A stretch of 64,000 nt of DNA, taken from assembly GCA_016871175.1 (NCBI GenBank), contig VFZL01000017.1, forward strand, positions 1 through 64,000. The letters are read 5' to 3'. Origin of the DNA: Acidimicrobiia bacterium (lineage in GTDB: Bacteria > Acidobacteriota > Vicinamibacteria > Vicinamibacterales > CAVVIG01). Below are positions 1 to 64,000 of the stretch, one piece after another. The position numbers and the translations under genes were made by a program. The notes below the pieces were generated by a model. It worked only from the letters and a program-made list of their open reading frames with translations, had not been told where the DNA came from and did no database searches. Numbering within the stretch: position 1 is the first letter of the stretch; each line of letters starts with the position of its first letter.

Positions 1-836
1 CCCCCCCACGTCGCCTGCCTCATCGACACGTCGTCGGCGGGGAGGCCGGCGGCCAGGGCCGCCGAACGCGACCCAAATGGGCCTCGCGCCGCCGAGACGC
101 CCGCCACCAGGCCCGGCAGCGGATGAAGACCAACGCGCCCCGAGATCTGCTTGCCTGCGTTGTCCTCACGGACGCGCGGCCGACCCAACGTGCCGGTCGT
201 GATCGATACCGCAGCGTCGATGCTGTCATTCGTGAGGTGCGCTTGCACACCCGTGTCCCACCTGAACGCGTCCACCAGCGGCAGACCGGCCTTCCGCTGC
301 GTGTCGCCGATGGAGTAGTTGGTGAGCCACCCCTCGCCGCGCATGCGGATCAATTCATCGGCCGTTGCCGGCAGCGCGTCGCCTCGGATCGGGGTGAGGT
401 ACTGATAGGCGAGCGGATAGCCGATCAACATGTTGTCGGTGGGATAGGGGCGACGTGAGAAGGCGCCGAAGCTCGGTGGGATGCGACCCGCTTGGATGTC
501 GAACCGACGATCGAGCCACGGACGGACCCGGACCTAGAGCGCGTACGGCTCTGGGTGTCTGAGATTGTCGGAGCGGACCTCAGTCAGTATCGAGACACGC
601 CGAACCGCCTTGACGGCGGCCGAGACGTTGATGCGAAACAAGCGGAGCAGCGAGGTGTCGTAGTCGCTGTAGTTGAGCCACCCGAGGTCCTTGCCGCACC
701 CGCGGATGGTAGCCCCCCGCGCACAGCTGAAGCCCGCCGAGATGTCTCCCGCGAGGGTGACGCGGCCGTCTCCGAACACCAGCGGCCGTTCCCGCAGGAC
801 CTGAGCGCCCAGATCGGCCGGGCCCGCCAACATCAT
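1..836 (-). pseudogene. Outer-membrane beta-barrel (porin-like) protein, amber-interrupted, 3' end outside window
   Basis: Read on the minus strand, this is the N-terminal part of a putative outer-membrane barrel protein. The start at 836 gives a short hydrophobic beginning, followed by LVFGDGRVTLAGDISAGF, a region ending PEPYAL, then an in-frame TAG at 534-536. The same frame continues as VRVRPWLDRRFDIQAGRIPP and runs uninterrupted to the window edge (FRWDTGVQ, TGTLGRP). The stop falls inside what I remember as a PYALYVRVRPW-type segment in acidobacterial barrel proteins, so one base change from TAC is a simple explanation; this rests on recalled family patterns. The signal peptide is poor, so the real start may lie further upstream or the 5' end may also be damaged. 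It is divergent from the ferredoxin at 937. Confidence 0.6.
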
Positions 837-936
837 AACGTCCCGCTTTTTGCAGCCCCAGCGCCACCTGGCACATCGGCTCGGCCTGCAGTACCATCCA
901 AGGGTCGGTGCCCAAGAGCTCCGATTTGGAGCGCCC

Positions 937-1197
937 ATGGCCTACGTCATTTGTGAACCCTGCGTCGGCACCAAGGACACCGCGTGCGTGGACGTGTGCC
1001 CGGTAGACTGCATTCACCCGAGAAAAGACGAGGCGGCGTTTGCCGCCGCGGAGATGCTGCACATCCATCCCGACGAATGCATCGACTGCGGGGCATGCGT
1101 GCCGGCGTGTCCGGTGAACGCGATTTTCACCCTGGACGAAACACCTCAGGCCTGGACGGCATACATCACGAGGAACCGGGCTTACTACGAGGGATGA
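937..1197 (+). CDS. Ferredoxin, 7Fe/8Fe dicluster type
   Basis: An 86-residue soluble electron carrier. The N-terminal cluster motif is CVGTKDTACVDVCPVDC, spaced as in 7Fe/8Fe ferredoxins (a long first gap, then CxxxCP). The second is the classical CIDCGACVPACPV at about residues 48-60. The ATG at 937 starts MAYVICEPC directly before the first cluster, which fits family length. It is closely similar to a second ferredoxin at 38907-39302, which sits in the complex I/pyruvate:ferredoxin oxidoreductase region, so the genome has at least two paralogues. It stands alone between a broken barrel gene on the other strand and a protease-like gene. Its partner enzyme cannot be told from its neighbours; the two oxidoreductases later in the window are candidates. 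Confidence 0.9.
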   Translation: MAYVICEPCVGTKDTACVDVCPVDCIHPRKDEAAFAAAEMLHIHPDECIDCGACVPACPVNAIFTLDETPQAWTAYITRNRAYYEG

Positions 1198-1415
1198 GTT
1201 GCGTCGGACCCGTGGCCTCCGGCGGCCGGCCGCCAAGGCTAGATCGCGGCAGCCTCGGTGTTGGCGGTTCGGCCCAGGATTTCGCGTTCCGAAACGCTCG
1301 GTTCGTACGGTATCTTTGCAGCACGTGTGCTGGTCGGTCCGTCTTTCAAGCATCGTGACGGACACGCCAGTGCGGCGCGCGGACTCACGTTGACGATCGC
1401 TCGTCCGGAGGGCCC

Positions 1416-2927
1416 ATGAGCAAAAGGACTCTCGTGTGTGCCATGTGGTTGGTGGTGTCCGCGTCGGCCGCCATCTACGGCAGTGACGTGCTGTTGCATT
1501 CGAAGTCGGGCGAGATCCAACTGCAGCTCGGGCACGAGTTCTTCCGCGAAGGCCGCTTTGCCGACGCGCTCGAGGCGTACCAGAAGGCGCTGAAGTCGAC
1601 CGCATCCGTCGACACCCGCGCCGCTCGCTCCGGGGTCGTACAATCCGCGCTGCGGATTGCCGAGTTCGAGACCGCCCGGACACAAGCGGCCACGCTCATA
1701 GCCGAGTCACCGATCGATCCGGCGGCGTTGGCGCTGTATGCCGACTCGCTGTGGGCCTCCGGCCTCTTCGAGGAGGCCGAGGTCCGCTATCGCGATGCGT
1801 TGGCGGAAGCGCCCGAGCTCGCGCGTGGGCTTCACGGCATGGCGCGCTCGCTGGCCGCGCGCACGCAGCTCCAGGAAGCGCTCACGCAAGCGGAAGCCGC
1901 CCTACGCCATGCGCCTCGCGACCTGGAGGTGCACCACACGATCGGAGCGATCTACGAGCGGATGCACAAGTTCGAGGAGGCGGCTGCCGCCTACACGAAC
2001 TATGTGAACCTGCTCCCGAACAAGGATCGGAGCGAGAAGGCGGACTGGTCGCGCGCCGAGATCAAGTTCCTCAAGTCGTTCGGCCAGCGCGTGCCGTTCG
2101 AAATGGATCCCGGCGCCGAGACCCAGACCTACACGATCGACTTCCGGTTGGTGAACGACAAGATCGTGGTGCGGGCCAAAGTCAATGGCGGCTCGTTCCA
2201 AGACTTCGTCGTCGACACCGGGGCAGAGAGTACGATCCTCACGCGACCCACGGCACAGCGACTGGGCATCAGCGCGATTACGTACACGCTCAGCGCCGGT
2301 GTGGGCAATGCCGGGCTGCGTGGCCTGCAGTTGGCGCGCATCGATTCGCTCGAGTTCGGGATGCTGAAGATGCGGAATATCCCGGCCCTCATCAAGGACC
2401 CGCCGATGCGCGACCTGCCGGTGAGGGAGGCCGAAAGCCTGTCTCCGCTGTCGCTCGGGTTCTCGATGGTCATCGATTACAAGACGCGGAAGATCATCTT
2501 TGGCCGACGCCTGGATCCCGAAACCGCGGACTTCGAGTTACCGATGCGTGTGCACCGACTCGCCACGGTGCGTGGGACGGTCGATGGCAAGCATCACGCG
2601 AACTTCGTCGTCGACACGGGCGGAGAGGTGATTTCGATCTCGAAGGCGACCGCCACCGCCCTGGCGCGTCCGGAGCCCTTGCGGAGAATCGCGCTGAAGG
2701 TCTTCGGATCCTCGGGGTGGGACAAAGAGGCGTTCCTCATGCCGGGCGTGAACCTGGCCTTCAACGCGATCCGCTACGAGAACTTCCCGGTGGTGGTGCT
2801 CAATTTAAACGCCCCGAGTGCCCTCCTCGGCTTCGAGCTCGGCGGCATCGTTGGCCACCGATTCCTCAGCAAGTACCGTGTCGGGATCGACCTCGAGCGC
2901 AGTGTGCTTCGGCTGAAAGCGCTCTGA
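1416..2927 (+). CDS. Exported TPR protein with two retropepsin-like aspartyl protease motifs
   Basis: 503 residues. The N-terminus (MSKRTLVCAMWLVVSASAA) looks like a signal peptide. Residues about 35-220 hold tetratricopeptide repeats (GHEFFREGRFADALEAYQKAL, then two more units). The C-terminal half has two retropepsin-type active-site signatures, FVVDTGAES near residue 265 and FVVDTGGEV near residue 398, each in a strand context typical of clan AA domains. Retropepsins are normally dimers of one-motif domains, so the tandem could work as a single-chain pair. The second half-domain ends GGIVGHRFLSKYRVGID, another recurrent feature of bacterial aspartyl protease-like proteins. It probably acts in the periplasm, with TPRs for partner binding. 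Substrate unknown. The start is an ATG; a 218-bp gap upstream shows nothing clear. Confidence 0.8.
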   Translation: MSKRTLVCAMWLVVSASAAIYGSDVLLHSKSGEIQLQLGHEFFREGRFADALEAYQKALKSTASVDTRAARSGVVQSALRIAEFETARTQAATLIAESPIDPAALALYADSLWASGLFEEAEVRYRDALAEAPELARGLHGMARSLAARTQLQEALTQAEAALRHAPRDLEVHHTIGAIYERMHKFEEAAAAYTNYVNLLPNKDRSEKADWSRAEIKFLKSFGQRVPFEMDPGAETQTYTIDFRLVNDKIVVRAKVNGGSFQDFVVDTGAESTILTRPTAQRLGISAITYTLSAGVGNAGLRGLQLARIDSLEFGMLKMRNIPALIKDPPMRDLPVREAESLSPLSLGFSMVIDYKTRKIIFGRRLDPETADFELPMRVHRLATVRGTVDGKHHANFVVDTGGEVISISKATATALARPEPLRRIALKVFGSSGWDKEAFLMPGVNLAFNAIRYENFPVVVLNLNAPSALLGFELGGIVGHRFLSKYRVGIDLERSVLRLKAL

Positions 2928-2980
2928 GCGCGCGGTCTTCGCTCCCCGTCGACGGCCAGTGCATTCGACACCGCGTCGGT

Positions 2981-3433
2981 TCAGTCGACGTGTTGAATCG
3001 ACTCGAGGTAGCGGACGAGGTTTGCCAGCCGCACGCGGTTGGCCTTGTCGTTGGCGTCGAGCGCGCGGAAGATGGGTCCCCAGACGGGCATCGTTGGTGA
3101 CCCATGCGCGGCAGGGTTCGACGGCATCGTGCCGTCCAGGATGGCCTGGACTCGTGCCGCGGGGAACTTCCCTCCGTTGCGCTGCGCGATCGCGGTCAGA
3201 TCCGGTGGCGGAGTCTTCAACGCCTGCTCGACCGGACCGTGCCCCTTGCCGTCGGGCCCATGGCAGGACGCGCAGTAGAACTAGAAGAGATCGCGGCCTA
3301 ACGTGGAAGGGAGCGTCAGCACGCGCGCCGGGCCACCCGTCGTCTGCGATCGCACGAGCGGTGCCGTCGGCCCGAAAAGGCCGGCCAGTGTGATGACGAC
3401 CGTGGGCAGGAAGGCACGCCGCCGAAATGGCAT
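2981..3433 (-). pseudogene. c-type cytochrome, interrupted by in-frame TAG
   Basis: The minus-strand reading from the ATG at 3433 gives MPFRRRAFLPTVVITLAGL, an export signal. After STLGRDLF comes an in-frame TAG (3281-3283), then FYCASCHGPDGKGHGP with the haem-binding CASCH. The frame continues through TPPPDLTAIAQRNGG and a Met-containing stretch (PTMPVWGPIF, likely the axial Met region), ending LVRYLESIQHVD. That is a complete monohaem cytochrome of about 150 residues apart from the amber codon. The residue immediately before FYCASC in similar proteins is variable (often Q or E as I recall), so CAG or GAG to TAG is plausible. If translation restarted after the stop, the protein would lack its signal peptide and could not be matured. 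It follows the amidase in the same direction. Confidence 0.75.
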
Positions 3434-3575
3434 CTCGCTCCCAGCAGAATCATTTCACTCTGAAACGGTCGGCGCAAGGGGGTGGCGCGCGTTTCGCCGC
3501 GTGACGGCCTCAAACCCTTGCCGGGCTCGACCGGACGCGACCAGGAAGCCAGACGGCCAACGACGATCGCTCGAT

Positions 3576-4619
3576 CTACTTGAACAGTGCTTTCGCGAGC
3601 GAGGCGTGGACGCCTTTGGTGGCGTCGACAGCTTGTGTGACGTGGAAGTCGGCGGCCAGAGAGCAGAGCATGTAGGCGTCGTCGCGCGAGAGATTCTTCT
3701 CGGCGACGAGGAAATCGATCATCTCACGCACGGCCAGGCGCGTCGCCTCGTCCAGATCCTCGCGCAGCCCCATCGCAATATAGTGCGTGGGGGTCTCGGC
3801 CCGCGGCCACCGCAGCCGCGCGTCCTTGCGCAGGTGGATCTCGAACGTCCCGCGCAGCGAGGTCTCAAGCGCCGTGCCCGTCACCTCCCCGTCGCCCTAG
3901 CGGGCGTGGCCGTCGCCGACCGACAGGAGTGCGCCCGGCACGTGGACCGGCAAATAGAGGATTGATCCCGCGACGAGGTCCTTATTGTCCAGATTGCCGC
4001 CGTGCCAGCCCAGCGGACGACTCGAGATGCGGCCGGCGAGCGGCGGCGGCGCGACGCCAAATAGATCCGAAGAAGGGCGCCAGCGCAGCGTGATTCCGGG
4101 GGAGAACTGGACGCGGTCGGCACCCGGCGCCCAACGCAGGAGCTTCAGGCTGGAGTACGGGAAGTCGTCGGGCAGAACGCCGCTGCCCGGGCTGAAGGCG
4201 TTCACGCCGAACGGATGGAGATAGTCTATCGCCATGATGCGGACTTCGAGCGTGTGGCCGGGCAGGGCCCCGTCCACGTAAATCGGGCCCGTCATCGGAT
4301 GCGCGCCAGGTCCGCGCACGGTCACGCGCTATTCCACCATCTTCAGTGCGTCGGGAATCTCGGCTTCCGTCGCGCCGGCGAGCCGTAGCCTCTGCAGGCC
4401 TCCCGCGATCATCGTCTCGACGCGGACGCGATCGCCGGAAGCGATGCGCAAGACGGGCGTGAGCGTGGCATCGTAGTAGCCCCAGTGCACATGCTCGGGC
4501 GTGAGCCGCAGCTCGTGCGTGGGCGCTTGTGCGGCGACCGTGGCTGTGAGGAGCGTCGTCAGCGCCAACAACGCCGCGCCACACGTTCGACGGGGTCCGG
4601 GTCGTGTCGGCTGCACCAT
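3576..4619 (-). pseudogene. Acetamidase/formamidase (FmdA/AmdA family), two in-frame TAG codons
   Basis: The family hydrolyses formamide or acetamide to ammonia and the acid. The frame starts at an ATG (4619) with a signal-like MVQPTRPGPRRTCGAALLAL and reads through THELRLTPEHVHWGYY. It meets TAG at 4329-4331 (after DALKMVE), continues VRGPGAHPMTGPIYVDGALPGHTLEV, NLDNKDLVAGSILYLPVHVPGALLSVGDGHAR, then meets a second TAG at 3897-3899. It resumes GDGEVTGTALETSLRGTFEI to the end ALFK (final stop also TAG). In this family the second position is the conserved Gln of the GDGHxxQGDGE signature, so CAG to TAG is the likely change. Everything else is collinear with full-length homologues. A signal peptide is common in acidobacterial versions. 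Non-functional unless the stops are sequencing errors or are suppressed. Confidence 0.8.
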
Positions 4620-4779
4620 CTCGTCCCGGCGCCAATTATAGCGATACCCGATGAGCGATACGGTGTCGGGCGCTCCGGCGATGTGCATTCGCCACACAGG
4701 ACTCGGCTCCGAAGCGTGGCAGCTGCAACGCCTCGCCAGGAGGCAAGTCCGGGAATGACGCTGCCGTTCGGAGGCCATG

Positions 4780-5283
4780 TCAATCGAGACCCGCGCGGCG
4801 AATGGCTGCCGCTTTCCGCTCCAATCGTGCGGCGCGCCGCAGGTGCGCCGCGTCGCAGACGCGCCGCTCGTCATCGGTATCGACGACCAGAGGCGGGACA
4901 GGGACCCGCTCGCCTTCGGGACCGATGGCCACGAACGTCAGGAAGGCCTGGCTGGTGAGCCGCCGCTGGCCCGTCAGCGATTCCTCCGAGAAGACGTCGA
5001 CTTGCACCTCGAGCGACGTGGTGAACGCGCAGGTTACGCGCGCCTTCAGGATGATGAGATCGCCAACTCTGATCGGGTGGAGGAACTGAAGATCGTCGAC
5101 GGCGGCCGTCACGACGCGTGTGCGGGTGTGGCGAAGCGAAGCGATCGCCCCGGCGATGTCGACGAGGTGCATGACGGTGCCGCCGAGGATGAACCCGAGG
5201 GGGTTGGCATCGTTGGGCAGCACCACCTGCACCATCTCGGTGACCGAGTCCGCCGCTCGCTTCGGGGTGAGGGGCGCGGTCAA
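4780..5283 (-). CDS. Acyl-CoA thioesterase, hotdog fold (YciA/cytosolic ACOT type)
   Basis: About 167 residues. It contains the hotdog-domain thioesterase core with MVQVVLPNDANPLGFILGG, then HLVDIAGAIASLRHT and LQFLHPIRVGDLIIL. The segment with N and D (NDANPLGFILGG) matches the catalytic region of acyl-CoA hydrolases of the BFIT/YciA group, which cleave acyl-CoA to free acid and CoA in the cytoplasm. I chose a TTG start at 5283, giving MTAPLTPKRAADSVTEMVQ, because homologues carry a short polar leader before TEMVQVVLP; an ATG at 5237 would cut into that region. It begins 5 bp after the stop of the large surface peptidase gene on the same strand, so the two may be co-transcribed without an obvious functional link. 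Confidence 0.85.
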   Translation of the reverse strand: MTAPLTPKRAADSVTEMVQVVLPNDANPLGFILGGTVMHLVDIAGAIASLRHTRTRVVTAAVDDLQFLHPIRVGDLIILKARVTCAFTTSLEVQVDVFSEESLTGQRRLTSQAFLTFVAIGPEGERVPVPPLVVDTDDERRVCDAAHLRRAARLERKAAAIRRAGLD

Positions 5284-5287
5284 GGCG

Positions 5288-8200
5288 TCAGAAGTCGTAC
5301 CCGATCCAGATCGCGAACCGAGGCTCGCGGAAGGCGCTGCTGCCGCCAACGTCCGCGAACTGAACGTCCTCCCACTCACGGTTGAACAACGTCCGCCAGG
5401 ACCAGTCGAAGTGGATCGGGAAGCCGAGCATGAATGTTTCCAGGCCGACGCCGTAAGACGCGCGCCCATCGCGCAGGCGAAACCCGCCGATGGTCCGAGC
5501 CGGGCCGTAGATCGGCACTGGCAGGTTCGTTCGCGGATCGAAGAGGATGTTGCCCACGAGATCCCGTTGGTAATCGACGATCGGCTGCACGCTCTCCGAG
5601 TCTCTCGACCAGAATTTGAAGCCTTGATCGAGGAACCAGCCACCGCCGACGTTCGCGTAGAAGACGCCGCGGATCCCGCCGATGACGCCTATGGGCGTGA
5701 GCGCCGCCTCGATGAGCGGGAACCGGAGTTCGGCATTGGCGAAGACGGCATTCGAACCGACGAACGAGAGGTAATCGTACCCGCGCATCTCGGAGTTGCC
5801 GCCGAAATACATGTAGTCGGGAAACGACCCGAGGCTCTTGAAGCCGCGAATCCGCATCGCCAGCACACCGCTGGTTGCCAGCCGCTGGTAGTAGCGGGCG
5901 TCGACGTCGAGGGTTTGACGCGACAACGTGTTGCCGATCTTGGGCGACACGTCATAGGACGCGCGCATCGTGCTCCCAGCCAGGGGCCCGAACTCACGAA
6001 ACACCGTCGTTTCCTGCACGAACGCTACGCTGAACGGGACGACCGTGCCGTTGCGGAACGCCGTGGATCCACGAAGCGAGTTGATGTAGTTCTGTACGCC
6101 CTGATCGGCGTACTGCTCGCTCAAGTGGTACGCGCCGGCGCTGAGCTCCACACGTCGGAAACGATCGAAGGGGTAGATGCCCATGGCGCTGCCGCCCTGG
6201 ATCGTTCGCGTCGCGACCGCCAGGTCGCGGCTCAAAAGCCCCGAGAGCACGGGGTCGAAGAAGACGTTCTGCAAGGCGCCATAGAAGAACTGCGTCTGCG
6301 AGAACCCCTGCAGGGCCCACTGGAAGCGCTTGGACAGGTTCGTCCAGCTTCCTGCGAACGTTCGGTACTGCTGAATGGACGCCGCGAAGAAGCTGAACTG
6401 CTGGTCGCCGAGGACATCCCCAAAGCTAACCGCCGTGCCGCCGAACACGTCACCGTTGCTCGTCATGCCGACGTTCACCGGTGGACGGCCCTCCAGGAAC
6501 AGCTTCTCGAACGCCTTCTTCCGGCGCTGATTCGAGGCTACCAAGGTGTGCGCTACAGGCGCTTGGAAATCGATCACCGGACCGGGCGCGCCGAAGTCCG
6601 CTGACGCAGCGGTATGGAGCGGTTCCTTGCGATCGATCGCGTGCACCGAGTAATCGCCCTTGTAGTAGCTGACGAAGGCGATCCGGCTGTTGGTTCCGTC
6701 CTTCAGCACCACCGCCGACAAGTTGCCGCCCAATGTGTCCGTGTACTGGCGGAGCTCGCCGTTGTTCAGATCGAGCGTCCAGATGTTGTAGATGTTTCCG
6801 TTACGTGCCACCTCCGGCTCGATGGACAGCGCCGGATCGACGGCCGTCGACGAGAACACTAGCGTGCGGGCGTCGATGAACTGTGCGGCCGAATCGTCGT
6901 GGGTGCCGAAGGTGAGCTGGGTCTTCTTCTTGGAGTCGAGATCGATCCGGAACAGCTTCTGATTGCCGCTCAGGCGCACGCTGTAGACCAGATACCGGCC
7001 GTCGGGCGAGTAGGTCGGCCCTGCGTCCGCGAACTCGTCGTTGGTGACGTTGGTGACCTCGAGTGTCTGGAGGTTCACGGTGAAGATGTCGCCCGTGCCG
7101 CCGCGCAAGCCGGCGAAAGCGATCGTGGTGCCGTCCGGAGAAAACGAGGGTGATTCGGGCTCGTCCACGGTCCGCATCGGCACGCGGATCTCGAGCTTGC
7201 GGGTCAACACGTTCTGGATCATCAGCGTGCGCTCCTTCTCGGTGCGCACGAAGTACGCCAAGCGATCACCACTGGGTGACCACGCCATCCAGGGTACGGT
7301 GTTGAACCGCTCGCCGTACTGCGCGATGTTGGTGAAGCCGAGGTCCTTGTCGAACCCGCGCGTCAGATTGCGTACGGTGGTCCCGTCCTTCGTCGAGGAC
7401 AGAATGATGTCGATCTCCTGGTCCTTGCGGTTCAGCGTGACCATCGCCATGAGGTCGCCCGACGGCGACGGTACGATGCTGAGGGCTTGCGCGAAGCTTG
7501 TCTTCTCCTGGTTCGGGGACAGGTCCCGCCCGTAGTCGGCGGGTCGCTCCTTATCGCGGAACGGCTTGAACTGGTCTTTGATGTACCGCTCGAACGCCTG
7601 ATCGAACTCGTCCGGCGTCATTTGGAACGCTTCCTGGTAAGCGTCCTCGCCGCCACCGATCACGCTCTTGCGAAGCGCGAACATGAACTGGCGAATCCCT
7701 TCCTTGCCCCACCGAGCCTCGATGAACTCGAAAATCGCGTGCCCGAGGTTGTACACGAGCCGCACGTTGCCGCCCGGCACGTAGCCTTGTACCTTCGTCA
7801 TCTTCGGCACGATGTCGGCGACCGCCGCGTCGCGGATCATGGCGAGGTCGAGCGGCGTCCAGGCGCCGCGCATGTAGTCCGACAAGCCCTCGTTCACCCA
7901 CAGCGGCACGCTCTGCCGAATCAACGACTGTGGGATGATGTCGAACTCGAAGATGTGCGTGAGCTCGTGGGCGATGAGGCCGTACAGGCGATCGGGTGGG
8001 TCGTCGATCGGCAAGAGCATCCGATTGCGGAACGGCTCGGCGAACGCGCCCACGCCCTCCTGTGCGGCGCCGGGAATAACGTTCTGCTGCTCGAACTCGC
8101 TGTGCGTCTTGAACAGCACCATCGGCACCTTGAAGGACAGGTCGTGTTTCAGGTCGGAGCTGACCTGCTCGTAGGCGCTCTCGGCGTAGCCGGCAACCCG

Positions 8201-8431
8201 TTCCAGGTGCTTTTCCAACTCGGGGTAGTAGTAGATCTCGAAATGATCGGTCGTGTAGATATGCCAGTCGAACGTGTCGTAATGAATGTTGTTCTTTCCG
8301 AAGTACGGCACAAACGGAGTCTGCGCGAGGAGCGTGCGGACCGGACCTAGGAGTCCCAGGATCGTCACCAGCACGCAAACGGGCAGTGAGCCGAGAGGGG
8401 AGGGGCCACGCGGTGGGGCGCACATACGCAT
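5288..8431 (-). CDS. Exported gluzincin metallopeptidase with PD40 beta-propeller and C-terminal beta-barrel
   Basis: 1047 residues with three visible parts. After an export signal (LVTILGLLGPVRTLLAQ) comes a peptidase-MA-like region with the zinc motif AHELTHIFEFD near residue 155 and a downstream WVNEGLSDYMRG near residue 178 that supplies the third (Glu) ligand, as in gluzincins. Residues about 310-650 carry TolB/PD40-type propeller repeats (YSPDGRYLVYS, FSPDGTTIAFAG). The last ~300 residues are beta-rich and resemble an Omp85/D15-type barrel (YFGGNSEMRGYDYLSF, NAELRFPLIEA) and end in an aromatic residue (IWIGYDF), typical of outer-membrane barrels. The start has AAAGGAA about 8 bp upstream. 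It is probably anchored in the outer membrane. Substrate unknown. Confidence 0.8.
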   Translation of the reverse strand: MRMCAPPRGPSPLGSLPVCVLVTILGLLGPVRTLLAQTPFVPYFGKNNIHYDTFDWHIYTTDHFEIYYYPELEKHLERVAGYAESAYEQVSSDLKHDLSFKVPMVLFKTHSEFEQQNVIPGAAQEGVGAFAEPFRNRMLLPIDDPPDRLYGLIAHELTHIFEFDIIPQSLIRQSVPLWVNEGLSDYMRGAWTPLDLAMIRDAAVADIVPKMTKVQGYVPGGNVRLVYNLGHAIFEFIEARWGKEGIRQFMFALRKSVIGGGEDAYQEAFQMTPDEFDQAFERYIKDQFKPFRDKERPADYGRDLSPNQEKTSFAQALSIVPSPSGDLMAMVTLNRKDQEIDIILSSTKDGTTVRNLTRGFDKDLGFTNIAQYGERFNTVPWMAWSPSGDRLAYFVRTEKERTLMIQNVLTRKLEIRVPMRTVDEPESPSFSPDGTTIAFAGLRGGTGDIFTVNLQTLEVTNVTNDEFADAGPTYSPDGRYLVYSVRLSGNQKLFRIDLDSKKKTQLTFGTHDDSAAQFIDARTLVFSSTAVDPALSIEPEVARNGNIYNIWTLDLNNGELRQYTDTLGGNLSAVVLKDGTNSRIAFVSYYKGDYSVHAIDRKEPLHTAASADFGAPGPVIDFQAPVAHTLVASNQRRKKAFEKLFLEGRPPVNVGMTSNGDVFGGTAVSFGDVLGDQQFSFFAASIQQYRTFAGSWTNLSKRFQWALQGFSQTQFFYGALQNVFFDPVLSGLLSRDLAVATRTIQGGSAMGIYPFDRFRRVELSAGAYHLSEQYADQGVQNYINSLRGSTAFRNGTVVPFSVAFVQETTVFREFGPLAGSTMRASYDVSPKIGNTLSRQTLDVDARYYQRLATSGVLAMRIRGFKSLGSFPDYMYFGGNSEMRGYDYLSFVGSNAVFANAELRFPLIEAALTPIGVIGGIRGVFYANVGGGWFLDQGFKFWSRDSESVQPIVDYQRDLVGNILFDPRTNLPVPIYGPARTIGGFRLRDGRASYGVGLETFMLGFPIHFDWSWRTLFNREWEDVQFADVGGSSAFREPRFAIWIGYDF

Positions 8432-8760
8432 AAGCTCGTTCCTTTAGGTCACCAAGGGCAAGACCGACGGGCGACCCCTCGGAGGTCGCGTGTATCACAG
8501 CCAGCGACGCCGCACGAACACCTACGACCGATGTCGCAATCTTACTGTGACGCTCCGGACCCGGCAAACCGCGATCCTTTGACGACGCGGCGGTTTGCGG
8601 GCACGCTGCCTCGTGTGTCCACCGAGAGCACCAGAGTGCTGCCCCCTCCCGGCGACACGTTATACTCAGCCGAGGGGGTGGCGTCCGCGGACCGGGTGGC
8701 CCGACCGGGAATATCTGGACGTCCCCGGGGGTTTATCTTGGCGCGGCCGTCTTATTGCGG
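8432..8760. promoter_or_regulatory. Divergent control region between the surface peptidase and the sigma-factor operon
   Basis: 329 bp without a gene. The minus side holds the Shine-Dalgarno of the peptidase gene (AAGGAA). Toward the sigma gene there is a perfect short palindrome AGCACCAGAGTGCT near 8628-8641 and a sigma-70-like -10 hexamer TATACT at 8661-8666, flanked by an imperfect inverted repeat (CCCCCTC / GAGGGGG). No good -35 is visible. These are candidates only. Confidence 0.35.
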
Positions 8761-9327
8761 ATGAGCGAGGCCCAGTCACCGTTGTGGGACGCTCCGGCCG
8801 ACCGGACGGCGTTGTTCGAGGCCGAGGCGCTCGCGGCCCTCGACGGGCTCTACCGAACGGCCCTGCGGCTGACGCGGGTGCCGGCCGATTCCGAGGACTT
8901 GGTGCAGGAGACGTATCTGAAGGCCTTTCGCGCTGCCGAGTCATTCACCCCGGGCACCAACCTGCGTGCCTGGATGTTCACCATTCTCCACAACACGTTT
9001 CGCAATCGACTCCGCGACCGCGCTCGCGAGCCTGTCCAGGCCGACAGCGAGGCTGTCGAGCGCGTCGGTGATCTGCCGTCATCGGCCGGTGAAACCCCCG
9101 AGACGCTGCTGTTGCGTGACGTCCTCGCACCTGAGCTCCAGGCGGCGATTGACGACCTGCCTGAGGCGTTTCGGCAGGCGGTATGGCTGCGGGACGTCGA
9201 GGAGTTTGCCTACGCCGACATCGCGGGCATGCTCGGAGTGCCCATCGGGACGGTGATGTCGCGAATCTCCCGGGGGCGTCGGCTGCTGTTTGAGCGTCTG
9301 AATCGAGGAAAGCTCGCTCATGTCTAG
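8761..9327 (+). CDS. RNA polymerase ECF sigma factor
   Basis: 188 residues from the ATG at 8761. Region 2 is clear (ALDGLYRTALRLTRVPADSEDLVQET, YLKAFRAAESFTPGTNLRAW, ILHNTFRNRLRD) and region 4 reads LPEAFRQAVWLRDVEEFAYADIAGMLGVPIGTVMSRISRGRRLL. It lacks sigma-70 regions 1 and 3, as expected for group 4. Its stop overlaps the start of the anti-sigma gene by 8 bp (both lie in CTCATGTCTAGC), so the two are translationally coupled. It likely directs RNA polymerase to stress promoters, possibly including its own, under control of the downstream zinc-finger partner. A TTG two codons upstream is an alternative start. Confidence 0.93.
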   Translation: MSEAQSPLWDAPADRTALFEAEALAALDGLYRTALRLTRVPADSEDLVQETYLKAFRAAESFTPGTNLRAWMFTILHNTFRNRLRDRAREPVQADSEAVERVGDLPSSAGETPETLLLRDVLAPELQAAIDDLPEAFRQAVWLRDVEEFAYADIAGMLGVPIGTVMSRISRGRRLLFERLNRGKLAHV

Positions 9328-10105
9328 CTGTACTGGTATTGATGCGATTGTCACCCCGTATGTCGACGGAGAGCTCGACCACGATGCTCGCGGTCTGGTG
9401 GACGCCCACCTTCAGGGCTGTGCCGTCTGTCGCGCGCGCGTGACCGCCGAACGCGCCGCCTACGCGCTGGTGAAACGTCGTCAGGCCGATCTCAGGGGCG
9501 TCTGCGCGCCAGATTCGCTGCGCGAGCGCTGCGCGGCGCTCCGCAGGGCACCGGTGGTGCCGTGGTCGGCGCGTGCCGTGGGCGCTCGGTTACGGCCGTC
9601 GCGCTCGACTCGCCCGATGGTTCGCCTGGCGTTCGCCGCAACCGTGCTGATTGCGGTCGCGGGAACGATCTTCTACCGCGTGACGGCGGGCGCTCAGCAA
9701 GCCATCGCCGCCGAACTCACCGCGGACCACGCCAAGTGCTTCGCGCTGAACAGTATCCTTCGGACGCATCAATCCGTCGGAGAGGTCGAGGCGTACCTGC
9801 GGTCGGGATTCGATTGGGAAGCGGCGCTCCCCGAGCAGGCCGAGCATGCCGACATGCATCTGGTCGGGTCGCGTCCCTGCCTCTACGAACGCGGCCTAGT
9901 GGCCCACATCATGTACCGTCATCGTGGTGTGCCCGTGTCCATCTTCATGCTTCCGGGCGTCCAGCACGCGTCGAACGTGCTCCGCGCCTTCGGACACGAC
10001 GCCATCATCTGGAACGACCATGGTCGGACGTTCGTGCTGATCGCCAAGGCATCACCGGAGCAGGTCCAACAGGTCGCGACGTTCGTCAGGGCCTCACTGC
10101 ACTGA
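9320..10105 (+). CDS. Membrane anti-sigma factor, zf-HC2 domain plus periplasmic sensor domain
   Basis: 261 residues. The N-terminal zinc-binding anti-sigma motif is DAHLQGCAVCRA (HxxxCxxC), followed by a basic linker, one transmembrane helix (VRLAFAATVLIAVAGTIFY, about residues 93-112) and a ~140-residue extracytoplasmic domain. That domain starts with ELTADHAKCFALN, a conserved-looking HxxC pair, and ends with a segment (AHIMYRHRGVPVSIFMLPG) I have seen in acidobacterial anti-sigma proteins linked to metal or redox sensing. The cytoplasmic zinc finger should hold the upstream ECF sigma and release it when the outer domain senses a signal. The link to copper or thiol chemistry is inferred from the HxxC pair and from the thioredoxin gene downstream. 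Confidence 0.82.
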   Translation: MSSCTGIDAIVTPYVDGELDHDARGLVDAHLQGCAVCRARVTAERAAYALVKRRQADLRGVCAPDSLRERCAALRRAPVVPWSARAVGARLRPSRSTRPMVRLAFAATVLIAVAGTIFYRVTAGAQQAIAAELTADHAKCFALNSILRTHQSVGEVEAYLRSGFDWEAALPEQAEHADMHLVGSRPCLYERGLVAHIMYRHRGVPVSIFMLPGVQHASNVLRAFGHDAIIWNDHGRTFVLIAKASPEQVQQVATFVRASLH

Positions 10106-10130
10106 CCAAGCATCGAGAGAGTTCAGCAAC

Positions 10131-10739
10131 ATGACTCAGATGAAGTGGATCGTGGCTGGCGCGGGGGTTTTGGTCCTCGCGTGGGTGATCTCGGCATCGC
10201 TCATCAGCAGGCGCGGTGCCGGGGAGTCCGCCGACAGGGCGACGCTCGAATCAACCGAGCCCTCGCCGAGCGCCGACCGGGCCACGGCGCATCCCACGCC
10301 GGCCGATGCGTGCCCTGCCGACGCCCCGTTGGCGAAGTTGGATTACACCCTGAAGGGCCTGGACGATGTACCGGTGCGGCTGTCGGATTACAAGGGGAAG
10401 GTAGTCCTGCTCGATTTCTGGGCGACGTGGTGCGGTCCGTGCAAGGTCGAGATCCCCGGATTCGTCGAGCTGCAGGACCAGTACGGCAAGGACGGATTAC
10501 AGATCATTGGCGTATCGGTCGACGACACGCTCGACAAACTGAAGCCTTATGCCGCCGAGATGAAGATGAACTACCCCGTGCTGCAGGGTCTCGGACACGA
10601 TGATCTGCACGACGAGTATGGACTGATGCTTGGCATCCCAGTGTCGGTGATCATTTCCCGCGAGGGGAAGCTCTGCGCTCGGCACGCAGGGCTCACCTCG
10701 AAGGAGACGTTCGAGGCACAGATTCGAGCCTTGCTGTGA
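10131..10739 (+). CDS. Membrane-anchored thioredoxin-like protein (TlpA/ResA family)
   Basis: 202 residues. An N-terminal signal anchor (WIVAGAGVLVLAWVISASLI) is followed by a low-complexity Ala/Pro/Ser linker, then a thioredoxin fold with DYKGKVVLLDFWATWCGPCKVEIPGF. The redox-active CxxC is WCGPC near residue 103, and the cis-Pro region is LGIPVSVIIS. TlpA/ResA proteins act on the periplasmic side of the membrane and reduce disulfides, for example in apocytochromes or CuA sites. The gene lies 25 bp after the anti-sigma gene, so sigma, anti-sigma and thioredoxin probably form one operon that answers thiol or metal stress. ATG start; no anomaly seen. Confidence 0.88.
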   Translation: MTQMKWIVAGAGVLVLAWVISASLISRRGAGESADRATLESTEPSPSADRATAHPTPADACPADAPLAKLDYTLKGLDDVPVRLSDYKGKVVLLDFWATWCGPCKVEIPGFVELQDQYGKDGLQIIGVSVDDTLDKLKPYAAEMKMNYPVLQGLGHDDLHDEYGLMLGIPVSVIISREGKLCARHAGLTSKETFEAQIRALL

Positions 10740-10763
10740 CCCCTGTGGTATGATGATCCCGCA

Positions 10764-10988
10764 ATGCTGAAGGGTTTCACCCACGCCCGGCTCGCCTGCG
10801 GGTGCCGTGTCGCTTTCCGCGAAGGGGTCGAGGGCAGCCCTGTCACGGTCGTGGTGGACCACAAGTCGCCTGCGTGCACGTTGTCGCTGCACGTGCGAGA
10901 CCTTCCGCTGTTCGACTATCGCGAAGCGTTGCGCCCGTCGACGCGCCTGGGACCGCCGGAAGAAGAAGAGTACGAAGAGGAAGGCTAG
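10764..10988 (+). CDS. Small conserved-looking protein with acidic tail
   Basis: 74 residues, unrecognised. It begins MLKGFTHARLACGCRVAF, containing a CxC pair (CGC), has a further Cys in SPACTLSLHVRDLP, and ends in a very acidic stretch (PPEEEEYEEEG). It sits 24 bp after the thioredoxin gene and just before the desaturase, with codon usage like its neighbours, which favours a real gene. The three Cys residues could bind metal or form a disulfide, but no domain is assigned. Confidence 0.5.
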   Translation: MLKGFTHARLACGCRVAFREGVEGSPVTVVVDHKSPACTLSLHVRDLPLFDYREALRPSTRLGPPEEEEYEEEG

Positions 10989-10996
10989 ACCCGGCG

Positions 10997-11959
10997 TTGC
11001 GCGCGGCATCCACTGGCGCGGCCGCGGGACCCGCTCGCACAGCCCCCAACTCCTTCATCGCCCGATCCACCTTCTTCGTCTTCTGGATCGTCCAGGCGTC
11101 GGCGCTCCTCGTGCTCACAGTGCCGTTCTCTTGGCCGCTCGTCGCGTTGTGCGCGGCTTCTCACTTCGTGCGCGCGATCGGTCTCACGCTCGCGTTTCAC
11201 CGCTACTTCGCTCACCGCGCGTTCCAGATGCATCGCGCCGCTCGGTTCGCGTGGGCCTGGGTCGCCACGTCTGCGATGCAGAAAGGTCCCCTCTGGTGGG
11301 CCGGTCACCACGTCAATCATCATCGATTCGCGGACCGCGAGGGCGACCCCCACAGTCCCTGGGTGAGCGGGTTCTACTATGCCCACATCGGGTGGTTCCT
11401 GCACGACACAAAGCACGATTGCCTGGAGGTCAGCAATCCCGTCATACGCGACTTCTCGCGCGCGCCCGAGATCGCGTGGCTCGATCGGTACTTCTTCATC
11501 CCACCGCTGCTGCTCGCCGTGGCCCTGTTCGCCGTGGGTGGGTGGCCATGGCTGGTGTGGGGCTTCTGCCTGCCCACCGTCACGCTCGCGCACGCGACCT
11601 TCTCCATCAACACGGTCAACCACCTCTTTGGGTCGCGCCGATTCGACACGATCGACGAATCGCGAAACAACGCCTGCACCGCCTTCCTTGCGGTGGGAGA
11701 GGGGTGGCACAACAACCACCACCGATACCAGCGCGCGGCGCGCAATGGCTTCTACTGGTGGGAGTTCGACCCGACCTGGTATGTGATCAAGCTAATGGCG
11801 GCGCTCGGCCTCGTCTGGGGCATCCAGGGGGTGCCCGAGCGAATCTATGCCGAGGCCCGCGCCGCACGCGAGCGGCGGCTCAGCCGGCACACGACCTCGC
11901 TCACCGCCGATCCCGGCCCGCTTGGCTTGGAGTTCGAGGACGCCGACCTGCCTCGCTGA
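10997..11959 (+). CDS. Acyl-CoA/fatty-acid desaturase, membrane di-iron
   Basis: About 320 residues. It introduces a double bond into acyl chains using two irons held by His boxes, all visible: HRYFAHR near residue 68, HHVNHHR near residue 100 and GEGWHNNHHRY near residue 237. Membrane helices surround them (WIVQASALLVLTVPFSWPLVAL, FFIPPLLLAVALFAVGGW). This pattern matches the delta-9 acyl-CoA desaturase-like group. Start: homologues begin shortly before PNSF, so I chose the TTG at 10997; no better ATG is in frame. The gene follows the small acidic protein by 8 bp. The C-terminus continues 40 residues past the last helix with a charged tail. Confidence 0.88.
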   Translation: MRAASTGAAAGPARTAPNSFIARSTFFVFWIVQASALLVLTVPFSWPLVALCAASHFVRAIGLTLAFHRYFAHRAFQMHRAARFAWAWVATSAMQKGPLWWAGHHVNHHRFADREGDPHSPWVSGFYYAHIGWFLHDTKHDCLEVSNPVIRDFSRAPEIAWLDRYFFIPPLLLAVALFAVGGWPWLVWGFCLPTVTLAHATFSINTVNHLFGSRRFDTIDESRNNACTAFLAVGEGWHNNHHRYQRAARNGFYWWEFDPTWYVIKLMAALGLVWGIQGVPERIYAEARAARERRLSRHTTSLTADPGPLGLEFEDADLPR

Positions 11960-12108
11960 TCAAGTACGGCTAGCTCCGCGACGATCCTGGCTGGAGCGCT
12001 GCGAGGGGGCCGCCGCCCGGCTCCGCTTGCAAATTCTCCGTATTGAAAGACGGCGTCCCGGGTTACCCTGAGCGGGCGCGAATAGGCTCCAGACACAAGG
12101 AGGAAGTC

Positions 12109-14625
12109 GTGGCGGAACGGAAGCTGGTCGGCCAGAACTACACCACGCCCGATCTCGTCGCCAAGGTCACTGGCCAAGCGAAATACGCGGAGGATTTCCG
12201 CGCGGAGGGGATGCTGTTCGCCAAGCTGCTGCTGAGCCCGATGCCGCACGCCCGCGTGCGACGCATCGACGCGAGTGCGGCCGAAGCCATGCCTGGTGTC
12301 AAAGCCATCTTGACGCCAGACGACCTGCCCGCCGTCGTCGCCGGTGCCAACCTCGGTGAGGGCATTACAGCCAGCCTCCTCAGCGAACGTGGGCTGACGA
12401 CCGAGCCGCTGTATGAAGGAGAGCCGATACTCGCCGTCGCGGCTGTCGACGAGCTGACCGCGACGGAGGCCATCGAGCGAATCCAAATCGAGCTCGAGCC
12501 GCTGCCTTTCGTCGTCGATCCGGTGGAGGCGCTGAGGCCGAACGCGCCGAACCCCCGCACCGAGGGAAATGTGTGGGTGCGCCCCATGGCGCCGGCCGCC
12601 TCGACGGCTGGTCGGGGCAACCAATCGCCCGCGCCGACGCCGGCGCCGGCGAGCCCGCACGTGCAAGAGCTGAAGTGGAGCGAGGAAGACTTCGCCGCTG
12701 CGGAGAACGGGCAGTTGCCGCTCGGCAGAACGACCGACGAATGGGTGGTCGGTGACATTGAGGCCGGGTTCAAGCAAGCCGATCTCATCCTCGATGAGAC
12801 GTTCGTGTTGCCGAACACGAGCCATCAATCGCTCGAAACGCGAACGGCGATGGCGTATTGGCAGAACGGCAAGCTGTTCATGCACTGCTCGACGCAGAGC
12901 ACCGTCCGCACAATCGGTGCCGTGGCGCGCTGGGTTGGGACGGACCCGTCGAACGTGGTCATCATCAGTGAGTACACGGGCGGCGGTTTCGGAAGCAAGG
13001 GGTCCTCGTCTGTCTTCACCGTCATTCCCGCGCTGCTGTCGAAGAAGCTGAACGGCGCGCCCGTGATGATGCGCATCACGCGAGACGAGGAGCAGTACAT
13101 CGGACGCGCCCGTCCCTCGCTGCACGCGCGCTTGAAGGTCGGGTTCCGAAAAGATGGGCGCATTACTGCGCTCGACGGTCTGGCCATCGTCGACAACGGT
13201 CCGTACGACGTCGTGGGCGACTCGCGCTCTGCTGGGGACCACATTTCGCTGTCGTATCAGCCGCTGGCGATGCGCTGGCGAACGCTCTCCGTGCTGACCA
13301 ACACGCCTCCGCGTGGCGCGCAGCGCGCGCCTGGCGGCATGCAGGGCAACTCGGTCATGGAGCCGGTCATCGCGAAAGCGTCGAAGCAGCTCGGCATCGA
13401 CCAGGTCGCCATCCACCGAGTCAACGCGCCGGAGGGGAAGGCGGACTTCGGCTCGATCGGTCGCGACGGCAAGAGGAACCACACGACCAGCGCGTTTCTG
13501 AAGAACGCGTTGGACAAAGGCGCCGAGCTCTTCAGATGGAACGAGCGCAAGGCGCCGAGCGGGCAGCGGCGTGGCAGTAAGGTCCGCGGAGTGGGAGTCG
13601 GCGTCAGCGCGTACTCGGCTGGATCGATTGGCTTCGATGGGCTCTTCGTCATCAAGCCGGACGGGCGAATGTACATCCAGTCCGGCATCGGCAACCTGGG
13701 CACGGAGTCCGTGTTCGATGTGCATCGCGTGGCGGCCGAGATTGTCGGGATGTCCTGGGACCACTGCGTGATTACCTGGGGAAACTCGGCGAAGAACCTG
13801 CCGTTCACCTGCGGTCAGGGAGGGAGCCAGACGGCACACGCCATGACGAGGGCGGCGCACGCGGCTGGGACCGACGCGAAGCAGAAGCTCCAGGAGATCG
13901 CAGCGAAAACGTTGGGTGGCTCGCCGGACAGCTATCAAGTGGCCGACGAGCGCGTGGTCAGCGGCAGCCGGAGCATGACGTTGGCACAAGCCGCGCAAAA
14001 GGCCATCGAGCTCGGTGGACGCTACGACGGTCACGAGCTTCCAGAGAACATCAACGTGATGACGAAGGCGTCGGCGACCGCGCTTGTAGGGCAGGGATTG
14101 ATGGGTGTGGCGCGAGACACGTACGGACGCAACGGTAGCTCGAAGTCATTTGTGGCGGGCTTTGCCGAGGTCGAAGTGGACGTCGAGACTGGTGCGTACC
14201 AGATCGTGGACTATCTCGCGGTGGCCGATGCCGGCACCGTGCTTCATCCGCGTAACCTGCGTGGGCAGGTGATGGGCGGCCTGATCCTCGGTATCGGGCA
14301 TGCGATCGGTCAGCACTGGGTCTACGACCAGCACTACGGTGTCCCGCTCGCTCGCCGCTTCTATCAGACGAAGCCGCCGACGATTCTCGACGTGCCAGTC
14401 TCGATGGAGTACGCGGCCCTGAATCTCCCGGATCCGGAGACGCCGGTCGGCGTCCGAGGGATCGGCGAGGCCCCCGTCGGTGCCGGATGCACCGCGGTCC
14501 TGAACGCGATTGCCGACGCGGTCGGCCACGAGGTGTTCCGCAGGGCGCCGGTGACGTCCGACATCATCCTCACAACGCTGAACGCGGGACACCGTGTGCA
14601 TGAGCCGCTGACAGCGAACATCTGA
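12109..14625 (+). CDS. Xanthine dehydrogenase/aldehyde oxidase family molybdopterin-binding subunit
   Basis: 838 residues. The start is fixed by an excellent Shine-Dalgarno (AAGGAGG, 12097-12103) six bases before GTG at 12109. The protein has the ald_xan_dh hammerhead domain (TGQAKYAEDFRAEGMLFAKLL) and the Mo-cofactor-binding domain with EYTGGGFGSKG near residue 290, CGQGGSQTAHAMTRAAHAAG near residue 570 and the catalytic-Glu loop GIGEAPVGAGCTAV near residue 785. It would hydroxylate an aldehyde or N-heterocycle. The usual [2Fe-2S] and FAD partner subunits are not adjacent, so it must pair with subunits encoded elsewhere or use another acceptor. A Pro/Ala-rich insertion (residues about 164-184) interrupts the hammerhead region. 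No Tat signal. Confidence 0.88.
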   Translation: MAERKLVGQNYTTPDLVAKVTGQAKYAEDFRAEGMLFAKLLLSPMPHARVRRIDASAAEAMPGVKAILTPDDLPAVVAGANLGEGITASLLSERGLTTEPLYEGEPILAVAAVDELTATEAIERIQIELEPLPFVVDPVEALRPNAPNPRTEGNVWVRPMAPAASTAGRGNQSPAPTPAPASPHVQELKWSEEDFAAAENGQLPLGRTTDEWVVGDIEAGFKQADLILDETFVLPNTSHQSLETRTAMAYWQNGKLFMHCSTQSTVRTIGAVARWVGTDPSNVVIISEYTGGGFGSKGSSSVFTVIPALLSKKLNGAPVMMRITRDEEQYIGRARPSLHARLKVGFRKDGRITALDGLAIVDNGPYDVVGDSRSAGDHISLSYQPLAMRWRTLSVLTNTPPRGAQRAPGGMQGNSVMEPVIAKASKQLGIDQVAIHRVNAPEGKADFGSIGRDGKRNHTTSAFLKNALDKGAELFRWNERKAPSGQRRGSKVRGVGVGVSAYSAGSIGFDGLFVIKPDGRMYIQSGIGNLGTESVFDVHRVAAEIVGMSWDHCVITWGNSAKNLPFTCGQGGSQTAHAMTRAAHAAGTDAKQKLQEIAAKTLGGSPDSYQVADERVVSGSRSMTLAQAAQKAIELGGRYDGHELPENINVMTKASATALVGQGLMGVARDTYGRNGSSKSFVAGFAEVEVDVETGAYQIVDYLAVADAGTVLHPRNLRGQVMGGLILGIGHAIGQHWVYDQHYGVPLARRFYQTKPPTILDVPVSMEYAALNLPDPETPVGVRGIGEAPVGAGCTAVLNAIADAVGHEVFRRAPVTSDIILTTLNAGHRVHEPLTANI

Positions 14626-14996
14626 TGGGTCGCAGCGCCACTAACTCATCCAATTCCGCCGATCGGTCTTGCGTGAGGAAACAGCGCAGACTGGAAGAGC
14701 CCAAGCTGGGGGCGACTGACCGGTGCCGACCGCTGACTAACGCCTGCCCGACGAGGCGCCGTTGAGGCACCAACGGCGACTCGCCGGAGCAGACTCTCGC
14801 TTGACGGGAGTTGTCGAAGGAGCGAGTGGGGAGATTCTCGCGAACATCTCCCGCAGCGTCAATCGACCTGCGGCGCGGTCAACCTTGAACTCCCGGTCCC
14901 CTTGGAAGTCATGGATGAACCGAATGGCCCGGAGGGTCAGCATCGGGCGAAACCCGTCAACCCCCGAACCCTTGAACGCGTAAACCCCTGAACCCG
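14626..14996. other. Intergenic region with short degenerate repeats
   Basis: 371 bp. A minus-strand reading frame of 68 codons (14737-14943) is present but matches nothing I know, and I do not call it. The last ~50 bp (14948-14997) carry a run of GAACCC / GTAAACCCCTGAACCC-type units related to the repeats at 58966-59100. It lies between a plus-strand gene end and a minus-strand gene end, so it is a convergent terminator region. Confidence 0.5.
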
Positions 14997-15635
14997 CTAC
15001 ATGTGAATGATGCCGCGCCGGAGTGCGACGCTCACGACGGCCGTCCGATCCTTCACTTTCAGCTTGGCGAGGATGTTCTTCACATGGACCTGGGCGGTTT
15101 CCTCGCTGATGCCGAGCGCGGCCGCAATCTCCTTGTTACGCATACCCTGTGCGATGAGCTCGACGACCTGAACTTCGCGCGGTGTGAGATGGGGTCGCGC
15201 CGCGCGTTCGGCCAATCGCGCCTCGACGTCCGGCCCAATCGGTTGCGCCCCTCGATGGACTTCGCGGACCACTCGGATGAGATCGTCTGACAGCGTGTCC
15301 TTCAGCAGATAGGTGACGGCGCCCGCTTTCAAGGCACGGAAGATATCCTCGTCACCGCTGTACATGGTCAGAACGACGATCCGTGCATCAGGCGCGTCGG
15401 TCTTGATAGCGCGGATCGCGTCGACACCACCCATGGTACCGAGCTGGAGATCCATGAGCGTGACGTCGGGCCGGCACGCGTGAAAGAGCTCGACCGCCTC
15501 CTCGCCTGATGCAGCGGAGCCCACGACTTCCATGTCCGGCTGGCGGTCGATGATGAGCGCAATGCCCTCTCGAACGATCCGGTGGTCGTCGATGCAGAGC
15601 ACGCGAATCTTGGAGGTTGCTGCCTCGGTGATCAT
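14997..15635 (-). CDS. Response regulator, NarL/LuxR family
   Basis: 212 residues. The receiver domain has the acidic pair in VLCIDDHRIVREG, the phospho-acceptor Asp in PDVTLMDLQLG near residue 57, the conserved Thr in IVVLTMYSG and the Lys in YLLKDT. The C-terminal GerE helix-turn-helix reads LTPREVQVVELIAQGMRNKEIAAAL and EETAQVHVKNILAKLKVKDR. It binds DNA when phosphorylated. Its start overlaps the stop of the sensor kinase by 4 bp (ATGA), so the kinase is the obvious partner. Targets are unknown. An auto-regulatory loop is possible but not shown. Confidence 0.95.
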   Translation of the reverse strand: MITEAATSKIRVLCIDDHRIVREGIALIIDRQPDMEVVGSAASGEEAVELFHACRPDVTLMDLQLGTMGGVDAIRAIKTDAPDARIVVLTMYSGDEDIFRALKAGAVTYLLKDTLSDDLIRVVREVHRGAQPIGPDVEARLAERAARPHLTPREVQVVELIAQGMRNKEIAAALGISEETAQVHVKNILAKLKVKDRTAVVSVALRRGIIHM

Positions 15636-18600
15636 GCGGTCTTCTCACTTCTTTTCGCGAGGCTGCCGGTCGGTATCGAGGCTTCGATGTGCGTGCCGCG
15701 GCCTGGTGCGCTCGTCACCTGCAGGCGACCGCCGACCTGCTCGGCCCGTTCTCGCATGCTCGTGAGCCCGTAATGCCCGTTGCCGTTCTGTGAGATCGCC
15801 TGGGTCGGCTCGAACCCCTGTCCGTTGTCATTCACGCGCAGCACCAGGCGCGAGCTGTCGTACGCCAGCTCGATGGATACGCGCTCTGCGCGAGCGTGTC
15901 GCACTGCGTTCACGACGGCCTCCTGTCCGATGCGGAGCACCTGTTCTTCGACCCGCGCGGGCAGTCGCCGTGGGGCGCCGCTGACGCTCAGTGAGAAGCC
16001 GACGCCGGCCTGCGAAGTAGCCCGTTCTCCAGCCTCGCGCAGCGCGGCGGCGAGGTCCTGTGTCTGCAGCTTCGGCGAGCGCAGATCCCAGATAGATTGG
16101 CGCGCTTCACGAATGTACTCCTCGACCTGCTTGCGCATCCGGACGAAGCGTTCTTTGTTGTGGTCCGTCGTGGACGCCGGTTCGTTCGCCATGGCGTCGA
16201 TCTGAAGCGCCACGCCGACGAGGCTCTGGAGCAAGGTGTCGTGAATCTCACGACTCAGGCGCGCGCGCTCCCCGATGAGCAGGGCAAACTGCTTGCGCAC
16301 TTGACTGACGTGGAAATGCCACGCGATGCCGACCCCAGCCGCCAGCAAGCCAACCGAGAGCACCATGAACCACCGCGTTTGATAGAACATCCGCTCGATG
16401 GCAAACGCCCAGACTTCACCCGGGCCCTTCCACGATCCATCCAGGCCGCCGCTCATCACCCGGAACCGGTAATCGCGCGGCGGCAGGTTCGTGTAGAAGG
16501 CCTGGCGACGCGTGCCCGCGGAAATCCAGTCGGCATCGAAGCCCTCGAGGCGATACCGGAACTGCTGCTTGAGCGGCGACGTGAGGTTCAACGCGGTGAA
16601 CTGAATCTCGACGCGCGAGGTGCCGGCAGGTAGCCGTACCGGCCCGTTCACGGCCGCGGCCGGCGGCATGCGGACCCCGTCGGCATAGATGCCCTCGATC
16701 CTCGCCGGCTGCGCGGCGTCCTCTGTCCGTAGGTCGCCGGGGTCGATCACGGTCAGTCCGCGCGCCGTGACGAACCACAGACCACCGTCTCGCGCGCGAA
16801 TCGCTCGTCGGTTGGTGCTGTAGACGAACGGGAGCCCGGCCAGGCCGTCGGACCGATCGTACAGCCGGTACTGCACTTGATAGGACGGATCGGTCGACGC
16901 GCGGTCGCATTCGTCCCGGTGGATCCGTAGAATGCCGACGCCCGATCCCATCCAGAGGTAGCTGGCGTCATCTTCGACGATTGCAGTCAGGTTGTTCACC
17001 GGGAAGCCGTTCCCTTGGCGAATCGTCGCGAACCTCTGATCCGCGTAGCGCGTCAGCCCGGCTGTGCCGCCGAGCCAGATGGCATGCTGGGAGTCCTCGT
17101 AGATGGCTTGGTAGACCCCACCATCGACACCCTCGGCTGGCCCGACCACGCGGATCCTTTGGCCCTCGCTCATCGCCACCTGTCCATCCGAGAACGCGAA
17201 CCACGCCCGGCCCGTGCTGTCGGTGTACGTCGCGACGACGCGAGCTCTCACCGACGAGGTCGGTAACGAGACCGCACGGAATCGAGCCCCGTCGTACTGC
17301 AACAGCCCCCGCTCGATGTCGAAGAGCCACACGCCGCCGTGACCGTCCGATGTGATCGTATCCACCTGTCTCGGCATATCTTCGACCCGGGCGACGGACA
17401 CAGGCAGCAGTTGGCCTCGGACCAGCCGAGACAGACCCTGTGTGGTGCCCACCCACGTCGTGCCCTTCTCGTCGGTATGAAGCGAACGGAGCCGCGCGCC
17501 GAGCATCGGGATGCGCTCCTGCGAGCGGCGGGTGGAGGAGTTCTCAAACCGCAGCAGCTCGTCGACGGTGCCGACCAGAATGGCGTCATCCGGCCCGGGC
17601 TCCACGCCCGCCACCAGGCCGATCTCGGTGACCTGCGCTACTTTGTGCGGCGTCAGTCGATTCAGCCCCTCGATGGTGCCCGACCAGATGTTTCCTTCAC
17701 GATCCTCCAGCAGCGCGACAATGCCATCGGCGAGTAGGCCGCTCAGCGCCGTGGCGCGCTCGGTGAAACTCACCCGGCCCTCGGCATCGAAGCGGACGCG
17801 CCACAAGCCCTGACCCGAGGTGCCGACCCACAGGTTGCCCCGTCGGTCTCGCAACAGCTGGCGTCCGCGTCCGCGCTCCTGATTGAGAGCTGCCTGCCGC
17901 GGACCCACGCGTCGGAATCCGACGACTTCGTCGGTGACGAGCAGGTTGCCGAGAGGGTCCTCCTCGATGGCGCGCGTGATGTCGGTGGTCGTTTCCACGC
18001 GCTCGAATCGCTGGTCGATGTCGCGGTAACGGTAGAAGCCGACGGCGTTTCCCACGTACATCTGGTGACGGCGATCGAGGAACGTCGCCGTGAAGACCGA
18101 TTGGTCGGGCAGGCCACGATCCGACGGGTACTTCTGCCAGCGTCCGTCGCGGAAGTAGAAGAGGCCGACTCCGGTGCCAGCCCAGAGGAGGCCGTTGGCG
18201 TCTTCGACGAGCGAGGACACCGCGGCAGTCGGCAACCCTTCTGCCTGGCCGAAGTTCTGAGCGCGGCCGTCACGGAGTCGACTGACGCCACCATCACCGC
18301 CGTAGCCGACCCAGAGCGCGCCATCTCTATCGATTTGAAGCGCACGCGCCGCTTTCGAGGGCAACGCTTCGTCGCTCAGCTCAGACCACGAACTGAATCG
18401 CGCGCCATCGAACCGATACGGTCCGTCGTTGGTGGCGACCCACAGATATCCGTCGTTGTCTTGCGCAAGGGCGTACACGATGCCGGCCGGGAGGCCGTCT
18501 TTCTGACTCCACGAAGTGACCGTGTAGCCGGTCAGCACATTGCGCAGGTCGGTGGCTCGAGCGTGGTCAATCGCCAGGCAGGCCAGCAGCACCGAGAGGA

Positions 18601-18718
18601 AGAGCGCGGAGGGCCGCAACAAGACTCGACGCGTGTATCTCGCCTCATCACGACGGTCTCGGGAGCCGTCGAAAAATTGTACTCGAAGGGTGGCGTTGGG
18701 CACAGTCGCGCTGCACAA
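15632..18718 (-). CDS. Sensor histidine kinase with Reg_prop propeller, Y_Y_Y and HisKA_3/HATPase domains
   Basis: Up to 1028 residues. A signal segment (SALFLSVLLACLAIDHARA) leads into about 14 two-component-regulator propeller repeats (TSWSQKDGLPAG, DNDGYLWVATNDGPYRFDG, EDREGNIWSGTIEGLNRL). A Y_Y_Y domain follows (FRYRLEGFDADWISAGTRRQAFYTNLPPRDYRFRV, split here for length reasons only in function, not sequence), then one membrane helix near residue 780. The HisKA_3 phospho-acceptor His is in ERARLSREIHDTLLQSL near residue 823, and the HATPase carries GQEAVVNAVRHA and NGNGHYGLTSMRERA. The periplasmic propeller senses an unknown ligand, by analogy with polysaccharide-sensing kinases. Only TTG/GTG starts are available; TTG at 18622 fits the signal peptide best. 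It is coupled to the regulator downstream. Confidence 0.9.
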   Translation of the reverse strand: MCSATVPNATLRVQFFDGSRDRRDEARYTRRVLLRPSALFLSVLLACLAIDHARATDLRNVLTGYTVTSWSQKDGLPAGIVYALAQDNDGYLWVATNDGPYRFDGARFSSWSELSDEALPSKAARALQIDRDGALWVGYGGDGGVSRLRDGRAQNFGQAEGLPTAAVSSLVEDANGLLWAGTGVGLFYFRDGRWQKYPSDRGLPDQSVFTATFLDRRHQMYVGNAVGFYRYRDIDQRFERVETTTDITRAIEEDPLGNLLVTDEVVGFRRVGPRQAALNQERGRGRQLLRDRRGNLWVGTSGQGLWRVRFDAEGRVSFTERATALSGLLADGIVALLEDREGNIWSGTIEGLNRLTPHKVAQVTEIGLVAGVEPGPDDAILVGTVDELLRFENSSTRRSQERIPMLGARLRSLHTDEKGTTWVGTTQGLSRLVRGQLLPVSVARVEDMPRQVDTITSDGHGGVWLFDIERGLLQYDGARFRAVSLPTSSVRARVVATYTDSTGRAWFAFSDGQVAMSEGQRIRVVGPAEGVDGGVYQAIYEDSQHAIWLGGTAGLTRYADQRFATIRQGNGFPVNNLTAIVEDDASYLWMGSGVGILRIHRDECDRASTDPSYQVQYRLYDRSDGLAGLPFVYSTNRRAIRARDGGLWFVTARGLTVIDPGDLRTEDAAQPARIEGIYADGVRMPPAAAVNGPVRLPAGTSRVEIQFTALNLTSPLKQQFRYRLEGFDADWISAGTRRQAFYTNLPPRDYRFRVMSGGLDGSWKGPGEVWAFAIERMFYQTRWFMVLSVGLLAAGVGIAWHFHVSQVRKQFALLIGERARLSREIHDTLLQSLVGVALQIDAMANEPASTTDHNKERFVRMRKQVEEYIREARQSIWDLRSPKLQTQDLAAALREAGERATSQAGVGFSLSVSGAPRRLPARVEEQVLRIGQEAVVNAVRHARAERVSIELAYDSSRLVLRVNDNGQGFEPTQAISQNGNGHYGLTSMRERAEQVGGRLQVTSAPGRGTHIEASIPTGSLAKRSEKTA

Positions 18719-18722
18719 ACGG

Positions 18723-19490
18723 CTAGGGGGCCGGATACCAACGGCCCAGTCGGACCTCGACGCCGTCGGGCGTGACCATGTCTCGCAGCACCTCCAGCGT
18801 ACGCTGGATCTCCTTCGAGCTTTCGACCTGTTTGCGCTGATAGGCAGTGTCGTAGTGGTACGGGTACGCCACCTTGGGCTTCACCGCGCGAAGGCAGTCA
18901 GCGGTGGCTGGTGGTGACATGCGGCCGAGCGGCAGATTCATCGGCACGAACATGACGTCGATGTTCTTGAGCGCGCGAATCTCGGGCACGCATTCAGTGA
19001 CGCCGACGAAATAGAGACGTTTGCCTCCAATCGTCAAGACATAGCCGTTGGCCTCGCCCTTCGGGTGATAGGGCTCGCCGTTCGTGAGGTCGTAGGCGGC
19101 GATCGCTTCCACGTCGAGGCCCGCTACGGTTCGCTTGCGTCCGTTCTCCAGCACGATGCCATCCGGCACTTTGCTCTTGCCGACCGCCGGAATCACGACC
19201 GGTGCGCCCGGCTTGCGGAGCAGTCCGATGGCTTTCGGATCCAGATGGTGGCCACCGTTGTCGGCATCGGTCACCAGGATGAGATCAGCCGGACGCACAC
19301 TCTTCAGGTCGACGATCGACCACGGGTCCACCTGGATGACCCGCCCGTTGAACTCGATCTCCACGCTCGCGTGCACGAGCGGCCGGATGATGATGTCGCC
19401 GCCGTCGGCGGGGAAGCGATCCTGGGCCGGCGTCGCGCTGGCCCAGCTCAGCGCCGCGAACACCAGAACCGACGTGACGATGTGGCGCAT
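18723..19490 (-). CDS. Exported metallo-beta-lactamase-fold protein with degenerate metal site
   Basis: 255 residues. A signal peptide (MRHIVTSVLVFAALSWASA) precedes an UlaG-like MBL fold: IQVDPWSIVDLKSVRPADLILVTD, GGKRLYFVGVTECVPEIRALKNIDVMF and KVAYPYHYD. In active relatives the first motif is T-[HD]-x-H-x-D-H-L-D. Here it reads TDADNGGHHLD, with a two-residue insertion and displaced ligands. The metal-bridging Asp of the GDTE motif is replaced by Val (GVTE). The later His in YPYHYD is kept. It may be non-hydrolytic or bind metal differently. I have a memory of similar acidobacterial proteins sharing GVTECVPE, so this may be a subfamily, not decay. It ends 4 bp before the longest possible kinase frame on the same strand. 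Confidence 0.75.
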   Translation of the reverse strand: MRHIVTSVLVFAALSWASATPAQDRFPADGGDIIIRPLVHASVEIEFNGRVIQVDPWSIVDLKSVRPADLILVTDADNGGHHLDPKAIGLLRKPGAPVVIPAVGKSKVPDGIVLENGRKRTVAGLDVEAIAAYDLTNGEPYHPKGEANGYVLTIGGKRLYFVGVTECVPEIRALKNIDVMFVPMNLPLGRMSPPATADCLRAVKPKVAYPYHYDTAYQRKQVESSKEIQRTLEVLRDMVTPDGVEVRLGRWYPAP

Positions 19491-19572
19491 CGCGTGACTC
19501 CTTGTCTGCTCGAAACACCGAGGCCGTCAGTCTACTCGCGATCCGCGCACCAGTGTAGACTCGGCGACAGAC

Positions 19573-22500
19573 ATGACCCATGGGCTAATGCTGACGGCGT
19601 ACGCGCTGTCCGGGTTGGCCGGCCTCGTGTACGAAGTGAGCTGGACCCGATGGCTCACCTTGGTCCTGGGCCACGGCCTCGCGGCAACCAGCACGGTGCT
19701 GGCCACGTTCATGGGCGGGCTCGCCATGGGCGCCGCTGCGGCGGGTCGCTGGGCACCACGCCTGACCTCGCACCGGTCGCTGCAGCTGTACGCCGCGATC
19801 GAACTCACACTCGCCGCGCTCGCTCTGGCCGTCCCGATGGGCCTCGCGGCGGCCACGCCGCTGCTTGGGGTCGCGTATCGGGAGAGCGAGGGGGGCACGC
19901 TGTTCGGTCTTGCGCGACTGGTCGTTTGCGCTGCGCTTCTGGTTCCGCCGGCCGGGCTGCTCGGCGCGACCTTTCCGCTCGCCATTCGGGGACTGGCGGA
20001 CGACACCCGAGACGTCCCGCCGACCGCGGGGCGGCTCTACGCGGTGAACACGACGGGGGCGGCTGCGGGCGCACTTCTCTCCGGCTTCGTGTGGCTGCCG
20101 GCGTGGGGTTTGACCGGCACGCTGGCGCTTGGCATGACTTCGAGCCTTGCGGCGGCAGGGCTCGCTCTTCTCGCGGGACGAGGACAAACACGCCCGACCC
20201 AGGCGGCTGCCGCTCAAACGGTCGAGGGCCTGTCTCCCGACCCCCGTCAAGGCGGACGCAGGTCAGCCTCGCGACGAACACGGCAGCCCGCAGCCACGTC
20301 CGTCTCCACGGTACCGAAGGCGAGCACGTTCCCGCTCGCGGCCATCATCGTCTCATTGACCGGCTTCGTGACGTTCAGCGCCGAGATTGCGTGGACCCGG
20401 TTCTTTGCTCTGATCATCGGGCCCTCCACGTATGCGTTCGCGGCGACGGTGTCGGCATTCATCGGTGGGCTGGCGATCGGAGCGCTGGCAGCGAAGGCCA
20501 TCGCTCGACGGGCACGGGAGCAGGTGTTGGCCTTGGGTGTGGTACTGGGGATCGCGGCCGTCGCGGCCGCCGCGGCCTCGTGTGTGGCGGGCACGTGGTT
20601 GCCGCGACGCATGGTCGTGGATTTCATTGACGCGCCTACTGGGCCACTGCTGCCACGCCACGCGCTGATGGTGGCCTTGCTCATCGTGCCGACAGCGGCG
20701 GCACTGGGGATCGCGTTCCCTTTCACGCTCGCCTGGGTGAGGCGCGACCTCGCTCAGGTGCAACGCATCGGATGGCTCTACGTCCTCAACACGCTCGCCT
20801 CAGTGGCTGGCTCGCTCGTGACGGGGTTTCTGGCGATCCCGTTCATCGGTCTCGAGTGGACGCTGCGGGCCGGCAGTGTGCTGATCGCCGGCGCTGCGGC
20901 GTTGCTGGCGACGCGCACCGCCCTGCCCTGGGCCGCTCGATCGACGATGGCGCTGCCCGCTTTCGCAGCCGTGGTCATTGGCCTGGCGGGAGCCCGTTGG
21001 GACCGTGAGCTGCTGGCGAGCGGCTCGTACAAGTACGCCGCTGGCATCTCGTCCCAACTGGATGTGGAAACCGCGCTCAGAGCCGGAACGCTCGTGTACT
21101 TCAAGGATGGGCCGACCGGTACGGTGTCGGTCAAGCAGCTCACGGGGCACCTGTCGCTCGCCATCGACGGCAAGGTCGATGCTTCGACCGCGGGCGACAT
21201 GCTCACGCAGAAGCTGCTCGCGCATGTGCCGCTCCTCCTGCACGAGCGCCCGAGGCAGGTTGCGGTGATTGGACTCGGCAGCGGCGTCACGGTCGCGTCG
21301 GCGCTGACCCATCCCATCGACGCCGTTGACGTGCTGGAGATCTCGGCAGAGGTGGCGGAGGCCTCACGGCTCTTTGCGAGCCGGACCGCCTCTTCTCCGT
21401 TTTCACCGCTCGACGACCCACGGACGCGCCTTCTCGTGGCCGACGGACGCACGCACTTCCTGCTGACCGACCAACGTTACGACGTCGTCGTGTCTGAGCC
21501 TTCCAATCCTTGGATGGCCGGCGTAGCTGCGCTCTTCACTCGGGAGTTCTTCGGGGCAGCGCGAGAACGGCTGGCGCCACGCGGCGTCCTGTGTCAGTGG
21601 ATCAACACGTACGACATCAGCACGGAGGACCTGCGATCCGTTGTCGGCACCTTCGCCTCGGTCTTCCCCCATGTCACGCTGTGGCTGGTGGGGGAGGGCG
21701 ATCTGCTCATGGTGGGGGCTCGCGAGCCATTCGATGATCGCCTCGAGGCCCTGCCGACGGCGTGGCGCCGTCCGCATATCGCGGACGATTTGCGGTCCGT
21801 CGGCGTGATGGAGCCGTTCGGAGTTCTGTCGACGTTTCTCGGCGGGACCGCGGCAGCGGCGCGATTTGGTGGGGGTGCGCCGAGCCAGACCGATGACCGC
21901 CTGGCACTGGAGTTCTCCACGCCGCGTGCGCTGAGGACGGCGTCACGAGTGAACGTCCAACAGTTGCGTGCGTCGGTGTCTCCGACCGAACAGCCGCCAG
22001 CGATCGCGAGCGCCTGGGCGGAGGCGGACGGTGACGCGCTGGTGCAACGCGCGGCGATGCTCCGTGAGGCGGGCGCCTATGAGGCCGCTTATCAGGCTGC
22101 GCTCGACGCCATTGCCGCCGAGCCGCTTCAAGCCGGGGCGTTCGCGACACTGGTGGATGCCGCAGTGGCCAGCGGCCGTCAGCCAGAGGCGCTCGTCGCC
22201 TTGAAGGCGCTGGCGAACCGCTATCCCGCGCGGCCTGAGGCCCATCTAGCACTGTCGCGTTTGCACGCTGCTCAGGGGGTGTGGGATGACGCCGCCCAGG
22301 CAGCCACCGACGGCATCCAACGAGCGCCGGGGAACGCGGCAAGCCTCGAGCAACTGGCATCGGTGTTCGCCGACGCGTCTGATGCGCGCCGGTTGGAAGG
22401 CGTTGTCGCCGCGCTGCTCACCCAACATCCGTCGCGTCCGAGTGCGCACTACTATCGCGCGGCACTCGGGTTCATGAAGGGCGATCTATCCGCTGCCGAG

Positions 22501-22794
22501 GTCGCGGCGCGAGAGACCCTGACAATCGACCCTCGACATGCGCGCGCACAGAATCTGCTCGGGGCCATTCGGGCCATGCGCGGCGAGACGGACGCGGCGC
22601 GGCAGGCGTTCACGGACGCCATGCGGCTCGACCCGAAGGACCCGACGGCGTATCAGAATCTCGCGCTGCTCGAGCTGAACGCGGGCAACCATGCCGCCGC
22701 CAAGCGGTCTTTTGCCGAGGCGCTCTCCCTGGACCCGACGTCGAGAGCCGCACGCGACGGTCTCAGTCGCGCGAAGGCCGTACCGAATCGCTGA
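19573..22794 (+). CDS. Multi-pass membrane spermidine-synthase-like methyltransferase-fold protein fused to TPRs
   Basis: 1073 residues in three parts. Residues 1-490 form a multi-helix membrane region in two homologous halves (GLAGLVYEVSWTRWLTLVLG; GFVTFSAEIAWTRFFALIIG), the usual fused-MFS spermidine synthase layout. Residues about 550-770 are the Rossmann-fold aminopropyltransferase-like domain (VAVIGLGSGVTVASAL, DVLEISAEVAEASRLF, VVVSEPSNPWMAGVAALF). Residues about 810-1070 are TPR units (HARAQNLLGAIRAMRGETDAARQAF). The SEPSNPW motif is characteristic of this group, where the acceptor is usually unknown. Function in polyamine synthesis is uncertain. It lies divergent from the MBL-fold gene with an 82-bp spacer. 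Confidence 0.85.
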   Translation: MTHGLMLTAYALSGLAGLVYEVSWTRWLTLVLGHGLAATSTVLATFMGGLAMGAAAAGRWAPRLTSHRSLQLYAAIELTLAALALAVPMGLAAATPLLGVAYRESEGGTLFGLARLVVCAALLVPPAGLLGATFPLAIRGLADDTRDVPPTAGRLYAVNTTGAAAGALLSGFVWLPAWGLTGTLALGMTSSLAAAGLALLAGRGQTRPTQAAAAQTVEGLSPDPRQGGRRSASRRTRQPAATSVSTVPKASTFPLAAIIVSLTGFVTFSAEIAWTRFFALIIGPSTYAFAATVSAFIGGLAIGALAAKAIARRAREQVLALGVVLGIAAVAAAAASCVAGTWLPRRMVVDFIDAPTGPLLPRHALMVALLIVPTAAALGIAFPFTLAWVRRDLAQVQRIGWLYVLNTLASVAGSLVTGFLAIPFIGLEWTLRAGSVLIAGAAALLATRTALPWAARSTMALPAFAAVVIGLAGARWDRELLASGSYKYAAGISSQLDVETALRAGTLVYFKDGPTGTVSVKQLTGHLSLAIDGKVDASTAGDMLTQKLLAHVPLLLHERPRQVAVIGLGSGVTVASALTHPIDAVDVLEISAEVAEASRLFASRTASSPFSPLDDPRTRLLVADGRTHFLLTDQRYDVVVSEPSNPWMAGVAALFTREFFGAARERLAPRGVLCQWINTYDISTEDLRSVVGTFASVFPHVTLWLVGEGDLLMVGAREPFDDRLEALPTAWRRPHIADDLRSVGVMEPFGVLSTFLGGTAAAARFGGGAPSQTDDRLALEFSTPRALRTASRVNVQQLRASVSPTEQPPAIASAWAEADGDALVQRAAMLREAGAYEAAYQAALDAIAAEPLQAGAFATLVDAAVASGRQPEALVALKALANRYPARPEAHLALSRLHAAQGVWDDAAQAATDGIQRAPGNAASLEQLASVFADASDARRLEGVVAALLTQHPSRPSAHYYRAALGFMKGDLSAAEVAARETLTIDPRHARAQNLLGAIRAMRGETDAARQAFTDAMRLDPKDPTAYQNLALLELNAGNHAAAKRSFAEALSLDPTSRAARDGLSRAKAVPNR

Positions 22795-22882
22795 ATCGAT
22801 GGGCACCTCCCGGGTCTGATGACCGCGAGCGGGTGAGGGCTGTGATGTTGTCGTGGTGCCACCGGCGTGGTACGGTCTGGGC

Positions 22883-23647
22883 ATGGCCCTCGATCTGACG
22901 GATCTCTCCAGGACCGCGGCGACGCTTGCATCTCGCAGTCCCCACGACATCCTCCGGCTGGCGCTCGACGAGTTCTCGCCGGACATCGGGATCTCGTTCA
23001 GCGGTGCTGAAGATGTGGCGCTCATCGACATGGCGGTGAAGATCGGCGCGCCATTCCGCGTGTTCTCGCTCGATACGGGCCGACTGCATCCCGAGACGTA
23101 TCGGTTTGTCGAGAAGGTCCGCACCCACTACCGCATCACGATTGATACGTATGTGCCGCAACCCGATGCCGTGCAGGCACTCGTGCGAAGCAAGGGACAG
23201 TTCTCCTTCTATGCGGACGGTCACAAAGAGTGCTGCGGGATTCGGAAGGTCGAGCCGCTCGGGCGAGCGCTCGCGCCGTTGCGGGCCTGGGTGACTGGCC
23301 AGCGCAAAGATCAGAGTCCCGGGACTCGGGCCGATGTGCCGGTGATCCAGATCGATCGCACGTTTGGTACGGTCGACAAACCGCTGGTGAAGTTCAATCC
23401 GCTCAGCTTCTGGACGTCGAAGCAGGTGTGGGCGTACATTCGCGAGCACGACGTTCCGTACAACCCGCTTCACGAACGCGGCTTCATCTCGATCGGCTGC
23501 GAGCCCTGCACCCGCCCGACGCACCCAGGCGAGCACGAGCGTGCCGGCCGCTGGTGGTGGGAAGAGGAAACCAAGAAGGAGTGCGGCCTTCACATGACGA
23601 ACCTACCCTCCGATCCGGATGTCGGCGACAAGAGGCAGGTGGTCTGA
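22883..23647 (+). CDS. cysH: Adenylyl-sulfate (APS) reductase, CysH family
   Basis: 254 residues from the ATG at 22883. It reduces adenylyl sulfate to sulfite in assimilatory sulfate reduction. The PP-loop [14 protein letters not shown] is followed by the [4Fe-4S] ligands ECCGIRK (tandem Cys) and CEPCTRP (CxxC), which distinguish APS reductases from PAPS reductases, and the catalytic Cys in KKECGLHM near the C-terminus. [15 protein letters not shown] is typical. No other cys genes are adjacent. The last 45 bp overlap the 3' end of a nuclease gene on the opposite strand. No riboswitch was recognised in the 88-bp leader. Confidence 0.95.
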
Positions 23648-24331
23648 GGCGAGCAGCGACAGGCGTGTGCGGGGCATGGCGAGGCCGAGCACCTCGAGGC
23701 GGCCCGAGTAGTAGATGTGATCGAGGTGCAGGATGGGGAAGAGGCCGGGATAGGTGCGTCGCCGCTTCAAGTAACTGCGGACGTCCACGCTCCGCAGCCT
23801 TCGACTCAGGAGGATCGTCGTCAGGCCGCGCATCCATTCATTGAAGTCGCCGAGGACGACCTTCGCGCCCACGACGTGGCGATCGCTCACGATCTCCGCC
23901 AGACGCTGGGCCTGATATCGCCGCTCGAGAATGGCCGTGCCCAAATGCACGTTGTAGACGTGTAGGCGATGGCCGTGTACATCCACATCGGCCCGCTGCA
24001 GGCACCGAGGCTCGCAGGTCTTCCACGAGAGGTTGTGTTCGGCGTGATGGAGAATCGGGAGCCGGCTCAACACGACGTTGCCGAATTGATGCTCGCGCAG
24101 TCGGCGCGCAGAGGCCATGACCCAGCCCATCCCGAGCGCAGCCCCAATCTCTTCGATATGGCTCGAGCCGCGCGGTCCCGGGCCGATCACCTCTTGGAGC
24201 GCGACGATGTCGGCGTCGATGGCGCGCAGTACCGCGGCCACCCGATCGGGTCGAGTCCGGCGGTCCATGCCTCGGCAGCGGTGAATGTTGTAGGTCACCA
24301 CCCGCAGCGTGGCCGGTTCATGAGCACTCAA
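23603..24331 (-). CDS. Endonuclease/exonuclease/phosphatase (EEP) family protein
   Basis: About 242 residues. The EEP motifs are in order: [26 protein letters not shown] (catalytic Glu), [21 protein letters not shown] (GDFN) and [12 protein letters not shown] (the terminal Asp-His pair). It is most like the metal-dependent hydrolases grouped with cardiolipin-synthase-associated and DNase I-like proteins, so the substrate could be nucleic acid or a phospholipid/inositol phosphate. I chose TTG at 24331, because upstream sequence is not conserved-looking and approaches the divergent promoter of the next gene. Its 3' end overlaps the end of cysH by 45 bp in a tail-to-tail arrangement. Confidence 0.8.
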
Positions 24332-24398
24332 CGCGCTATGATAGGCCCGGTCAGCCGGGTGGGTCGGGTAGGCCGTGAAGGAGGCGGGGTAAACAACG

Positions 24399-24701
24399 AT
24401 GTCGCGTCTCAAGTCTGAGATCGAGGTGCAGTGCCCGTGCTGCAAGGCGACCCTCGTGGTCGATGTGAATCTCGGGCGCGTCATCTCGCACGCGGAGCCC
24501 GAGCGCAGCGACAAGCCGGAGCTGTCCGACGCCCAACGCATCCTGGCCGAAGAGGCACGGCGGCGCGAGGCGATCTTCCAGCAGTCGGTCGACGCCGAGA
24601 AGAATCGCGGCGATGCGCTCTCCCGGCGATTCGAGGAAGCGCTCAAGCAGGCACGTCAGGAGCCGATCACGAAGCCCACACGCGACTTCGATCTCGATTG
24701 A
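24399..24701 (+). CDS. Conserved hypothetical protein with N-terminal CxxC-type zinc ribbon half
   Basis: 100 residues. The start has a strong Shine-Dalgarno (AAGGAGG) before ATG. The N-terminus VQCPCCKATLVV looks like one half of a zinc knuckle, and the rest is a charged helix likely to form a coiled coil (AQRILAEEARRREAIFQQ, RRFEEALKQARQE). I recall similar short proteins in acidobacterial genomes, but no function is known. It is divergent from the EEP gene with 67 bp between starts. Confidence 0.7.
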   Translation: MSRLKSEIEVQCPCCKATLVVDVNLGRVISHAEPERSDKPELSDAQRILAEEARRREAIFQQSVDAEKNRGDALSRRFEEALKQARQEPITKPTRDFDLD

Positions 24702-24850
24702 GACCTGGTGGTTTCGAGAGCTCCCGGCTTCATGCGTTCGGAGGTCCGCAGTTCCGCGACTCTGAGGCCCGACCAGCGACCGCACCAACGACTGTGGCCA
24801 ACAACCGACGACCGGTTTCCAACGTCCAACGACCCAAGACCAACGACCAG
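24702..24850. repeat. Degenerate short direct repeats (ACCAACGAC units)
   Basis: A 149-bp spacer. From about 24770 it repeats variants of CCAACGACC (GACCAGCGACC, ACCAACGACTG, CCAACAACCGACGACC, TCCAACGACCC, GACCAACGACC) up to the GNAT start. The units are imperfect and 8-11 bp long. The run is open in the GNAT frame, which creates a possible but unlikely N-terminal extension of that protein from GTG at 24794. Confidence 0.6.
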
Positions 24851-25399
24851 TTGACCACCGAGCGCCTCGTGCTTCGTCGGTTCACGCGCGACGATCTCGA
24901 GTGGCTGGTCGCGTTCTACACGGATGGCGAGGTCACGCGTTACCTGGGCGGCCCTCTCCACAGGGCAGCCGTCACCGAGCTGCTCGAGACCCGCGTTCTC
25001 CGCTACTACGACGAGCATCCCGGCTTCGGCATCTGGCAGACCATCGAGCGCGCGACGGATCGGCCGGTTGGGTTTCACTTGCTCAACCACATCCAGGGCG
25101 AGACGATCGTCCAGGTGGGCTACTCCCTCCTGCGCTCCGCGTGGCGCAAGGGCTACGCGACGGAAATGGCGCGCGAGGTGATGCGCTACGGATTCGTTGA
25201 TCTGAGGCTGCCCCGGATTGCCGCGGTCGCCAACCTGGCGAACATCGCATCGCACAGCGTCCTGCTGAAGATTGGTCTCGAGCGTCGAGGCAGTCGTGTG
25301 TTCCCGCACCCCGCGTACGCGGCGCAGGGGCCGATGGCGTTTTTCGAGATCGAGGCGAAGCCGTGGCTCGCTCGCTCCGCTCCACAGGGGGCCGGGTAA
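24851..25399 (+). CDS. GNAT family N-acetyltransferase (RimJ/RimL type)
   Basis: About 182 residues. LTTERLVLRRFTRDDLEWLVAF is the usual beginning of Acetyltransf_3 proteins, followed by GFGIWQTIERATDRPVGFHLL, QVGYSLLRSAWRKGYATEMAR (acetyl-CoA-binding loop, with the less usual R-K-G-Y) and LPRIAAVANLANIASHSVLLKIGLERRG. The substrate could be a ribosomal protein N-terminus or a small amine. TTG at 24851 starts exactly at the conserved motif and just after the repeat run; GTG at 24794 would add repeat-derived residues. It is a single-gene unit ending in TAA. Confidence 0.82.
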   Translation: MTTERLVLRRFTRDDLEWLVAFYTDGEVTRYLGGPLHRAAVTELLETRVLRYYDEHPGFGIWQTIERATDRPVGFHLLNHIQGETIVQVGYSLLRSAWRKGYATEMAREVMRYGFVDLRLPRIAAVANLANIASHSVLLKIGLERRGSRVFPHPAYAAQGPMAFFEIEAKPWLARSAPQGAG

Positions 25400-25497
25400 G
25401 CCTGGTGCGCGGCCGCGTGGCTCACCCCGACCCGATGTCGCGGCAGAGAGCGCCAGATCGGCGCCGCCACGGCCTTGGTGGTCGGATGCTGAGTCGG

Positions 25498-26570
25498 TCA
25501 GCGGTCGTGAGTGGGCAGGCAGTCGAGCGGTCTGCTCGGGTCGATGCCATCCATGAACGGGCGGTGCCTGTCGAGATTCGTCAGTTGATACACCAGACCG
25601 AGCCAATTGTTGAAGATGGCCTTGGCGGTATCGGTCCACGTGTTGTCCAGATGCGGGGCGATGTCCGTCTCCGAGAAATCCGGGAGCGGACGATCGGCGG
25701 CGTGCGCCACAGACGCCTGCTCGAGATACTCCGCGAGGATCGCGAACGCCTCTTCCGAGATGTAGTGTTCAGGGAGCGGCGGCATGTCCCGCTCGCCGGC
25801 AAAGTGACGGAGGGCCTCCCGCTTGAATTCCTTGAGGAGGCTGTTCGCGTCGTATTCCGGATGGCCCTGAAAGTAGATCCGCCGGAACTGATCCTCGCTG
25901 ACGGCCATGTGAACGCCGGCCTCCTCACTCTCGACGAGGATCGTCAGGCCAGCATCGAGAAAGTGTTGACGCGTGATCGCGTTGTACCGGGAATGAGGCA
26001 CGTCGAAGCGCGTGTTGATGCCACGGAGGAGTGGATGGTGCGGACCGACGACGCGGTGGTTGTAGACGCCCCATTGCTTCAGGGGCAGCGGCACCCGATC
26101 GATGCCATGCAGGTACTTCATGAGCGCGTGCGTGGAGAGACAAGAACAGAGAACTGATGTCACGTTCTCACTCGCCCAGCCGATGATCTCGATGAGCGGG
26201 CGGTAGAATGCTTCCTGCTCCAGCCGTGGAGTGGCCACGTTGGCGCCGGTGATGATGAGCGCATCCAGCCCACCAGCGACCATCGACGCCATGTCTTCTA
26301 GTGGTGCGCGATGTAAGTCTCAGTCGCCTCGCTGCGCGGCAATCCCGGGACCGTAAAACAGTGAACGTAGAACTGCGCGATCTGATTGGACGTCCCGACG
26401 AGCCGCATGAACTGCTGCTCGGTCACTTGAAACGCCGCGTCGGGCATCATGTTGAGCAAACCGACATGGAGCGCGCGGATATCCTACCGTTGTGCCTTAT
26501 CCCGGCTCAGTCGCTGCGGCGCCCGATGTCGCGCTGCGCCCGCCGGTTGGTCGGACGACGGTGAACTCAT
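25498..26570 (-). pseudogene. metA: Homoserine O-acyltransferase (MetA family), amber codon plus frameshift
   Basis: Three collinear pieces make up a full MetA. The first, from the ATG at 26570, is MSSPSSDQPAGAARHRAPQR, ending with an in-frame TAG at 26484-26486 (codon 29). The same frame then reads DIRALHVGLLNMMPDAAF and QFYVHCFTVPGLPRSEATETY, and stops again near 26300. A frame change there (after YIAHH) leads to LEDMASMVAGGLDALIITG, then VTSVLCSCLSTHALMKYLHG (catalytic Cys), SRYNAITRQHF, YFQGHPEYDANSLLKEFKRE (His, Glu) and YQLTNLDRHRPFMDG. The catalytic residues are all present. Methionine synthesis by this route is lost unless the two lesions are sequence errors. It is divergent from the surface-protein gene at 26625. 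Confidence 0.8.
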
Positions 26571-26624
26571 CGAAGGCGCGGGCGCATCCGAGTGCGCGAC
26601 TGTCCCGGCATCTGGGAGGCCCAT

Positions 26625-28396
26625 ATGGTGCGGATTCTGTGTTCGACCCTCGTGGCTTCGCTGACCCTGATTCTCGGTGGTGCGGCTGCGCCCGCTACCG
26701 CGCAGCAGGGCTTCACGGTGCACCGCCTCTACAGCTGGGCGTCGGGCCGGGGGTGGCGCCGGGCTTTCCGGGCTCCCCGAGTGGTCTCCCGGCGCGCGAT
26801 CGAGGGCCGCGTCAGACCGGCACGGCGCGGATACGCGGACGGATCGTTGCAGCCGACACAGGGCAGCCGCTTCGCCGCGCCACCGCTCGGGCGTCGGCGC
26901 CAGAGATCCGCGAGATGGTGTCAACGATGACCACGCCCGACAGGTTCTACGAGGTGAGGGACCTGCCGGCTGGCCGCTACACCGTCACGGCAAGCAAAGG
27001 CGCCTACGCCACCCTGTCGTACGGTCAGACGCGCGCCGCCGAGGGCGGGCGACCGATCGAGATTAAAGACAACCAGACAATTGATCGGATCGATCTCAGG
27101 CTCCCGCGCGGAGGGATCATCACGGGCGCCGTGCTGGATGAGTTCGGCGAACCGATGCCCGACGCGCAGGTCAGCGCCCTTCGCCAGCTGTATGTGTCCG
27201 GACGGCGGCGGCTGATGCCCATGGGCGGGATCGCCACGACCAATGACATCGGCGCGTTTCGCCTGTTCGGGCTCACGCCAGGCACCTACTACCTATCGGT
27301 CTCGCTTCGCCCGATATTCGTGACAATGAACGATCGCAGCGACGACCGGACCGGGTATGCACCCACGTACTATCCAGGCACGAACGACATCGCCAATGCG
27401 CAGCGCCTGACTGTGGCGGCTGGACAAACGCTGAACGACATCAACGTGTCTCTCGCGCCGACACAGACAGCGAGGGTGTCGGGGACGGTCTTGGACGCGT
27501 CCGGTCAACCTGTCCGCGCGGGTGTGGTCATGGCGATGGCTCGTGGGGGTGTCATGCTGGCGATGATGCCAGCCGTCGGTCCGATACGACCCGATGGCGC
27601 GTTCACGATCAACAATCTCACGCCGGGCGAATACCTCTTGCGCGCGAGCACGCCGCCGGATGCGAATGGCGGCGCCGGGGCCACCGCGGTGGCGACGGTC
27701 TCGGTGAGTGGGCATGATCTCTTTGGTGTCCAATTGATACCCGCGGTTCCGAGTACGATTCGCGGCCGGATCACGTTGGACGGCGGCACCGTCCAATCCG
27801 ACGGAGGCACGCCCCCGCAGCTCATGCTCAGCTCGGCCGATCCCGACGATTTCGGGCCCGGAATGATGTCGATGCCCGCGATGCTCACGCCGCGAGACGA
27901 CCTCACGTTTGAAACGAAAGCGACGGCCGGCCGCCTCCTGGCCCGCTTTATGCCGCTAGACGGGCGCTGGCGCTTGAAGGCGGTTCGCCATCAAGGCGTG
28001 GACCTCACCGACCGCGGGATTGATGTGCGCTCCGGGCAGGACCTCAGCGATCTCGAGGTCGAGCTGACCAGTCAGCAGCAGGAGGTTTCGGGTTTGGTCA
28101 CGGGTGCCGACGGCAAGCCGACCAGCAGCTATACCGCGGTGGTCTTCCCTCAGGACCGTGAGCTCTGGCGAGGGGCGACGCGCTACATCGCGGTTGGGCG
28201 ACCGGATCAGGAAGGCCGCTTTCGAATCAGGACCTTGCCGCCGGGCGACTACTACGTCGTGGCCGTGGAGTACGTGGAGCCAGGCGCCTGGGCGGATCCT
28301 GACTTCCTCGATGGGGTGCGCCACGCCGGCACGAGTCTCGCGCTGCACGCAGGCGAGACCAAGACCGTGGACCTACGGCTCACGGAGCCCCGATAA
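26625..28396 (+). pseudogene. Secreted carboxypeptidase-regulatory-like (Cna-B-type) protein, frameshifted near 26750
   Basis: The ATG at 26625 has GGGAGG upstream and encodes a clean signal peptide (MVRILCSTLVASLTLILGG, AAAPATAQ). About 40 codons later the frame shifts: the peptide SWASG is in one frame and PGVAPGFPGSPSG in another, at a C/G run (GGGCCGGGGG, about 26745-26754) where one lost C would explain it. The rest (to 28396) encodes three or more beta-sandwich repeats of the carboxypeptidase-regulatory-like type: TARIRGRIVAADTGQPLRRA, GRYTVTASKGAYATLSYGQT, GGIITGAVLDEFGEPMPDAQ, ARVSGTVLDASGQPVRAGV. Such proteins are exported and abundant in Acidobacteriota. The homopolymer context makes a sequencing error quite possible, in which case the gene is intact. 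Confidence 0.75.
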
Positions 28397-28743
28397 CCGG
28401 CGCGACGAGCAACCCCCTCGCACGGACACGCCGTTCGATGGACGGAGCGCCTCGCCCATGCAAGCGTTTGCGCAACGAGAGGCGCGTGGAGCCTGCGCTC
28501 CATGTACAATGACGTTCGTTCAGTGTCCCCGCGACGCGACCCCGCCCTCTGGCGGCCCATCCTTCATCGTCCTGCCGCCGGTCCGAGGTAAATCCTCGCT
28601 GGTCGTCTCTGTGACAAGTGTCGATAGAACAAGAAGATACGGTCGTCCTGACGGACGCGTGCCATATACTGCCGAGTTGCGCGACCGGGGTAACTCTGAT
28701 GGATGGCTCGTTGCTCTCCGATTAAGACCTTGAGGTCAGGTGC
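28397..28743. promoter_or_regulatory. Intergenic region: two hairpins and a candidate promoter for the pnt operon
   Basis: 347 bp. At the upstream end a perfect 7-bp inverted repeat GCGCCTC / GAGGCGC (28447-28453, 28479-28485) is followed at once by a 6-bp hairpin TGGAGC-CTGC-GCTCCA (28487-28502), possibly a terminator, though no T-run follows. A -10-like TATACT lies at 28665-28670, about 75 bp before pntAA, without a convincing -35. Shine-Dalgarno GAGGT precedes the ATG at 28744. Confidence 0.35.
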
Positions 28744-29871
28744 ATGCGGATCGGGATCCCGACTGAGATTCGATCAGGTGAGACGCGCGTCGCCGCAACA
28801 CCGGAGACGGTGAAGAAGCTTGCGGCCGGCGGGTTTCATGAGGTGTGTGTCCAGTCGGGCGCCGGCGTTCACGCGAGCGTTCCCGACCGCGAGTTCGAGG
28901 CGGCCGGGGCGTCGCTCGTGCCGACCGCCGCCGACCTGTATGCCCGGTCGGAGCTGGTCCTCAAGGTCCGGGCACCGGAAGCGCCCGAGATCGCGCTGCT
29001 GCGGCCGGGCGCCTTGTTGATCGGCCTGCTGAACCCTCACGACGCCCAAGGGCTGGCGGCGCTCGCTGCGCGTCAGGTCACCGGTTTTGCGCTGGAGCGT
29101 CTGCCACGGATCACGCGCGCGCAAGCCATGGACGTCCTGTCGTCGCAAGCCAATATCGCGGGTTACAAGGCCGTGGTCATCGCGGCGGACGCCTACGGGC
29201 GATTCATGCCGATGCTGATGACGGCCGCCGGGACGGTGAAGGCGGCTCGGGTGCTGGTCCTCGGGGCGGGCGTCGCCGGCCTCCAGGCGATCGCGACCGC
29301 CAAACGGCTCGGCGCCGTCGTCGAAGCGTTCGACGTCCGGCCTGCAGTCAAGGAGCAAGTGGAATCGCTGGGCGCGAAGTTCGTCGAAGTGCCGGTCTCC
29401 GACGAGGAGAAGAGACAAGCGGAAACGGCCGGCGGCTATGCCCGCGAGATGAGCGACGAGTACCAGAGGCGCCAGGCTGCGCTCATCGATGAGCGGGCGC
29501 GGGCGGCAGACATCATCGTCACCACCGCGCTCATCCCTGGGCGTCCGGCGCCGGTCCTCATCCGCGAGGACACGCTCAAGGCCATGAAGCCAGGCTCAAT
29601 CATCGTTGACCTCGCGGTGGAACAGGGCGGTAACTGCCCGCTCAGCGTCAAGGACAAGACGGTGGTCCAGCACGGAGTGACGCTCATCGGCTACTCGAAT
29701 CTTCCCGCCATGCTCCCAGCCGATGCGAGTGCGTTGTACGCACGCAACGTCCTCGGCTTCGTGAATCTGTTGGTCGACCCGAAGACCGGCGAGCTCAAGC
29801 TCAATCGCAACGACGAGATCATTGCCGGCGCGCTCGTCTGCATCGACGGCGGCGTCGTCCCTGCCGCGTGA
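28744..29871 (+). CDS. pntAA: NAD(P) transhydrogenase, alpha subunit part 1 (NAD(H)-binding domain I)
   Basis: 375 residues. With PntAB and PntB it forms the proton-translocating transhydrogenase that couples hydride transfer between NADH and NADP+ to proton movement. This soluble domain I binds NAD(H): [21 protein letters not shown] at the start, the Rossmann glycines in [22 protein letters not shown] near residue 180, and the mobile-loop RDQ region ([13 protein letters not shown]). The first of three genes, it overlaps the next by 4 bp if PntAB starts at GTG 29868. Splitting alpha into AA and AB is a common bacterial arrangement. It lies directly upstream of the 2-oxoacid oxidoreductase and complex I genes on the same strand. 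Confidence 0.95.
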
Positions 29872-29879
29872 GTCTGCCC

Positions 29880-30197
29880 ATGACCGGAACCATCGACCCC
29901 GTTGTCGTCAACCTCACAGTGTTCGTCCTTGCCGTCTTCGTTGGGTATCAGGTGGTGTGGCGTGTGACGCCCGCGCTGCACACGCCCCTCATGAGCGTGA
30001 CCAACGCGATCAGCTCCGTGATTCTGGTGGGCGCGATTCTCGCGGCCGGATCCGGGGAGAACGGCCCCGGCGCCTGGCTGGGCACCGTTGCCGTCGGGTT
30101 GGCAGCCATCAACACGTTTGGCGGCTTCCTGGTCAGTCAGCGGATGCTGGAGATGTTCAAGAAGAAAGAGAAGTCGCAGGACGGGTCCAAGAAGTAG
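29880..30197 (+). CDS. pntAB: NAD(P) transhydrogenase, alpha subunit part 2 (membrane)
   Basis: 105 residues from ATG 29880 (GTG at 29868 is possible and overlaps the pntAA stop). Three membrane helices are visible: [34 protein letters not shown] and [19 protein letters not shown]. The conserved [14 protein letters not shown] and [17 protein letters not shown] match PntA C-terminal membrane domains. It completes the alpha subunit and contributes to the proton channel with PntB. Confidence 0.95.
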
Positions 30198-30217
30198 ACG
30201 CGAAGAGTAGATCCACG

Positions 30218-31621
<1,404 letters not shown>

Positions 31622-31876
31622 GGGCGCTTCGGTTGGAGCTGGCGGCCATCGGCCCTCGTCCGTCGCGCAGCGCCTCTCCGGCCACCGCAACCGGCTTTTC
31701 GACGATGCACCGATCCGCTCACGACAAGGGGCGCTGGCGTCAGTGCTGGCGGTTCGGGGGCGTGAATCCGGGCCAAATCGCCATGGAAACGCCCTGTTCT
31801 ACGCAGGGCTTTGGACCGAGATCGTGATAATCTGGAGTGCCCGGTTGGCCGTGGTGGCCGCCGGAGACAAGTGACA

Positions 31877-33712
31877 ATGCCCGAGACCGACCTGTTAGCC
31901 CCGGAAGCCCCGTCCGCCGCCCGTAACCAGCGTGTCGTCAACAATTTCGCGATTCAAGTGGCCACCGTCAATGGCTCCGGTAGCCAGACCGCCAACCTTG
32001 TGTTGCTGCGCTCGATCTTTCAGATGGGCGTGCCCGTGTCGGGCAAGAACATGTTCCCGTCGAACATCGCCGGGCTGCCTACCTGGTACACCATCCGCGC
32101 CAGCGCGAACGGCTACCTGGGCCGCAAGAAGGAAGTCGATTTTCTCATCGCGATGAATCCCGAGACGGCGCGTGAGGATGTGCTGACGCTCGCCCCTGGC
32201 GCCGCCGTGGTGTTCGACGAGCCGCTCAAATTGGCCGACCTGCGGAAGGACCTCGTGTTCTATCCGGTCCCCTTCGATAAGCTCGTGACCGGTCTCACCA
32301 CCGACGCCAAGCTGCGCCGGCCCGTGCGCAACATGCTCTACGACGGCGTGCTCTCGCGGCTGCTGTCCATCGACATGGCGCAGATGGAGCACGCTATCCG
32401 GAAGCAGCTGGGGCGCAAGCAAAAGGCGATCGATCTCAACCTGGGCGCGCTGAAGATCGGGTACGACTACGCCGCTGCTAACCTCCCGAAACAGGATCCC
32501 TTCGTCATCGAGCCCATGGACAAGACGCAGGGCATGATCCTGATCGAGGGCAATGCCGCAGCGGCCATCGGTTGCATGATGGCCGGCGTCACGGTCGTCG
32601 GGTGGTATCCGATCACACCGTCCAGCTCGCTGTGCGAATCGCTCATCGACTACCTGAAGAAGTACCGTCGCGACGAGACAACCGGGAAGGCGACCTATGC
32701 TGTGATTCAGGCCGAGGATGAGATCGCGGCTCTCGGCATGGTCATCGGCGCGGGTTGGATGGGCGCGCGCGCGATGACGTCCACGGCGGGCCCCGGTATT
32801 TCGCTGATGTCGGAGTTCACCGGCCTCGGGTACTACGCCGAAGTCCCGGCCGTCATCTTCGACGTCCAGCGGGCGGGCCCGTCGACGGGCCTCCCGACAC
32901 GAACCGGCCAGCAAGACGTCCTCTCGACCGCGTTTCTGTCCCACGGCGATACGAAACACCCGCTGCTGTTGCCCGCTTCGGTGAACGAGTGCTACACGAT
33001 GGCCATGGATGCTTTCGACGTGGCGGAACGGCTCCAGACGCCGGTCTTCGTGCTCACCGACCTCGATCTCGGGATGAACACGTGGATGTCAGATCCGTTC
33101 CAGTATCCAACCAAGCCGTTCGATCGTGGCAAGCGTCTGGACGCGGACACGCTGAAGCGCCTCGGTAGCTTTGGCCGCTATCGCGACGTGGACGGCGACG
33201 GCATCCCGTATCGCACCGTGCCGGGTGACGGTATGCCCGCGTTCTTCACGCGCGGATCAGGTCACAACGAGTTGGCTCAGTACAGCGAGCGTGCCGACGA
33301 CTACGCCAAGAACCTCGATCGCCTCGATCGGAAGTTCGAGACCGCCCGCACCCTGGTGCCCAAGCCCGAAGTGGACCTGGTCGACGGGGGCCGCGTCGGC
33401 CTCATCGCGTACGGCACGACGCACTGGGCCATCGTCGAGTCCCGCGATCAACTGCGCGCCGAACACGGGTTCACGACGTCGTACCTGCGCCTGCGGGCGT
33501 ATCCATTCTCCGAGGAGGTCGCGGCGTTCATCGACGCGTGCGACCGCGTGTACGTCGTGGAACAGAACCGCGACGGGCAGATGGCGTCGTTGCTCAAACT
33601 GGACAGCACGCTGGAGCGGTTCGCGAAGATTCGCAGCATTCGCCACTACATTGGCCTGCCCATCGACGGCCGGTCCGTCACGACGGAACTGCTGCGCCAA
33701 GAAGGCCGGTAA
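31877..33712 (+). CDS. korA: 2-oxoacid:ferredoxin oxidoreductase, fused gamma-alpha subunit (2-oxoglutarate type)
   Basis: 611 residues from ATG 31877. The gamma domain comes first (ATVNGSGSQTANLVLLRSIF, YTIRASANGYLGRKKEVDF), then the alpha/pyrimidine-binding domain (YPITPSSSLCESLIDYLKKY, IQAEDEIAALGMVIGAGWMGARAMTS), followed by a KorA C-terminal transketolase-C-like part ending LPIDGRSVTTELLRQEGR. With KorB it oxidatively decarboxylates a 2-oxoacid, probably 2-oxoglutarate in the TCA cycle, and reduces ferredoxin. KorAB enzymes of this layout are heterodimeric and lack their own dicluster domain. Substrate choice cannot be fixed from the sequence alone. Confidence 0.93.
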   Translation: MPETDLLAPEAPSAARNQRVVNNFAIQVATVNGSGSQTANLVLLRSIFQMGVPVSGKNMFPSNIAGLPTWYTIRASANGYLGRKKEVDFLIAMNPETAREDVLTLAPGAAVVFDEPLKLADLRKDLVFYPVPFDKLVTGLTTDAKLRRPVRNMLYDGVLSRLLSIDMAQMEHAIRKQLGRKQKAIDLNLGALKIGYDYAAANLPKQDPFVIEPMDKTQGMILIEGNAAAAIGCMMAGVTVVGWYPITPSSSLCESLIDYLKKYRRDETTGKATYAVIQAEDEIAALGMVIGAGWMGARAMTSTAGPGISLMSEFTGLGYYAEVPAVIFDVQRAGPSTGLPTRTGQQDVLSTAFLSHGDTKHPLLLPASVNECYTMAMDAFDVAERLQTPVFVLTDLDLGMNTWMSDPFQYPTKPFDRGKRLDADTLKRLGSFGRYRDVDGDGIPYRTVPGDGMPAFFTRGSGHNELAQYSERADDYAKNLDRLDRKFETARTLVPKPEVDLVDGGRVGLIAYGTTHWAIVESRDQLRAEHGFTTSYLRLRAYPFSEEVAAFIDACDRVYVVEQNRDGQMASLLKLDSTLERFAKIRSIRHYIGLPIDGRSVTTELLRQEGR

Positions 33713-33740
33713 TCGCCACTTCGAAGGAGATTCATCGCGC

Positions 33741-34790
33741 ATGTCCACGACTGTTCAGCCACCGGCCCCTGGGAAGAAGGTCAATCGCATCGGACTCGAG
33801 CCGGTCGCGTATCGTGGCGGCAAGACGACGCTCTGCGCGGGGTGCGGGCACAACGCCATCACCGAGCGCATCATCGACGCCTTCTACGATCTCGGCGTCG
33901 AGCCAACCGACGTCGTCAAGCTCTCCGGCATCGGGTGCTCGAGCAAGAGCCCGGCGTACTTCCTCGGCAGCGCGCACGGCTTCAACTCGGTCCACGGCCG
34001 CATGCCGTCTGTCAGCACCGGCGCCGTGGTCGCCAATCGCAAGATGATCGCGATTGGCGTCAGCGGTGACGGCGACACGGGTGCCATCGGCGTCGGCCAG
34101 TTCGTGCACCTCATGCGCCGGAATCTGCCGATGATTTACATCATCGAAGACAACGGCTGCTACGGACTGACCAAGGGGCAGTTCTCGCCGACGGCCGACC
34201 TGGGCTCCAAGCAGAAGAGCGGCGTCATCAACGATTTGCCGCCGATCGACACGTGCACCCTGGCGATCGAGCTGGGGGCTTCGTTCGTCGCGCGGTCGTT
34301 CTCGGGCGATCCGAAGCAGCTCAAGGCGATCCTCAAGGCGGCGATTAGCCATCGCGGCACCTGCATGATCGACGTCCTGTCGCCGTGCGTCACTTTCAAC
34401 GATCACGAGGGCTCGACCAAGAGCTATCAGTACGCGAAGGACCACGAAGAGCCCGTGGCGGACATGGATTACGTGCCGTTCTTCGAGGAAATCTCGGTCG
34501 ACTACAACCCGGGCACGACGACGGCGGTGACGCTGCACGATGGATCGAAGCTGCTGCTCACGAAATTGAATGAGCAGTACAATCCGACCGACAAGTCCGC
34601 GGCGCTCAGCCTGCTGCGCGAGACCTCGACGCGTGGCGAGTTCGCTACCGGGATTCTCTACCTGGAGCCGGACAAGCAGGACTTCGTGGACCTGCTGGGC
34701 CTCGTCGACGAGCCCTTGGCGTTTCTTGACGAGTCGAAGCTACGGCCCGGTCGAGCTGCGCTCCAGGAGATCATGGAGAGCTTTCGGTGA
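33741..34790 (+). CDS. korB: 2-oxoacid:ferredoxin oxidoreductase beta subunit
   Basis: 349 residues. The thiamine-diphosphate/[4Fe-4S] subunit: TTLCAGCGHNAITERII supplies two cluster Cys residues, LSGIGCSSKSPAYFLG a third and IDVLSPCVTFND the fourth. The TPP/Mg motif is GVSGDGDTGAIGVGQFVHLMRRN. KAILKAAISHRGTCMI and YAKDHEEP are also typical. It transfers electrons to ferredoxin. It follows korA by 28 bp and is followed after 49 bp by nuoA, so kor and nuo genes may share a transcript. Confidence 0.95.
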   Translation: MSTTVQPPAPGKKVNRIGLEPVAYRGGKTTLCAGCGHNAITERIIDAFYDLGVEPTDVVKLSGIGCSSKSPAYFLGSAHGFNSVHGRMPSVSTGAVVANRKMIAIGVSGDGDTGAIGVGQFVHLMRRNLPMIYIIEDNGCYGLTKGQFSPTADLGSKQKSGVINDLPPIDTCTLAIELGASFVARSFSGDPKQLKAILKAAISHRGTCMIDVLSPCVTFNDHEGSTKSYQYAKDHEEPVADMDYVPFFEEISVDYNPGTTTAVTLHDGSKLLLTKLNEQYNPTDKSAALSLLRETSTRGEFATGILYLEPDKQDFVDLLGLVDEPLAFLDESKLRPGRAALQEIMESFR

Positions 34791-34839
34791 TCGAGTCCGC
34801 CTCAAGCGCCGCTCGTGAGCGTGTGGGAAGGACCCGTTC

Positions 34840-35196
34840 GTGACCGGGTACGCTCCCGTCGCGATCTACGTGGGATTCATCGTCGCGTTCGCGGTCGTGT
34901 CGCTGGCGGCGGCCAGGCTGCTTCGAAGCCCGAGCCGCGCGGTCGCAGGCAAGCTCGATAGCTACGAGTGCGGCGCCGACCCGGTGGGCGACGCGTGGAT
35001 TCAGTTTCCCGTTGGGTTCTATTTGGTTGCCCTCGTCTTCATCGTCTTCGACGCGCTTGCGGTGTTCCTGTTTCCCTGGGCGCTCGTGTTGCGGCAGCTG
35101 GGTGTCCAGGGGCTGGCCGCGATGCTGCTGTTTCTGGGGATAGTGACCATGGGGTGGGTGTATGCCTATCGGGAGCGGATGTTCGAGTGGAAATAA
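34840..35196 (+). CDS. nuoA: NADH-quinone oxidoreductase subunit A (complex I)
   Basis: 118 residues, GTG start. Three helices: [42 protein letters not shown] and [19 protein letters not shown]. The signature [16 protein letters not shown] and the acidic residue in [11 protein letters not shown] are conserved in NuoA/ND3. First gene of nuoABCDH. NuoB starts at GTG inside its last codons (10-bp overlap). Confidence 0.95.
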
Positions 35197-35825
35197 AAGG
35201 CCCCGTCCCGCAGATTCCCGTCCCGTTCTGGAGAGACGTGAAGGACCTCCAGGAGTGGGAGCGTCTGCGCCAGTGGCGCCCGACGAACGATAGGCATTCA
35301 GCCGCGTTTGAGGCCGTGACCGAAGGGATTCACGGCTTTCCCGGCGGGTTCGTGGTCACCACGCTGGCGGACAGGTTCCTCAACTGGGCACGGAAATCAT
35401 CTGTTTGGCCGGTGACCTTCGGTCTCGCCTGTTGCGCCATCGAAATGATGGCGACCTTTGCCTCGCGGTTCGACGTGGAGCGCCTGGGCATGGTGCCGTG
35501 GGCCTCGCCCAGGCACTCGGATCTCATGATCATCTCGGGCACGGTGACCATCAAGATGGCGCCGATGCTCGAGCGCATCTACAACCAGATGCCGGACCCG
35601 AAGTGGGCGGTCTCAATGGGTTCGTGCTCCAACTCGGGCGGTCCGTTTCGGCACGGGTATCACGTGGTCAAGGGCGTCGATCGCATCATCCCGGTGGACG
35701 TCTACGTGCCGGGATGTCCACCGCCGCCCGAGTCGTTGTTGAACGGGTTGCTGCTCCTCCAAGACCAGATCTCCCACTTCAAGCGGACCGGCCAGCGCGC
35801 CGCCCCTAACCCGAAGCTCGACTAA
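35187..35825 (+). CDS. nuoB: NADH-quinone oxidoreductase subunit B (complex I, cluster N2)
   Basis: 212 residues from GTG 35187. The N2-cluster Cys residues are visible: [11 protein letters not shown] (tandem Cys), MGSCSNSGG and [34 protein letters not shown] is a standard NuoB segment. N2 is the terminal iron-sulfur cluster that hands electrons to quinone. The N-terminus has a 40-residue extension before the conserved core ([14 protein letters not shown]), longer than in E. coli NuoB. Confidence 0.96.
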
Positions 35826-35837
35826 GGGCCTCTCCCC

Positions 35838-36317
35838 GTGAGCGCTGTCCCCGTCAGTCTTGACGCCGCGAAGACCCTCATCGGTGAGCGCTTTGCCGGG
35901 GCACAGGTCAAGGATCCACCCGCGGGCGGTCGCGTGCTCACCGTCACCGTGGCGCCTGACCAGTGGGTCCCGTTTGCGCACTTCGTGCGGGACGCCCTTG
36001 ACTGCCGGTTCTTTTCATTTCTTTCGGCGGTGGACTGGAAGGCGGACGGACTCGAGGTCGTCGCACGCGTGGACAACCTCGACGAGCGCGTGTCGGTCAC
36101 GATGAGGACCCGGCTGGGCGCAGGCGTCAGCACCTGTGCTTCGCTGGTGCCGCTCTACGCCGGCGCGGACTGGATGGAGCGGGAGTGCTACGACATGTTC
36201 GGCATCCGCTTCGAGGGCCACCCTGATCTCCGGCGGATCCTGCTCGACGACAACTGGGAAGGGTATCCGCTCCTCAAGTCCTACGCGGTTGATACGCCGC
36301 ATCCACCGTACCGATGA
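35838..36317 (+). CDS. nuoC: NADH-quinone oxidoreductase subunit C (complex I)
   Basis: 159 residues, GTG start. The 30-kDa subunit motif is in PLYAGADWMERECYDMFGIRFEGHPDLRRILL, split here as ADWMERECYDMFGI and GHPDLRRILL. It ends in a segment matching the NuoC tail (WEGYPLLKSYAVDTPHPPY). It is separate from NuoD, unlike the NuoCD fusion of E. coli. Its stop overlaps the nuoD start (ATGA). Confidence 0.95.
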   Translation: MSAVPVSLDAAKTLIGERFAGAQVKDPPAGGRVLTVTVAPDQWVPFAHFVRDALDCRFFSFLSAVDWKADGLEVVARVDNLDERVSVTMRTRLGAGVSTCASLVPLYAGADWMERECYDMFGIRFEGHPDLRRILLDDNWEGYPLLKSYAVDTPHPPYR

Positions 36318-37528
36318 CTCCAGAGACACTCGACCGGTTGGCGCGTGCGCCGGCCACGCCAGACCCCACGGCCACGCCCCTGCGGACGCGTGTGGAGGTA
36401 GACTACTCGGGCGGAGAACGGCTCACGCTGAACATGGGCCCGCAACACCCGTCCGCGCACGGGGTGTTCCGGGCCGTCCTCACGCTCGAGGGCGAGACCG
36501 TCGTGGGCGTGGACGCGGTGATCGGGTATCTGCACCGCTGCCACGAGAAGCTGGCCGAGACGCTGACCTACGCGCAGTATCCCTCCATCGCCTCGAAGAC
36601 GGACTACGTCGCCGCCATGACGAGCGAGTTCGCGTACGTCCTGGCGGCGGAAGCCCTCGCGAAGATCGAAGTGCCGCCGCGCGGGCAGTACCTCCGTGTG
36701 ATCATGGCGGAGTTACAGCGCGTCGCGTCGCACCTGCTCTGGCTCGGCACATGGTGCATGGACATGGGCGGCGCGCTCGGTGGCGGTGCCACGATCTTTC
36801 TGTACTGCATCCGCGAACGCGAGCGCATCCTGGATCTGTTCGAGTCGCTCGTCGGCGCGCGCCTGCTGTACGGGTTCTATCAGGTGGGCGGCACGCGCTA
36901 CGACATTCCCACGGGATGGGCGGACCAGTGCCGAAAGACGCTGGACGAGGTCGCCGCCCGAATCGACGAATACGAACGGTTGCTCGATGACAATCCCTTC
37001 TTCGAAGCCCGGTCCAAGGGCGTGGGCGTCCTCTCGCGCGAGCTCGCGCAGTCGGTCGGTGTCAGCGGACCCCTGCTTCGCGGCTCCGGCATCGATTTCG
37101 ATCTCCGAAAGGCCGAGCCGTACTCGTCGTATCAGGACTTCATCTTCACCGTGCCGGCCGATCCCGGTGGGGATTGTCTCGCTCGATACCGCGTCCGGAT
37201 GGCTGAAATGCGCCAGGCAATCGCCATCGTCAAGCAAGCGCTCGACAAGCTACCCGAGGGGACGATCTCATCGCGTCCCGGCTTGAAGTCCGTGGCGCAG
37301 GTGCGCGTGCCGGTGGGCGAGACGTACGCACGGGTCGAGGGGCCGCGTGGTGAGGTCGGCTGTTACCTCGTCGCTGACGGCAGCGCGAAGCCTTACAGGA
37401 TGAAGTGGCGCGGCGCGTCGTTCTCCAACCTGTCGGTGTTGCCGCACATCCTCGTCGGCCACAAGATCGCCGACGTCGTCGCGATCATGGGGTCGGTGGA
37501 CCCGGTCTTCGGCGAGGTCGATCGCTGA
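36314..37528 (+). CDS. nuoD: NADH-quinone oxidoreductase subunit D (complex I)
   Basis: 404 residues. The 49-kDa subunit lines the quinone pocket: LTLNMGPQHPSAHGVFRAVL near residue 36, HRCHEKLAE, the GVGVLSREL region, and LRGSGIDFDLRKAEPYSSY. The conserved quinone-binding His (QHPSAHG) is present. The C-terminus ends VAIMGSVDPVFGEVDR, as expected. Its TGA overlaps the nuoH ATG by one base, indicating coupling. Confidence 0.97.
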   Translation: MTPETLDRLARAPATPDPTATPLRTRVEVDYSGGERLTLNMGPQHPSAHGVFRAVLTLEGETVVGVDAVIGYLHRCHEKLAETLTYAQYPSIASKTDYVAAMTSEFAYVLAAEALAKIEVPPRGQYLRVIMAELQRVASHLLWLGTWCMDMGGALGGGATIFLYCIRERERILDLFESLVGARLLYGFYQVGGTRYDIPTGWADQCRKTLDEVAARIDEYERLLDDNPFFEARSKGVGVLSRELAQSVGVSGPLLRGSGIDFDLRKAEPYSSYQDFIFTVPADPGGDCLARYRVRMAEMRQAIAIVKQALDKLPEGTISSRPGLKSVAQVRVPVGETYARVEGPRGEVGCYLVADGSAKPYRMKWRGASFSNLSVLPHILVGHKIADVVAIMGSVDPVFGEVDR

Positions 37529-38502
37529 TGCCCGCCTGGCTCTCGCCGCTGATCGCGCCGTTCATCCTCCTGAACGCGCTGGTCCTGCTCCTGGCCTACG
37601 TGACGTTGCTCGAGCGGAAGTTCGCGGCCCGGATGCAGTCACGCGTGGGCCCCTATCGTGTTGGACCGCACGGGCTGCTCCAGCCGATCGCCGACGCGCT
37701 GAAGCTGATGATGAAAGAGGACATCGTGCCGAACGCGGTCGATCGGCGCGTGTACAACCTCGCGCCGATCATCTTCTTCGTGCCCTGCATGCTCATCTTC
37801 GCGACGATTCCATTCGCGCCCGGCTTGGGCGTCGCCGACCTCAACATCGGCATCTTGTTCTTCCTGGCCGTCTCGTCGCTGGAGATCGTCGGCCTCTTCA
37901 TGGCTGGTTGGGGATCGAACAACAAGTACGCGTTGCTGTCCGCGATGCGGGCGGTGAATCAGATCATCTCGTACGACCTGCCGTTCATCTTCGCCTCCTT
38001 GGTGCCTGTCCTGCTCGCCGGGTCACTGCGACTGTCTGACATTGCGGCAGCGCAAAGCGGCCTCTGGTTCGTCGCGTATCCGGTCATCGGGCAGGTCGCG
38101 TTCATCCTGTACGTCGTGTCGACGCTGGCGGCCGAGAACCGCGTGCCGTTCGACATCCTCGAAGCGGAGTCGGAGCTCGTGGCAGGCTTCCGGGTCGAGT
38201 ACTCGGGGATGAAGTTCGCCTTGATTCAGCTCGGCGAGTACGCGCACGTGGTCGGGTCGTCGTTCCTCGGCGCGCTCCTCTTCCTCGGGGCGTGGGCGGG
38301 ACCAGGTCCGGCGTGGCTCGGTCCGCTGTGGTTCCTGCTGAAGGCGATGTTCGTCTTCCTGCTGGTGACGTGGGTCCGCTGGAGCTTTGTGCGGATTCGC
38401 GTGGATCAGATCCTCGCCTTGTCGTGGAAGGCGCTGCTGCCATCCACGCTCCTCCTGCTGGTCGCCACCGCGATCGTCGTCGTCTGGCGCGCCGGCGCAT
38501 AG
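37528..38502 (+). CDS. nuoH: NADH-quinone oxidoreductase subunit H (complex I)
   Basis: 324 residues with eight predicted helices. It contains the quinone-channel segments LLERKFAARMQSRVGPYRVG, LKLMMKEDIVP, YALLSAMRAVNQIISYDLPF, ENRVPFDILEAESELVAGFRVEYSGMKFAL (E and D residues of the acidic funnel) and FLLVTWVRWSFVRIRVDQI. The gene ends with TAG. In most genomes nuoI follows at once; here nuoI lies 6.7 kb downstream, after a minus-strand insertion. Confidence 0.96.
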   Translation: MPAWLSPLIAPFILLNALVLLLAYVTLLERKFAARMQSRVGPYRVGPHGLLQPIADALKLMMKEDIVPNAVDRRVYNLAPIIFFVPCMLIFATIPFAPGLGVADLNIGILFFLAVSSLEIVGLFMAGWGSNNKYALLSAMRAVNQIISYDLPFIFASLVPVLLAGSLRLSDIAAAQSGLWFVAYPVIGQVAFILYVVSTLAAENRVPFDILEAESELVAGFRVEYSGMKFALIQLGEYAHVVGSSFLGALLFLGAWAGPGPAWLGPLWFLLKAMFVFLLVTWVRWSFVRIRVDQILALSWKALLPSTLLLLVATAIVVVWRAGA

Positions 38503-38604
38503 ACCCGAGCCTGATCAAGCCCCGGCCCACGGAAGGCGTTGCGCCCGGTTATGGACGCGGGTACGGGCCGAAGTCCGACGTCCCCTGCACGGGATGGGGA
38601 AAGA

Positions 38605-38805
38605 TTGTCCAGTTTGGTGTGGCTCAATCGCGTCGACCTGCTGACGATGATCGACGGGGTGACGTTCGACGAGGCATGGCACGACCGCGTGTCGGGCCAT
38701 TACGGCCGGGAAGTGCTGGACTCCATCGGCCGTGCGGAGCGCATTCGGCACCTGCGAGCGAGTGGGCGGCCGCAGGATCTCCTGGACATCGAGGGCCTCT
38801 CGTAA
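38605..38805 (+). pseudogene. Remnant: C-terminal end of a nucleotidyltransferase-like (AbiEii/MNT-type) protein
   Basis: About 66 codons: SSLVWLNRVDLLTMIDGVTFDEAW, then RVSGHYGREVLDSIGRAERI and ASGRPQDLLDIEGLS. The final RxxxxGRPQDLLDIE is what I recognise from the C-termini of small nucleotidyltransferase-type proteins, where it reads K-x-A-S-G-R-x-Q-D-L-A-D-x-x. No N-terminal GS-x-DxD active site is found upstream; that sequence abuts nuoH. It looks like a leftover at the junction between nuoH and the minus-strand block. Confidence 0.45.
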
Positions 38806-38906
38806 ACGCAGCACTTCGCGCTTCGGCGACGGTCCGTCGTCGTCGGCCGAGGTCGCGTGACGTGGGATAGGGCACGCTCGGAGCTCGAGACCGGCAGAGG
38901 CGAACG

Positions 38907-39302
38907 CTACTCTCCGACTGACGGCTCCACGAGGGTGCCGTGTGCCGCCTGACGGTCCGCTGGCGCGAGCGCCATGAGCTTCGGTGCGGCTTTGATGTGC
39001 ACCTGCACTTGCGCTTCGGCGGCCGCAAGCGCCGCCGCGTCTCCCGCGCGATACGCGCGGTTCGCTTCGATCAGCGCGTTCTGATGCGCCGGCGTGGCGT
39101 CCGGGCTCTCGTAGATGGCCGCGACTGGGCACGCCGGGATGCAGGCGCCGCAGTCGATGCACTCATCCGGATGAATGAAGAGCATCGAGGTAAGCGCGAA
39201 CTCTGGTTCGTCTTTGCGGGGATGGATGCAGTCGACCGGGCACACGTCGACGCACGCCGTGTCCTTCGTCCCGATGCAAGGGTCTGTGATGATGAACGGC
39301 AT
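38907..39302 (-). CDS. Ferredoxin, 7Fe/8Fe dicluster type, with C-terminal extension
   Basis: 131 residues from ATG 39302. The cluster motifs are CIGTKDTACVDVCPVDC and CIDCGACIPACPV, nearly identical to those in the 937-1197 ferredoxin. About 60 extra residues follow, Ala-rich and helical (AALAAAEAQVQVHIKAAPKL). It lies downstream of nifJ and osmC on the same strand, inside the interrupted nuo locus. The natural guess is that it carries electrons from the pyruvate and 2-oxoglutarate oxidoreductases to complex I. The extension is not in the first copy. Confidence 0.92.
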   Translation of the reverse strand: MPFIITDPCIGTKDTACVDVCPVDCIHPRKDEPEFALTSMLFIHPDECIDCGACIPACPVAAIYESPDATPAHQNALIEANRAYRAGDAAALAAAEAQVQVHIKAAPKLMALAPADRQAAHGTLVEPSVGE

Positions 39303-39327
39303 GAGCGGGTCCCGCCTGCTCAGCCGC

Positions 39328-39750
39328 TTACACGAGCTTGGCGTCGAGCGTGATATTGGTCTTGAGCAACCGGGAGATCGGGCAGCCGGCCTTGGCACCT
39401 TCCGCCGCCTGCTGGAACTTGGCGGAGTCGGCACCCGCGCTCTTGACGCGGGTCTCGAGGTGACTGGACGTGACGGTCCAGGCGCCCTCGACGTTGTCGA
39501 AGCTGACGGTCGCGGTCGTGTCGATCTGCTGCGGAGTCAGCCCTTCATTCGCCATGAAGAGCGAGAGCGCCATGGAAAAGCAGGCGGCGTGCGCGGCCGC
39601 CACCAGCTCCTCAGGGTTCGTGCCCGGATCCTCACCGAATCGCATGCCGAACGCGTAAGGCACCTTCGCTAGGGTCCCGGAGCCCGTCGAGACCGAACCC
39701 TTTCCATCTCGCAACCCGCCCGTCCATCCCGCACTCGCTGTTCGCTTCAT
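39328..39750 (-). CDS. OsmC/Ohr family peroxiredoxin-like protein
   Basis: 140 residues from ATG 39750. The two reactive Cys residues are in AHAACFSMALSLFM and KAGCPISRLLK. PEELVAAAHAACFS and TTATVSFDNVEG are typical of OsmC. It detoxifies organic hydroperoxides, using the Cys pair. Located between nifJ and ferredoxin on the same strand: protection of oxygen-sensitive iron-sulfur enzymes is a reasonable role in an organism that may see oxygen. An ATG 39 bp further upstream is less likely. Confidence 0.9.
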   Translation of the reverse strand: MKRTASAGWTGGLRDGKGSVSTGSGTLAKVPYAFGMRFGEDPGTNPEELVAAAHAACFSMALSLFMANEGLTPQQIDTTATVSFDNVEGAWTVTSSHLETRVKSAGADSAKFQQAAEGAKAGCPISRLLKTNITLDAKLV

Positions 39751-39885
39751 CGTCGACCCTTTCGTTGTAGGGAGCCGTGTGGCGTTCATTCTAGGCTAGC
39801 GAGGCTGCGCCTTAGATGGTCGAGTGGGCACTCAGCCTCGCTAGGTGGCTTCAGTCGTTCGCCCCGCTGCCCGGGGATCGAGCCG

Positions 39886-42800
39886 TCATGTGGTCGGCGC
39901 GTGTGCCGTGGCTGAAGCGGGCACGGGGGCCCGCTCGCCTGCCGGCGTGCCCGCGTCCGGCGCTGCAGGGCGTGGCGCGGCCGGTGCATGAGCCACCGCC
40001 GGTTTCGGGATCCGCGCCTTGAGGAGCTCCGGGCCTCGTGCAAACAGCTCATCTTTGGAGAGCTTGTTCGCGTCGACGTCGGCCAGTAGCGCGCGCTGCG
40101 CCTTGTACTCGCGGTTCTCGATGCCCGCTTTGCTTTGGAGCAGCCGCCAGGCCTTGCGACGCTCGACGCAGAAGAGTACCAATTGTCGCGAGAGGGCACG
40201 GTACTCGATGTCCGTGTTGGCCCCCTGGACCTTGATGTAGACGCCGAAGTCCGGCACGTACGATCGGTGGTCCGGCACCAGGTATCGGCGATAGACCACG
40301 TCCTGCTGCGTGATCCGGACCAGCATGTTCTCGAGCGGCACGAGCGTGGCGGCGTCTTCCCTCTTGATCTTCTTGAAGTGATTGCGGAAGCGCGCCTCGG
40401 TGGCGGCCCAGTGCGCCACCGTGAACCGATGCAGCTCGGTGTCGCCTTTGAGCTTCGTTTCGTACCAATCGAGCTCCGCGGACGGATTGCCCTTGAGATC
40501 CAGCGCCTCCTGATAGGTTTCGCCCAGTCTCGGGTTGAAGATGAACTCCGGCGCCCCGCGCGAATCGCGCACGCGCTGCGCCTGGGTGAGTGCCATGTCG
40601 TCAGGCACGCCGTGCTCCGGCTGGCAGGTGGTGAAGCACTGGAGGAACGCCGTGCCGCGGTATTCGATGCCGTCGAGGATCGCTCGATAGAGCTTGGGAA
40701 CGTTCGCGATTGACACCTGGGCGACGAACGGCGATCCATGGCCGGCCAGGAACGCTTCCGCCACGGTCTTCTTCTCGACGTGCTTGCCCTGGGTGGCTGG
40801 TCCGAATACGTTCATGTCGTTGCCGCCGAGCATCGGTGTTGAATCGGAGTTCTGGCCGCCGGTGTTCGAGTACACCTGCGTGTCGAGCATCACGGCTTTG
40901 ACGTTCGGGCGGTTCTGCAGCACGACCTTCGACATGTTCTGGAATCCGATATCGCCCATGCCGCCGTCACCGCCGACTACCCAGACCTTGGGCAGCTCGA
41001 GGATCTCCTGATCCGTCATCCACGCGTCGGAGAAGTGCACGTACCGGTCGTATTCGGTCTGGTTGATGACGCCCATCTCACGGTCCAACAGCGCGGTGGC
41101 GAGACGCTCCGGAATCACGGACCGCCGAGCGTGGTCGACGATGAAGCTTTCGCCGATGAGCCAGCCGACGGTGACGCCATCTTGGAAAAGGGAGTTCATC
41201 CACGGATACGGATGCGGGTTGTTCGGGGGCGTCGAGCCGTACACGGTGTTGCAGCCGGTGTGAGCGGCCATCGCCATCACGGACATGCCGTTGGCCAGTC
41301 GACCGTCGACGGCTTGCAGGGTCTTGTGGTTGAACGCCTCCTGTCGTATGACGGCGGTCAACGCCGTGACGATTTCGGCGTCGGCGATGTCGCCGTGTGC
41401 CTCGAGGCGGGCCTTGATGTCCTTGTCGTCCTCGCCGCCGAGCCCCATCAAGAGATGAGCGACCGCCTGTCGGAAGAGCGCGTACTCTTCCGGCTTCTTG
41501 TCTTTTAGCGCGGCGAGCCGGGCGGCCCCGCTTGCATCGAGTCGATCGGCCGTAGCTCGCAGCCGATCGGCCTTCGCATGGAACACCGGCCGCATATACG
41601 CCTCGGTGACCGCGGTGACGGCGCGCAGCACGCTCTTCTCACCGCATCCGGCACAGGCGCCGTCGCCCGACACCAACGCGTCGTAGTTGCGGCGCACCAT
41701 CAGCATGTTCCGAAGCGCCGCGGTCTTCGAGTCCTGCGGCCGCGCATCGGTGTAAAGGCCGAGGTACTTCTGCGGGGTGTCGGGCAGCAGATTGAGGAAC
41801 GCCGTCCCGGTTTCGTGCTCGGCGTTCACGTCCTCGGTTTCCTGTACCATGCGCAGCGCCTGATGTTCGCCGCACGCCGTGACGCAGGCGGCGCAGCCCT
41901 TGCACAAGTCGGAGACGAAGATCGAGAAGATGCCGCCAGCGCCCGGTGTCCGCTTCTCGGGCGTGGCGAAGATCGCGTTCGCCTTCTGGTAGGCGAGAGG
42001 CACCTTGTCGAGGATCGCGAAGAGCTGCTCCTTCGCCTCCGTCGAGAACCCGTTCACCTCGTGGGTGACCTGTCGGATGATCGCCTGGAGCGGCGGCGGG
42101 TTCTTCCCGAGGCTGTCGCGCATGAGGGCCCGCGTGCGCCGATCGATCTCGGGCACGAGGTCGACCATGTTTTGGCGCTCGGTGGGATCCGACACGTAAT
42201 TCACGACCGCGGTCCGCAGAATGGTCACCAGATCCTGAGAGCAGTTCGGCAGCGCAGTGTCCGGACAAACGCCGATGCACTCCATGCACTGCGTGCAGTT
42301 CTCCGGGATGTAGAGCGGCGTCTCACGACGTGCGACGTACTTCGATGCCGTGTCCCCGCTGCCCGCCGCCATGATCCCGAGTGCGGAGTACGCATTGGCT
42401 GGCTGGTTGTACCCATGGCCCGCCCGGAAGTTGCGGTCGAACTCCTTGATGCGTGTGAACGGCGTGCGCTCGGCCTGGTCGTTCGGTGCGACCTGCGAGC
42501 GGCAGCCCGATCCGCACGAGTGGCCGTCGACACCCACCGTGGCGGCGACGAGCGGCAGGATCGCTTGGCCTCGCAGCGTCGAGCGATCGGCGGCGTGCAG
42601 CTCACCAATCTTGATCTCCCGCACCCGCTCGAAACCCTGCGCCATGACCTCCATGTTGGATTTCACGACGGCGTCGCCGAGTCGACCGAACTTCTTCGCG
42701 TACTGCTTGTGGACCACCTCGCGGAACTGCTCGGGCGTGATCCCGAACTCCTCGAGCACCGGCGAGACCGCGAAGAACGCGCCGAGGAAGGCGTTGCCTT

Positions 42801-44667
42801 GCATGCGCAGCTGCAGGTCGGTGCGATCGGTCGCCTTGCGGGCGATGGCGAAGCCAGGCAACGTGAAGACGCGGATGTTCTTGTCGATGATCAGCTTCCG
42901 CGCCCACAAGGGGAGACGTTCCCACGCCTGCGCGCCCTCTTCCTCGGACTCCCACAGGAGGGAGCCGCCTTCCGACATCCCATCCAGCGGGTTCGTGTGC
43001 GTGAACGCCTTGGGATCGCAGCAGAGGACGACGGTGACGTGGCGCAGATCGCAGTTCACGCGGATGCGTTCCGGCGCGGCGACCAGGAAGTACGACGTCG
43101 GCGCACCCTTCTTTTCCGATCCGTACTTCGGGTTCGCGCTGACGTGGATGACCTCCTTCGGATTCCCGAACTCATCGACCAGCCGATCCCGCTCGTAGAG
43201 CAGATCGTTGAGGTCGCCGAGGATGGCGCCCAAGTTCTTGCCGGTCGTGATGGCTCCCCATCCCCCAACCGAGTGGAAGCGGACGGCCACGGCGCCTTCA
43301 GGGAGGAGCGAGGGCCGCTCGTCGGCTTTGACTTCGTACGGATGGTCCACACCGAGCACCATGAGCGACACGCCGTCGGACGCGCGCTTGCCGTCGCGAC
43401 GCGCGCATTCGCCCGTCGCGAACTCGTACGCGCCGATGATGTGTTCCGGACGAAAATCTCGCGATCCGAGTCCGTACACGCCACTGAAGAGACGGGGCAT
43501 GCGCTCGCTGGTGATGGCTGGAAGACCAGCCTCGCCCTGGAGCGATCGATGGAGCGCGGTCCGGATGTCACGGCCCATCGGGTTGTCCCCAGCCATCGGC
43601 TCATCGGTCCGCTCGAGGACGATCACCCGCTTCTTCCCGGCCAGCGCCGAAACGACCGCCGCCTCGGGGAACGGCCGGAACACGTTGACGTGGACCGATC
43701 CCACACGCGCACTCCGATGCACGCGCAGATGATCCACGGCCGCTTCGATGTTCTCCGCGGCAGAGCCGATCGACACGAACACGGTGTCCGCGTCGTCGGT
43801 TTTGTACTCGCTGACCAACCCGTAGAAGCGACCCGTCAGATCGGCGAAGTCCTCGTACCCGCTCCTGAAGAAATCGAGAATCGGTTCGGTGAAGTGATTC
43901 CGGCGGGCGACGACGCCCTGCATGTAGTGCTCTTGGTTCTGCACGGGTCCCAGGAGGATCGGATTCGTCAGGTCGATCATGCGCGGGACACGCAGCCGTC
44001 GAGGGCCGAACAGTGCGCGCTGCGTCTCCGTGGGACACTCGATGATGTCGTCGGGCGCCCCAAGGTATCGGCGAATGAGCTCGGCCTCGTGCTTGTAGAA
44101 CGTCCGCTCGAGGTGCGAGGTGAGGAATCCGTCCATCACGTTCATCCCCGGCGTCAGACTCAGCTCGGTGACCCGCCGCAGGATCAGCGCCTGGTCCGCG
44201 GCCTGCTGCGCATCCTTGGCGAAGACGATGATCCAGCCGGTGTCCAGCGCGCCGTACACGTCGTCGTGACCGCAGTGCACATTCAATGCGTGTTTGGTCA
44301 GCGCGCGCGCGGCCACTTCGAGCACCATCGTCGAACATTTGCCGGGCGCGTGATAGTACTGCTCGACGCCGTAAACCACTCCCTGGCCCGACGTGTAGTT
44401 GACGACGCGCTTGCCGCAGACCGAATGCGCGATCGCGCCACCCTGCGCGGCGTGTTCCCCCTCGGCCTCGATCGCGATGGTGTTGCGGCCAAAGACATTG
44501 AGCTTGCCCTCGGCGAAGGCCTGCTGGTAGAGCTCGCCGCCCTCGGTCGAGGGCGTGATCGGGTAGAACACGCCGGCATCTGCGATGCGAGCTTCAGTGT
44601 GGTACGAGACCAACTGGTTGCCGTTGGCTGTGACACGGATACCCGGATAGCGAGGCCGATTGCGCAT
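39886..44667 (-). CDS. nifJ: Pyruvate:ferredoxin (flavodoxin) oxidoreductase, extra-long form
   Basis: 1593 residues, against about 1170-1200 for usual single-chain enzymes. It converts pyruvate and CoA to acetyl-CoA and CO2 and reduces ferredoxin. In order: pyrimidine domain (FYPITPSTEGGELYQQAF), gamma domain (RFHSVGGWGAITTGKNLG near residue 470, PKYGSEKKGAPTSYFLVAA), the dicluster domain with CTQCMECIGVCP near residue 790 and CKGCAACVTACGE near 920, GDGACAGCGEKS near 1000, and the TPP motif VVGGDGGMGDIGFQN near 1227. The two clusters are about 130 residues apart, where usual enzymes have about 40-50. The C-terminus extends roughly 200 residues past the last catalytic segment and ends in a Pro/Ala-rich tail. 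A GGAGAGG Shine-Dalgarno precedes the ATG. Confidence 0.92.
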   Translation of the reverse strand: MRNRPRYPGIRVTANGNQLVSYHTEARIADAGVFYPITPSTEGGELYQQAFAEGKLNVFGRNTIAIEAEGEHAAQGGAIAHSVCGKRVVNYTSGQGVVYGVEQYYHAPGKCSTMVLEVAARALTKHALNVHCGHDDVYGALDTGWIIVFAKDAQQAADQALILRRVTELSLTPGMNVMDGFLTSHLERTFYKHEAELIRRYLGAPDDIIECPTETQRALFGPRRLRVPRMIDLTNPILLGPVQNQEHYMQGVVARRNHFTEPILDFFRSGYEDFADLTGRFYGLVSEYKTDDADTVFVSIGSAAENIEAAVDHLRVHRSARVGSVHVNVFRPFPEAAVVSALAGKKRVIVLERTDEPMAGDNPMGRDIRTALHRSLQGEAGLPAITSERMPRLFSGVYGLGSRDFRPEHIIGAYEFATGECARRDGKRASDGVSLMVLGVDHPYEVKADERPSLLPEGAVAVRFHSVGGWGAITTGKNLGAILGDLNDLLYERDRLVDEFGNPKEVIHVSANPKYGSEKKGAPTSYFLVAAPERIRVNCDLRHVTVVLCCDPKAFTHTNPLDGMSEGGSLLWESEEEGAQAWERLPLWARKLIIDKNIRVFTLPGFAIARKATDRTDLQLRMQGNAFLGAFFAVSPVLEEFGITPEQFREVVHKQYAKKFGRLGDAVVKSNMEVMAQGFERVREIKIGELHAADRSTLRGQAILPLVAATVGVDGHSCGSGCRSQVAPNDQAERTPFTRIKEFDRNFRAGHGYNQPANAYSALGIMAAGSGDTASKYVARRETPLYIPENCTQCMECIGVCPDTALPNCSQDLVTILRTAVVNYVSDPTERQNMVDLVPEIDRRTRALMRDSLGKNPPPLQAIIRQVTHEVNGFSTEAKEQLFAILDKVPLAYQKANAIFATPEKRTPGAGGIFSIFVSDLCKGCAACVTACGEHQALRMVQETEDVNAEHETGTAFLNLLPDTPQKYLGLYTDARPQDSKTAALRNMLMVRRNYDALVSGDGACAGCGEKSVLRAVTAVTEAYMRPVFHAKADRLRATADRLDASGAARLAALKDKKPEEYALFRQAVAHLLMGLGGEDDKDIKARLEAHGDIADAEIVTALTAVIRQEAFNHKTLQAVDGRLANGMSVMAMAAHTGCNTVYGSTPPNNPHPYPWMNSLFQDGVTVGWLIGESFIVDHARRSVIPERLATALLDREMGVINQTEYDRYVHFSDAWMTDQEILELPKVWVVGGDGGMGDIGFQNMSKVVLQNRPNVKAVMLDTQVYSNTGGQNSDSTPMLGGNDMNVFGPATQGKHVEKKTVAEAFLAGHGSPFVAQVSIANVPKLYRAILDGIEYRGTAFLQCFTTCQPEHGVPDDMALTQAQRVRDSRGAPEFIFNPRLGETYQEALDLKGNPSAELDWYETKLKGDTELHRFTVAHWAATEARFRNHFKKIKREDAATLVPLENMLVRITQQDVVYRRYLVPDHRSYVPDFGVYIKVQGANTDIEYRALSRQLVLFCVERRKAWRLLQSKAGIENREYKAQRALLADVDANKLSKDELFARGPELLKARIPKPAVAHAPAAPRPAAPDAGTPAGERAPVPASATAHAPTT

Positions 44668-44889
44668 GGCACACCTCTCCCACTTCGCCAGCGTCGACGC
44701 GATGGGCCCGCGAGCCAGCGGTCCCGAGGGGCGGTCGTCGCTGGACGGCCGGATGTTACCACGCGCGGTCCGCGGTGAGCCTAGCCTCGCGCCTGGCGGC
44801 GCTCGGCAGGACCGGTCCGGACACGGTTTTCTGGTGCCAATGGGCCGGTTCTGTGGCAGACTGTGACGGCATTAGAGGTGGAGGCCGAC

Positions 44890-45138
44890 GTGACGGTGCT
44901 GAAGCTTGACCACGTACCTCACACATGCCATTGGTCGGTGCCGACGCTGTTCATGCCCCGACCGTATTGGCTCTCCGCCACCGAGGCCGATTGGTGCTGC
45001 TGGAACGACCGTCAAATCGTCGTCCTCGAATCCACCGAGATCTGCAGAACGTGCCCACAATGGACGCCTCGCCAGTTCGACGTCGGAAGAGCCGCGATGA
45101 GTCCACGTCCAGGCGCAATGCCGTTTCGCACGCCTTGA
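44890..45138 (+). CDS. Small Cys/Trp-rich protein, unknown function
   Basis: 82 residues from GTG 44890 (GGTGGAGG Shine-Dalgarno 7 bp upstream). It reads LKLDHVPHTCHWSVPTLFM, ATEADWCCWNDRQIVVLES and EICRTCPQWTPRQFD, with five Cys and five Trp in 60 residues. I recall near-identical CHWSVPTLF / CxxCxxW proteins in other acidobacteria, which supports a real gene. The Cys spacing suggests metal binding. It is divergent from nifJ and 70 bp upstream of nuoI. The residues after about 65 look less ordered. Confidence 0.6.
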   Translation: MTVLKLDHVPHTCHWSVPTLFMPRPYWLSATEADWCCWNDRQIVVLESTEICRTCPQWTPRQFDVGRAAMSPRPGAMPFRTP

Positions 45139-45208
45139 GGACTCGACGCGCGCCGTTGCCCCTCGCGCTCGCTCCAGGTGCCCGCCCGTTGGCTCATCCA
45201 TTGGCGTC

Positions 45209-45772
45209 ATGGTCGTAGGTGAAGCGTCCGGCGCGGCCGGGACCCCGGTCGGTGTCATCCTGCGCGCGGTGCTCCGCGCGATGCAGGTGACGTTGGTGAA
45301 CCTCTTCCGTACGCCCGTCACCGTCCACTACCCGGAGGAGAAACGCGCGTATCCAGATCGGTATCGTGGCTTGCTCGCGCTGGCCTATGAGCCCGATACG
45401 GGCGAGGAAGCTTGCATCGGCTGTCGACTGTGCGAATACGTGTGCCCGCCGGCCGTCATCAAGGTGGAGATGCTCAAGGGCGAGAAGCGGAACTACGCCA
45501 AGAGCTTCTCGCTCGAGCTGTACGCCTGCGAGTTCTGCGAGCTCTGCGTCCAGGTGTGTCCGACCGACGCCATCGTGATGACGAAGTCGTTCGACCTGGC
45601 CACGAGCGATCGCCGTGAGCTCTTGCTCGACAAAGACCGCCTGCACGCGATCGGGCTCGTGCATCAGCAATCGTGGGCCACCGGCAACAAGCTCCGCACG
45701 ATGCAGGGCCCTCCCAAGCAGGCGGCTGCCCACGCCGCGGAGCCCACCGCGGCGAGTGGGACCAAGTCATGA
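45209..45772 (+). CDS. nuoI: NADH-quinone oxidoreductase subunit I (complex I, 2[4Fe-4S])
   Basis: 187 residues. The two tetranuclear cluster motifs are ACIGCRLCEYVCPP near residue 69 and ACEFCELCVQVCPTDAI near 109. The remainder matches NuoI (NLFRTPVTVHYPEEKRAYPDRYRG). It passes electrons to NuoB. In a complex without NuoEFG, NuoI is the first cluster-bearing subunit and a likely docking point for reduced ferredoxin. The C-terminus has a 25-residue Ala-rich tail. Its stop overlaps the nuoJ start (ATGA). Confidence 0.95.
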   Translation: MVVGEASGAAGTPVGVILRAVLRAMQVTLVNLFRTPVTVHYPEEKRAYPDRYRGLLALAYEPDTGEEACIGCRLCEYVCPPAVIKVEMLKGEKRNYAKSFSLELYACEFCELCVQVCPTDAIVMTKSFDLATSDRRELLLDKDRLHAIGLVHQQSWATGNKLRTMQGPPKQAAAHAAEPTAASGTKS

Positions 45773-46263
45773 CGACCGAGGTGATCGCGTTCTGGGCCCT
45801 TGCGGTGACCCTGGTTGGCTCCGGCCTGGCCGTGGTGCTGTCGAAGAACCTGTTCCATGCCGTCCTCTGGCTGGCGCTCTCGCTCGTAGGAACGGCCGGC
45901 GTGTTTCTCCTGCTCGAGGCCGAGTACCTCGCGGCGGTGCAGTTGCTGCTCTACGCGGGCGGCATCATTACGATCGTCGTGTTCGCGATCGTTGTGACCG
46001 AGCGACTGGTGGGGCAGCGGCTCTCGCAAACGACCGGTCGGATCGCCGCCGGAACGATCGTGTCAGCAGGTTTGTTGGCTCTGGTGCTCAGGACCGTGGC
46101 CCAGCAGCCGCTCGTGACGACGCGGCCGCCCATCACGGACGATCTGACCCGGTCCTTGGGCGAGGCCCTTCTGACGCGCTATGTGCTGCCGTTCGAGTTG
46201 CTGGCGTTCCTGATGCTCGCGGCGCTCCTGGGTGCGACCTACTTTGCGCGGCCCGACGACTAG
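45769..46263 (+). CDS. nuoJ: NADH-quinone oxidoreductase subunit J (complex I)
   Basis: 164 residues, five helices. VIAFWALAVTLVGSGLAVVLSKNLFHAVLWLALSLVG (quoted here as its landmarks KNLFHAVLWLALS) and FLLLEAEYLAAVQLLLYAGGI are standard NuoJ, including the Tyr/Glu pair in TM3. Ends with TAG, 5 bp before nuoK. Confidence 0.94.
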   Translation: MTTEVIAFWALAVTLVGSGLAVVLSKNLFHAVLWLALSLVGTAGVFLLLEAEYLAAVQLLLYAGGIITIVVFAIVVTERLVGQRLSQTTGRIAAGTIVSAGLLALVLRTVAQQPLVTTRPPITDDLTRSLGEALLTRYVLPFELLAFLMLAALLGATYFARPDD

Positions 46264-46268
46264 GACGT

Positions 46269-46568
46269 ATGGGACTGCAGGCGTACCTCGTGCTGTCGGC
46301 CGTCGTGTTCTGCCTCGGCCTGTTCGGTGTCATCACGCGCCGTAACACGATCGGGATTTTGCTCGGCGTCGAGCTGATGCTGAACGCGGTCAATATCAAT
46401 CTCGTGGCGTTTGGGCGCTTCAGAGGCGATCTCGCGGGTCTCGTCTTCCCCGTGTTCGCCATCGCCATTACCGTCGCCGAAGCCGCGTTGGGGCTAGCCA
46501 TCGTGATTCTGCTCTTCCGTGTCCGCCGCACCGTGATGGCGGATCATCTGGATCTGCTTCGAGGATGA
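46269..46568 (+). CDS. nuoK: NADH-quinone oxidoreductase subunit K (complex I)
   Basis: 99 residues, three helices. TIGILLGVELMLNAVNINLV carries the conserved membrane Glu near residue 34, and VAEAALGLAIVILLFR the second Glu near residue 71, both required for the proton pathway. The TGA overlaps the nuoL ATG (4 bp). Confidence 0.96.
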   Translation: MGLQAYLVLSAVVFCLGLFGVITRRNTIGILLGVELMLNAVNINLVAFGRFRGDLAGLVFPVFAIAITVAEAALGLAIVILLFRVRRTVMADHLDLLRG

Positions 46569-48523
46569 TGGCCGACGTCACCGCGCTCGCCCTGGTCGCT
46601 CTGCTGCTGCCGGCCGTCTCGTTCTTGATCCTGGCCGTCGTCGTGCCGCTTCGTCGATTGGGTCGGCCGGCGGCCTACGTGTCTCTGCTGTGCGCAGGCG
46701 GCGCCCTCGCGGCGGCCGCGCTCGCGTGGCGCGGAGCAGCCGAGCGATCACGACTCGTGTGGGACTGGATCCCGGCCGAGGCGGGTCCGCTGGCGACCAT
46801 CGGCGTCCTCGTCGATCACGACTCCACGAGCATGCTGTTGCTGGTCGCACTCGTGGCGTTCCTCGTGCAGCTGTATTCGATCGGCTACTTGTCCGACGAA
46901 CTGCCCTACGCACTGGGCCGGTATTACACGTACCAGTCGCTCTTCGCGTTCTCGATGATGGCGTTGGTCTTGGCGCCCAATTTCGTCCAGCTCTTCATCG
47001 CGTGGGAGCTCGTCGGCCTGTCGTCGTATTTGCTCATCGGGTTCTGGTATCACAAGCCCGCGGCCGCCCGTGCGGCCGTGAAGGCCTTCTGGACGACCAA
47101 GCTTGGTGACGTGGGGCTGCTCATTGGCATCGTGATGCTCTGGCGACACACGGGCACCTTCGATCTGACCGAGCTGCAAGCGATGGTCAACAGCGGGACG
47201 GTCGCGGCGGCCGGCCTGTCGGTGATGACGTTCTGCATCTATCTGGGCGCGGTGGGGAAGTCGGCGCAGTTCCCGCTGCACATCTGGCTGCCGGACGCGA
47301 TGGAAGGTCCCACACCGGTGTCGGCCTTGATTCACGCCGCGACCATGGTCACCGCTGGCGTGTACCTGTTGCACCGAACGAGCTGGTTGTTCGCGTTGAC
47401 GCCCGAGGTGCTGGCGATCGTGGTGTGGATTGGCGCCCTGACGGCCCTCCTCGCGGCGGTGCTCGCGTGTGTGCAGGACGACATCAAACGTGTGCTGGCG
47501 TACTCGACGGTCTCGCAGCTGGGCTACATGATGGCGGCTATCGGCGCCGGGTTCTCCGCCGCCGGGTTCTTCCACCTGCTGACGCACGGTTTGTTCAAGG
47601 CGCTGCTGTTCCTCGGAGCCGGGGCGGTGATTCATGCCGTCGGAAGCAACGACCTCTCGCGCATGGGTGGACTCGTGAAGCGCATGCCGCAGACGGCCGT
47701 GTTGTTCATCATCGGCTCCCTAGCGCTCGCGGGCATCCCGTTCTTCGGGGGGTTCCTGTCGAAAGAGGACGTGCTCGGCACAGTGTGGGAGGGTGGCCAC
47801 GTGGTGCCGTTCGCGATCCTGATGCTCGTCGCGTTCCTCACCGCGTTCTACATGTTCCGTGTGGTCTTCTTGGCGTTCTTCGGCGCCGAGGCGCTGGTCG
47901 CACACGCACACGCCGCGGCCGCTTCGTCCGCGGATCACGCGTCAGCCCACGGCGCAGGACATGGCCCGGGGAGCCACGGATCCGATGGCCATGCGGCCGG
48001 CGGACACGGTATCCCGCACGATCCGCCCGCGGTGATGCGCCTGCCGCTCTGGATTCTCGCCGTCCTGTCGACGATGACTGGCGCGTACGTCACCGTGTCC
48101 GGGCCGGAGTTGTTCCTCGGGCACCTCGAACACGAACCGACGAGCCCCGCCTGGCTGATGCCTGCCGCCGTCGCGGTGGCGGGCGCGGGCATCGCCCTCG
48201 CCTGGCTCACGTACCAGCGTGCGGTGCTCGATGCCGAACGCCTCGCCTCGTCCATGGGGGTACTCCGGACAGCGGCCTTGGCGAAGTTCTGGATGGATGA
48301 CGCCTTCGAGGCCGTGTATTACCGCGTGTTCCTGGGATTCTCTCGGATGGTCGGTTGGCTCGACCGCTACATCGTGGACGGGGTCCTCAACGTCGTCAGC
48401 GAGTGGACCGTCGTGGGCGGCGACAAACTGCGCGCCATGCAGACCGGCCGTGCACAGGACTACGTCGTGGCCGTCGGCGCCGGGCTACTCGCGATGCTCA
48501 TCTGGATCGGGTGGGGACGATGA
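46565..48523 (+). CDS. nuoL: NADH-quinone oxidoreductase subunit L (complex I antiporter-like)
   Basis: 652 residues. Antiporter-like core: LFIAWELVGLSSYLLIGFWY (Glu), FWTTKLGDVGLLIGIVML (Lys), LPDAMEGPTPVSALIHAATMVTAGVYLLHR (discrete motif HAATMVTAGVYLL) and DDIKRVLAYSTVSQLGYM. C-terminal lateral-helix sequence follows. Unusual: between helices near residues 440-480 the loop contains about ten His in 40 residues (VAHAHAAAASSADHASAHGAG, GSHGSDGHAAGGHG in pieces), which could bind metal. It is the largest pump module. Confidence 0.96.
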   Translation: MMADVTALALVALLLPAVSFLILAVVVPLRRLGRPAAYVSLLCAGGALAAAALAWRGAAERSRLVWDWIPAEAGPLATIGVLVDHDSTSMLLLVALVAFLVQLYSIGYLSDELPYALGRYYTYQSLFAFSMMALVLAPNFVQLFIAWELVGLSSYLLIGFWYHKPAAARAAVKAFWTTKLGDVGLLIGIVMLWRHTGTFDLTELQAMVNSGTVAAAGLSVMTFCIYLGAVGKSAQFPLHIWLPDAMEGPTPVSALIHAATMVTAGVYLLHRTSWLFALTPEVLAIVVWIGALTALLAAVLACVQDDIKRVLAYSTVSQLGYMMAAIGAGFSAAGFFHLLTHGLFKALLFLGAGAVIHAVGSNDLSRMGGLVKRMPQTAVLFIIGSLALAGIPFFGGFLSKEDVLGTVWEGGHVVPFAILMLVAFLTAFYMFRVVFLAFFGAEALVAHAHAAAASSADHASAHGAGHGPGSHGSDGHAAGGHGIPHDPPAVMRLPLWILAVLSTMTGAYVTVSGPELFLGHLEHEPTSPAWLMPAAVAVAGAGIALAWLTYQRAVLDAERLASSMGVLRTAALAKFWMDDAFEAVYYRVFLGFSRMVGWLDRYIVDGVLNVVSEWTVVGGDKLRAMQTGRAQDYVVAVGAGLLAMLIWIGWGR

Positions 48524-50076
48524 GCGGTCTCCCGTTTCTGTCGATCATCACATGGGCGCCGTTCGTGAGCGCGGTGGTGATCATGTTCTGCGCCCGACAC
48601 CGTCCGCTGCTCGTGCGGTGGACGGCCACCATCGGCACTGGGATCTCGCTGCTCGCGTCGTTGTGGGTCTACTGGGCGTACGACCGCGTCTCGGCCGGGT
48701 TTCAGTTCCAGGAGACGTTCGCCCTGGTCCCGAGCTTGGGCATTTCGTACTTCCTAGCCCTCGACGGGATGAGCGCGCTGATGGTGCTCTTGACCTCGAT
48801 CATCATCTTCGCCGGTGTCTTCGCTTCCTGGACGGTGAAGCAGCGCAGTCAGGAGTTCTACGCGCTGTTGCTGATCTTGGTCACGGGTGTGTACGGCGTG
48901 TTCGTGTCGTTGGACCTCTTCGTCCTGTTCCTCTTCTACGAGATCGCGGTCCTGCCGATGTACCTGCTCATTGGCATCTGGGGGTCGTCCGGGGAGGTGC
49001 GGCCGCAGGGGATCTTCGGCCGCGCGATGGGCTGGACCGGCGTAGGAACGAAGGAATACGCGGCGATGAAGCTGACGCTGTACCTGCTGTTCGGGTCGGC
49101 ATTCATCCTGGTCGGCATTCTTGCGCTCTTCGTGGCGGCCGGCTCGCGCACGTTCTCGTTCCTCGAGCTGCAGTCGATCAGGTTTGACCCGTCGCTCCAG
49201 TCGTGGGTGTTTCTGGCCTTCTACGTGGGCTTCGGCATTCTGGCGGCGATCTGGCCTCTGCACACGTGGTCTCCGGACGGGCACGCATCAGCGCCGACAG
49301 CGGTCTCGATGCTTCACGCCGGGGTGCTGATGAAGCTGGGCGCGTACGGCGTCGTGCGCGTCGGCATGGGGCTCCTGCCGGAGGCAACCGTTCAATGGGC
49401 CTGGCTCGTGGGCCTGATCGGGTGCATCAACATCGTGTACGGGGCGCTCAGCGCCATGGCGCAGACCGACTTGAAGTACGTCATCGCGTACTCCTCGGTA
49501 TCGCACATGGGCGTCGTCATGCTCGGCGCGGCGACGTTGACCGAGCATGGCTTGAACGGGTCGGTCTTCCAGATGTTCGCGCACGGCATCATGACGGGCC
49601 TCTTCTTCGCGCTCGTGGGCTTGGTGTACGAAAAGGCCCACTCACGCGCGATCCTCAAGATGGGCGGGTTCGGGACGATGATGCCGGGGATCGCGACCGC
49701 GTTCACCATTGGCGGACTCTCCTCGCTGGGGTTGCCGGCCACCGCAGGCTTCGTCGCCGAGTTCCTCACGTTCCTGGGCGCCTGGAGCTCAGCTCATCCC
49801 TGGTGGCTGTTCCCGGGCGTGTTCGGAGCGTTCATCACCTCGCTCTATGTCCTGCGGGTCACCCGCTACATCTTCTGGGGACCCAAGAGTGACGATCCAC
49901 ACTTTGCGCACCTGCCCGACGCGCAAGGGACGGAGTGGGCGGCTCTCGGCATCCTCGTGTTCGTCCTCGTCTTGTTCGGCGTCGCGCCCGGTCTCGCCAT
50001 CGGACCCATTGACACAGCCACCGTGCCCCTCCTCGAGCGACTGGCGCCACTGATGTCGGCGGCGAGGACGCGATGA
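48520..50076 (+). CDS. nuoM: NADH-quinone oxidoreductase subunit M (complex I antiporter-like)
   Basis: 518 residues from ATG 48520. LFYEIAVLPMYLLIGIWG has the conserved Glu, MKLTLYLLFGSAFIL the Lys, LHTWSPDGHASAPTAVSML the LPDAH-like loop (here SPDGHASAPT) and TDLKYVIAYSSVSHMG the middle Lys. It forms the second pump. It overlaps nuoL and nuoN by 4 bp at each end. Confidence 0.96.
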   Translation: MSGLPFLSIITWAPFVSAVVIMFCARHRPLLVRWTATIGTGISLLASLWVYWAYDRVSAGFQFQETFALVPSLGISYFLALDGMSALMVLLTSIIIFAGVFASWTVKQRSQEFYALLLILVTGVYGVFVSLDLFVLFLFYEIAVLPMYLLIGIWGSSGEVRPQGIFGRAMGWTGVGTKEYAAMKLTLYLLFGSAFILVGILALFVAAGSRTFSFLELQSIRFDPSLQSWVFLAFYVGFGILAAIWPLHTWSPDGHASAPTAVSMLHAGVLMKLGAYGVVRVGMGLLPEATVQWAWLVGLIGCINIVYGALSAMAQTDLKYVIAYSSVSHMGVVMLGAATLTEHGLNGSVFQMFAHGIMTGLFFALVGLVYEKAHSRAILKMGGFGTMMPGIATAFTIGGLSSLGLPATAGFVAEFLTFLGAWSSAHPWWLFPGVFGAFITSLYVLRVTRYIFWGPKSDDPHFAHLPDAQGTEWAALGILVFVLVLFGVAPGLAIGPIDTATVPLLERLAPLMSAARTR

Positions 50077-51494
50077 CAGGTACCCTCGCCACGACACTTG
50101 CGCCGGAAATCGGGCTCTTCGTCCTCGCCGTGGTCGTCTTGCTGATTGGCGTGATTCAGCGTGGCGACCAGAAGCGGGTGGTCGGCTGGATCACCGGCAT
50201 CGGCCTACTGGGCGTGCTGGGATCGACGTTGCGCCTGGTGGAGGGTGGCTCGGTGGGCGACGGGATGTTCGTGAATGACGGCCTCGCAATCTTCGCCAAG
50301 CAGCTCCTCCTGGGCGCCGGTGTCATCAGCATTCTGGGGTCGCTGACGTTAGGCCACGCGAGCTTCAGTCGACGGTCGGCCGAGTACCACTTCGCGTTGC
50401 TGGCATCGCTGCTCGGCATGATGGCGCTCGTCTCGGCGCGCGACCTCTTGCTCTTCTTCGTCGCCTTCGAGTTGATGTCGATTCCGCTCTATGTGTTGAC
50501 CGGATTCTTGAAGCGCGACGAAGCCACCTCCGAGGCCGCGCTCAAGTTCTTTCTCGTTGGGACGGTTTCCGCCGCGTTCATCGTCTACGGGATCTCGTTC
50601 ATCTATGGTGTCACGGGGAGCACGGCGATCGACACCATCCCGCGGGCGCTGGCCGAGGGGCAGCCCCTGACATGGCTGGGGATGGGGTTGATGCTGGTGG
50701 GACTGGCGTTCAAGATCGCCGCGTTCCCGTTCCACATGTGGGTGCCTGATGTCTATGAGGCCGCGACGACGCCCTTTGTCGCGTGGCTCGCGGTGGCACC
50801 CAAGGCGGCGGGGTTCGTGGCCATCATCCGCCTGTACGTGGCCGGCAGCAGTGCGTCCGACACCTGGCTGCCGGTCATCGTCGCGTTAGCAGGCGTGACC
50901 ACGGTGGCTGGCAACCTGATGGCCATCCCGCAGCGGAACATCAAGCGGTTGCTCGCGTACTCCGGCGTGGCGCACATCGGCTACATGCTCATCGGCCTCG
51001 CGGCCCTGTCCGATTCCGGCGTCGCGATGGTCCTGTTCTACCTCGTCGCGTACCTCTTCGGGAACATGGGCGCGTTCATGGTTGTCGAAGCGGTCGCCCG
51101 ATCCGAGCGGTCCGAGGGGATCGATGCCTACGCCGGGCTCGCGCAGCGATCGCCGCTTCTCGCGTTGGCGATGCTGATCTTCCTGCTGTCACTTGGGGGC
51201 ATTCCGTTCGTCGCCGGGTTCTGGGCCAAGCTGTATCTCTTCCTCGCGGCCGCCGAGAAGGGCCTCTACGGCCTCGTGTTCCTGGGCGCGGTGCTGACGG
51301 TTGTGGCCCTCTACTACTACTTGCTGGTGGCGCGACGGATGTACATCGACGCGCCGGTCTGCTCGGATCGCGTCCGCGTGCCCGGCTTGCTGGGAGCCGC
51401 CATCGCCACCTGCGCCGCCGGTGTCGTTGGCATCGGCGTCTATCCCGCGCCGTGGGTGGACCTCGTCAAGAGAGTCGCGTCGGCGCTCTTCTAG
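50073..51494 (+). CDS. nuoN: NADH-quinone oxidoreductase subunit N (complex I antiporter-like)
   Basis: 473 residues. LLFFVAFELMSIPLYVLTGF (Glu), EAALKFFLVGTVSAAFIVYG (Lys), FHMWVPDVYEAATTPFVAWL and RNIKRLLAYSGVAHIGYM identify NuoN. Ends with TAG. It closes the nuo locus; the gap after it holds only a short repeat before the lasso-cyclase gene. Confidence 0.96.
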   Translation: MTGTLATTLAPEIGLFVLAVVVLLIGVIQRGDQKRVVGWITGIGLLGVLGSTLRLVEGGSVGDGMFVNDGLAIFAKQLLLGAGVISILGSLTLGHASFSRRSAEYHFALLASLLGMMALVSARDLLLFFVAFELMSIPLYVLTGFLKRDEATSEAALKFFLVGTVSAAFIVYGISFIYGVTGSTAIDTIPRALAEGQPLTWLGMGLMLVGLAFKIAAFPFHMWVPDVYEAATTPFVAWLAVAPKAAGFVAIIRLYVAGSSASDTWLPVIVALAGVTTVAGNLMAIPQRNIKRLLAYSGVAHIGYMLIGLAALSDSGVAMVLFYLVAYLFGNMGAFMVVEAVARSERSEGIDAYAGLAQRSPLLALAMLIFLLSLGGIPFVAGFWAKLYLFLAAAEKGLYGLVFLGAVLTVVALYYYLLVARRMYIDAPVCSDRVRVPGLLGAAIATCAAGVVGIGVYPAPWVDLVKRVASALF

Positions 51495-51495
51495 G

Positions 51496-51546
51496 CACTC
51501 GAGGGTTCCAGGACATTTCGAAGGTTTCGAGGGTTCCAGGCGAGTG
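51496..51546. repeat. Direct and inverted short repeats between nuoN and the lasso cyclase
   Basis: A 14-bp direct repeat TCGAGGGTTCCAGG occurs at 51499-51512 and 51527-51540. The whole is bracketed by CACTCG (51496-51501) and CGAGTG (51541-51546), an inverted 6-bp pair. The GGTTC core relates it to the GAACC repeats elsewhere in the window. It lies in a 52-bp gap and could form a stem, so it may end the nuo transcript. Confidence 0.6.
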
Positions 51547-53076
51547 ATGGCCGGAATCGCAGGTATCTTCCACAGAGACGGTTCGCCACTTCGCGCCGAC
51601 TCAGTTCGACGGGTTACCGAGGCCGCTGCCGAGCGCGGGCCAGACGGCGCACGCTATTGGATCGACGGGGCCGTCGGTTTGGCTCACCTTGCGTGCTTTA
51701 CGACACCGGAAGCGGCTGCCGAGCCCACTCGCGCAGTGCGTGTCGAGGGTCCGGGCCTCACGGTTACCTTCGATGGGCGCATCGACAACCGTGAGGAGCG
51801 TCTCGCGCAGCTGAATCTTGCCCTCGAGACCAGTGACGAGCGCGTGGTCCTTGCCGCGTACGCGAAGTGGGGCCCTGATTGCGCCGCCAGGGTGATTGGC
51901 GATTTCGCTTACGCGATTTGGGATTCATCACACCAGCGGCTGGTGTGTTCGCGCGACTGCTTCGGCATCGTCCGGTTCTACTACTTCGCGAACGCGTCTT
52001 CTTGTGTTTGGCTCCGAGCTCCGGCAGTTGCTCGCTCACGCCGACGTGCCGGCTAGGCCGAATGAGCGGGTGGTTGCCGAACACCTGTCCAACGACATCC
52101 GCAGCGTCGACGCGACGCTCTATCGCCATCTCATGCGGCTGCCGCCCGCGCACACGCTGGTCGTGACGCGGGCCGACCTGCGGCTGTGGCGGTACTGGAT
52201 TCCGGGTCCGAAACACGAAACGCGCTATCGAGATCCGGCCGACTACGCGGTGCACTTCCGAGATCTCTTTCGAGAAGCCGTCCGATGCCGCACGCGGAGC
52301 ATCGCTAGAGTCGGTGCCTACCTGAGCGGCGGCCTCGACTCCTCCTCGGTCGTCTGTATGGCCGAACGACTCAGGCGCGACGAGATGATTCCGGACGTCG
52401 GCTTCGAGACGTTTTCGCTCGTCTTCCCGGGCCTCGATTGCGATGAGAGCCAATACATCAACGACGTGATCTCGCGCTGGGATCTCCGCGGTCATCTCAT
52501 CTGTCCGGATGACGACGGTGGACGCTGTTATCACGCGGACTATCGCGCGATGGCCAGGCGATTTCGAGATCTCCCGAACTACCCGAACGGCTGCACGGCG
52601 GATCCGATCAAGCAGAGAGCTGTGGAGCGGGGCTTCAAGATCCTGCTCACCGGCTTCGGAGGAGACGACTGGTTCACCGGAAGCTTGAGGCACTGGGGGG
52701 ACTCGATACGGCGGGGGGATCTGCTGACCCTCGCGCGACAAATCTGGTTCGACCGCCGCGTGCCTTGGGCGGAGGTGTCGGCGCGCCGCGTGTTGGCCGA
52801 GGGCGTCAGCGCGATCCTCGATGAGGAACGAATGGGCTGGTGCGACGAATCAAGCAGCGGGTCACCGGTGCGAGGCGCACAGCCAGCGTCCTCACTCCAG
52901 CGTTTGCGAAAGCGGCCGGAGCGTCAGCCGGTAGCCCGCTGGGCGAGCCAGACGAAGATCGCGTGGCCTGGCCCTCGCTGGCACAGGCGGACCTGTGGGG
53001 CTACAGCTCGAGCGGGTATCAGCTTCACGTGTTGGAAGTCGAGGATCGCTTTACGGCGAGCTTGGGCCTCGAGCAG
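51547..53076 (+). pseudogene. Asparagine-synthetase-like lasso peptide cyclase (LasC-type), two frameshifts, 3' truncated
   Basis: ATG at 51547 gives MAGIAGIFHRDGSPLRADSV and VTFDGRIDNREERLAQL, an N-terminal glutaminase-like domain in which Cys2 is replaced (MAGIAG), as in lasso cyclases that do not use glutamine. After FYYFANA (about 51993) the frame shifts: LLVFGSELRQLLAHADV and VGAYLSGGLDSSSVVCMAE (ATP-binding SGGLDSS) are in the second frame. Near 52850 it returns to the first: AWPSLAQADLWGYSSSGYQL and RFTASLGLEQR. It then breaks off at about 53076, where the sequence becomes the antisense of the kinase-like gene. About 100 C-terminal residues are missing against a usual ~600. It would adenylate the Asp/Glu side chain and close the macrolactam. 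Confidence 0.75.
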
Positions 53077-53731
53077 AGGCCTGGTTCGAGACGACTGGCG
53101 GCCGCACGCACCACTTCTTCGCGTTGTTCGGCAGCCATCCGCGGTCGTTTCTCCCGAAGAACTGGCGGGCGGCATCTGGGAACAACCTGAGCCTTGGATA
53201 GCCGGGCCTCGCGTACGCACGTCCGCCGGCGACCTCGATCACCAACGCATCGTCGCTCACGAGGGCATCGCCGGCCGCGCTGAAGACCGCAGCTAAGGTG
53301 GACTTGCCCGCTCCGCCTTCGCCGAGGAAGGCCACCGTGCCGACGCGGGTCTCGACGGCGCTCGCGTGGAGGACGGTCCGGCCCGCGGCCGCGATCAGTC
53401 GGGGGATGACCTGATCGAGCAGGATGTGCCTGATGGTCTCAGCCGCGATAGGCGGCAGGCGAGAAATTCGCACGGCCCGACGGTCTACGTCCACGTCGAC
53501 GTCGCACACGTCCGGGAAGCGAAGTACGTATCGGGTGCCGTCTCCGTAGGCGGCGAAGTACCGCGCGCCAGATGGCCACAGACACTCATACCGCAATGAT
53601 GAGCACGGGGCGACGACCTCGGCGGCTTCGAGACGAATGGATGGCAGACGGCATCCGGGCTCGACCTGATCGAGCTCGGCGAACGGCAGGTCGCTGAGGA
53701 GTGAGTGCCCGTACGCGTGGTAATGGAACAT
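53077..53731 (-). pseudogene. HPr-kinase-like lasso-peptide kinase, 3' truncated
   Basis: Starts at ATG 53731, overlapping the B1 stop by one base (TGATG). MFHYHAYGHSLLSDLPFAEL, PPIAAETIRHILLDQVIPRL and a P-loop VAFLGEGGAGKSTLAAVFSA are clear, followed by DALVSDDALVIEVAGG and YPRLRLFPDAARQFFG. It stops near residue 215-218 (about 53077) where homologues run on to 300 or more. The P-loop, DD and the following strand are present; the C-terminal kinase part is lost. In paeninodin-type clusters such kinases phosphorylate the C-terminal Ser of the precursor, so this would be a tailoring enzyme. Confidence 0.7.
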
Positions 53732-54039
53732 CACGATTCCGGGGCGGCCACGCTCAACTGGCTCGCTCGCGTAACCAGCCGCTGGTCGCACAAATCCCCA
53801 ACCAGCTGCAGCACGTCCCGTTCGATCACGTCTGGTTCGACCGCGTATTCCTGTTGGATTGTCGAACAGACCGTGGCCAGCGGCAAGGCCTCCGCCAGCA
53901 AGTGCCAGATGCGCGTGCCCACCTCATCGAGCCCGTAATAGATTCCCGAATCCAGGTTCAGAAGGACGGTCTCTCCGGAGAGGTCCCGGAACACGACGGA
54001 GCTGCTGATGGTCACCGTGTCGGACAGGGAAATCTTCAC
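53731..54039 (-). CDS. PqqD-like lasso peptide recognition protein (B1)
   Basis: 102 residues. DTVTISSSVVFRDLSGETVLLNLDSGIYYGLDEVGTRIWHLL is the winged-helix RiPP recognition element pattern (key piece SGIYYGLDEVGTRIW), followed by IQQEYAVEPDVIERDVLQLVG and DLCDQRLV. It binds the leader peptide and delivers the precursor to the B2 protease. It starts 6 bp after the nucleotidyltransferase stop and overlaps the kinase start. It appears intact. Confidence 0.85.
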   Translation of the reverse strand: MKISLSDTVTISSSVVFRDLSGETVLLNLDSGIYYGLDEVGTRIWHLLAEALPLATVCSTIQQEYAVEPDVIERDVLQLVGDLCDQRLVTRASQLSVAAPES

Positions 54040-54045
54040 GGGCCC

Positions 54046-55170
54046 TCACTTCTTGGCCAGCACGAGTCGCCACGCACCGCGAACCGTTCGATGCACGTAC
54101 AGACCAGGCAAGCTCGCTCGGCCCCAGTCATCGGGCTCGATGCCGTATGCCGCATACATGTAGCGGGAGCTTGGGAGGAAGATCTCGCGGAGCAGTCGCA
54201 TCCGGCTGCCCCAATCAGGCAAGCCCCGCAGCGACGAGACCAGTTCGTTGTGCCACCGACGTCCGGTCGAGAGGTACGCCGTCGATGGCTCCAAACCGAA
54301 CGTCGCCAGTTGGGCCGTCGCCTCGATGGGAAGCTGCGTTCCGAACCGAGCGCGCGCCAGCGCCAGCTGTCGAGCACAGATGGCTCCGACTCTTCGAGCC
54401 TGCGCCAGGAGAGCGAATTGCCGGAACTCGTCGGCGGTCAGTCTCGACGCCAGGAGATGCACATCGTGGGTCCAGATGAGGCGCTCGACGTTGCGATGGT
54501 GCATGACGGGGTGGGCACACGCGACGATCAGCGCGTGAATTCGCCCCGCCGCGCGCGCGTGTGGACCAAGCGCGGGCACCGGTTCGCTGTCCTGGTCGAG
54601 CTCGTCGTACGTCAGGAGATCCGCGAAGACGGACTGAGTGCTGACCTTCCAGTGGAGATCGAGGTCATGGCTCACGCCGAACTCGTCTCTTCGCGACAGC
54701 TGAGTCTGGCAGAAGAGCAGCTCACCACCGCAATACGTCGGCGCGATGTACCCTCGAGCAGACAAAGCGTTCGCCACCCGCTCGACATCGCTCCGTCGAA
54801 TCATCAAGTCCACGTCGTCGTGCGGTCTGGACGAGGGGGTCGGGTACAGCGTGTATGCCAGCGGCGCACCTTTGAGGAGGACCGGGCGAATCTCGTGCCC
54901 GGCCAAGACATCGAGAACCGTAACGAGCTCCCGACGACGCAGCAGCTCGACGGCCGTTTCGGCTCGGGACGTCCGTGCGAGCGAGCGGCTCACCTCAGGT
55001 GGTCAGTCGTGACCGCCGTACGCCGAGTTGAGACGCTCGTGGACGAGACCCGTCACGCCGTGAAAGGCGAACGCATCGACCACTCGCTCAGGCGTGCTGA
55101 GGACAGCTGACCACGAAGTCGGCTCTCCCCGAATCACGGCCGCCAGTGCGCCGACGATGGACGACGACAT
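54046..55170 (-). pseudogene. Nucleotidyltransferase of the lasso cluster (PF14907 type), in-frame TGA
   Basis: Starts at ATG 55170 (MSSSIVGALAAVIRGEPTSW; FAFHGVTGLVHERL). At 55003-55005 a TGA interrupts (AYGGHD stop PPEVSRSLART); in homologues this site is a Trp as I recall (DWPPEV), so TGG to TGA is likely. The frame continues with RAETAVELLRRRELVTVLDV, IRPVLLKGAPLAYTLYP and the active-site PHDDVDLMIRRSDV, then HDLDLHWKV and a helical end (SLPGLYVHRTVRGAW). Such nucleotidyltransferases accompany paeninodin-like clusters and are thought to modify the precursor phosphate or act downstream of the kinase. Translation could restart at 54993, which would keep the DxD motif. Confidence 0.7.
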
Positions 55171-55172
55171 GC

Positions 55173-55652
55173 TCACGCGCATCCCCCGCGTTCCTGGAGA
55201 GACAGCGCGAAGTACTCCGAGAGGTTGGGGAGATATCCCACGATGGTGTGGCCATCGAGCTCGACCCATGCGTGTGCTTCGAGCGGCTCGCCGGGCTGCG
55301 GCCGTTTGGCGCCCACGTGGAACCGAGCGTCGATGCCTCGGCGCCGAAGCATCACGTCGGCGCTCATGGCCCTGACAAGACATGTTCGCAGAATCGGCAG
55401 GCGTGCGGCAGCGGTGATCGCCCAGCCTACCCGGGCCGCCAAGTTGGCTTGACTCCCGGGAGCAGCGCGTAAGCCCTGCATTGGGCGAGCGAGGCGTTCC
55501 CGCAGGTTGCGCAGCACCGGATACGGAAGCATCCGAAGACCACAGGCGAAGCCGACGAGCCAGACCGCCGCTTCGACAACGAGCCGTTGGTCCGCGCGCG
55601 GTAGCGCTGCGAATCGCTTCGCCAATGCGATGGTCGAGGGATGGTCCGTCAC
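55173..55652 (-). CDS. Lasso peptide leader protease (B2, transglutaminase-like)
   Basis: 159 residues, GTG start overlapping the stop of the acyl-CoA ligase (CAGTGACG). The catalytic Cys is in LPILRTCLVRAMSADVMLRR (RTCLVRA near residue 94), with AKRPQPGEPLEAHAWVELDG giving the His (near 134) and YLPNLSEYFALS at the end. This is the standard B2 layout, with the H and C placed as in transglutaminase-fold proteases that cut the leader. The catalytic acid may be the Asp in VELDG. It looks intact. The stop lies 2 bp before the nucleotidyltransferase ATG. Confidence 0.85.
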   Translation of the reverse strand: MTDHPSTIALAKRFAALPRADQRLVVEAAVWLVGFACGLRMLPYPVLRNLRERLARPMQGLRAAPGSQANLAARVGWAITAAARLPILRTCLVRAMSADVMLRRRGIDARFHVGAKRPQPGEPLEAHAWVELDGHTIVGYLPNLSEYFALSLQERGGCA

Positions 55653-57238
55653 TGCGCGCTGATCGACGCTCGCCCCTTGCGGAGCACGTACTTCTGGATC
55701 TTGCCGGTCGCCGTCTTGGGTAGCTCGGTGACGAAGGTGATCTCCCGCGGCGCCTTGAAGTGCGCCAGCTTCTCACGGGTGAAGTCACGCAGCTCCTCGT
55801 CGGTGGCCGTCGCGCCCTGCCGCAGCACCACGAACGCTTGTGGCGTTTCGCCCCATCTCTCATCGGGTACGCCGACCACCGCCGCCTCGAGTACGGCTGG
55901 GTGGCGAAGCAGCACTCCTTCGACCTCTACCGACGAGATGTTCTCGCCGCCGCTGATGATCACGTCCTTGAAGCGGTCGCGGATCTCGGCGAAACCGTCG
56001 GGGTGGACCACCGCCGCGTCTCCTGTACGGAACCAACCACCCCGCAGTGCCGTCTCGGTAGCCTTGGGATCGTTGTAGTAGCCCGTCATCACGACGTTGC
56101 CGCGGACGACAATCTCACCCAGGGTCTGGCCGTCGTGCGGCACTTCGTTGTCGTCTGCATCGACGACACGCAGCTCGCCCGAAGTGATGAGCTCCACGCC
56201 TTGACGCGCCTTGATCGTCGCGCGCGCGTCCGCCGAGAGCCCGGCGTGCTCGGGGCGCGTTTCGCACACCGTGATGAACGGCGCGGTCTCCGTCAGGCCG
56301 TACATCTGCGTGAGCGTCCACCCGAATTCGTCTTCGATCCGCTGAATGGTCGCGGCGGCAGGCGGGGCGCCGGCGGTCACGACGCGCACGCCCTTGGGCG
56401 CCGCCGCTCGTACGTCCTCGGGCGCGTTGGCGAGGCTGATCAGGACCGTCGGGGCTGCGCACAGCATCGTCACGCGCTCCTTGGCGATGAGCTCGAACAC
56501 CTGTCGCGGGTCGACCTTCGGCAGGCAGACGTGAAGGCCGCCCACTGCCGTGACCGTCCACGTGAAGGTCCAGCCGTTTGCGTGGAACATCGGCAGCGTC
56601 CAGAGATACCGGTCGGCGCAGCTCATCGGCAGGTGCAGCAACGTGCCAACGGTGTTCATGTACGCGTTCCGATGGGTGATCATCACCCCCTTGGGTCGCG
56701 ACGTCGTCCCGCTCGTATAATTGATCGTCAAGAGGTCGCGCTCGCCGAGTGGCGGTCGACTGACTGCCGTTCCTGCGCTTGCGAGCAAGGTGTCGTAGTC
56801 GAGCCAGCCCGATCGCGTGACCGGGTCGTCACGGTGCGCATTGATGGCCACACACGATCGGACGCCCGTGAGTTCCGACCGCACGCTGTCCACGGCGTCG
56901 AGGTGGTCGACGTGCGCGCACACCACGGTCGCCCCGCTGTGATTGATGATGTATGAGAAGTCCGCTGCCGTGAGCCGGAAGTTGATCGGCACCAGGACGG
57001 CGCCGATCTGTGGTACTGCGTAGAACGACTCCAGCTGGGGCAGACTGTTCGGCGCGATGTAGGCGACCCGATCACCCGGCCGGACGCCGAGTTGCTGCAG
57101 CGCACTCGACCAGCGATCGCAGTGCGCAAGGAAGTCCGCGTAGGTCAATCGGACCGGACCATCGACGACGGCCTCGCGTGTGGGATACAGGCGCGCGGCG
57201 CGGCGCGCGAACTCGAGCGGGGTGAGCGGCATCTCCAT
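55649..57238 (-). CDS. AMP-dependent acyl-CoA ligase (fatty-acyl-CoA synthetase family)
   Basis: 529 residues. A10-type core motifs: INYTSGTTSRPKGVMITHRNAYM (AMP-binding P-loop), LWTLPMFHANGWTFTW, TQMYGLTETAPFI, GWFRTGDAAVVHPDGF, RFKDVIISGGENISSVEVE (A8) and LPKTATGKIQKYVLRK (catalytic Lys). It would activate a medium- or long-chain carboxylate through an acyl-adenylate to acyl-CoA. It ends 4 bp into the start of the lasso B2 gene, so the two are translationally coupled. Whether it serves the lasso pathway is unclear; a lipidated lasso peptide is one idea. Confidence 0.9.
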   Translation of the reverse strand: MEMPLTPLEFARRAARLYPTREAVVDGPVRLTYADFLAHCDRWSSALQQLGVRPGDRVAYIAPNSLPQLESFYAVPQIGAVLVPINFRLTAADFSYIINHSGATVVCAHVDHLDAVDSVRSELTGVRSCVAINAHRDDPVTRSGWLDYDTLLASAGTAVSRPPLGERDLLTINYTSGTTSRPKGVMITHRNAYMNTVGTLLHLPMSCADRYLWTLPMFHANGWTFTWTVTAVGGLHVCLPKVDPRQVFELIAKERVTMLCAAPTVLISLANAPEDVRAAAPKGVRVVTAGAPPAAATIQRIEDEFGWTLTQMYGLTETAPFITVCETRPEHAGLSADARATIKARQGVELITSGELRVVDADDNEVPHDGQTLGEIVVRGNVVMTGYYNDPKATETALRGGWFRTGDAAVVHPDGFAEIRDRFKDVIISGGENISSVEVEGVLLRHPAVLEAAVVGVPDERWGETPQAFVVLRQGATATDEELRDFTREKLAHFKAPREITFVTELPKTATGKIQKYVLRKGRASISAQ

Positions 57239-57306
57239 CGCCTGACGAGTCTACCGCTGGCTCAGGTCTGCCCGCTAGTCCCCGCGAGGCCTGGCCGAGG
57301 TCGACG

Positions 57307-57978
57307 TCACCGCCTGGGCGACTCGCCGAACTCCGAAGGGAGCGCGCTCCATCGCTCTCGCCCCGCGTAGGTCGTCGGCTTGTGCCCGTGGGCGGCTCGG
57401 TACGCCACGTACCATGCCCGTAGCTGCTTGTAGCGCGCATCTGACATGCGGATGGGTCGGTGAGGGTAGTCGAGGAGTACTCGCTCGACCTTCCAGACGT
57501 TGGTCTCTGCCAACCGCCAATCGTAGCCGCCCATCTCGCGGCCCAGATCGACGAGGGCGTAGCCCGTCACGCGTCCGGTGTAATCGACGTACGGGTCGAC
57601 ATAGCTCAGCGCCAGCGCGCGGGGCGAGGCGAACACGGGCTTGCGTCCATGGAGACCGGGATCGCGCGACCTGGCGACCGATCCCCAGCGCCCGTTCTGA
57701 CGGTACACGAAGATCACGTGATCGAGCTGGTCGATGGACTCGAAGCTGATGACCAGCGGGGGATAGCCGTGTTGCTCCAGGACAACGGTGGAGAACAGCG
57801 TCGCTTCGAGACAGTGTGCGCACAGGTGCCGAACGACGCCTCGAAACGAGCGGAGTGTGGCCCCTTGGGGCGGCGGCTCGTTGTTGTATGCCAGATTGTT
57901 GAGATATTCCTGCACGTGTGTCGGTGTGCGGAGCCGAGCGATGAGGCGGCGCTCTGTCGGTCGAAACGACGGACTCAT
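57307..57978 (-). CDS. Transglutaminase-like cysteine protein, unknown function
   Basis: 223 residues. A Cys-His-Asp arrangement is visible: RHLCAHCLEATLFSTVVLEQHG (Cys), IDQLDHVIFVYRQNG (His) and GSVARSRDPGLHGR (Asp), matching transglutaminase/papain-like folds. The rest (YVDPYVDYTGRVTGYALV; NVWKVERVLLDYPHRP) is conserved in acidobacterial proteins I recall. No signal peptide is seen. It sits 39 bp after the SCO gene and 68 bp before the acyl-CoA ligase on the same strand, upstream of the lasso genes. It may be a protease or amide-forming enzyme; a role in the lasso locus is speculation. Confidence 0.65.
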   Translation of the reverse strand: MSPSFRPTERRLIARLRTPTHVQEYLNNLAYNNEPPPQGATLRSFRGVVRHLCAHCLEATLFSTVVLEQHGYPPLVISFESIDQLDHVIFVYRQNGRWGSVARSRDPGLHGRKPVFASPRALALSYVDPYVDYTGRVTGYALVDLGREMGGYDWRLAETNVWKVERVLLDYPHRPIRMSDARYKQLRAWYVAYRAAHGHKPTTYAGRERWSALPSEFGESPRR

Positions 57979-58017
57979 GATCGGATGGGCACGCGCCGCA
58001 GATGGGTTGTCAGTCCG

Positions 58018-58947
58018 TTATCGGCCAAGGCTGGTGAGGTCGGCGAGGAGTTGCTCGGGAGTCCAGTCGTTGCCCGTGTAGGCCTTCACGAAGACTCCGT
58101 TCGCGTCCACGATCGCGGTTCGAAGATTGTGTGTGATGTCGGCCGCATCCTTCGCCCGCATGGCGAACACGCCAAATCGGCCAGCCAACGCCTCGATGTC
58201 CGCCTGGTCGCCGGTCAGGAACGTCCAGCGTGTTGGATCCGCACCGACCGACGTCGCATGGCGCTTGAGTACCTCCGGTGTGTCAGTCGAAGGATCGAAG
58301 CTGATGGTCACCAGGTGCACGCTCTTCAGCGAAGGATGCTCAGCCAGCCGCGCCTGGAGTGTGGCGAAATGCCGGTCCATCAGCGGGCAAAAGGTCGGCA
58401 GCGGGCACTTCGTATAGATGAACGTGACGACGACCGCGGACCCCCGGAACGAGGCGAAGTCGCGCGCCTTCCCATCCTGGTCGACAAACGTGGCATCGGG
58501 TGTGGTATCGCCTCCGGTCAGAAGATTGGGCGCACGCGGACCGTCGGATAACTTCGAGGATGCAGCCGCAGTCGTCGCTGCTGATGGTCCTTCGAGCGGG
58601 GCATCTCCGACGATTCTGATGTCGCGCAGATAGGCCGAGCCACCGTCCTCGACGACCAACGTCGACGTGATGAGATCGCCCGGCTGGAGCGCCGAAATCT
58701 CCTTCGCATCGCGCACGGAGTACGGCATCGTCATCGCTTCCATGAATCCGGCGATGGCCTCGTGCTTGACGACCGTCTCTTTGCGCTCGAGAGCCACCGA
58801 GATGACCTGTCCCTGCATCGTATACGTGCGAGCCGCGGTTGACGGAGGATCTCCACAACTGCTGCTGGCGATGGCGACGACCATCACAACGGCCACACAC
58901 AGCGCGCGAGCCGCCGCTCGAACGAGAGATCTCAACCGCTCCGTCAC
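58018..58947 (-). CDS. SCO1/SenC-family lipoprotein with N-terminal CusF-like copper domain
   Basis: 309 residues, GTG start. The signal ends in a lipobox VAIASSSCGD. Residues about 40-110 carry a copper-binding-type segment (VISVALERKETVVKHEAI, GFMEAMTMPYSV, with the Met cluster FMEAMTMP). The SCO domain reads VVTFIYTKCPLPTFCPLMDRHF (Cys pair CPLPTFCP), VTISFDPSTDTPEVL and DITHNLRTAIVDANG (His). SCO proteins deliver copper to the CuA site of cytochrome c oxidase, or act as thiol reductants. The Cys spacing is C-x5-C, wider than the common CxxxC. The fusion matches known acidobacterial copper chaperones. Confidence 0.88.
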   Translation of the reverse strand: MTERLRSLVRAAARALCVAVVMVVAIASSSCGDPPSTAARTYTMQGQVISVALERKETVVKHEAIAGFMEAMTMPYSVRDAKEISALQPGDLITSTLVVEDGGSAYLRDIRIVGDAPLEGPSAATTAAASSKLSDGPRAPNLLTGGDTTPDATFVDQDGKARDFASFRGSAVVVTFIYTKCPLPTFCPLMDRHFATLQARLAEHPSLKSVHLVTISFDPSTDTPEVLKRHATSVGADPTRWTFLTGDQADIEALAGRFGVFAMRAKDAADITHNLRTAIVDANGVFVKAYTGNDWTPEQLLADLTSLGR

Positions 58948-58965
58948 GGAAGTAGTGTACTGCGA

Positions 58966-59100
58966 AGGGTTCGCCGGTTCGAGGGTTCAAGGGCTCGTGG
59001 GTTCTCGAGAGCCGGGGTATATTGAGAAACGTGAACCCTTGAACCCTTGAACCGTTGAACCGTTGAACCGTTTGAAACTCTGAACCCCTGAACCCCAACC
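58966..59100. repeat. Tandem short direct repeats TTGAACC(G/C)
   Basis: About 135 bp between divergent SCO and DUF72 genes. From 59030 the units GAACCCTTGAACCCTTGAAC, CGTTGAACCGTTGAACCG and CTCTGAACCCCTGAACCCC repeat at 9-10 bp. The preceding stretch (58970-59005) has the same words inverted (GGTTCGAGGGTTCAAGG, GTGGGTTCTCG), so the whole can fold back on itself. The direct units resemble those at 14948-14997 and 51499-51540. Confidence 0.75.
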
Positions 59101-59109
59101 AACCCGACG

Positions 59110-59811
59110 ATGTTCTGGATCGGTACCTCTGGTTACGACTACCCCGAGTGGAAGGGGAGTTTCTACCCGACCGATCTCCCTGCGGCGAAGATGTTGCCGT
59201 ACTACGCCGAGCGGTTCCCCACCGTGGAGATCAACTACACCTTCTACCGGATGCCGAACGAGAAGCTCGTGACGGTATGGGCCGCGCAGACCCCGTCGCC
59301 GTACAAGCTCACATTGAAGGCGCCACGGCGAATCACGCACGATAGCCGGTTGCGGAATTGCGGCGATCTGGTGCGGGGTTTCTGCACGGTTGCGGGGACG
59401 CTTGGCGACAAGCTCGGCGCGCTGCTGTTTCAGCTGCCGCCGCACCTGAAGCGCGACCTCGACCTCTTCGACGCGTTCCTTGGTGAGCTTCCGCCGAAGG
59501 CACCGGCCGCGTTCGAGTTTCGCAACCCGTCCTGGTTTGACGACCCGGTGGTCGAGCGGCTCCAGGCCCGCGGCTACGCGCTGTGCGTCGCCGACAGCGA
59601 GAAGGTCTCCACGCCTCTTGCCGTGACCGCGGACTATGCGTACTTCCGCCTCCGAGACGAGGGCTATACGCGGGATGACATCGCCGCGTGGGCAGACCGG
59701 ATTCGTGCCGCGACCACCGAGTGCCGCGACGTGTACGTGTATTTCAAGCACGAGGAGGAAGGGAAGGGCCCTGAATTCGCGGCGCTGTTACGGCGACACC
59801 TGCAGGCCTGA
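59110..59811 (+). CDS. DUF72 (YecE-like) protein
   Basis: 233 residues, ATG start. FWIGTSGYDYPEWKGSFYPTDLP and MLPYYAERFPTVEINYTFYRMPN are hallmarks of DUF72, a TIM-barrel family of unknown reaction. GALLFQLPPHLKRDLDLF, AFEFRNPSWFDDPVVERL and YAYFRLRDEGYTRDDIAAW follow, then YVYFKHEEEGKGPEFA. The protein is soluble. It is divergent from the SCO gene across the repeat block. Confidence 0.92.
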   Translation: MFWIGTSGYDYPEWKGSFYPTDLPAAKMLPYYAERFPTVEINYTFYRMPNEKLVTVWAAQTPSPYKLTLKAPRRITHDSRLRNCGDLVRGFCTVAGTLGDKLGALLFQLPPHLKRDLDLFDAFLGELPPKAPAAFEFRNPSWFDDPVVERLQARGYALCVADSEKVSTPLAVTADYAYFRLRDEGYTRDDIAAWADRIRAATTECRDVYVYFKHEEEGKGPEFAALLRRHLQA

Positions 59812-59826
59812 TCCGCTTCGACGTGA

Positions 59827-59880
59827 TGCCCATGCTGAGTTTTCGGTCTGGAGTTCTGAGTCCAGAATTCCGAAGTCAGA
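59827..59880. repeat. Short degenerate repeats (AGTTC(T/C)GAG units)
   Basis: About 50 bp of AGTTTTCGG, GGAGTTCTGAGTCC, GAATTCCGAAGTC and AGAGTTCCGAG in head-to-tail order. It lies between the convergent ends of DUF72 and the YheT-like hydrolase and overlaps the last codons of the latter. Confidence 0.5.
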
Positions 59881-60886
59881 GTTCCGAGTGCGACTCCACG
59901 AAGCGCACGATCTGGGTCTCGGCCCAGTATTCGTCGTCGAGGAAGTTGTGACCGTTCTGAAAGCCTCGGGGCGGACGCGTCGAGATGAACCCACAGTGCC
60001 CGCCGTGCTCCGACAGTCGGAGTGTGACGCGCGGATTTCCGGTGACGCGCGGATCGCGAAAGGGCTGAGACGGAACGAACGGGTCGTCGGCCGCGGTGAT
60101 CACCAGCGCCGGTACGCGGACGCGATCGATTACCCGCATGGCGCTCGCCTTGTGGTAGTAGTCCTCGGCGTCGGCGAAGCCGAAGTGCGGCGCCGTGTAG
60201 ACATCGTCGAACTGGCGGACGGTTCTGATTGATGGCAGCTTCGAGAGATCGAAGCTGCCGGGCCAGTGCCGATCTTTGCGTCTCATCCTTGCTTTGAGGT
60301 CGCGGACGAAGTTCCACTGGTAGATCCAATTCGAGCGGCGCTCGAGCGCGTGCACGCAGAGAGAGATCTCGAGAATCGGCGAGACCGCCGCGACGGCTCT
60401 GAGCGCGGCCGGTGGGGCGTCGCCGTACTCCCCGGCGAGCTTCAGTGCCAGATTGCCGCCGAGGGAGTACCCGGCCACGGCGATCGCCGGCAGGCCATCG
60501 ACCCCGCTCAGTTCCTCGATGATGTGCCTGGCGTCAGCCGTTAATCCGGAGTGAAACAGGCCCGCCGACAAATGCTCGGTTCCGCCGCAGTTCCGCTGAT
60601 TGAGCCTGAGGACGTTCATGCCCTGCGCGAGCGCCTTTGCCGCGATGCCACGCATGTAGTGCGCCTGGCTCGAGCCGTTCAGGCCGTGCAGCAGGAGCAG
60701 GGTCGAGTGGCGAGCAGGCTCCGATTGCCAGTGGCAGTGCGCGAGGACACGCGCGTCAGGCTCGATCTCGAAGTACCTCTCGACCGGAGGCGGCAGCGTG
60801 GGGAACGAACGCGGCTTGCCCCAGCCGTACAGCGTCATCTTGTGGCCGCCGCGCAACGCGGGATGGGCGACGAATTCCGGAGTCAA
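59876..60886 (-). CDS. YheT-family alpha/beta hydrolase
   Basis: 336 residues. The opening PEFVAHPALRGGHKMTLYGW is typical. The oxyanion segment LLLLHGLNGSSQAHYMRGI, the nucleophile elbow VAGYSLGGNLALKLAGEYG (Ser), the acid in LVITAADDPFVP and the His in SEHGGHCGFI make the full triad. Substrate unknown; the family includes esterases. Start: TTG 60886 precedes the conserved TPEFVAHP; the first internal ATG (MTLYGW) would remove it. It stands alone on the minus strand. Confidence 0.88.
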   Translation of the reverse strand: MTPEFVAHPALRGGHKMTLYGWGKPRSFPTLPPPVERYFEIEPDARVLAHCHWQSEPARHSTLLLLHGLNGSSQAHYMRGIAAKALAQGMNVLRLNQRNCGGTEHLSAGLFHSGLTADARHIIEELSGVDGLPAIAVAGYSLGGNLALKLAGEYGDAPPAALRAVAAVSPILEISLCVHALERRSNWIYQWNFVRDLKARMRRKDRHWPGSFDLSKLPSIRTVRQFDDVYTAPHFGFADAEDYYHKASAMRVIDRVRVPALVITAADDPFVPSQPFRDPRVTGNPRVTLRLSEHGGHCGFISTRPPRGFQNGHNFLDDEYWAETQIVRFVESHSEL

Positions 60887-61261
60887 CGCGTGATCGATTA
60901 TATGGCGCCTGTTTCGAGCTCACGTGAGGCTCGAGGTGCCTCGCGTTCCGGATGGCCCCGAGGACCTCAGCTCGAGCGAGCGCTGTCTGGGCGGCGTGTT
61001 GACGGGTTTCGGGGAGCGCGATGAGCATCCGCACCTCGTGGAACGGTGGACGCGTCTCGCGGCCTCGTCCATCCAGAACGGGCCCGGTCACCCGTCAGTC
61101 GAACCACGCCAGCCGTTCAGGGTCCGCCGCCGCGGACCTTCGCACCTCGGCGCAGGCATGACGACGGCGACTCAGCGGCGTGAAAACCGCCGAGGGGTCC
61201 CCGTCTCGCCGGAGCCCGACGAGCCTATAATCCGGCGGTACCAGGCGATGGTGACGCACTC
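60887..61261. promoter_or_regulatory. Intergenic region with candidate -10 for the kinase unit
   Basis: 375 bp with no gene I can support. A perfect TATAAT hexamer lies at 61226-61231, 31 bp before the GTG of the GAF fragment; no -35 is convincing at 17 bp. CGCCGAGGGGTCCCCGTCTCGCC contains a short inverted GGGG/CCCC pair at about 61190-61202. Confidence 0.3.
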
Positions 61262-61435
61262 GTGCCGCTTGAGATCCCTCCTCCCCCGCAACCCGACAGA
61301 CGCTTGACCGTCGATTATGCGGCGGCGCGCGCGCTCGCGGAGGCGGCGACGCCAGCCGAGGCCGCAGTGCACCTCCTGCAGGCCATCTGCGAGACGCTCG
61401 ACTGGGACCACGGCGCGTTGTGGCGGGTGGACTGA
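61262..61435 (+). pseudogene. GAF-domain sensor fragment
   Basis: 58 codons from GTG: a Pro-rich start, then DRRLTVDYAAARALAEAATP and EAAVHLLQAICETLDWDHGALWRVD, ending with TGA. This is the first helix and strand of a GAF/PAS-type sensor, as in multi-domain histidine kinases. The rest of the domain and any kinase are missing, so it looks like a leftover of a longer gene. Upstream sequence (61226) has a -10-like hexamer, so it may still be transcribed toward the Ser/Thr kinase. Confidence 0.55.
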
Positions 61436-61623
61436 CTCGTGGGGCCGCTGGGGATCACGGAGACACGGGAGACGACGAGGGTCCCGGAGACGCCGGGCAC
61501 CCCGGCCAGACCGCTCAGACACAACAGCAGCCAGGAGAGCCGACGGCGACCTCGCCCGGAGAACGACCGGTGCGCCAAGGTCCGTCGGCGCTGCGCGTTG
61601 GCGATGTCATCGACGGTCGGTAT
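61436..61623. other. Low-complexity leader of the kinase reading frame
   Basis: 188 bp. It carries repeated GGAGAC / CACGGAGACACGGGAGAC words and encodes a Gly/Asp/Pro/Gln-rich peptide (GDTGDDEGPGDAGHPG) that runs into RVGDVIDGRY and then TAG at 61624-61626. The last 15 codons are a normal kinase N-terminus. Confidence 0.45.
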
Positions 61624-61629
61624 TAGATC

Positions 61630-63312
61630 GTGGCTCGCATCGCCGCCGGGGGGATGGGCGAGGTCTTTCGCGCACGGCGCACGCGCCTGGGGGACGACGT
61701 CGCCCTCAAGGTCATTCACTCCGCAGCACTGGAGGACGAGGGGCGACGCGATCGGTTCATGACCGAAGGCCGTCTCTGCGCCGCGCTTCGCCACCCCAAC
61801 ATCGTCAGTGTCCTGGACGTCGGCGTCGATCCCGGCTTCGGGCCGTTCTTGGTCATAGAGTTCCTGAACGGGCGGAGCCTGGCGCAGGACATAGCGGAAA
61901 CTGGGCCCTTGCCGACCGAGCAGGTGCGCCGGATTGCCGTGGACCTGGCGGCGGCCATCGATTTGGCGCATTCGTTGGGGCTCGTGCATCGCGATCTCAA
62001 GCCCGCCAATATCGTGACGCATCGATACGAGACCGGAAAGGTCGTGCCCAAGATTGTCGACTTCGGCATCGGGCTGATGCGGGGCGCCGAGAATGCGACG
62101 ATGCAATCGGCGCCGACGGCTCCGCTCATGGCGTCACTGGCCTACGCGTCTCCCGAACAGCTGAACGGCGAGGTGGTGGACGGCCGGTCCGATATCTACA
62201 GCGTTGGCATGGTCGTGTACGAGATGCTGACCGGCCGCCCGCCCTTCGTCGAGCAGGATGCGCGAACCCTGCTCGCGAAGCGGCTGACGGCTGTCCCCGC
62301 GCGCCCGAGCGAGTGGCGCCCCGAGCTGGACCCCGCCTTGGACAGCGTGGTGCTGAAGGCGCTGGCCAAGGAACCGGGACTTCGATGGCCGACCGCCACG
62401 GCGTTCGCTCACGCACTCGATGGACGCGATCACGGTCCCGATCGCGCCACGCTGTCGACGGGATCCGGCGTGCGAGAGCGCTATGACCTTGGCGAGCTCA
62501 TCGCGAAAGGTCGACTGGGAAGCGAGATCTACGAGGGGACGCACCGCGCCATGGGCACCCGCGTCGCCATCCGGATCCTGCGCCGAGGCGCTCAGGCGAC
62601 TTGGGACGCCGCCCGCTCACGCTTTCTCCGTGAGGCGCGGACGATGCAAGTTGCGCACGCATCAATCCTGCAAGTTCGCGATTATGGCGAGGAGCGTGAC
62701 CTCGTCTACGTGGTGACCGACTTCATCGTTGGGCCATCGCTCCGCCACGTCCTCGATACGGAAGGCGTGCTGCCGTGGGAGCGCGGGCGTCGTCTCGTGC
62801 TCGATCTGGCCAGCGCGTCGCACGCCCTTCACCGTACGGGCACTCTGGCGTATGGCGTGACCCCCAAGATTATTCGCCTCACGGGCGAAGGTCGCGATGA
62901 GCGTCTGATCATCTCGTCAGCGGGCATTGTGGAGCTGCAGCACGTGCTCGCCGGCTCGAGCGAGGAGGCGCTGCGAGGCCTGCAGATCTCCAACACCGAT
63001 TTGTTCTACGTCGGCCCCGAGGTATTGCTCGGCGAGCTGCCCGACGGCCGCACCGACGTCTTCACGATCGGCGTGCTCGCGTACGAGTTGCTCACAGGGA
63101 AGCGGCCGTTCGCCGCCGCGACCGTGCCGCAATTGATCGCCCGGATCGTCGCGGGCGATTTCGAGGATCCGCGCGTCTTCGCGCCAGGCCTTGCCGCAGA
63201 CGCCGCGCGCATCATCGTTCGTTGTCTCGACCGGCGTCCGGACCAGCGGTACGCCAATGCAGCGGAGCTCGAGTCGGCGTGGCTCGCCACTAGCCGATCC
63301 GCCATCGAGTGA
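61630..63312 (+). CDS. Tandem Ser/Thr protein kinase and pseudokinase
   Basis: 560 residues from GTG 61630. The first kinase domain has IAAGGMGEVF (glycine loop), VALKVI (Lys 27), LVHRDLKPANIV (catalytic loop near 119), VDFGIGLM (DFG near 144) and YASPEQLNG (APE-like). The second, from about residue 281 (RERYDLGELIAKGRLGSE), keeps the fold (VGPEVLLGELPDGRTDVFTIGVLAYELLTGKRPF) but has Arg for the VAIK Lys (VAIRIL), AYGVTPKII for HRDLKPxN and SSAGI for DFG, so it should be inactive. Upstream, in frame, is GDVIDGRY then TAG (61624); the kinase N-terminus is normally GRYxIV, so the amber codon sits at the first strand. Starting at GTG 61630 keeps the glycine loop. Confidence 0.85.
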   Translation: MARIAAGGMGEVFRARRTRLGDDVALKVIHSAALEDEGRRDRFMTEGRLCAALRHPNIVSVLDVGVDPGFGPFLVIEFLNGRSLAQDIAETGPLPTEQVRRIAVDLAAAIDLAHSLGLVHRDLKPANIVTHRYETGKVVPKIVDFGIGLMRGAENATMQSAPTAPLMASLAYASPEQLNGEVVDGRSDIYSVGMVVYEMLTGRPPFVEQDARTLLAKRLTAVPARPSEWRPELDPALDSVVLKALAKEPGLRWPTATAFAHALDGRDHGPDRATLSTGSGVRERYDLGELIAKGRLGSEIYEGTHRAMGTRVAIRILRRGAQATWDAARSRFLREARTMQVAHASILQVRDYGEERDLVYVVTDFIVGPSLRHVLDTEGVLPWERGRRLVLDLASASHALHRTGTLAYGVTPKIIRLTGEGRDERLIISSAGIVELQHVLAGSSEEALRGLQISNTDLFYVGPEVLLGELPDGRTDVFTIGVLAYELLTGKRPFAAATVPQLIARIVAGDFEDPRVFAPGLAADAARIIVRCLDRRPDQRYANAAELESAWLATSRSAIE

Positions 63313-63344
63313 TCGGCGATGTCCGGAAGTAAGATAGACCCTGC

Positions 63345-64000
63345 ATGACGCGTCCGTTCTACGCCAATCTGTACGTGCAGGTGCTGTTCGGCATCGCGTT
63401 GGGCATCGTCTTTGGCTTCGTGTCGCCAGAGAACGCCGCCGCGATGAAACCGCTGGGCGACGGCTTCATCAAGCTGGTGAAGATGCTCATCGCCCCAATC
63501 GTGTTCACCACGGTCGTCGTGGGCATCGCCCATATGGGCGAGATGAAGCACGTCGGTCGAATTGGCCTGCGGGCCCTCGTGTACTTCGAGGTGGTGTCGA
63601 CGCTTGCGCTGGCGATCGGTCTCGTGGTGGTGACGGTGTTGAAGCCAGGGAGCGGCATCGGGTTCGATCCGACGACTGTCGACGCGAGCTCGGTCGCTTC
63701 CTATACCAACGCCTCGCAGCATCTGAGTACCGTCGATTTCGTCCTGAACGTCATCCCCGATACCGTGATTGGCGCGTTCGCGAGGGGCGAAGTGCTCCAG
63801 GTGTTGCTGTTCGCGGTCTTGTTCGGGCTGGCGCTGCTGCAGTTGGGTCCGCGCGCGCAGCCGCTCGTGCATGTGGTCCAGATGGCGTCCGATGGGCTCT
63901 TCACCGTTGTGTCGATGGTCATGCGTCTGGCGCCGATTGGCGCGTTTGGCGCGATGGCCTTCACGGTCGGCCGTTACGGCGTGGCATCGCTCATCTCGCT
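63345..64000 (+). CDS. Dicarboxylate/amino acid:cation symporter (DAACS family), 3' end outside window
   Basis: At least 218 residues. Helices: LYVQVLFGIALGIVFGFV, GDGFIKLVKMLIAPIVFTTVVVGIAHMG and LVYFEVVSTLALAIGLVVV, then VIPDTVIGAFARGEVLQVLLFAVLFGLAL and MRLAPIGAFGAMAFTVGRYG (the beginning of the transport core). These match GltP/DctA-type symporters that import glutamate, aspartate or C4-dicarboxylates with H+ or Na+. The binding-site HP1/HP2 loops lie past the window end. ATG at 63345, 32 bp after the kinase stop on the same strand. Confidence 0.92.
   Translation, partial: MTRPFYANLYVQVLFGIALGIVFGFVSPENAAAMKPLGDGFIKLVKMLIAPIVFTTVVVGIAHMGEMKHVGRIGLRALVYFEVVSTLALAIGLVVVTVLKPGSGIGFDPTTVDASSVASYTNASQHLSTVDFVLNVIPDTVIGAFARGEVLQVLLFAVLFGLALLQLGPRAQPLVHVVQMASDGLFTVVSMVMRLAPIGAFGAMAFTVGRYGVASLIS

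Follow-up and report, generated by a model that had tools for sequence, protein, structure and literature searches.

A 1047-codon open reading frame lies on the minus strand at positions 5288–8431 of the window, by which we mean the whole stretch of 64,000 nucleotides that was analysed, and it was delimited from the frame itself and from its relatives. It encodes a signal peptide followed by a gluzincin peptidase, a propeller like that of TolB and an Omp85 barrel of BamA type; in this soil bacterium, protease, propeller and barrel share a single chain. Chance is excluded as the source of the combination by full-length relatives with 59–85% identity at 33 loci, and by 24 more, with 26–60% identity, from the wider phylum. 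The AlphaFold2 model of the whole protein has a pLDDT of 79 and a pTM of 0.70, and, since the model, the fold matches and the conservation all agree on three domains, we have little doubt that this architecture is real. The preliminary description of this DNA had placed a gluzincin domain, PD40 propeller repeats and an Omp85-like barrel in one 1047-residue protein, a reading borne out by the frame, the model, the folds and the conservation.

Residues 1–36 (8324–8431, minus strand) are predicted from hydropathy to form the signal peptide, with a hydrophobic core at about residues 10–30; the cleavage point, between LLA and QTP, was inferred by eye, and a crude scan found no lipobox in this peptide. 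Directly downstream of the gene lies a YciA-like hotdog thioesterase gene (4780–5286, minus strand, start approximate; 4HBT 1.1e-15), and a convergent gene for a TPR and retropepsin-like aspartic protease is found at 1416–2927 (plus strand; Asp_protease_2 1.5e-20). Neighbour counts, here and for the sigma-factor operon below, refer to 65 of 69 loci after de-duplication, all from the window's order or similar to it, plus L075. The thioesterase gene was found downstream on the same strand at 19 of 31 loci and on the opposite strand at 2, and the retropepsin-like neighbour at 19 of the 26 loci with at least 3500 bases downstream.

Peptidase, propeller and barrel domains

Conservation was assessed in two alignments with four sequences in common: a close alignment (A1) of 34 rows, from which 7 of 40 loci were omitted for frame breaks or contig ends (L013, L015, L033, L034, L035, L037 and L040), and a diverse alignment (A2) of 28 chosen divergent relatives, from which L093, included in profile A3, was omitted. 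The peptidase domain (residues 37–300; 7532–8323, minus strand) was recognised from Peptidase_MA_2 and from its structural similarity to M1, M9 collagenase and M30 peptidases. Peptidase_MA_2 scored E 0.002 on the query, short of the Pfam cut-off, and matched 27 of the 34 aligned members (E ≤ 0.01). Modelled alone, the domain had a pLDDT of 83.9, and its top fold match was to the collagenase gluzincins (7wss_A, Z 16.7, rmsd 4.5 over 240). PF13485 matched at four places in the window's genome, this gene and the C18 paralogue among them.

The HELTH motif (residues 155–159; 7955–7969, minus strand) supplies the predicted zinc ligands H155 and H159 and the predicted catalytic E156, all three conserved in 28/28 sequences of A2 and 34/34 of A1. 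The predicted third ligand, E181, lies in NEGLSDY (residues 180–186; 7874–7894, minus strand), and Y227 of YNLGH (residues 227–231; 7739–7753, minus strand) is the predicted transition-state tyrosine; it is present in 28/28 sequences and aligns with the tyrosine of VPYVKG in the M1 aminopeptidase 3cia, which we take to be catalytic. As H155, E156, H159, E181 and Y227 do not vary among the 28 chosen relatives, whose identity falls as low as 26%, the residue pattern points to selection for catalysis and not to a relic. HEXXH with a downstream glutamate (28/28), together with the fold, places the domain among the gluzincins. NEXXSD around the third ligand is a marker of the thermolysin family M4, and the query has this pattern; however, its relatives keep just the Glu-Gly (E181 and G182 in 28/28; N180 in 2, S184 in 5 and D185 in 8 of 28), and M4 membership was dropped. 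The M9 collagenases, M30 lugdulysin and M1 aminopeptidases share the gluzincin fold and the HEXXH...E ligands, but identity is 10–17% in the structural alignments listed, and here the domain is joined to a propeller and a barrel.

The propeller (residues 300–605; 6617–7534, minus strand) was identified by PD40 (1.7e-12 on the query, exceeding the Pfam cut-off), by the TolB profile and by TolB structures, the model matching TolB 2hqs_A with Z 25.4 and rmsd 2.6 over 247. The fold is common to TolB, but here it is fused to an enzyme and a barrel, and the TolB equivalog cut-off was missed (85 bits against the 343 needed, covering profile positions 197–328 of 418). The TolB profile matched at 19 places in the genome, including this gene and the C18 paralogue.

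The barrel (residues ~647–1047; 5291–6493, minus strand) was delimited from the modelled strands and from matches to BamA, SAM50 and TamA structures at Z of about 22, with BamA 8xnb_A at Z 22.9 and rmsd 4.1 over 308. The preliminary description allowed that its reading would fall if this part were not a barrel; it models as one of BamA type. Fourteen strands of at least nine residues, plus a short first and a short last strand, were counted by eye in the model, consistent with 16. NCBI Omp85_fam scored 1.8e-5 on the query, under its cut-off, and Omp85 (PF01103) matched 2 of the 34 aligned members (E ≤ 0.01). The loop-6 motif GGNSEMRGY (residues 877–885; 5777–5803, minus strand), or more widely YFGGNSEMRGY (875–885), carries the VRGF/Y-type signature as MRGY, with the arginine in 28/28 and the glycine in 23/28 diverse relatives; G877, the loop-6 arginine R883, E901 and R903 are each present in 28/28. 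The C-terminal strand, FAIWIGYDF (5291–5317, minus strand), has an aromatic end, every one of the 34 A1 rows closing with F or W. POTRA domains are usual, though not universal, in Omp85 insertases; profile searches gave no POTRA hit in the query or the aligned members, and a linker of about 40 residues precedes the barrel instead. The genome has four further PF01103 loci (154, 145, 44 and 42.5 bits), which indicates that this protein is extra to other Omp85 proteins, and it is not the genome's sole or main BamA-type protein.

Propeller-Omp85 fusions were defined as the WD40-Omp85 subfamily by Heinz and Lithgow in 2014 (PMC4104836), so the propeller-Omp85 part of the combination had already been described. 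In both cases a TolB-like propeller immediately precedes a POTRA-less Omp85 barrel; here, by contrast, there is an additional N-terminal gluzincin domain with a complete active site, along with the TPR and P2 partners described below. The word "peptidase" is absent from the main text of that paper, its supplements with sequences being outside this search. What is new here is the association with the TPR and P2 genes and, going by that main text, possibly the peptidase on a propeller-Omp85 protein, the propeller-Omp85 fusion being already known (PMC4104836). The domain PF00149 gave no match in the query at E ≤ 1 in the Pfam search. We take PF00149 to be the calcineurin-like metallophosphatase family. 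It is the domain of the "Metallo" Omp85 subfamily, which resembles our protein in being described as Omp85 with a metalloprotease (PMC4104836) but differs from it in this domain.

Relatives and the TPR and P2 genes

The barrel protein was matched in 147 of 297 sampled genomes of Acidobacteriota, and a second, paralogous type gave best matches near 1e-49 to 1e-60. A plasmid search returned 13 records, of which Salinibacter alone matched the peptidase and propeller, the other 12 being confined to query residues 311–616; the Salinibacter relative lacks the barrel, which shows that the peptidase-propeller module can exist barrel-free. A scan of genome contigs returned close relatives. One of its hits, labelled Woeseiaceae (L036), carries an acidobacterial neighbourhood and is probably misbinned.

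Gene order revealed two likely partner proteins, a small, short TPR protein, searched for in the fetched loci, and a protein of about 220 residues, P2. The P2 gene lay directly upstream of the barrel gene on the same strand in 89/89 genomes compared outside the window's order; these are 89 of the 97 such genomes with both genes (G011, G039, G052, G072, G129, G138, G170 and G272 were left out). At loci L075–L093, outside the order, both TPR and P2 were found at 19/19, seven of these loci having supplied each profile; TPR was on the opposite strand at one locus, P2 was weak (30.5 bits) at one, and the two were fused as one ORF at 3/19. This same-strand cluster of barrel, TPR and P2 genes would form an operon. 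In the window's order the barrel gene has been relocated, and TPR-P2 still lies beside dprA/rplU at 21/21 loci (the window's own genome and 20/20 fetched), with both the barrel gene and P2 kept in 29 of the 30 order-level genomes listed. The cluster has thus been split apart while both halves were retained.

P2 was detected in 126/147 genomes with the barrel protein as against 2/150 without it, a count that ignores shared ancestry and uses a profile built from 10 of the sampled genomes. The 21 genomes with the barrel protein and no detected P2 comprise 13 at the level of the paralogous type, two weaker or partial matches (G048 and G279) and six strong ones (G004, G020, G047, G090, G240 and G280). 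At L090 of G004, the only one read of the six, the TPR gene is in place, as is P2 with a weak match; the two paralogous-type loci that were read (L094 and L095) have neither TPR nor P2.

The N-termini of TPR and P2 are hydrophobic by eye, and a crude scan found a lipobox in 4/12 TPR and 2/10 P2 sequences, plus both from the window's genome; from these features the two proteins look exported. Profile and structure-database searches recognised no fold for P2, and the best hit of the PDB profile search, an HD hydrolase at 0.015, was not convincing. The possibility that P2 is a free TolB N-terminal domain was rejected (profile-profile probability 0.1%, with a TolB profile of two sequences). Five of 10 P2 members also matched FlgT_M weakly (best 3.2e-4), a result that was not relied on.

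Location and possible function

Omp85 barrels carry their N-terminal domains on the periplasmic side. PlpD-type (type Vd) proteins, which likewise carry an N-terminal enzyme on an Omp85 barrel, were formerly thought to secrete it to the surface, and the enzyme domain of PlpD has been shown to be periplasmic (PMC11116518). PlpD differs in having a patatin-like domain and POTRA in place of the metallopeptidase and propeller, and neither a patatin domain nor POTRA was found in the query at E ≤ 1 (Pfam search). By analogy, the peptidase and propeller would very probably lie on the periplasmic side of the outer membrane, and this topology and the PlpD precedent make the surface-anchored protease of the preliminary description unlikely; nothing found pointed to its other suggestion, a self-processing machine.

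We favour, with a probability of roughly 0.45, a periplasmic protease that is anchored in the outer membrane, serves assembly or quality control and has two partners. The barrel would hold an active zinc peptidase, together with a TolB-like propeller, at the periplasmic side, and the barrel protein may assemble with TPR and P2 into a single complex on the inner surface of the outer membrane. The propeller, replacing POTRA domains, and the TPR/P2 pair could bind client proteins, which the peptidase would cut or clear in the manner of BepA on BAM, and the barrel might help to insert these clients or might just anchor the complex. BepA belongs to family M48 and is a separate protein, unlike the peptidase fused to a barrel here, and Peptidase_M48 gave no match in the query at E ≤ 1 (Pfam search). 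The likeness lies in a periplasmic zinc metallopeptidase, which in Escherichia coli acts in LptD biogenesis and degradation on BAM (PMC7950410, PMC8423444). It is doubtful, and proposed tentatively, that a POTRA-less Omp85, in which protease, binding platform and barrel are a single polypeptide, joins TPR and P2 in a three-protein machine separate from BAM and TAM, which would insert, proofread or degrade one class of outer-membrane protein in the Acidobacteriota. The absence of a POTRA hit, the short TPR protein, the lack of a recognised fold in P2 and the barrel-free Salinibacter relative weigh against the assembly or quality-control reading, as do the genomes that have the barrel protein and no detected P2.

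The same Salinibacter relative and the POTRA result would suit a barrel that does no more than tether a scavenging or signalling peptidase to the outer membrane, inserting or moving nothing. We consider this unlikely, since the loop-6 arginine and the Omp85-typical strand residues, invariant in 28/28, exceed the needs of an anchor, and the close association with P2 also argues against it. The barrel might instead be a translocon for one dedicated substrate, trimmed by the peptidase during export; Omp85/TpsB barrels are also translocases, as is FhaC (PMC4104836), and here the enzyme and the channel belong to one polypeptide. However, the clustered flanks of L076–L095 showed no passenger gene that was constant, and neither of the constant neighbours, TPR and P2, is a large secreted protein, which makes this reading distinctly improbable. 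Less credible still is a surface protease whose peptidase and propeller are secreted through its own barrel or BAM, as once assumed for PlpD-type proteins: the gluzincin fold is nearest to secreted collagenases, but two folded domains of about 570 residues would need to cross an Omp85 barrel, the PlpD enzyme is periplasmic, and the putative partners look exported, some with a lipobox.

The 2014 survey left Omp85 subfamilies with unusual N-terminal domains lacking a tested role (PMC4104836). A complete protease in an Omp85 chain, with two candidate partners tied to it genetically, offers a direct test of whether Omp85 barrels can have built-in quality control, TPR and P2 being the partner genes needed for reconstitution.

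The divergent sigma-factor operon

Upstream of the barrel gene, and divergent from it, are genes for a SigR/SigH-like ECF sigma factor (8755–9327, plus strand; 37/57 loci with at least 1200 bases upstream), an RsrA-like zinc-finger anti-sigma factor (9320–10105, plus strand; 25/32 loci with at least 2500 bases upstream) and a TlpA/ResA-like thiol-disulfide oxidoreductase (10131–10739, plus strand), the most constant neighbour (30/32 loci). Pattern scans placed a sigma-R-like promoter of this operon at 8707–8733 (plus strand), directed away from the barrel gene, and a sigma-70-type promoter, TTGCCG-N17-TAAGAT, at 8539–8567 (minus strand), directed toward it. Both patterns were derived from the loci that were scanned, with the opposite orientation and shuffles as controls: sigma-R-like sites (at most two substitutions) pointed toward the sigma factor at 43/60 loci and toward the barrel gene at 2/60, and sigma-70-type sites pointed toward the barrel gene at 38/59 and in reverse at 0/59, the shuffles predicting 0.45.

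The recurrence of the three divergent genes might suggest that the barrel protein is an envelope-stress effector under the sigma-R-like ECF factor, acting with TlpA, but this can hardly be credited, as these neighbours were not found at L075–L095 (where flanks are shorter), the sigma-R-like promoter points away and the barrel gene has its own sigma-70-type promoter. ECF control of the barrel gene was dropped on these promoter grounds; the sigma-factor operon probably does not control this gene, and the divergent sigma factor probably stands outside the barrel protein's system.

Domain architecture and conserved residues

The barrel protein is encoded by a 1047-residue ORF (window 5288-8431, minus strand) in a genome of 85 contigs and 4.4 Mb. 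Hydropathy indicated a signal peptide, with a hydrophobic stretch starting at about residue 10, and profile searches identified PD40 repeats, a region resembling Peptidase_MA_2 and, at the C-terminal end, a weak Omp85 match. The preliminary description had placed a peptidase, a propeller and an Omp85-like barrel in this single chain, and the profiles, the AlphaFold2 model and the fold matches all bear this out. In the full-length model (34 input sequences, pLDDT 79, pTM 0.70), the middle region resembled TolB (2hqs_A, Z 25.4, rmsd 2.6 over 247 residues) and the C-terminal part resembled BamA (8xnb_A, Z 22.9, rmsd 4.1 over 308), with SAM50 and TamA also matching. The modelled barrel has 14 strands of at least 9 residues, together with a short first and a short last strand, a count consistent with 16 strands; a linker of about 40 residues separates it from the propeller, and no POTRA domain was found in profile searches of the query and the aligned members.

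The peptidase domain modelled alone (pLDDT 83.9) matched M9 collagenases (7wss_A, Z 16.7, rmsd 4.5 over 240), M30 lugdulysin (7bb8_A, Z 15.4, rmsd 6.3 over 237) and M1 aminopeptidases (2gtq, Z 13.4, rmsd 4.0 over 201). Since mostly helical models may score about 13 by chance in such comparisons, the weight for the peptidase fold is borne by the M9 matches and the motifs. In a set of 28 chosen diverse sequences (identity of relatives to the query 26-85%), residues H155, E156, H159, E181, G182, D201, Y227 and G230 of the peptidase and G877, R883, E901 and R903 of the barrel were each conserved in 28/28. Profile alignment (E 0.0012) placed Y227 on the tyrosine of the VPYVKG motif of the M1 aminopeptidase 3cia, which we take to be the catalytic Tyr of that enzyme. 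The title of M30 entry 7bb9 gives it as a double mutant, E242Q Y315F; these two positions lie 73 residues apart, and E156 and Y227 lie 71 apart. The NEGLSDY motif noted previously stands in part: E181 and G182 are those kept in all 28 sequences, but the thermolysin-like appearance is largely limited to close relatives, with N180 being Asn in 20 of 34 members of the initial alignment versus 2 of the 28, and D185 being Asp in 29 of 34 versus 8 of 28. Pairwise distances for the peptidase, propeller and barrel were mutually correlated (r 0.88-0.90), as expected if the three domains were inherited jointly.

Distribution and association with TPR and P2

The barrel protein was detected in 147 of the 297 sampled genomes of the phylum (E<=1e-20), including 29 of the 30 listed for the window's family and order. 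Of 40 related loci in named genomes, 39 came from metagenome assemblies labelled Acidobacteria or groups within it. The exception (L036) is a 58%-identical copy flanked downstream by the acidobacterial neighbours; its contig bears a Woeseiaceae label and is probably misbinned.

Matches to a small TPR protein and to a protein here named P2 were found upstream of the barrel gene in each of 19 loci outside the window's order (L075-L093), each profile having been built from 7 of these same loci. TPR lies on the opposite strand in L077, the P2 match is weak in L090 (30.5 bits), and the two are fused in one ORF in three loci (L079, L084, L088); neither was found in L094 or L095, the two loci of the paralogous type. 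P2 is about 220 residues long, and no Pfam or NCBIfam name was found among the members scanned. It was detected in 128/297 genomes (E<=1e-6): 126 of the 147 with the barrel protein versus 2 of the 150 without it (Fisher p 4e-58, a value that ignores shared ancestry). Among the 97 genomes outside the order with both, P2 was directly upstream on the same strand in all 89 compared.

The window's genome carries TPR and P2 on a different contig (C23), where dprA flanks the pair on one side and rplU, a ribosomal protein gene, on the other. TPR and P2 adjoin in each of 20 further genomes of the order, one of which (G269) had no detected barrel gene, with a match to rplU beside P2 in 19 and to dprA in 18. 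In a locus from a different order of the same class (L075), the gene sequence is TPR, P2, barrel gene, rplU. Most simply, the barrel gene would have moved away from this site in the window's order; the complete arrangement including rplU was seen in one locus.

The window's genome contains four PF01103 loci besides the barrel gene. It also has a diverged paralogue (L042, C18:16786-18477, 28% identity), in which an in-frame stop and a frame change leave three separate ORFs; relatives of this type have open frames in other genomes, and the split copy is either a pseudogene or an assembly error. Salinibacter ruber plasmid pSR116 (L104, 3944-5845) encodes a relative of 633 residues that combines peptidase and propeller; this protein stands alone, without a barrel, and is annotated as a 'basic secretory protein-like protein'.

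Relation to known proteins and possible role

Propeller-Omp85 fusions are already known: they were defined in 2014 as WD40-Omp85 and likened there to a fusion of BamA with BamB (PMC4104836). The word 'peptidase' is absent from the main text of that paper, and neither 'peptidase' nor 'propeller' appears in the accessible text of a study of the Bacteroidota BAM complex (PMC12611786). In a search of open-access titles and abstract openings, with subscription literature mostly outside its scope, no description of the peptidase-bearing three-domain form or of the TPR-P2 pair was found.

The N-termini of Omp85 barrels face the periplasm. The enzyme domain of PlpD was shown to be periplasmic (PMC11116518). 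The barrel may act only as an anchor, or it may serve for export. The reading we favour, based on the architecture, the conserved catalytic set, the other Omp85 loci, the conserved P2 and TPR neighbours elsewhere in the phylum and the joint retention of the genes after their separation, is that the barrel protein would form a complex with TPR and P2. Such a complex would assemble or check outer-membrane clients, in a logic that could be likened to that of BepA on BAM (PMC7950410, PMC8423444). The window's genome encodes a Pal lipoprotein (C22), and neither a TolB N-terminal domain nor a TolB above the cut-off was found in it; its Tol-Pal system may be incomplete, divergent or lost in assembly gaps.

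Present neighbours and promoters

At its new place the barrel gene is accompanied by a divergent ECF sigma factor gene in 37 of 57 loci (those with 1200 or more upstream bases), by an anti-sigma gene in 25 of 32, by TlpA in 30 of 32 and by a thioesterase gene in 19 of 31. A convergent TPR-retropepsin gene (window 1416-2927, plus strand) is a neighbour in 19 of the 26 loci whose flanks are long enough; its product in the window has two retropepsin-like aspartic protease stretches (DTGA/DTGG). The flanks of L075-L095, which extend to about 3 kb at most, showed none of these five genes. Among 60 loci, a sigma-R-like site, with two substitutions allowed, was directed toward the sigma gene in 43 and toward the barrel gene in 2. 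The barrel gene has its own TTGC-N-TAAGAT-type site (8539-8567 in the window) in 38 of the 59 loci, against 0.45 expected from shuffles and none in the reverse orientation. The sigma factor therefore says little about the function of the barrel protein. Behind the recurrent sigma-R-like promoter (window 8707-8733, plus strand) lie, in a row, genes for a SigR-like ECF sigma factor, an RsrA-like zinc anti-sigma factor and TlpA (8755-10739, plus strand), which resemble an acidobacterial thiol-stress module that regulates itself. An acetamidase/formamidase-like gene (window 3897-4874, minus strand), with a Pfam match confined to 3897-4325, appears to be broken by an in-frame stop at 4329-4331.
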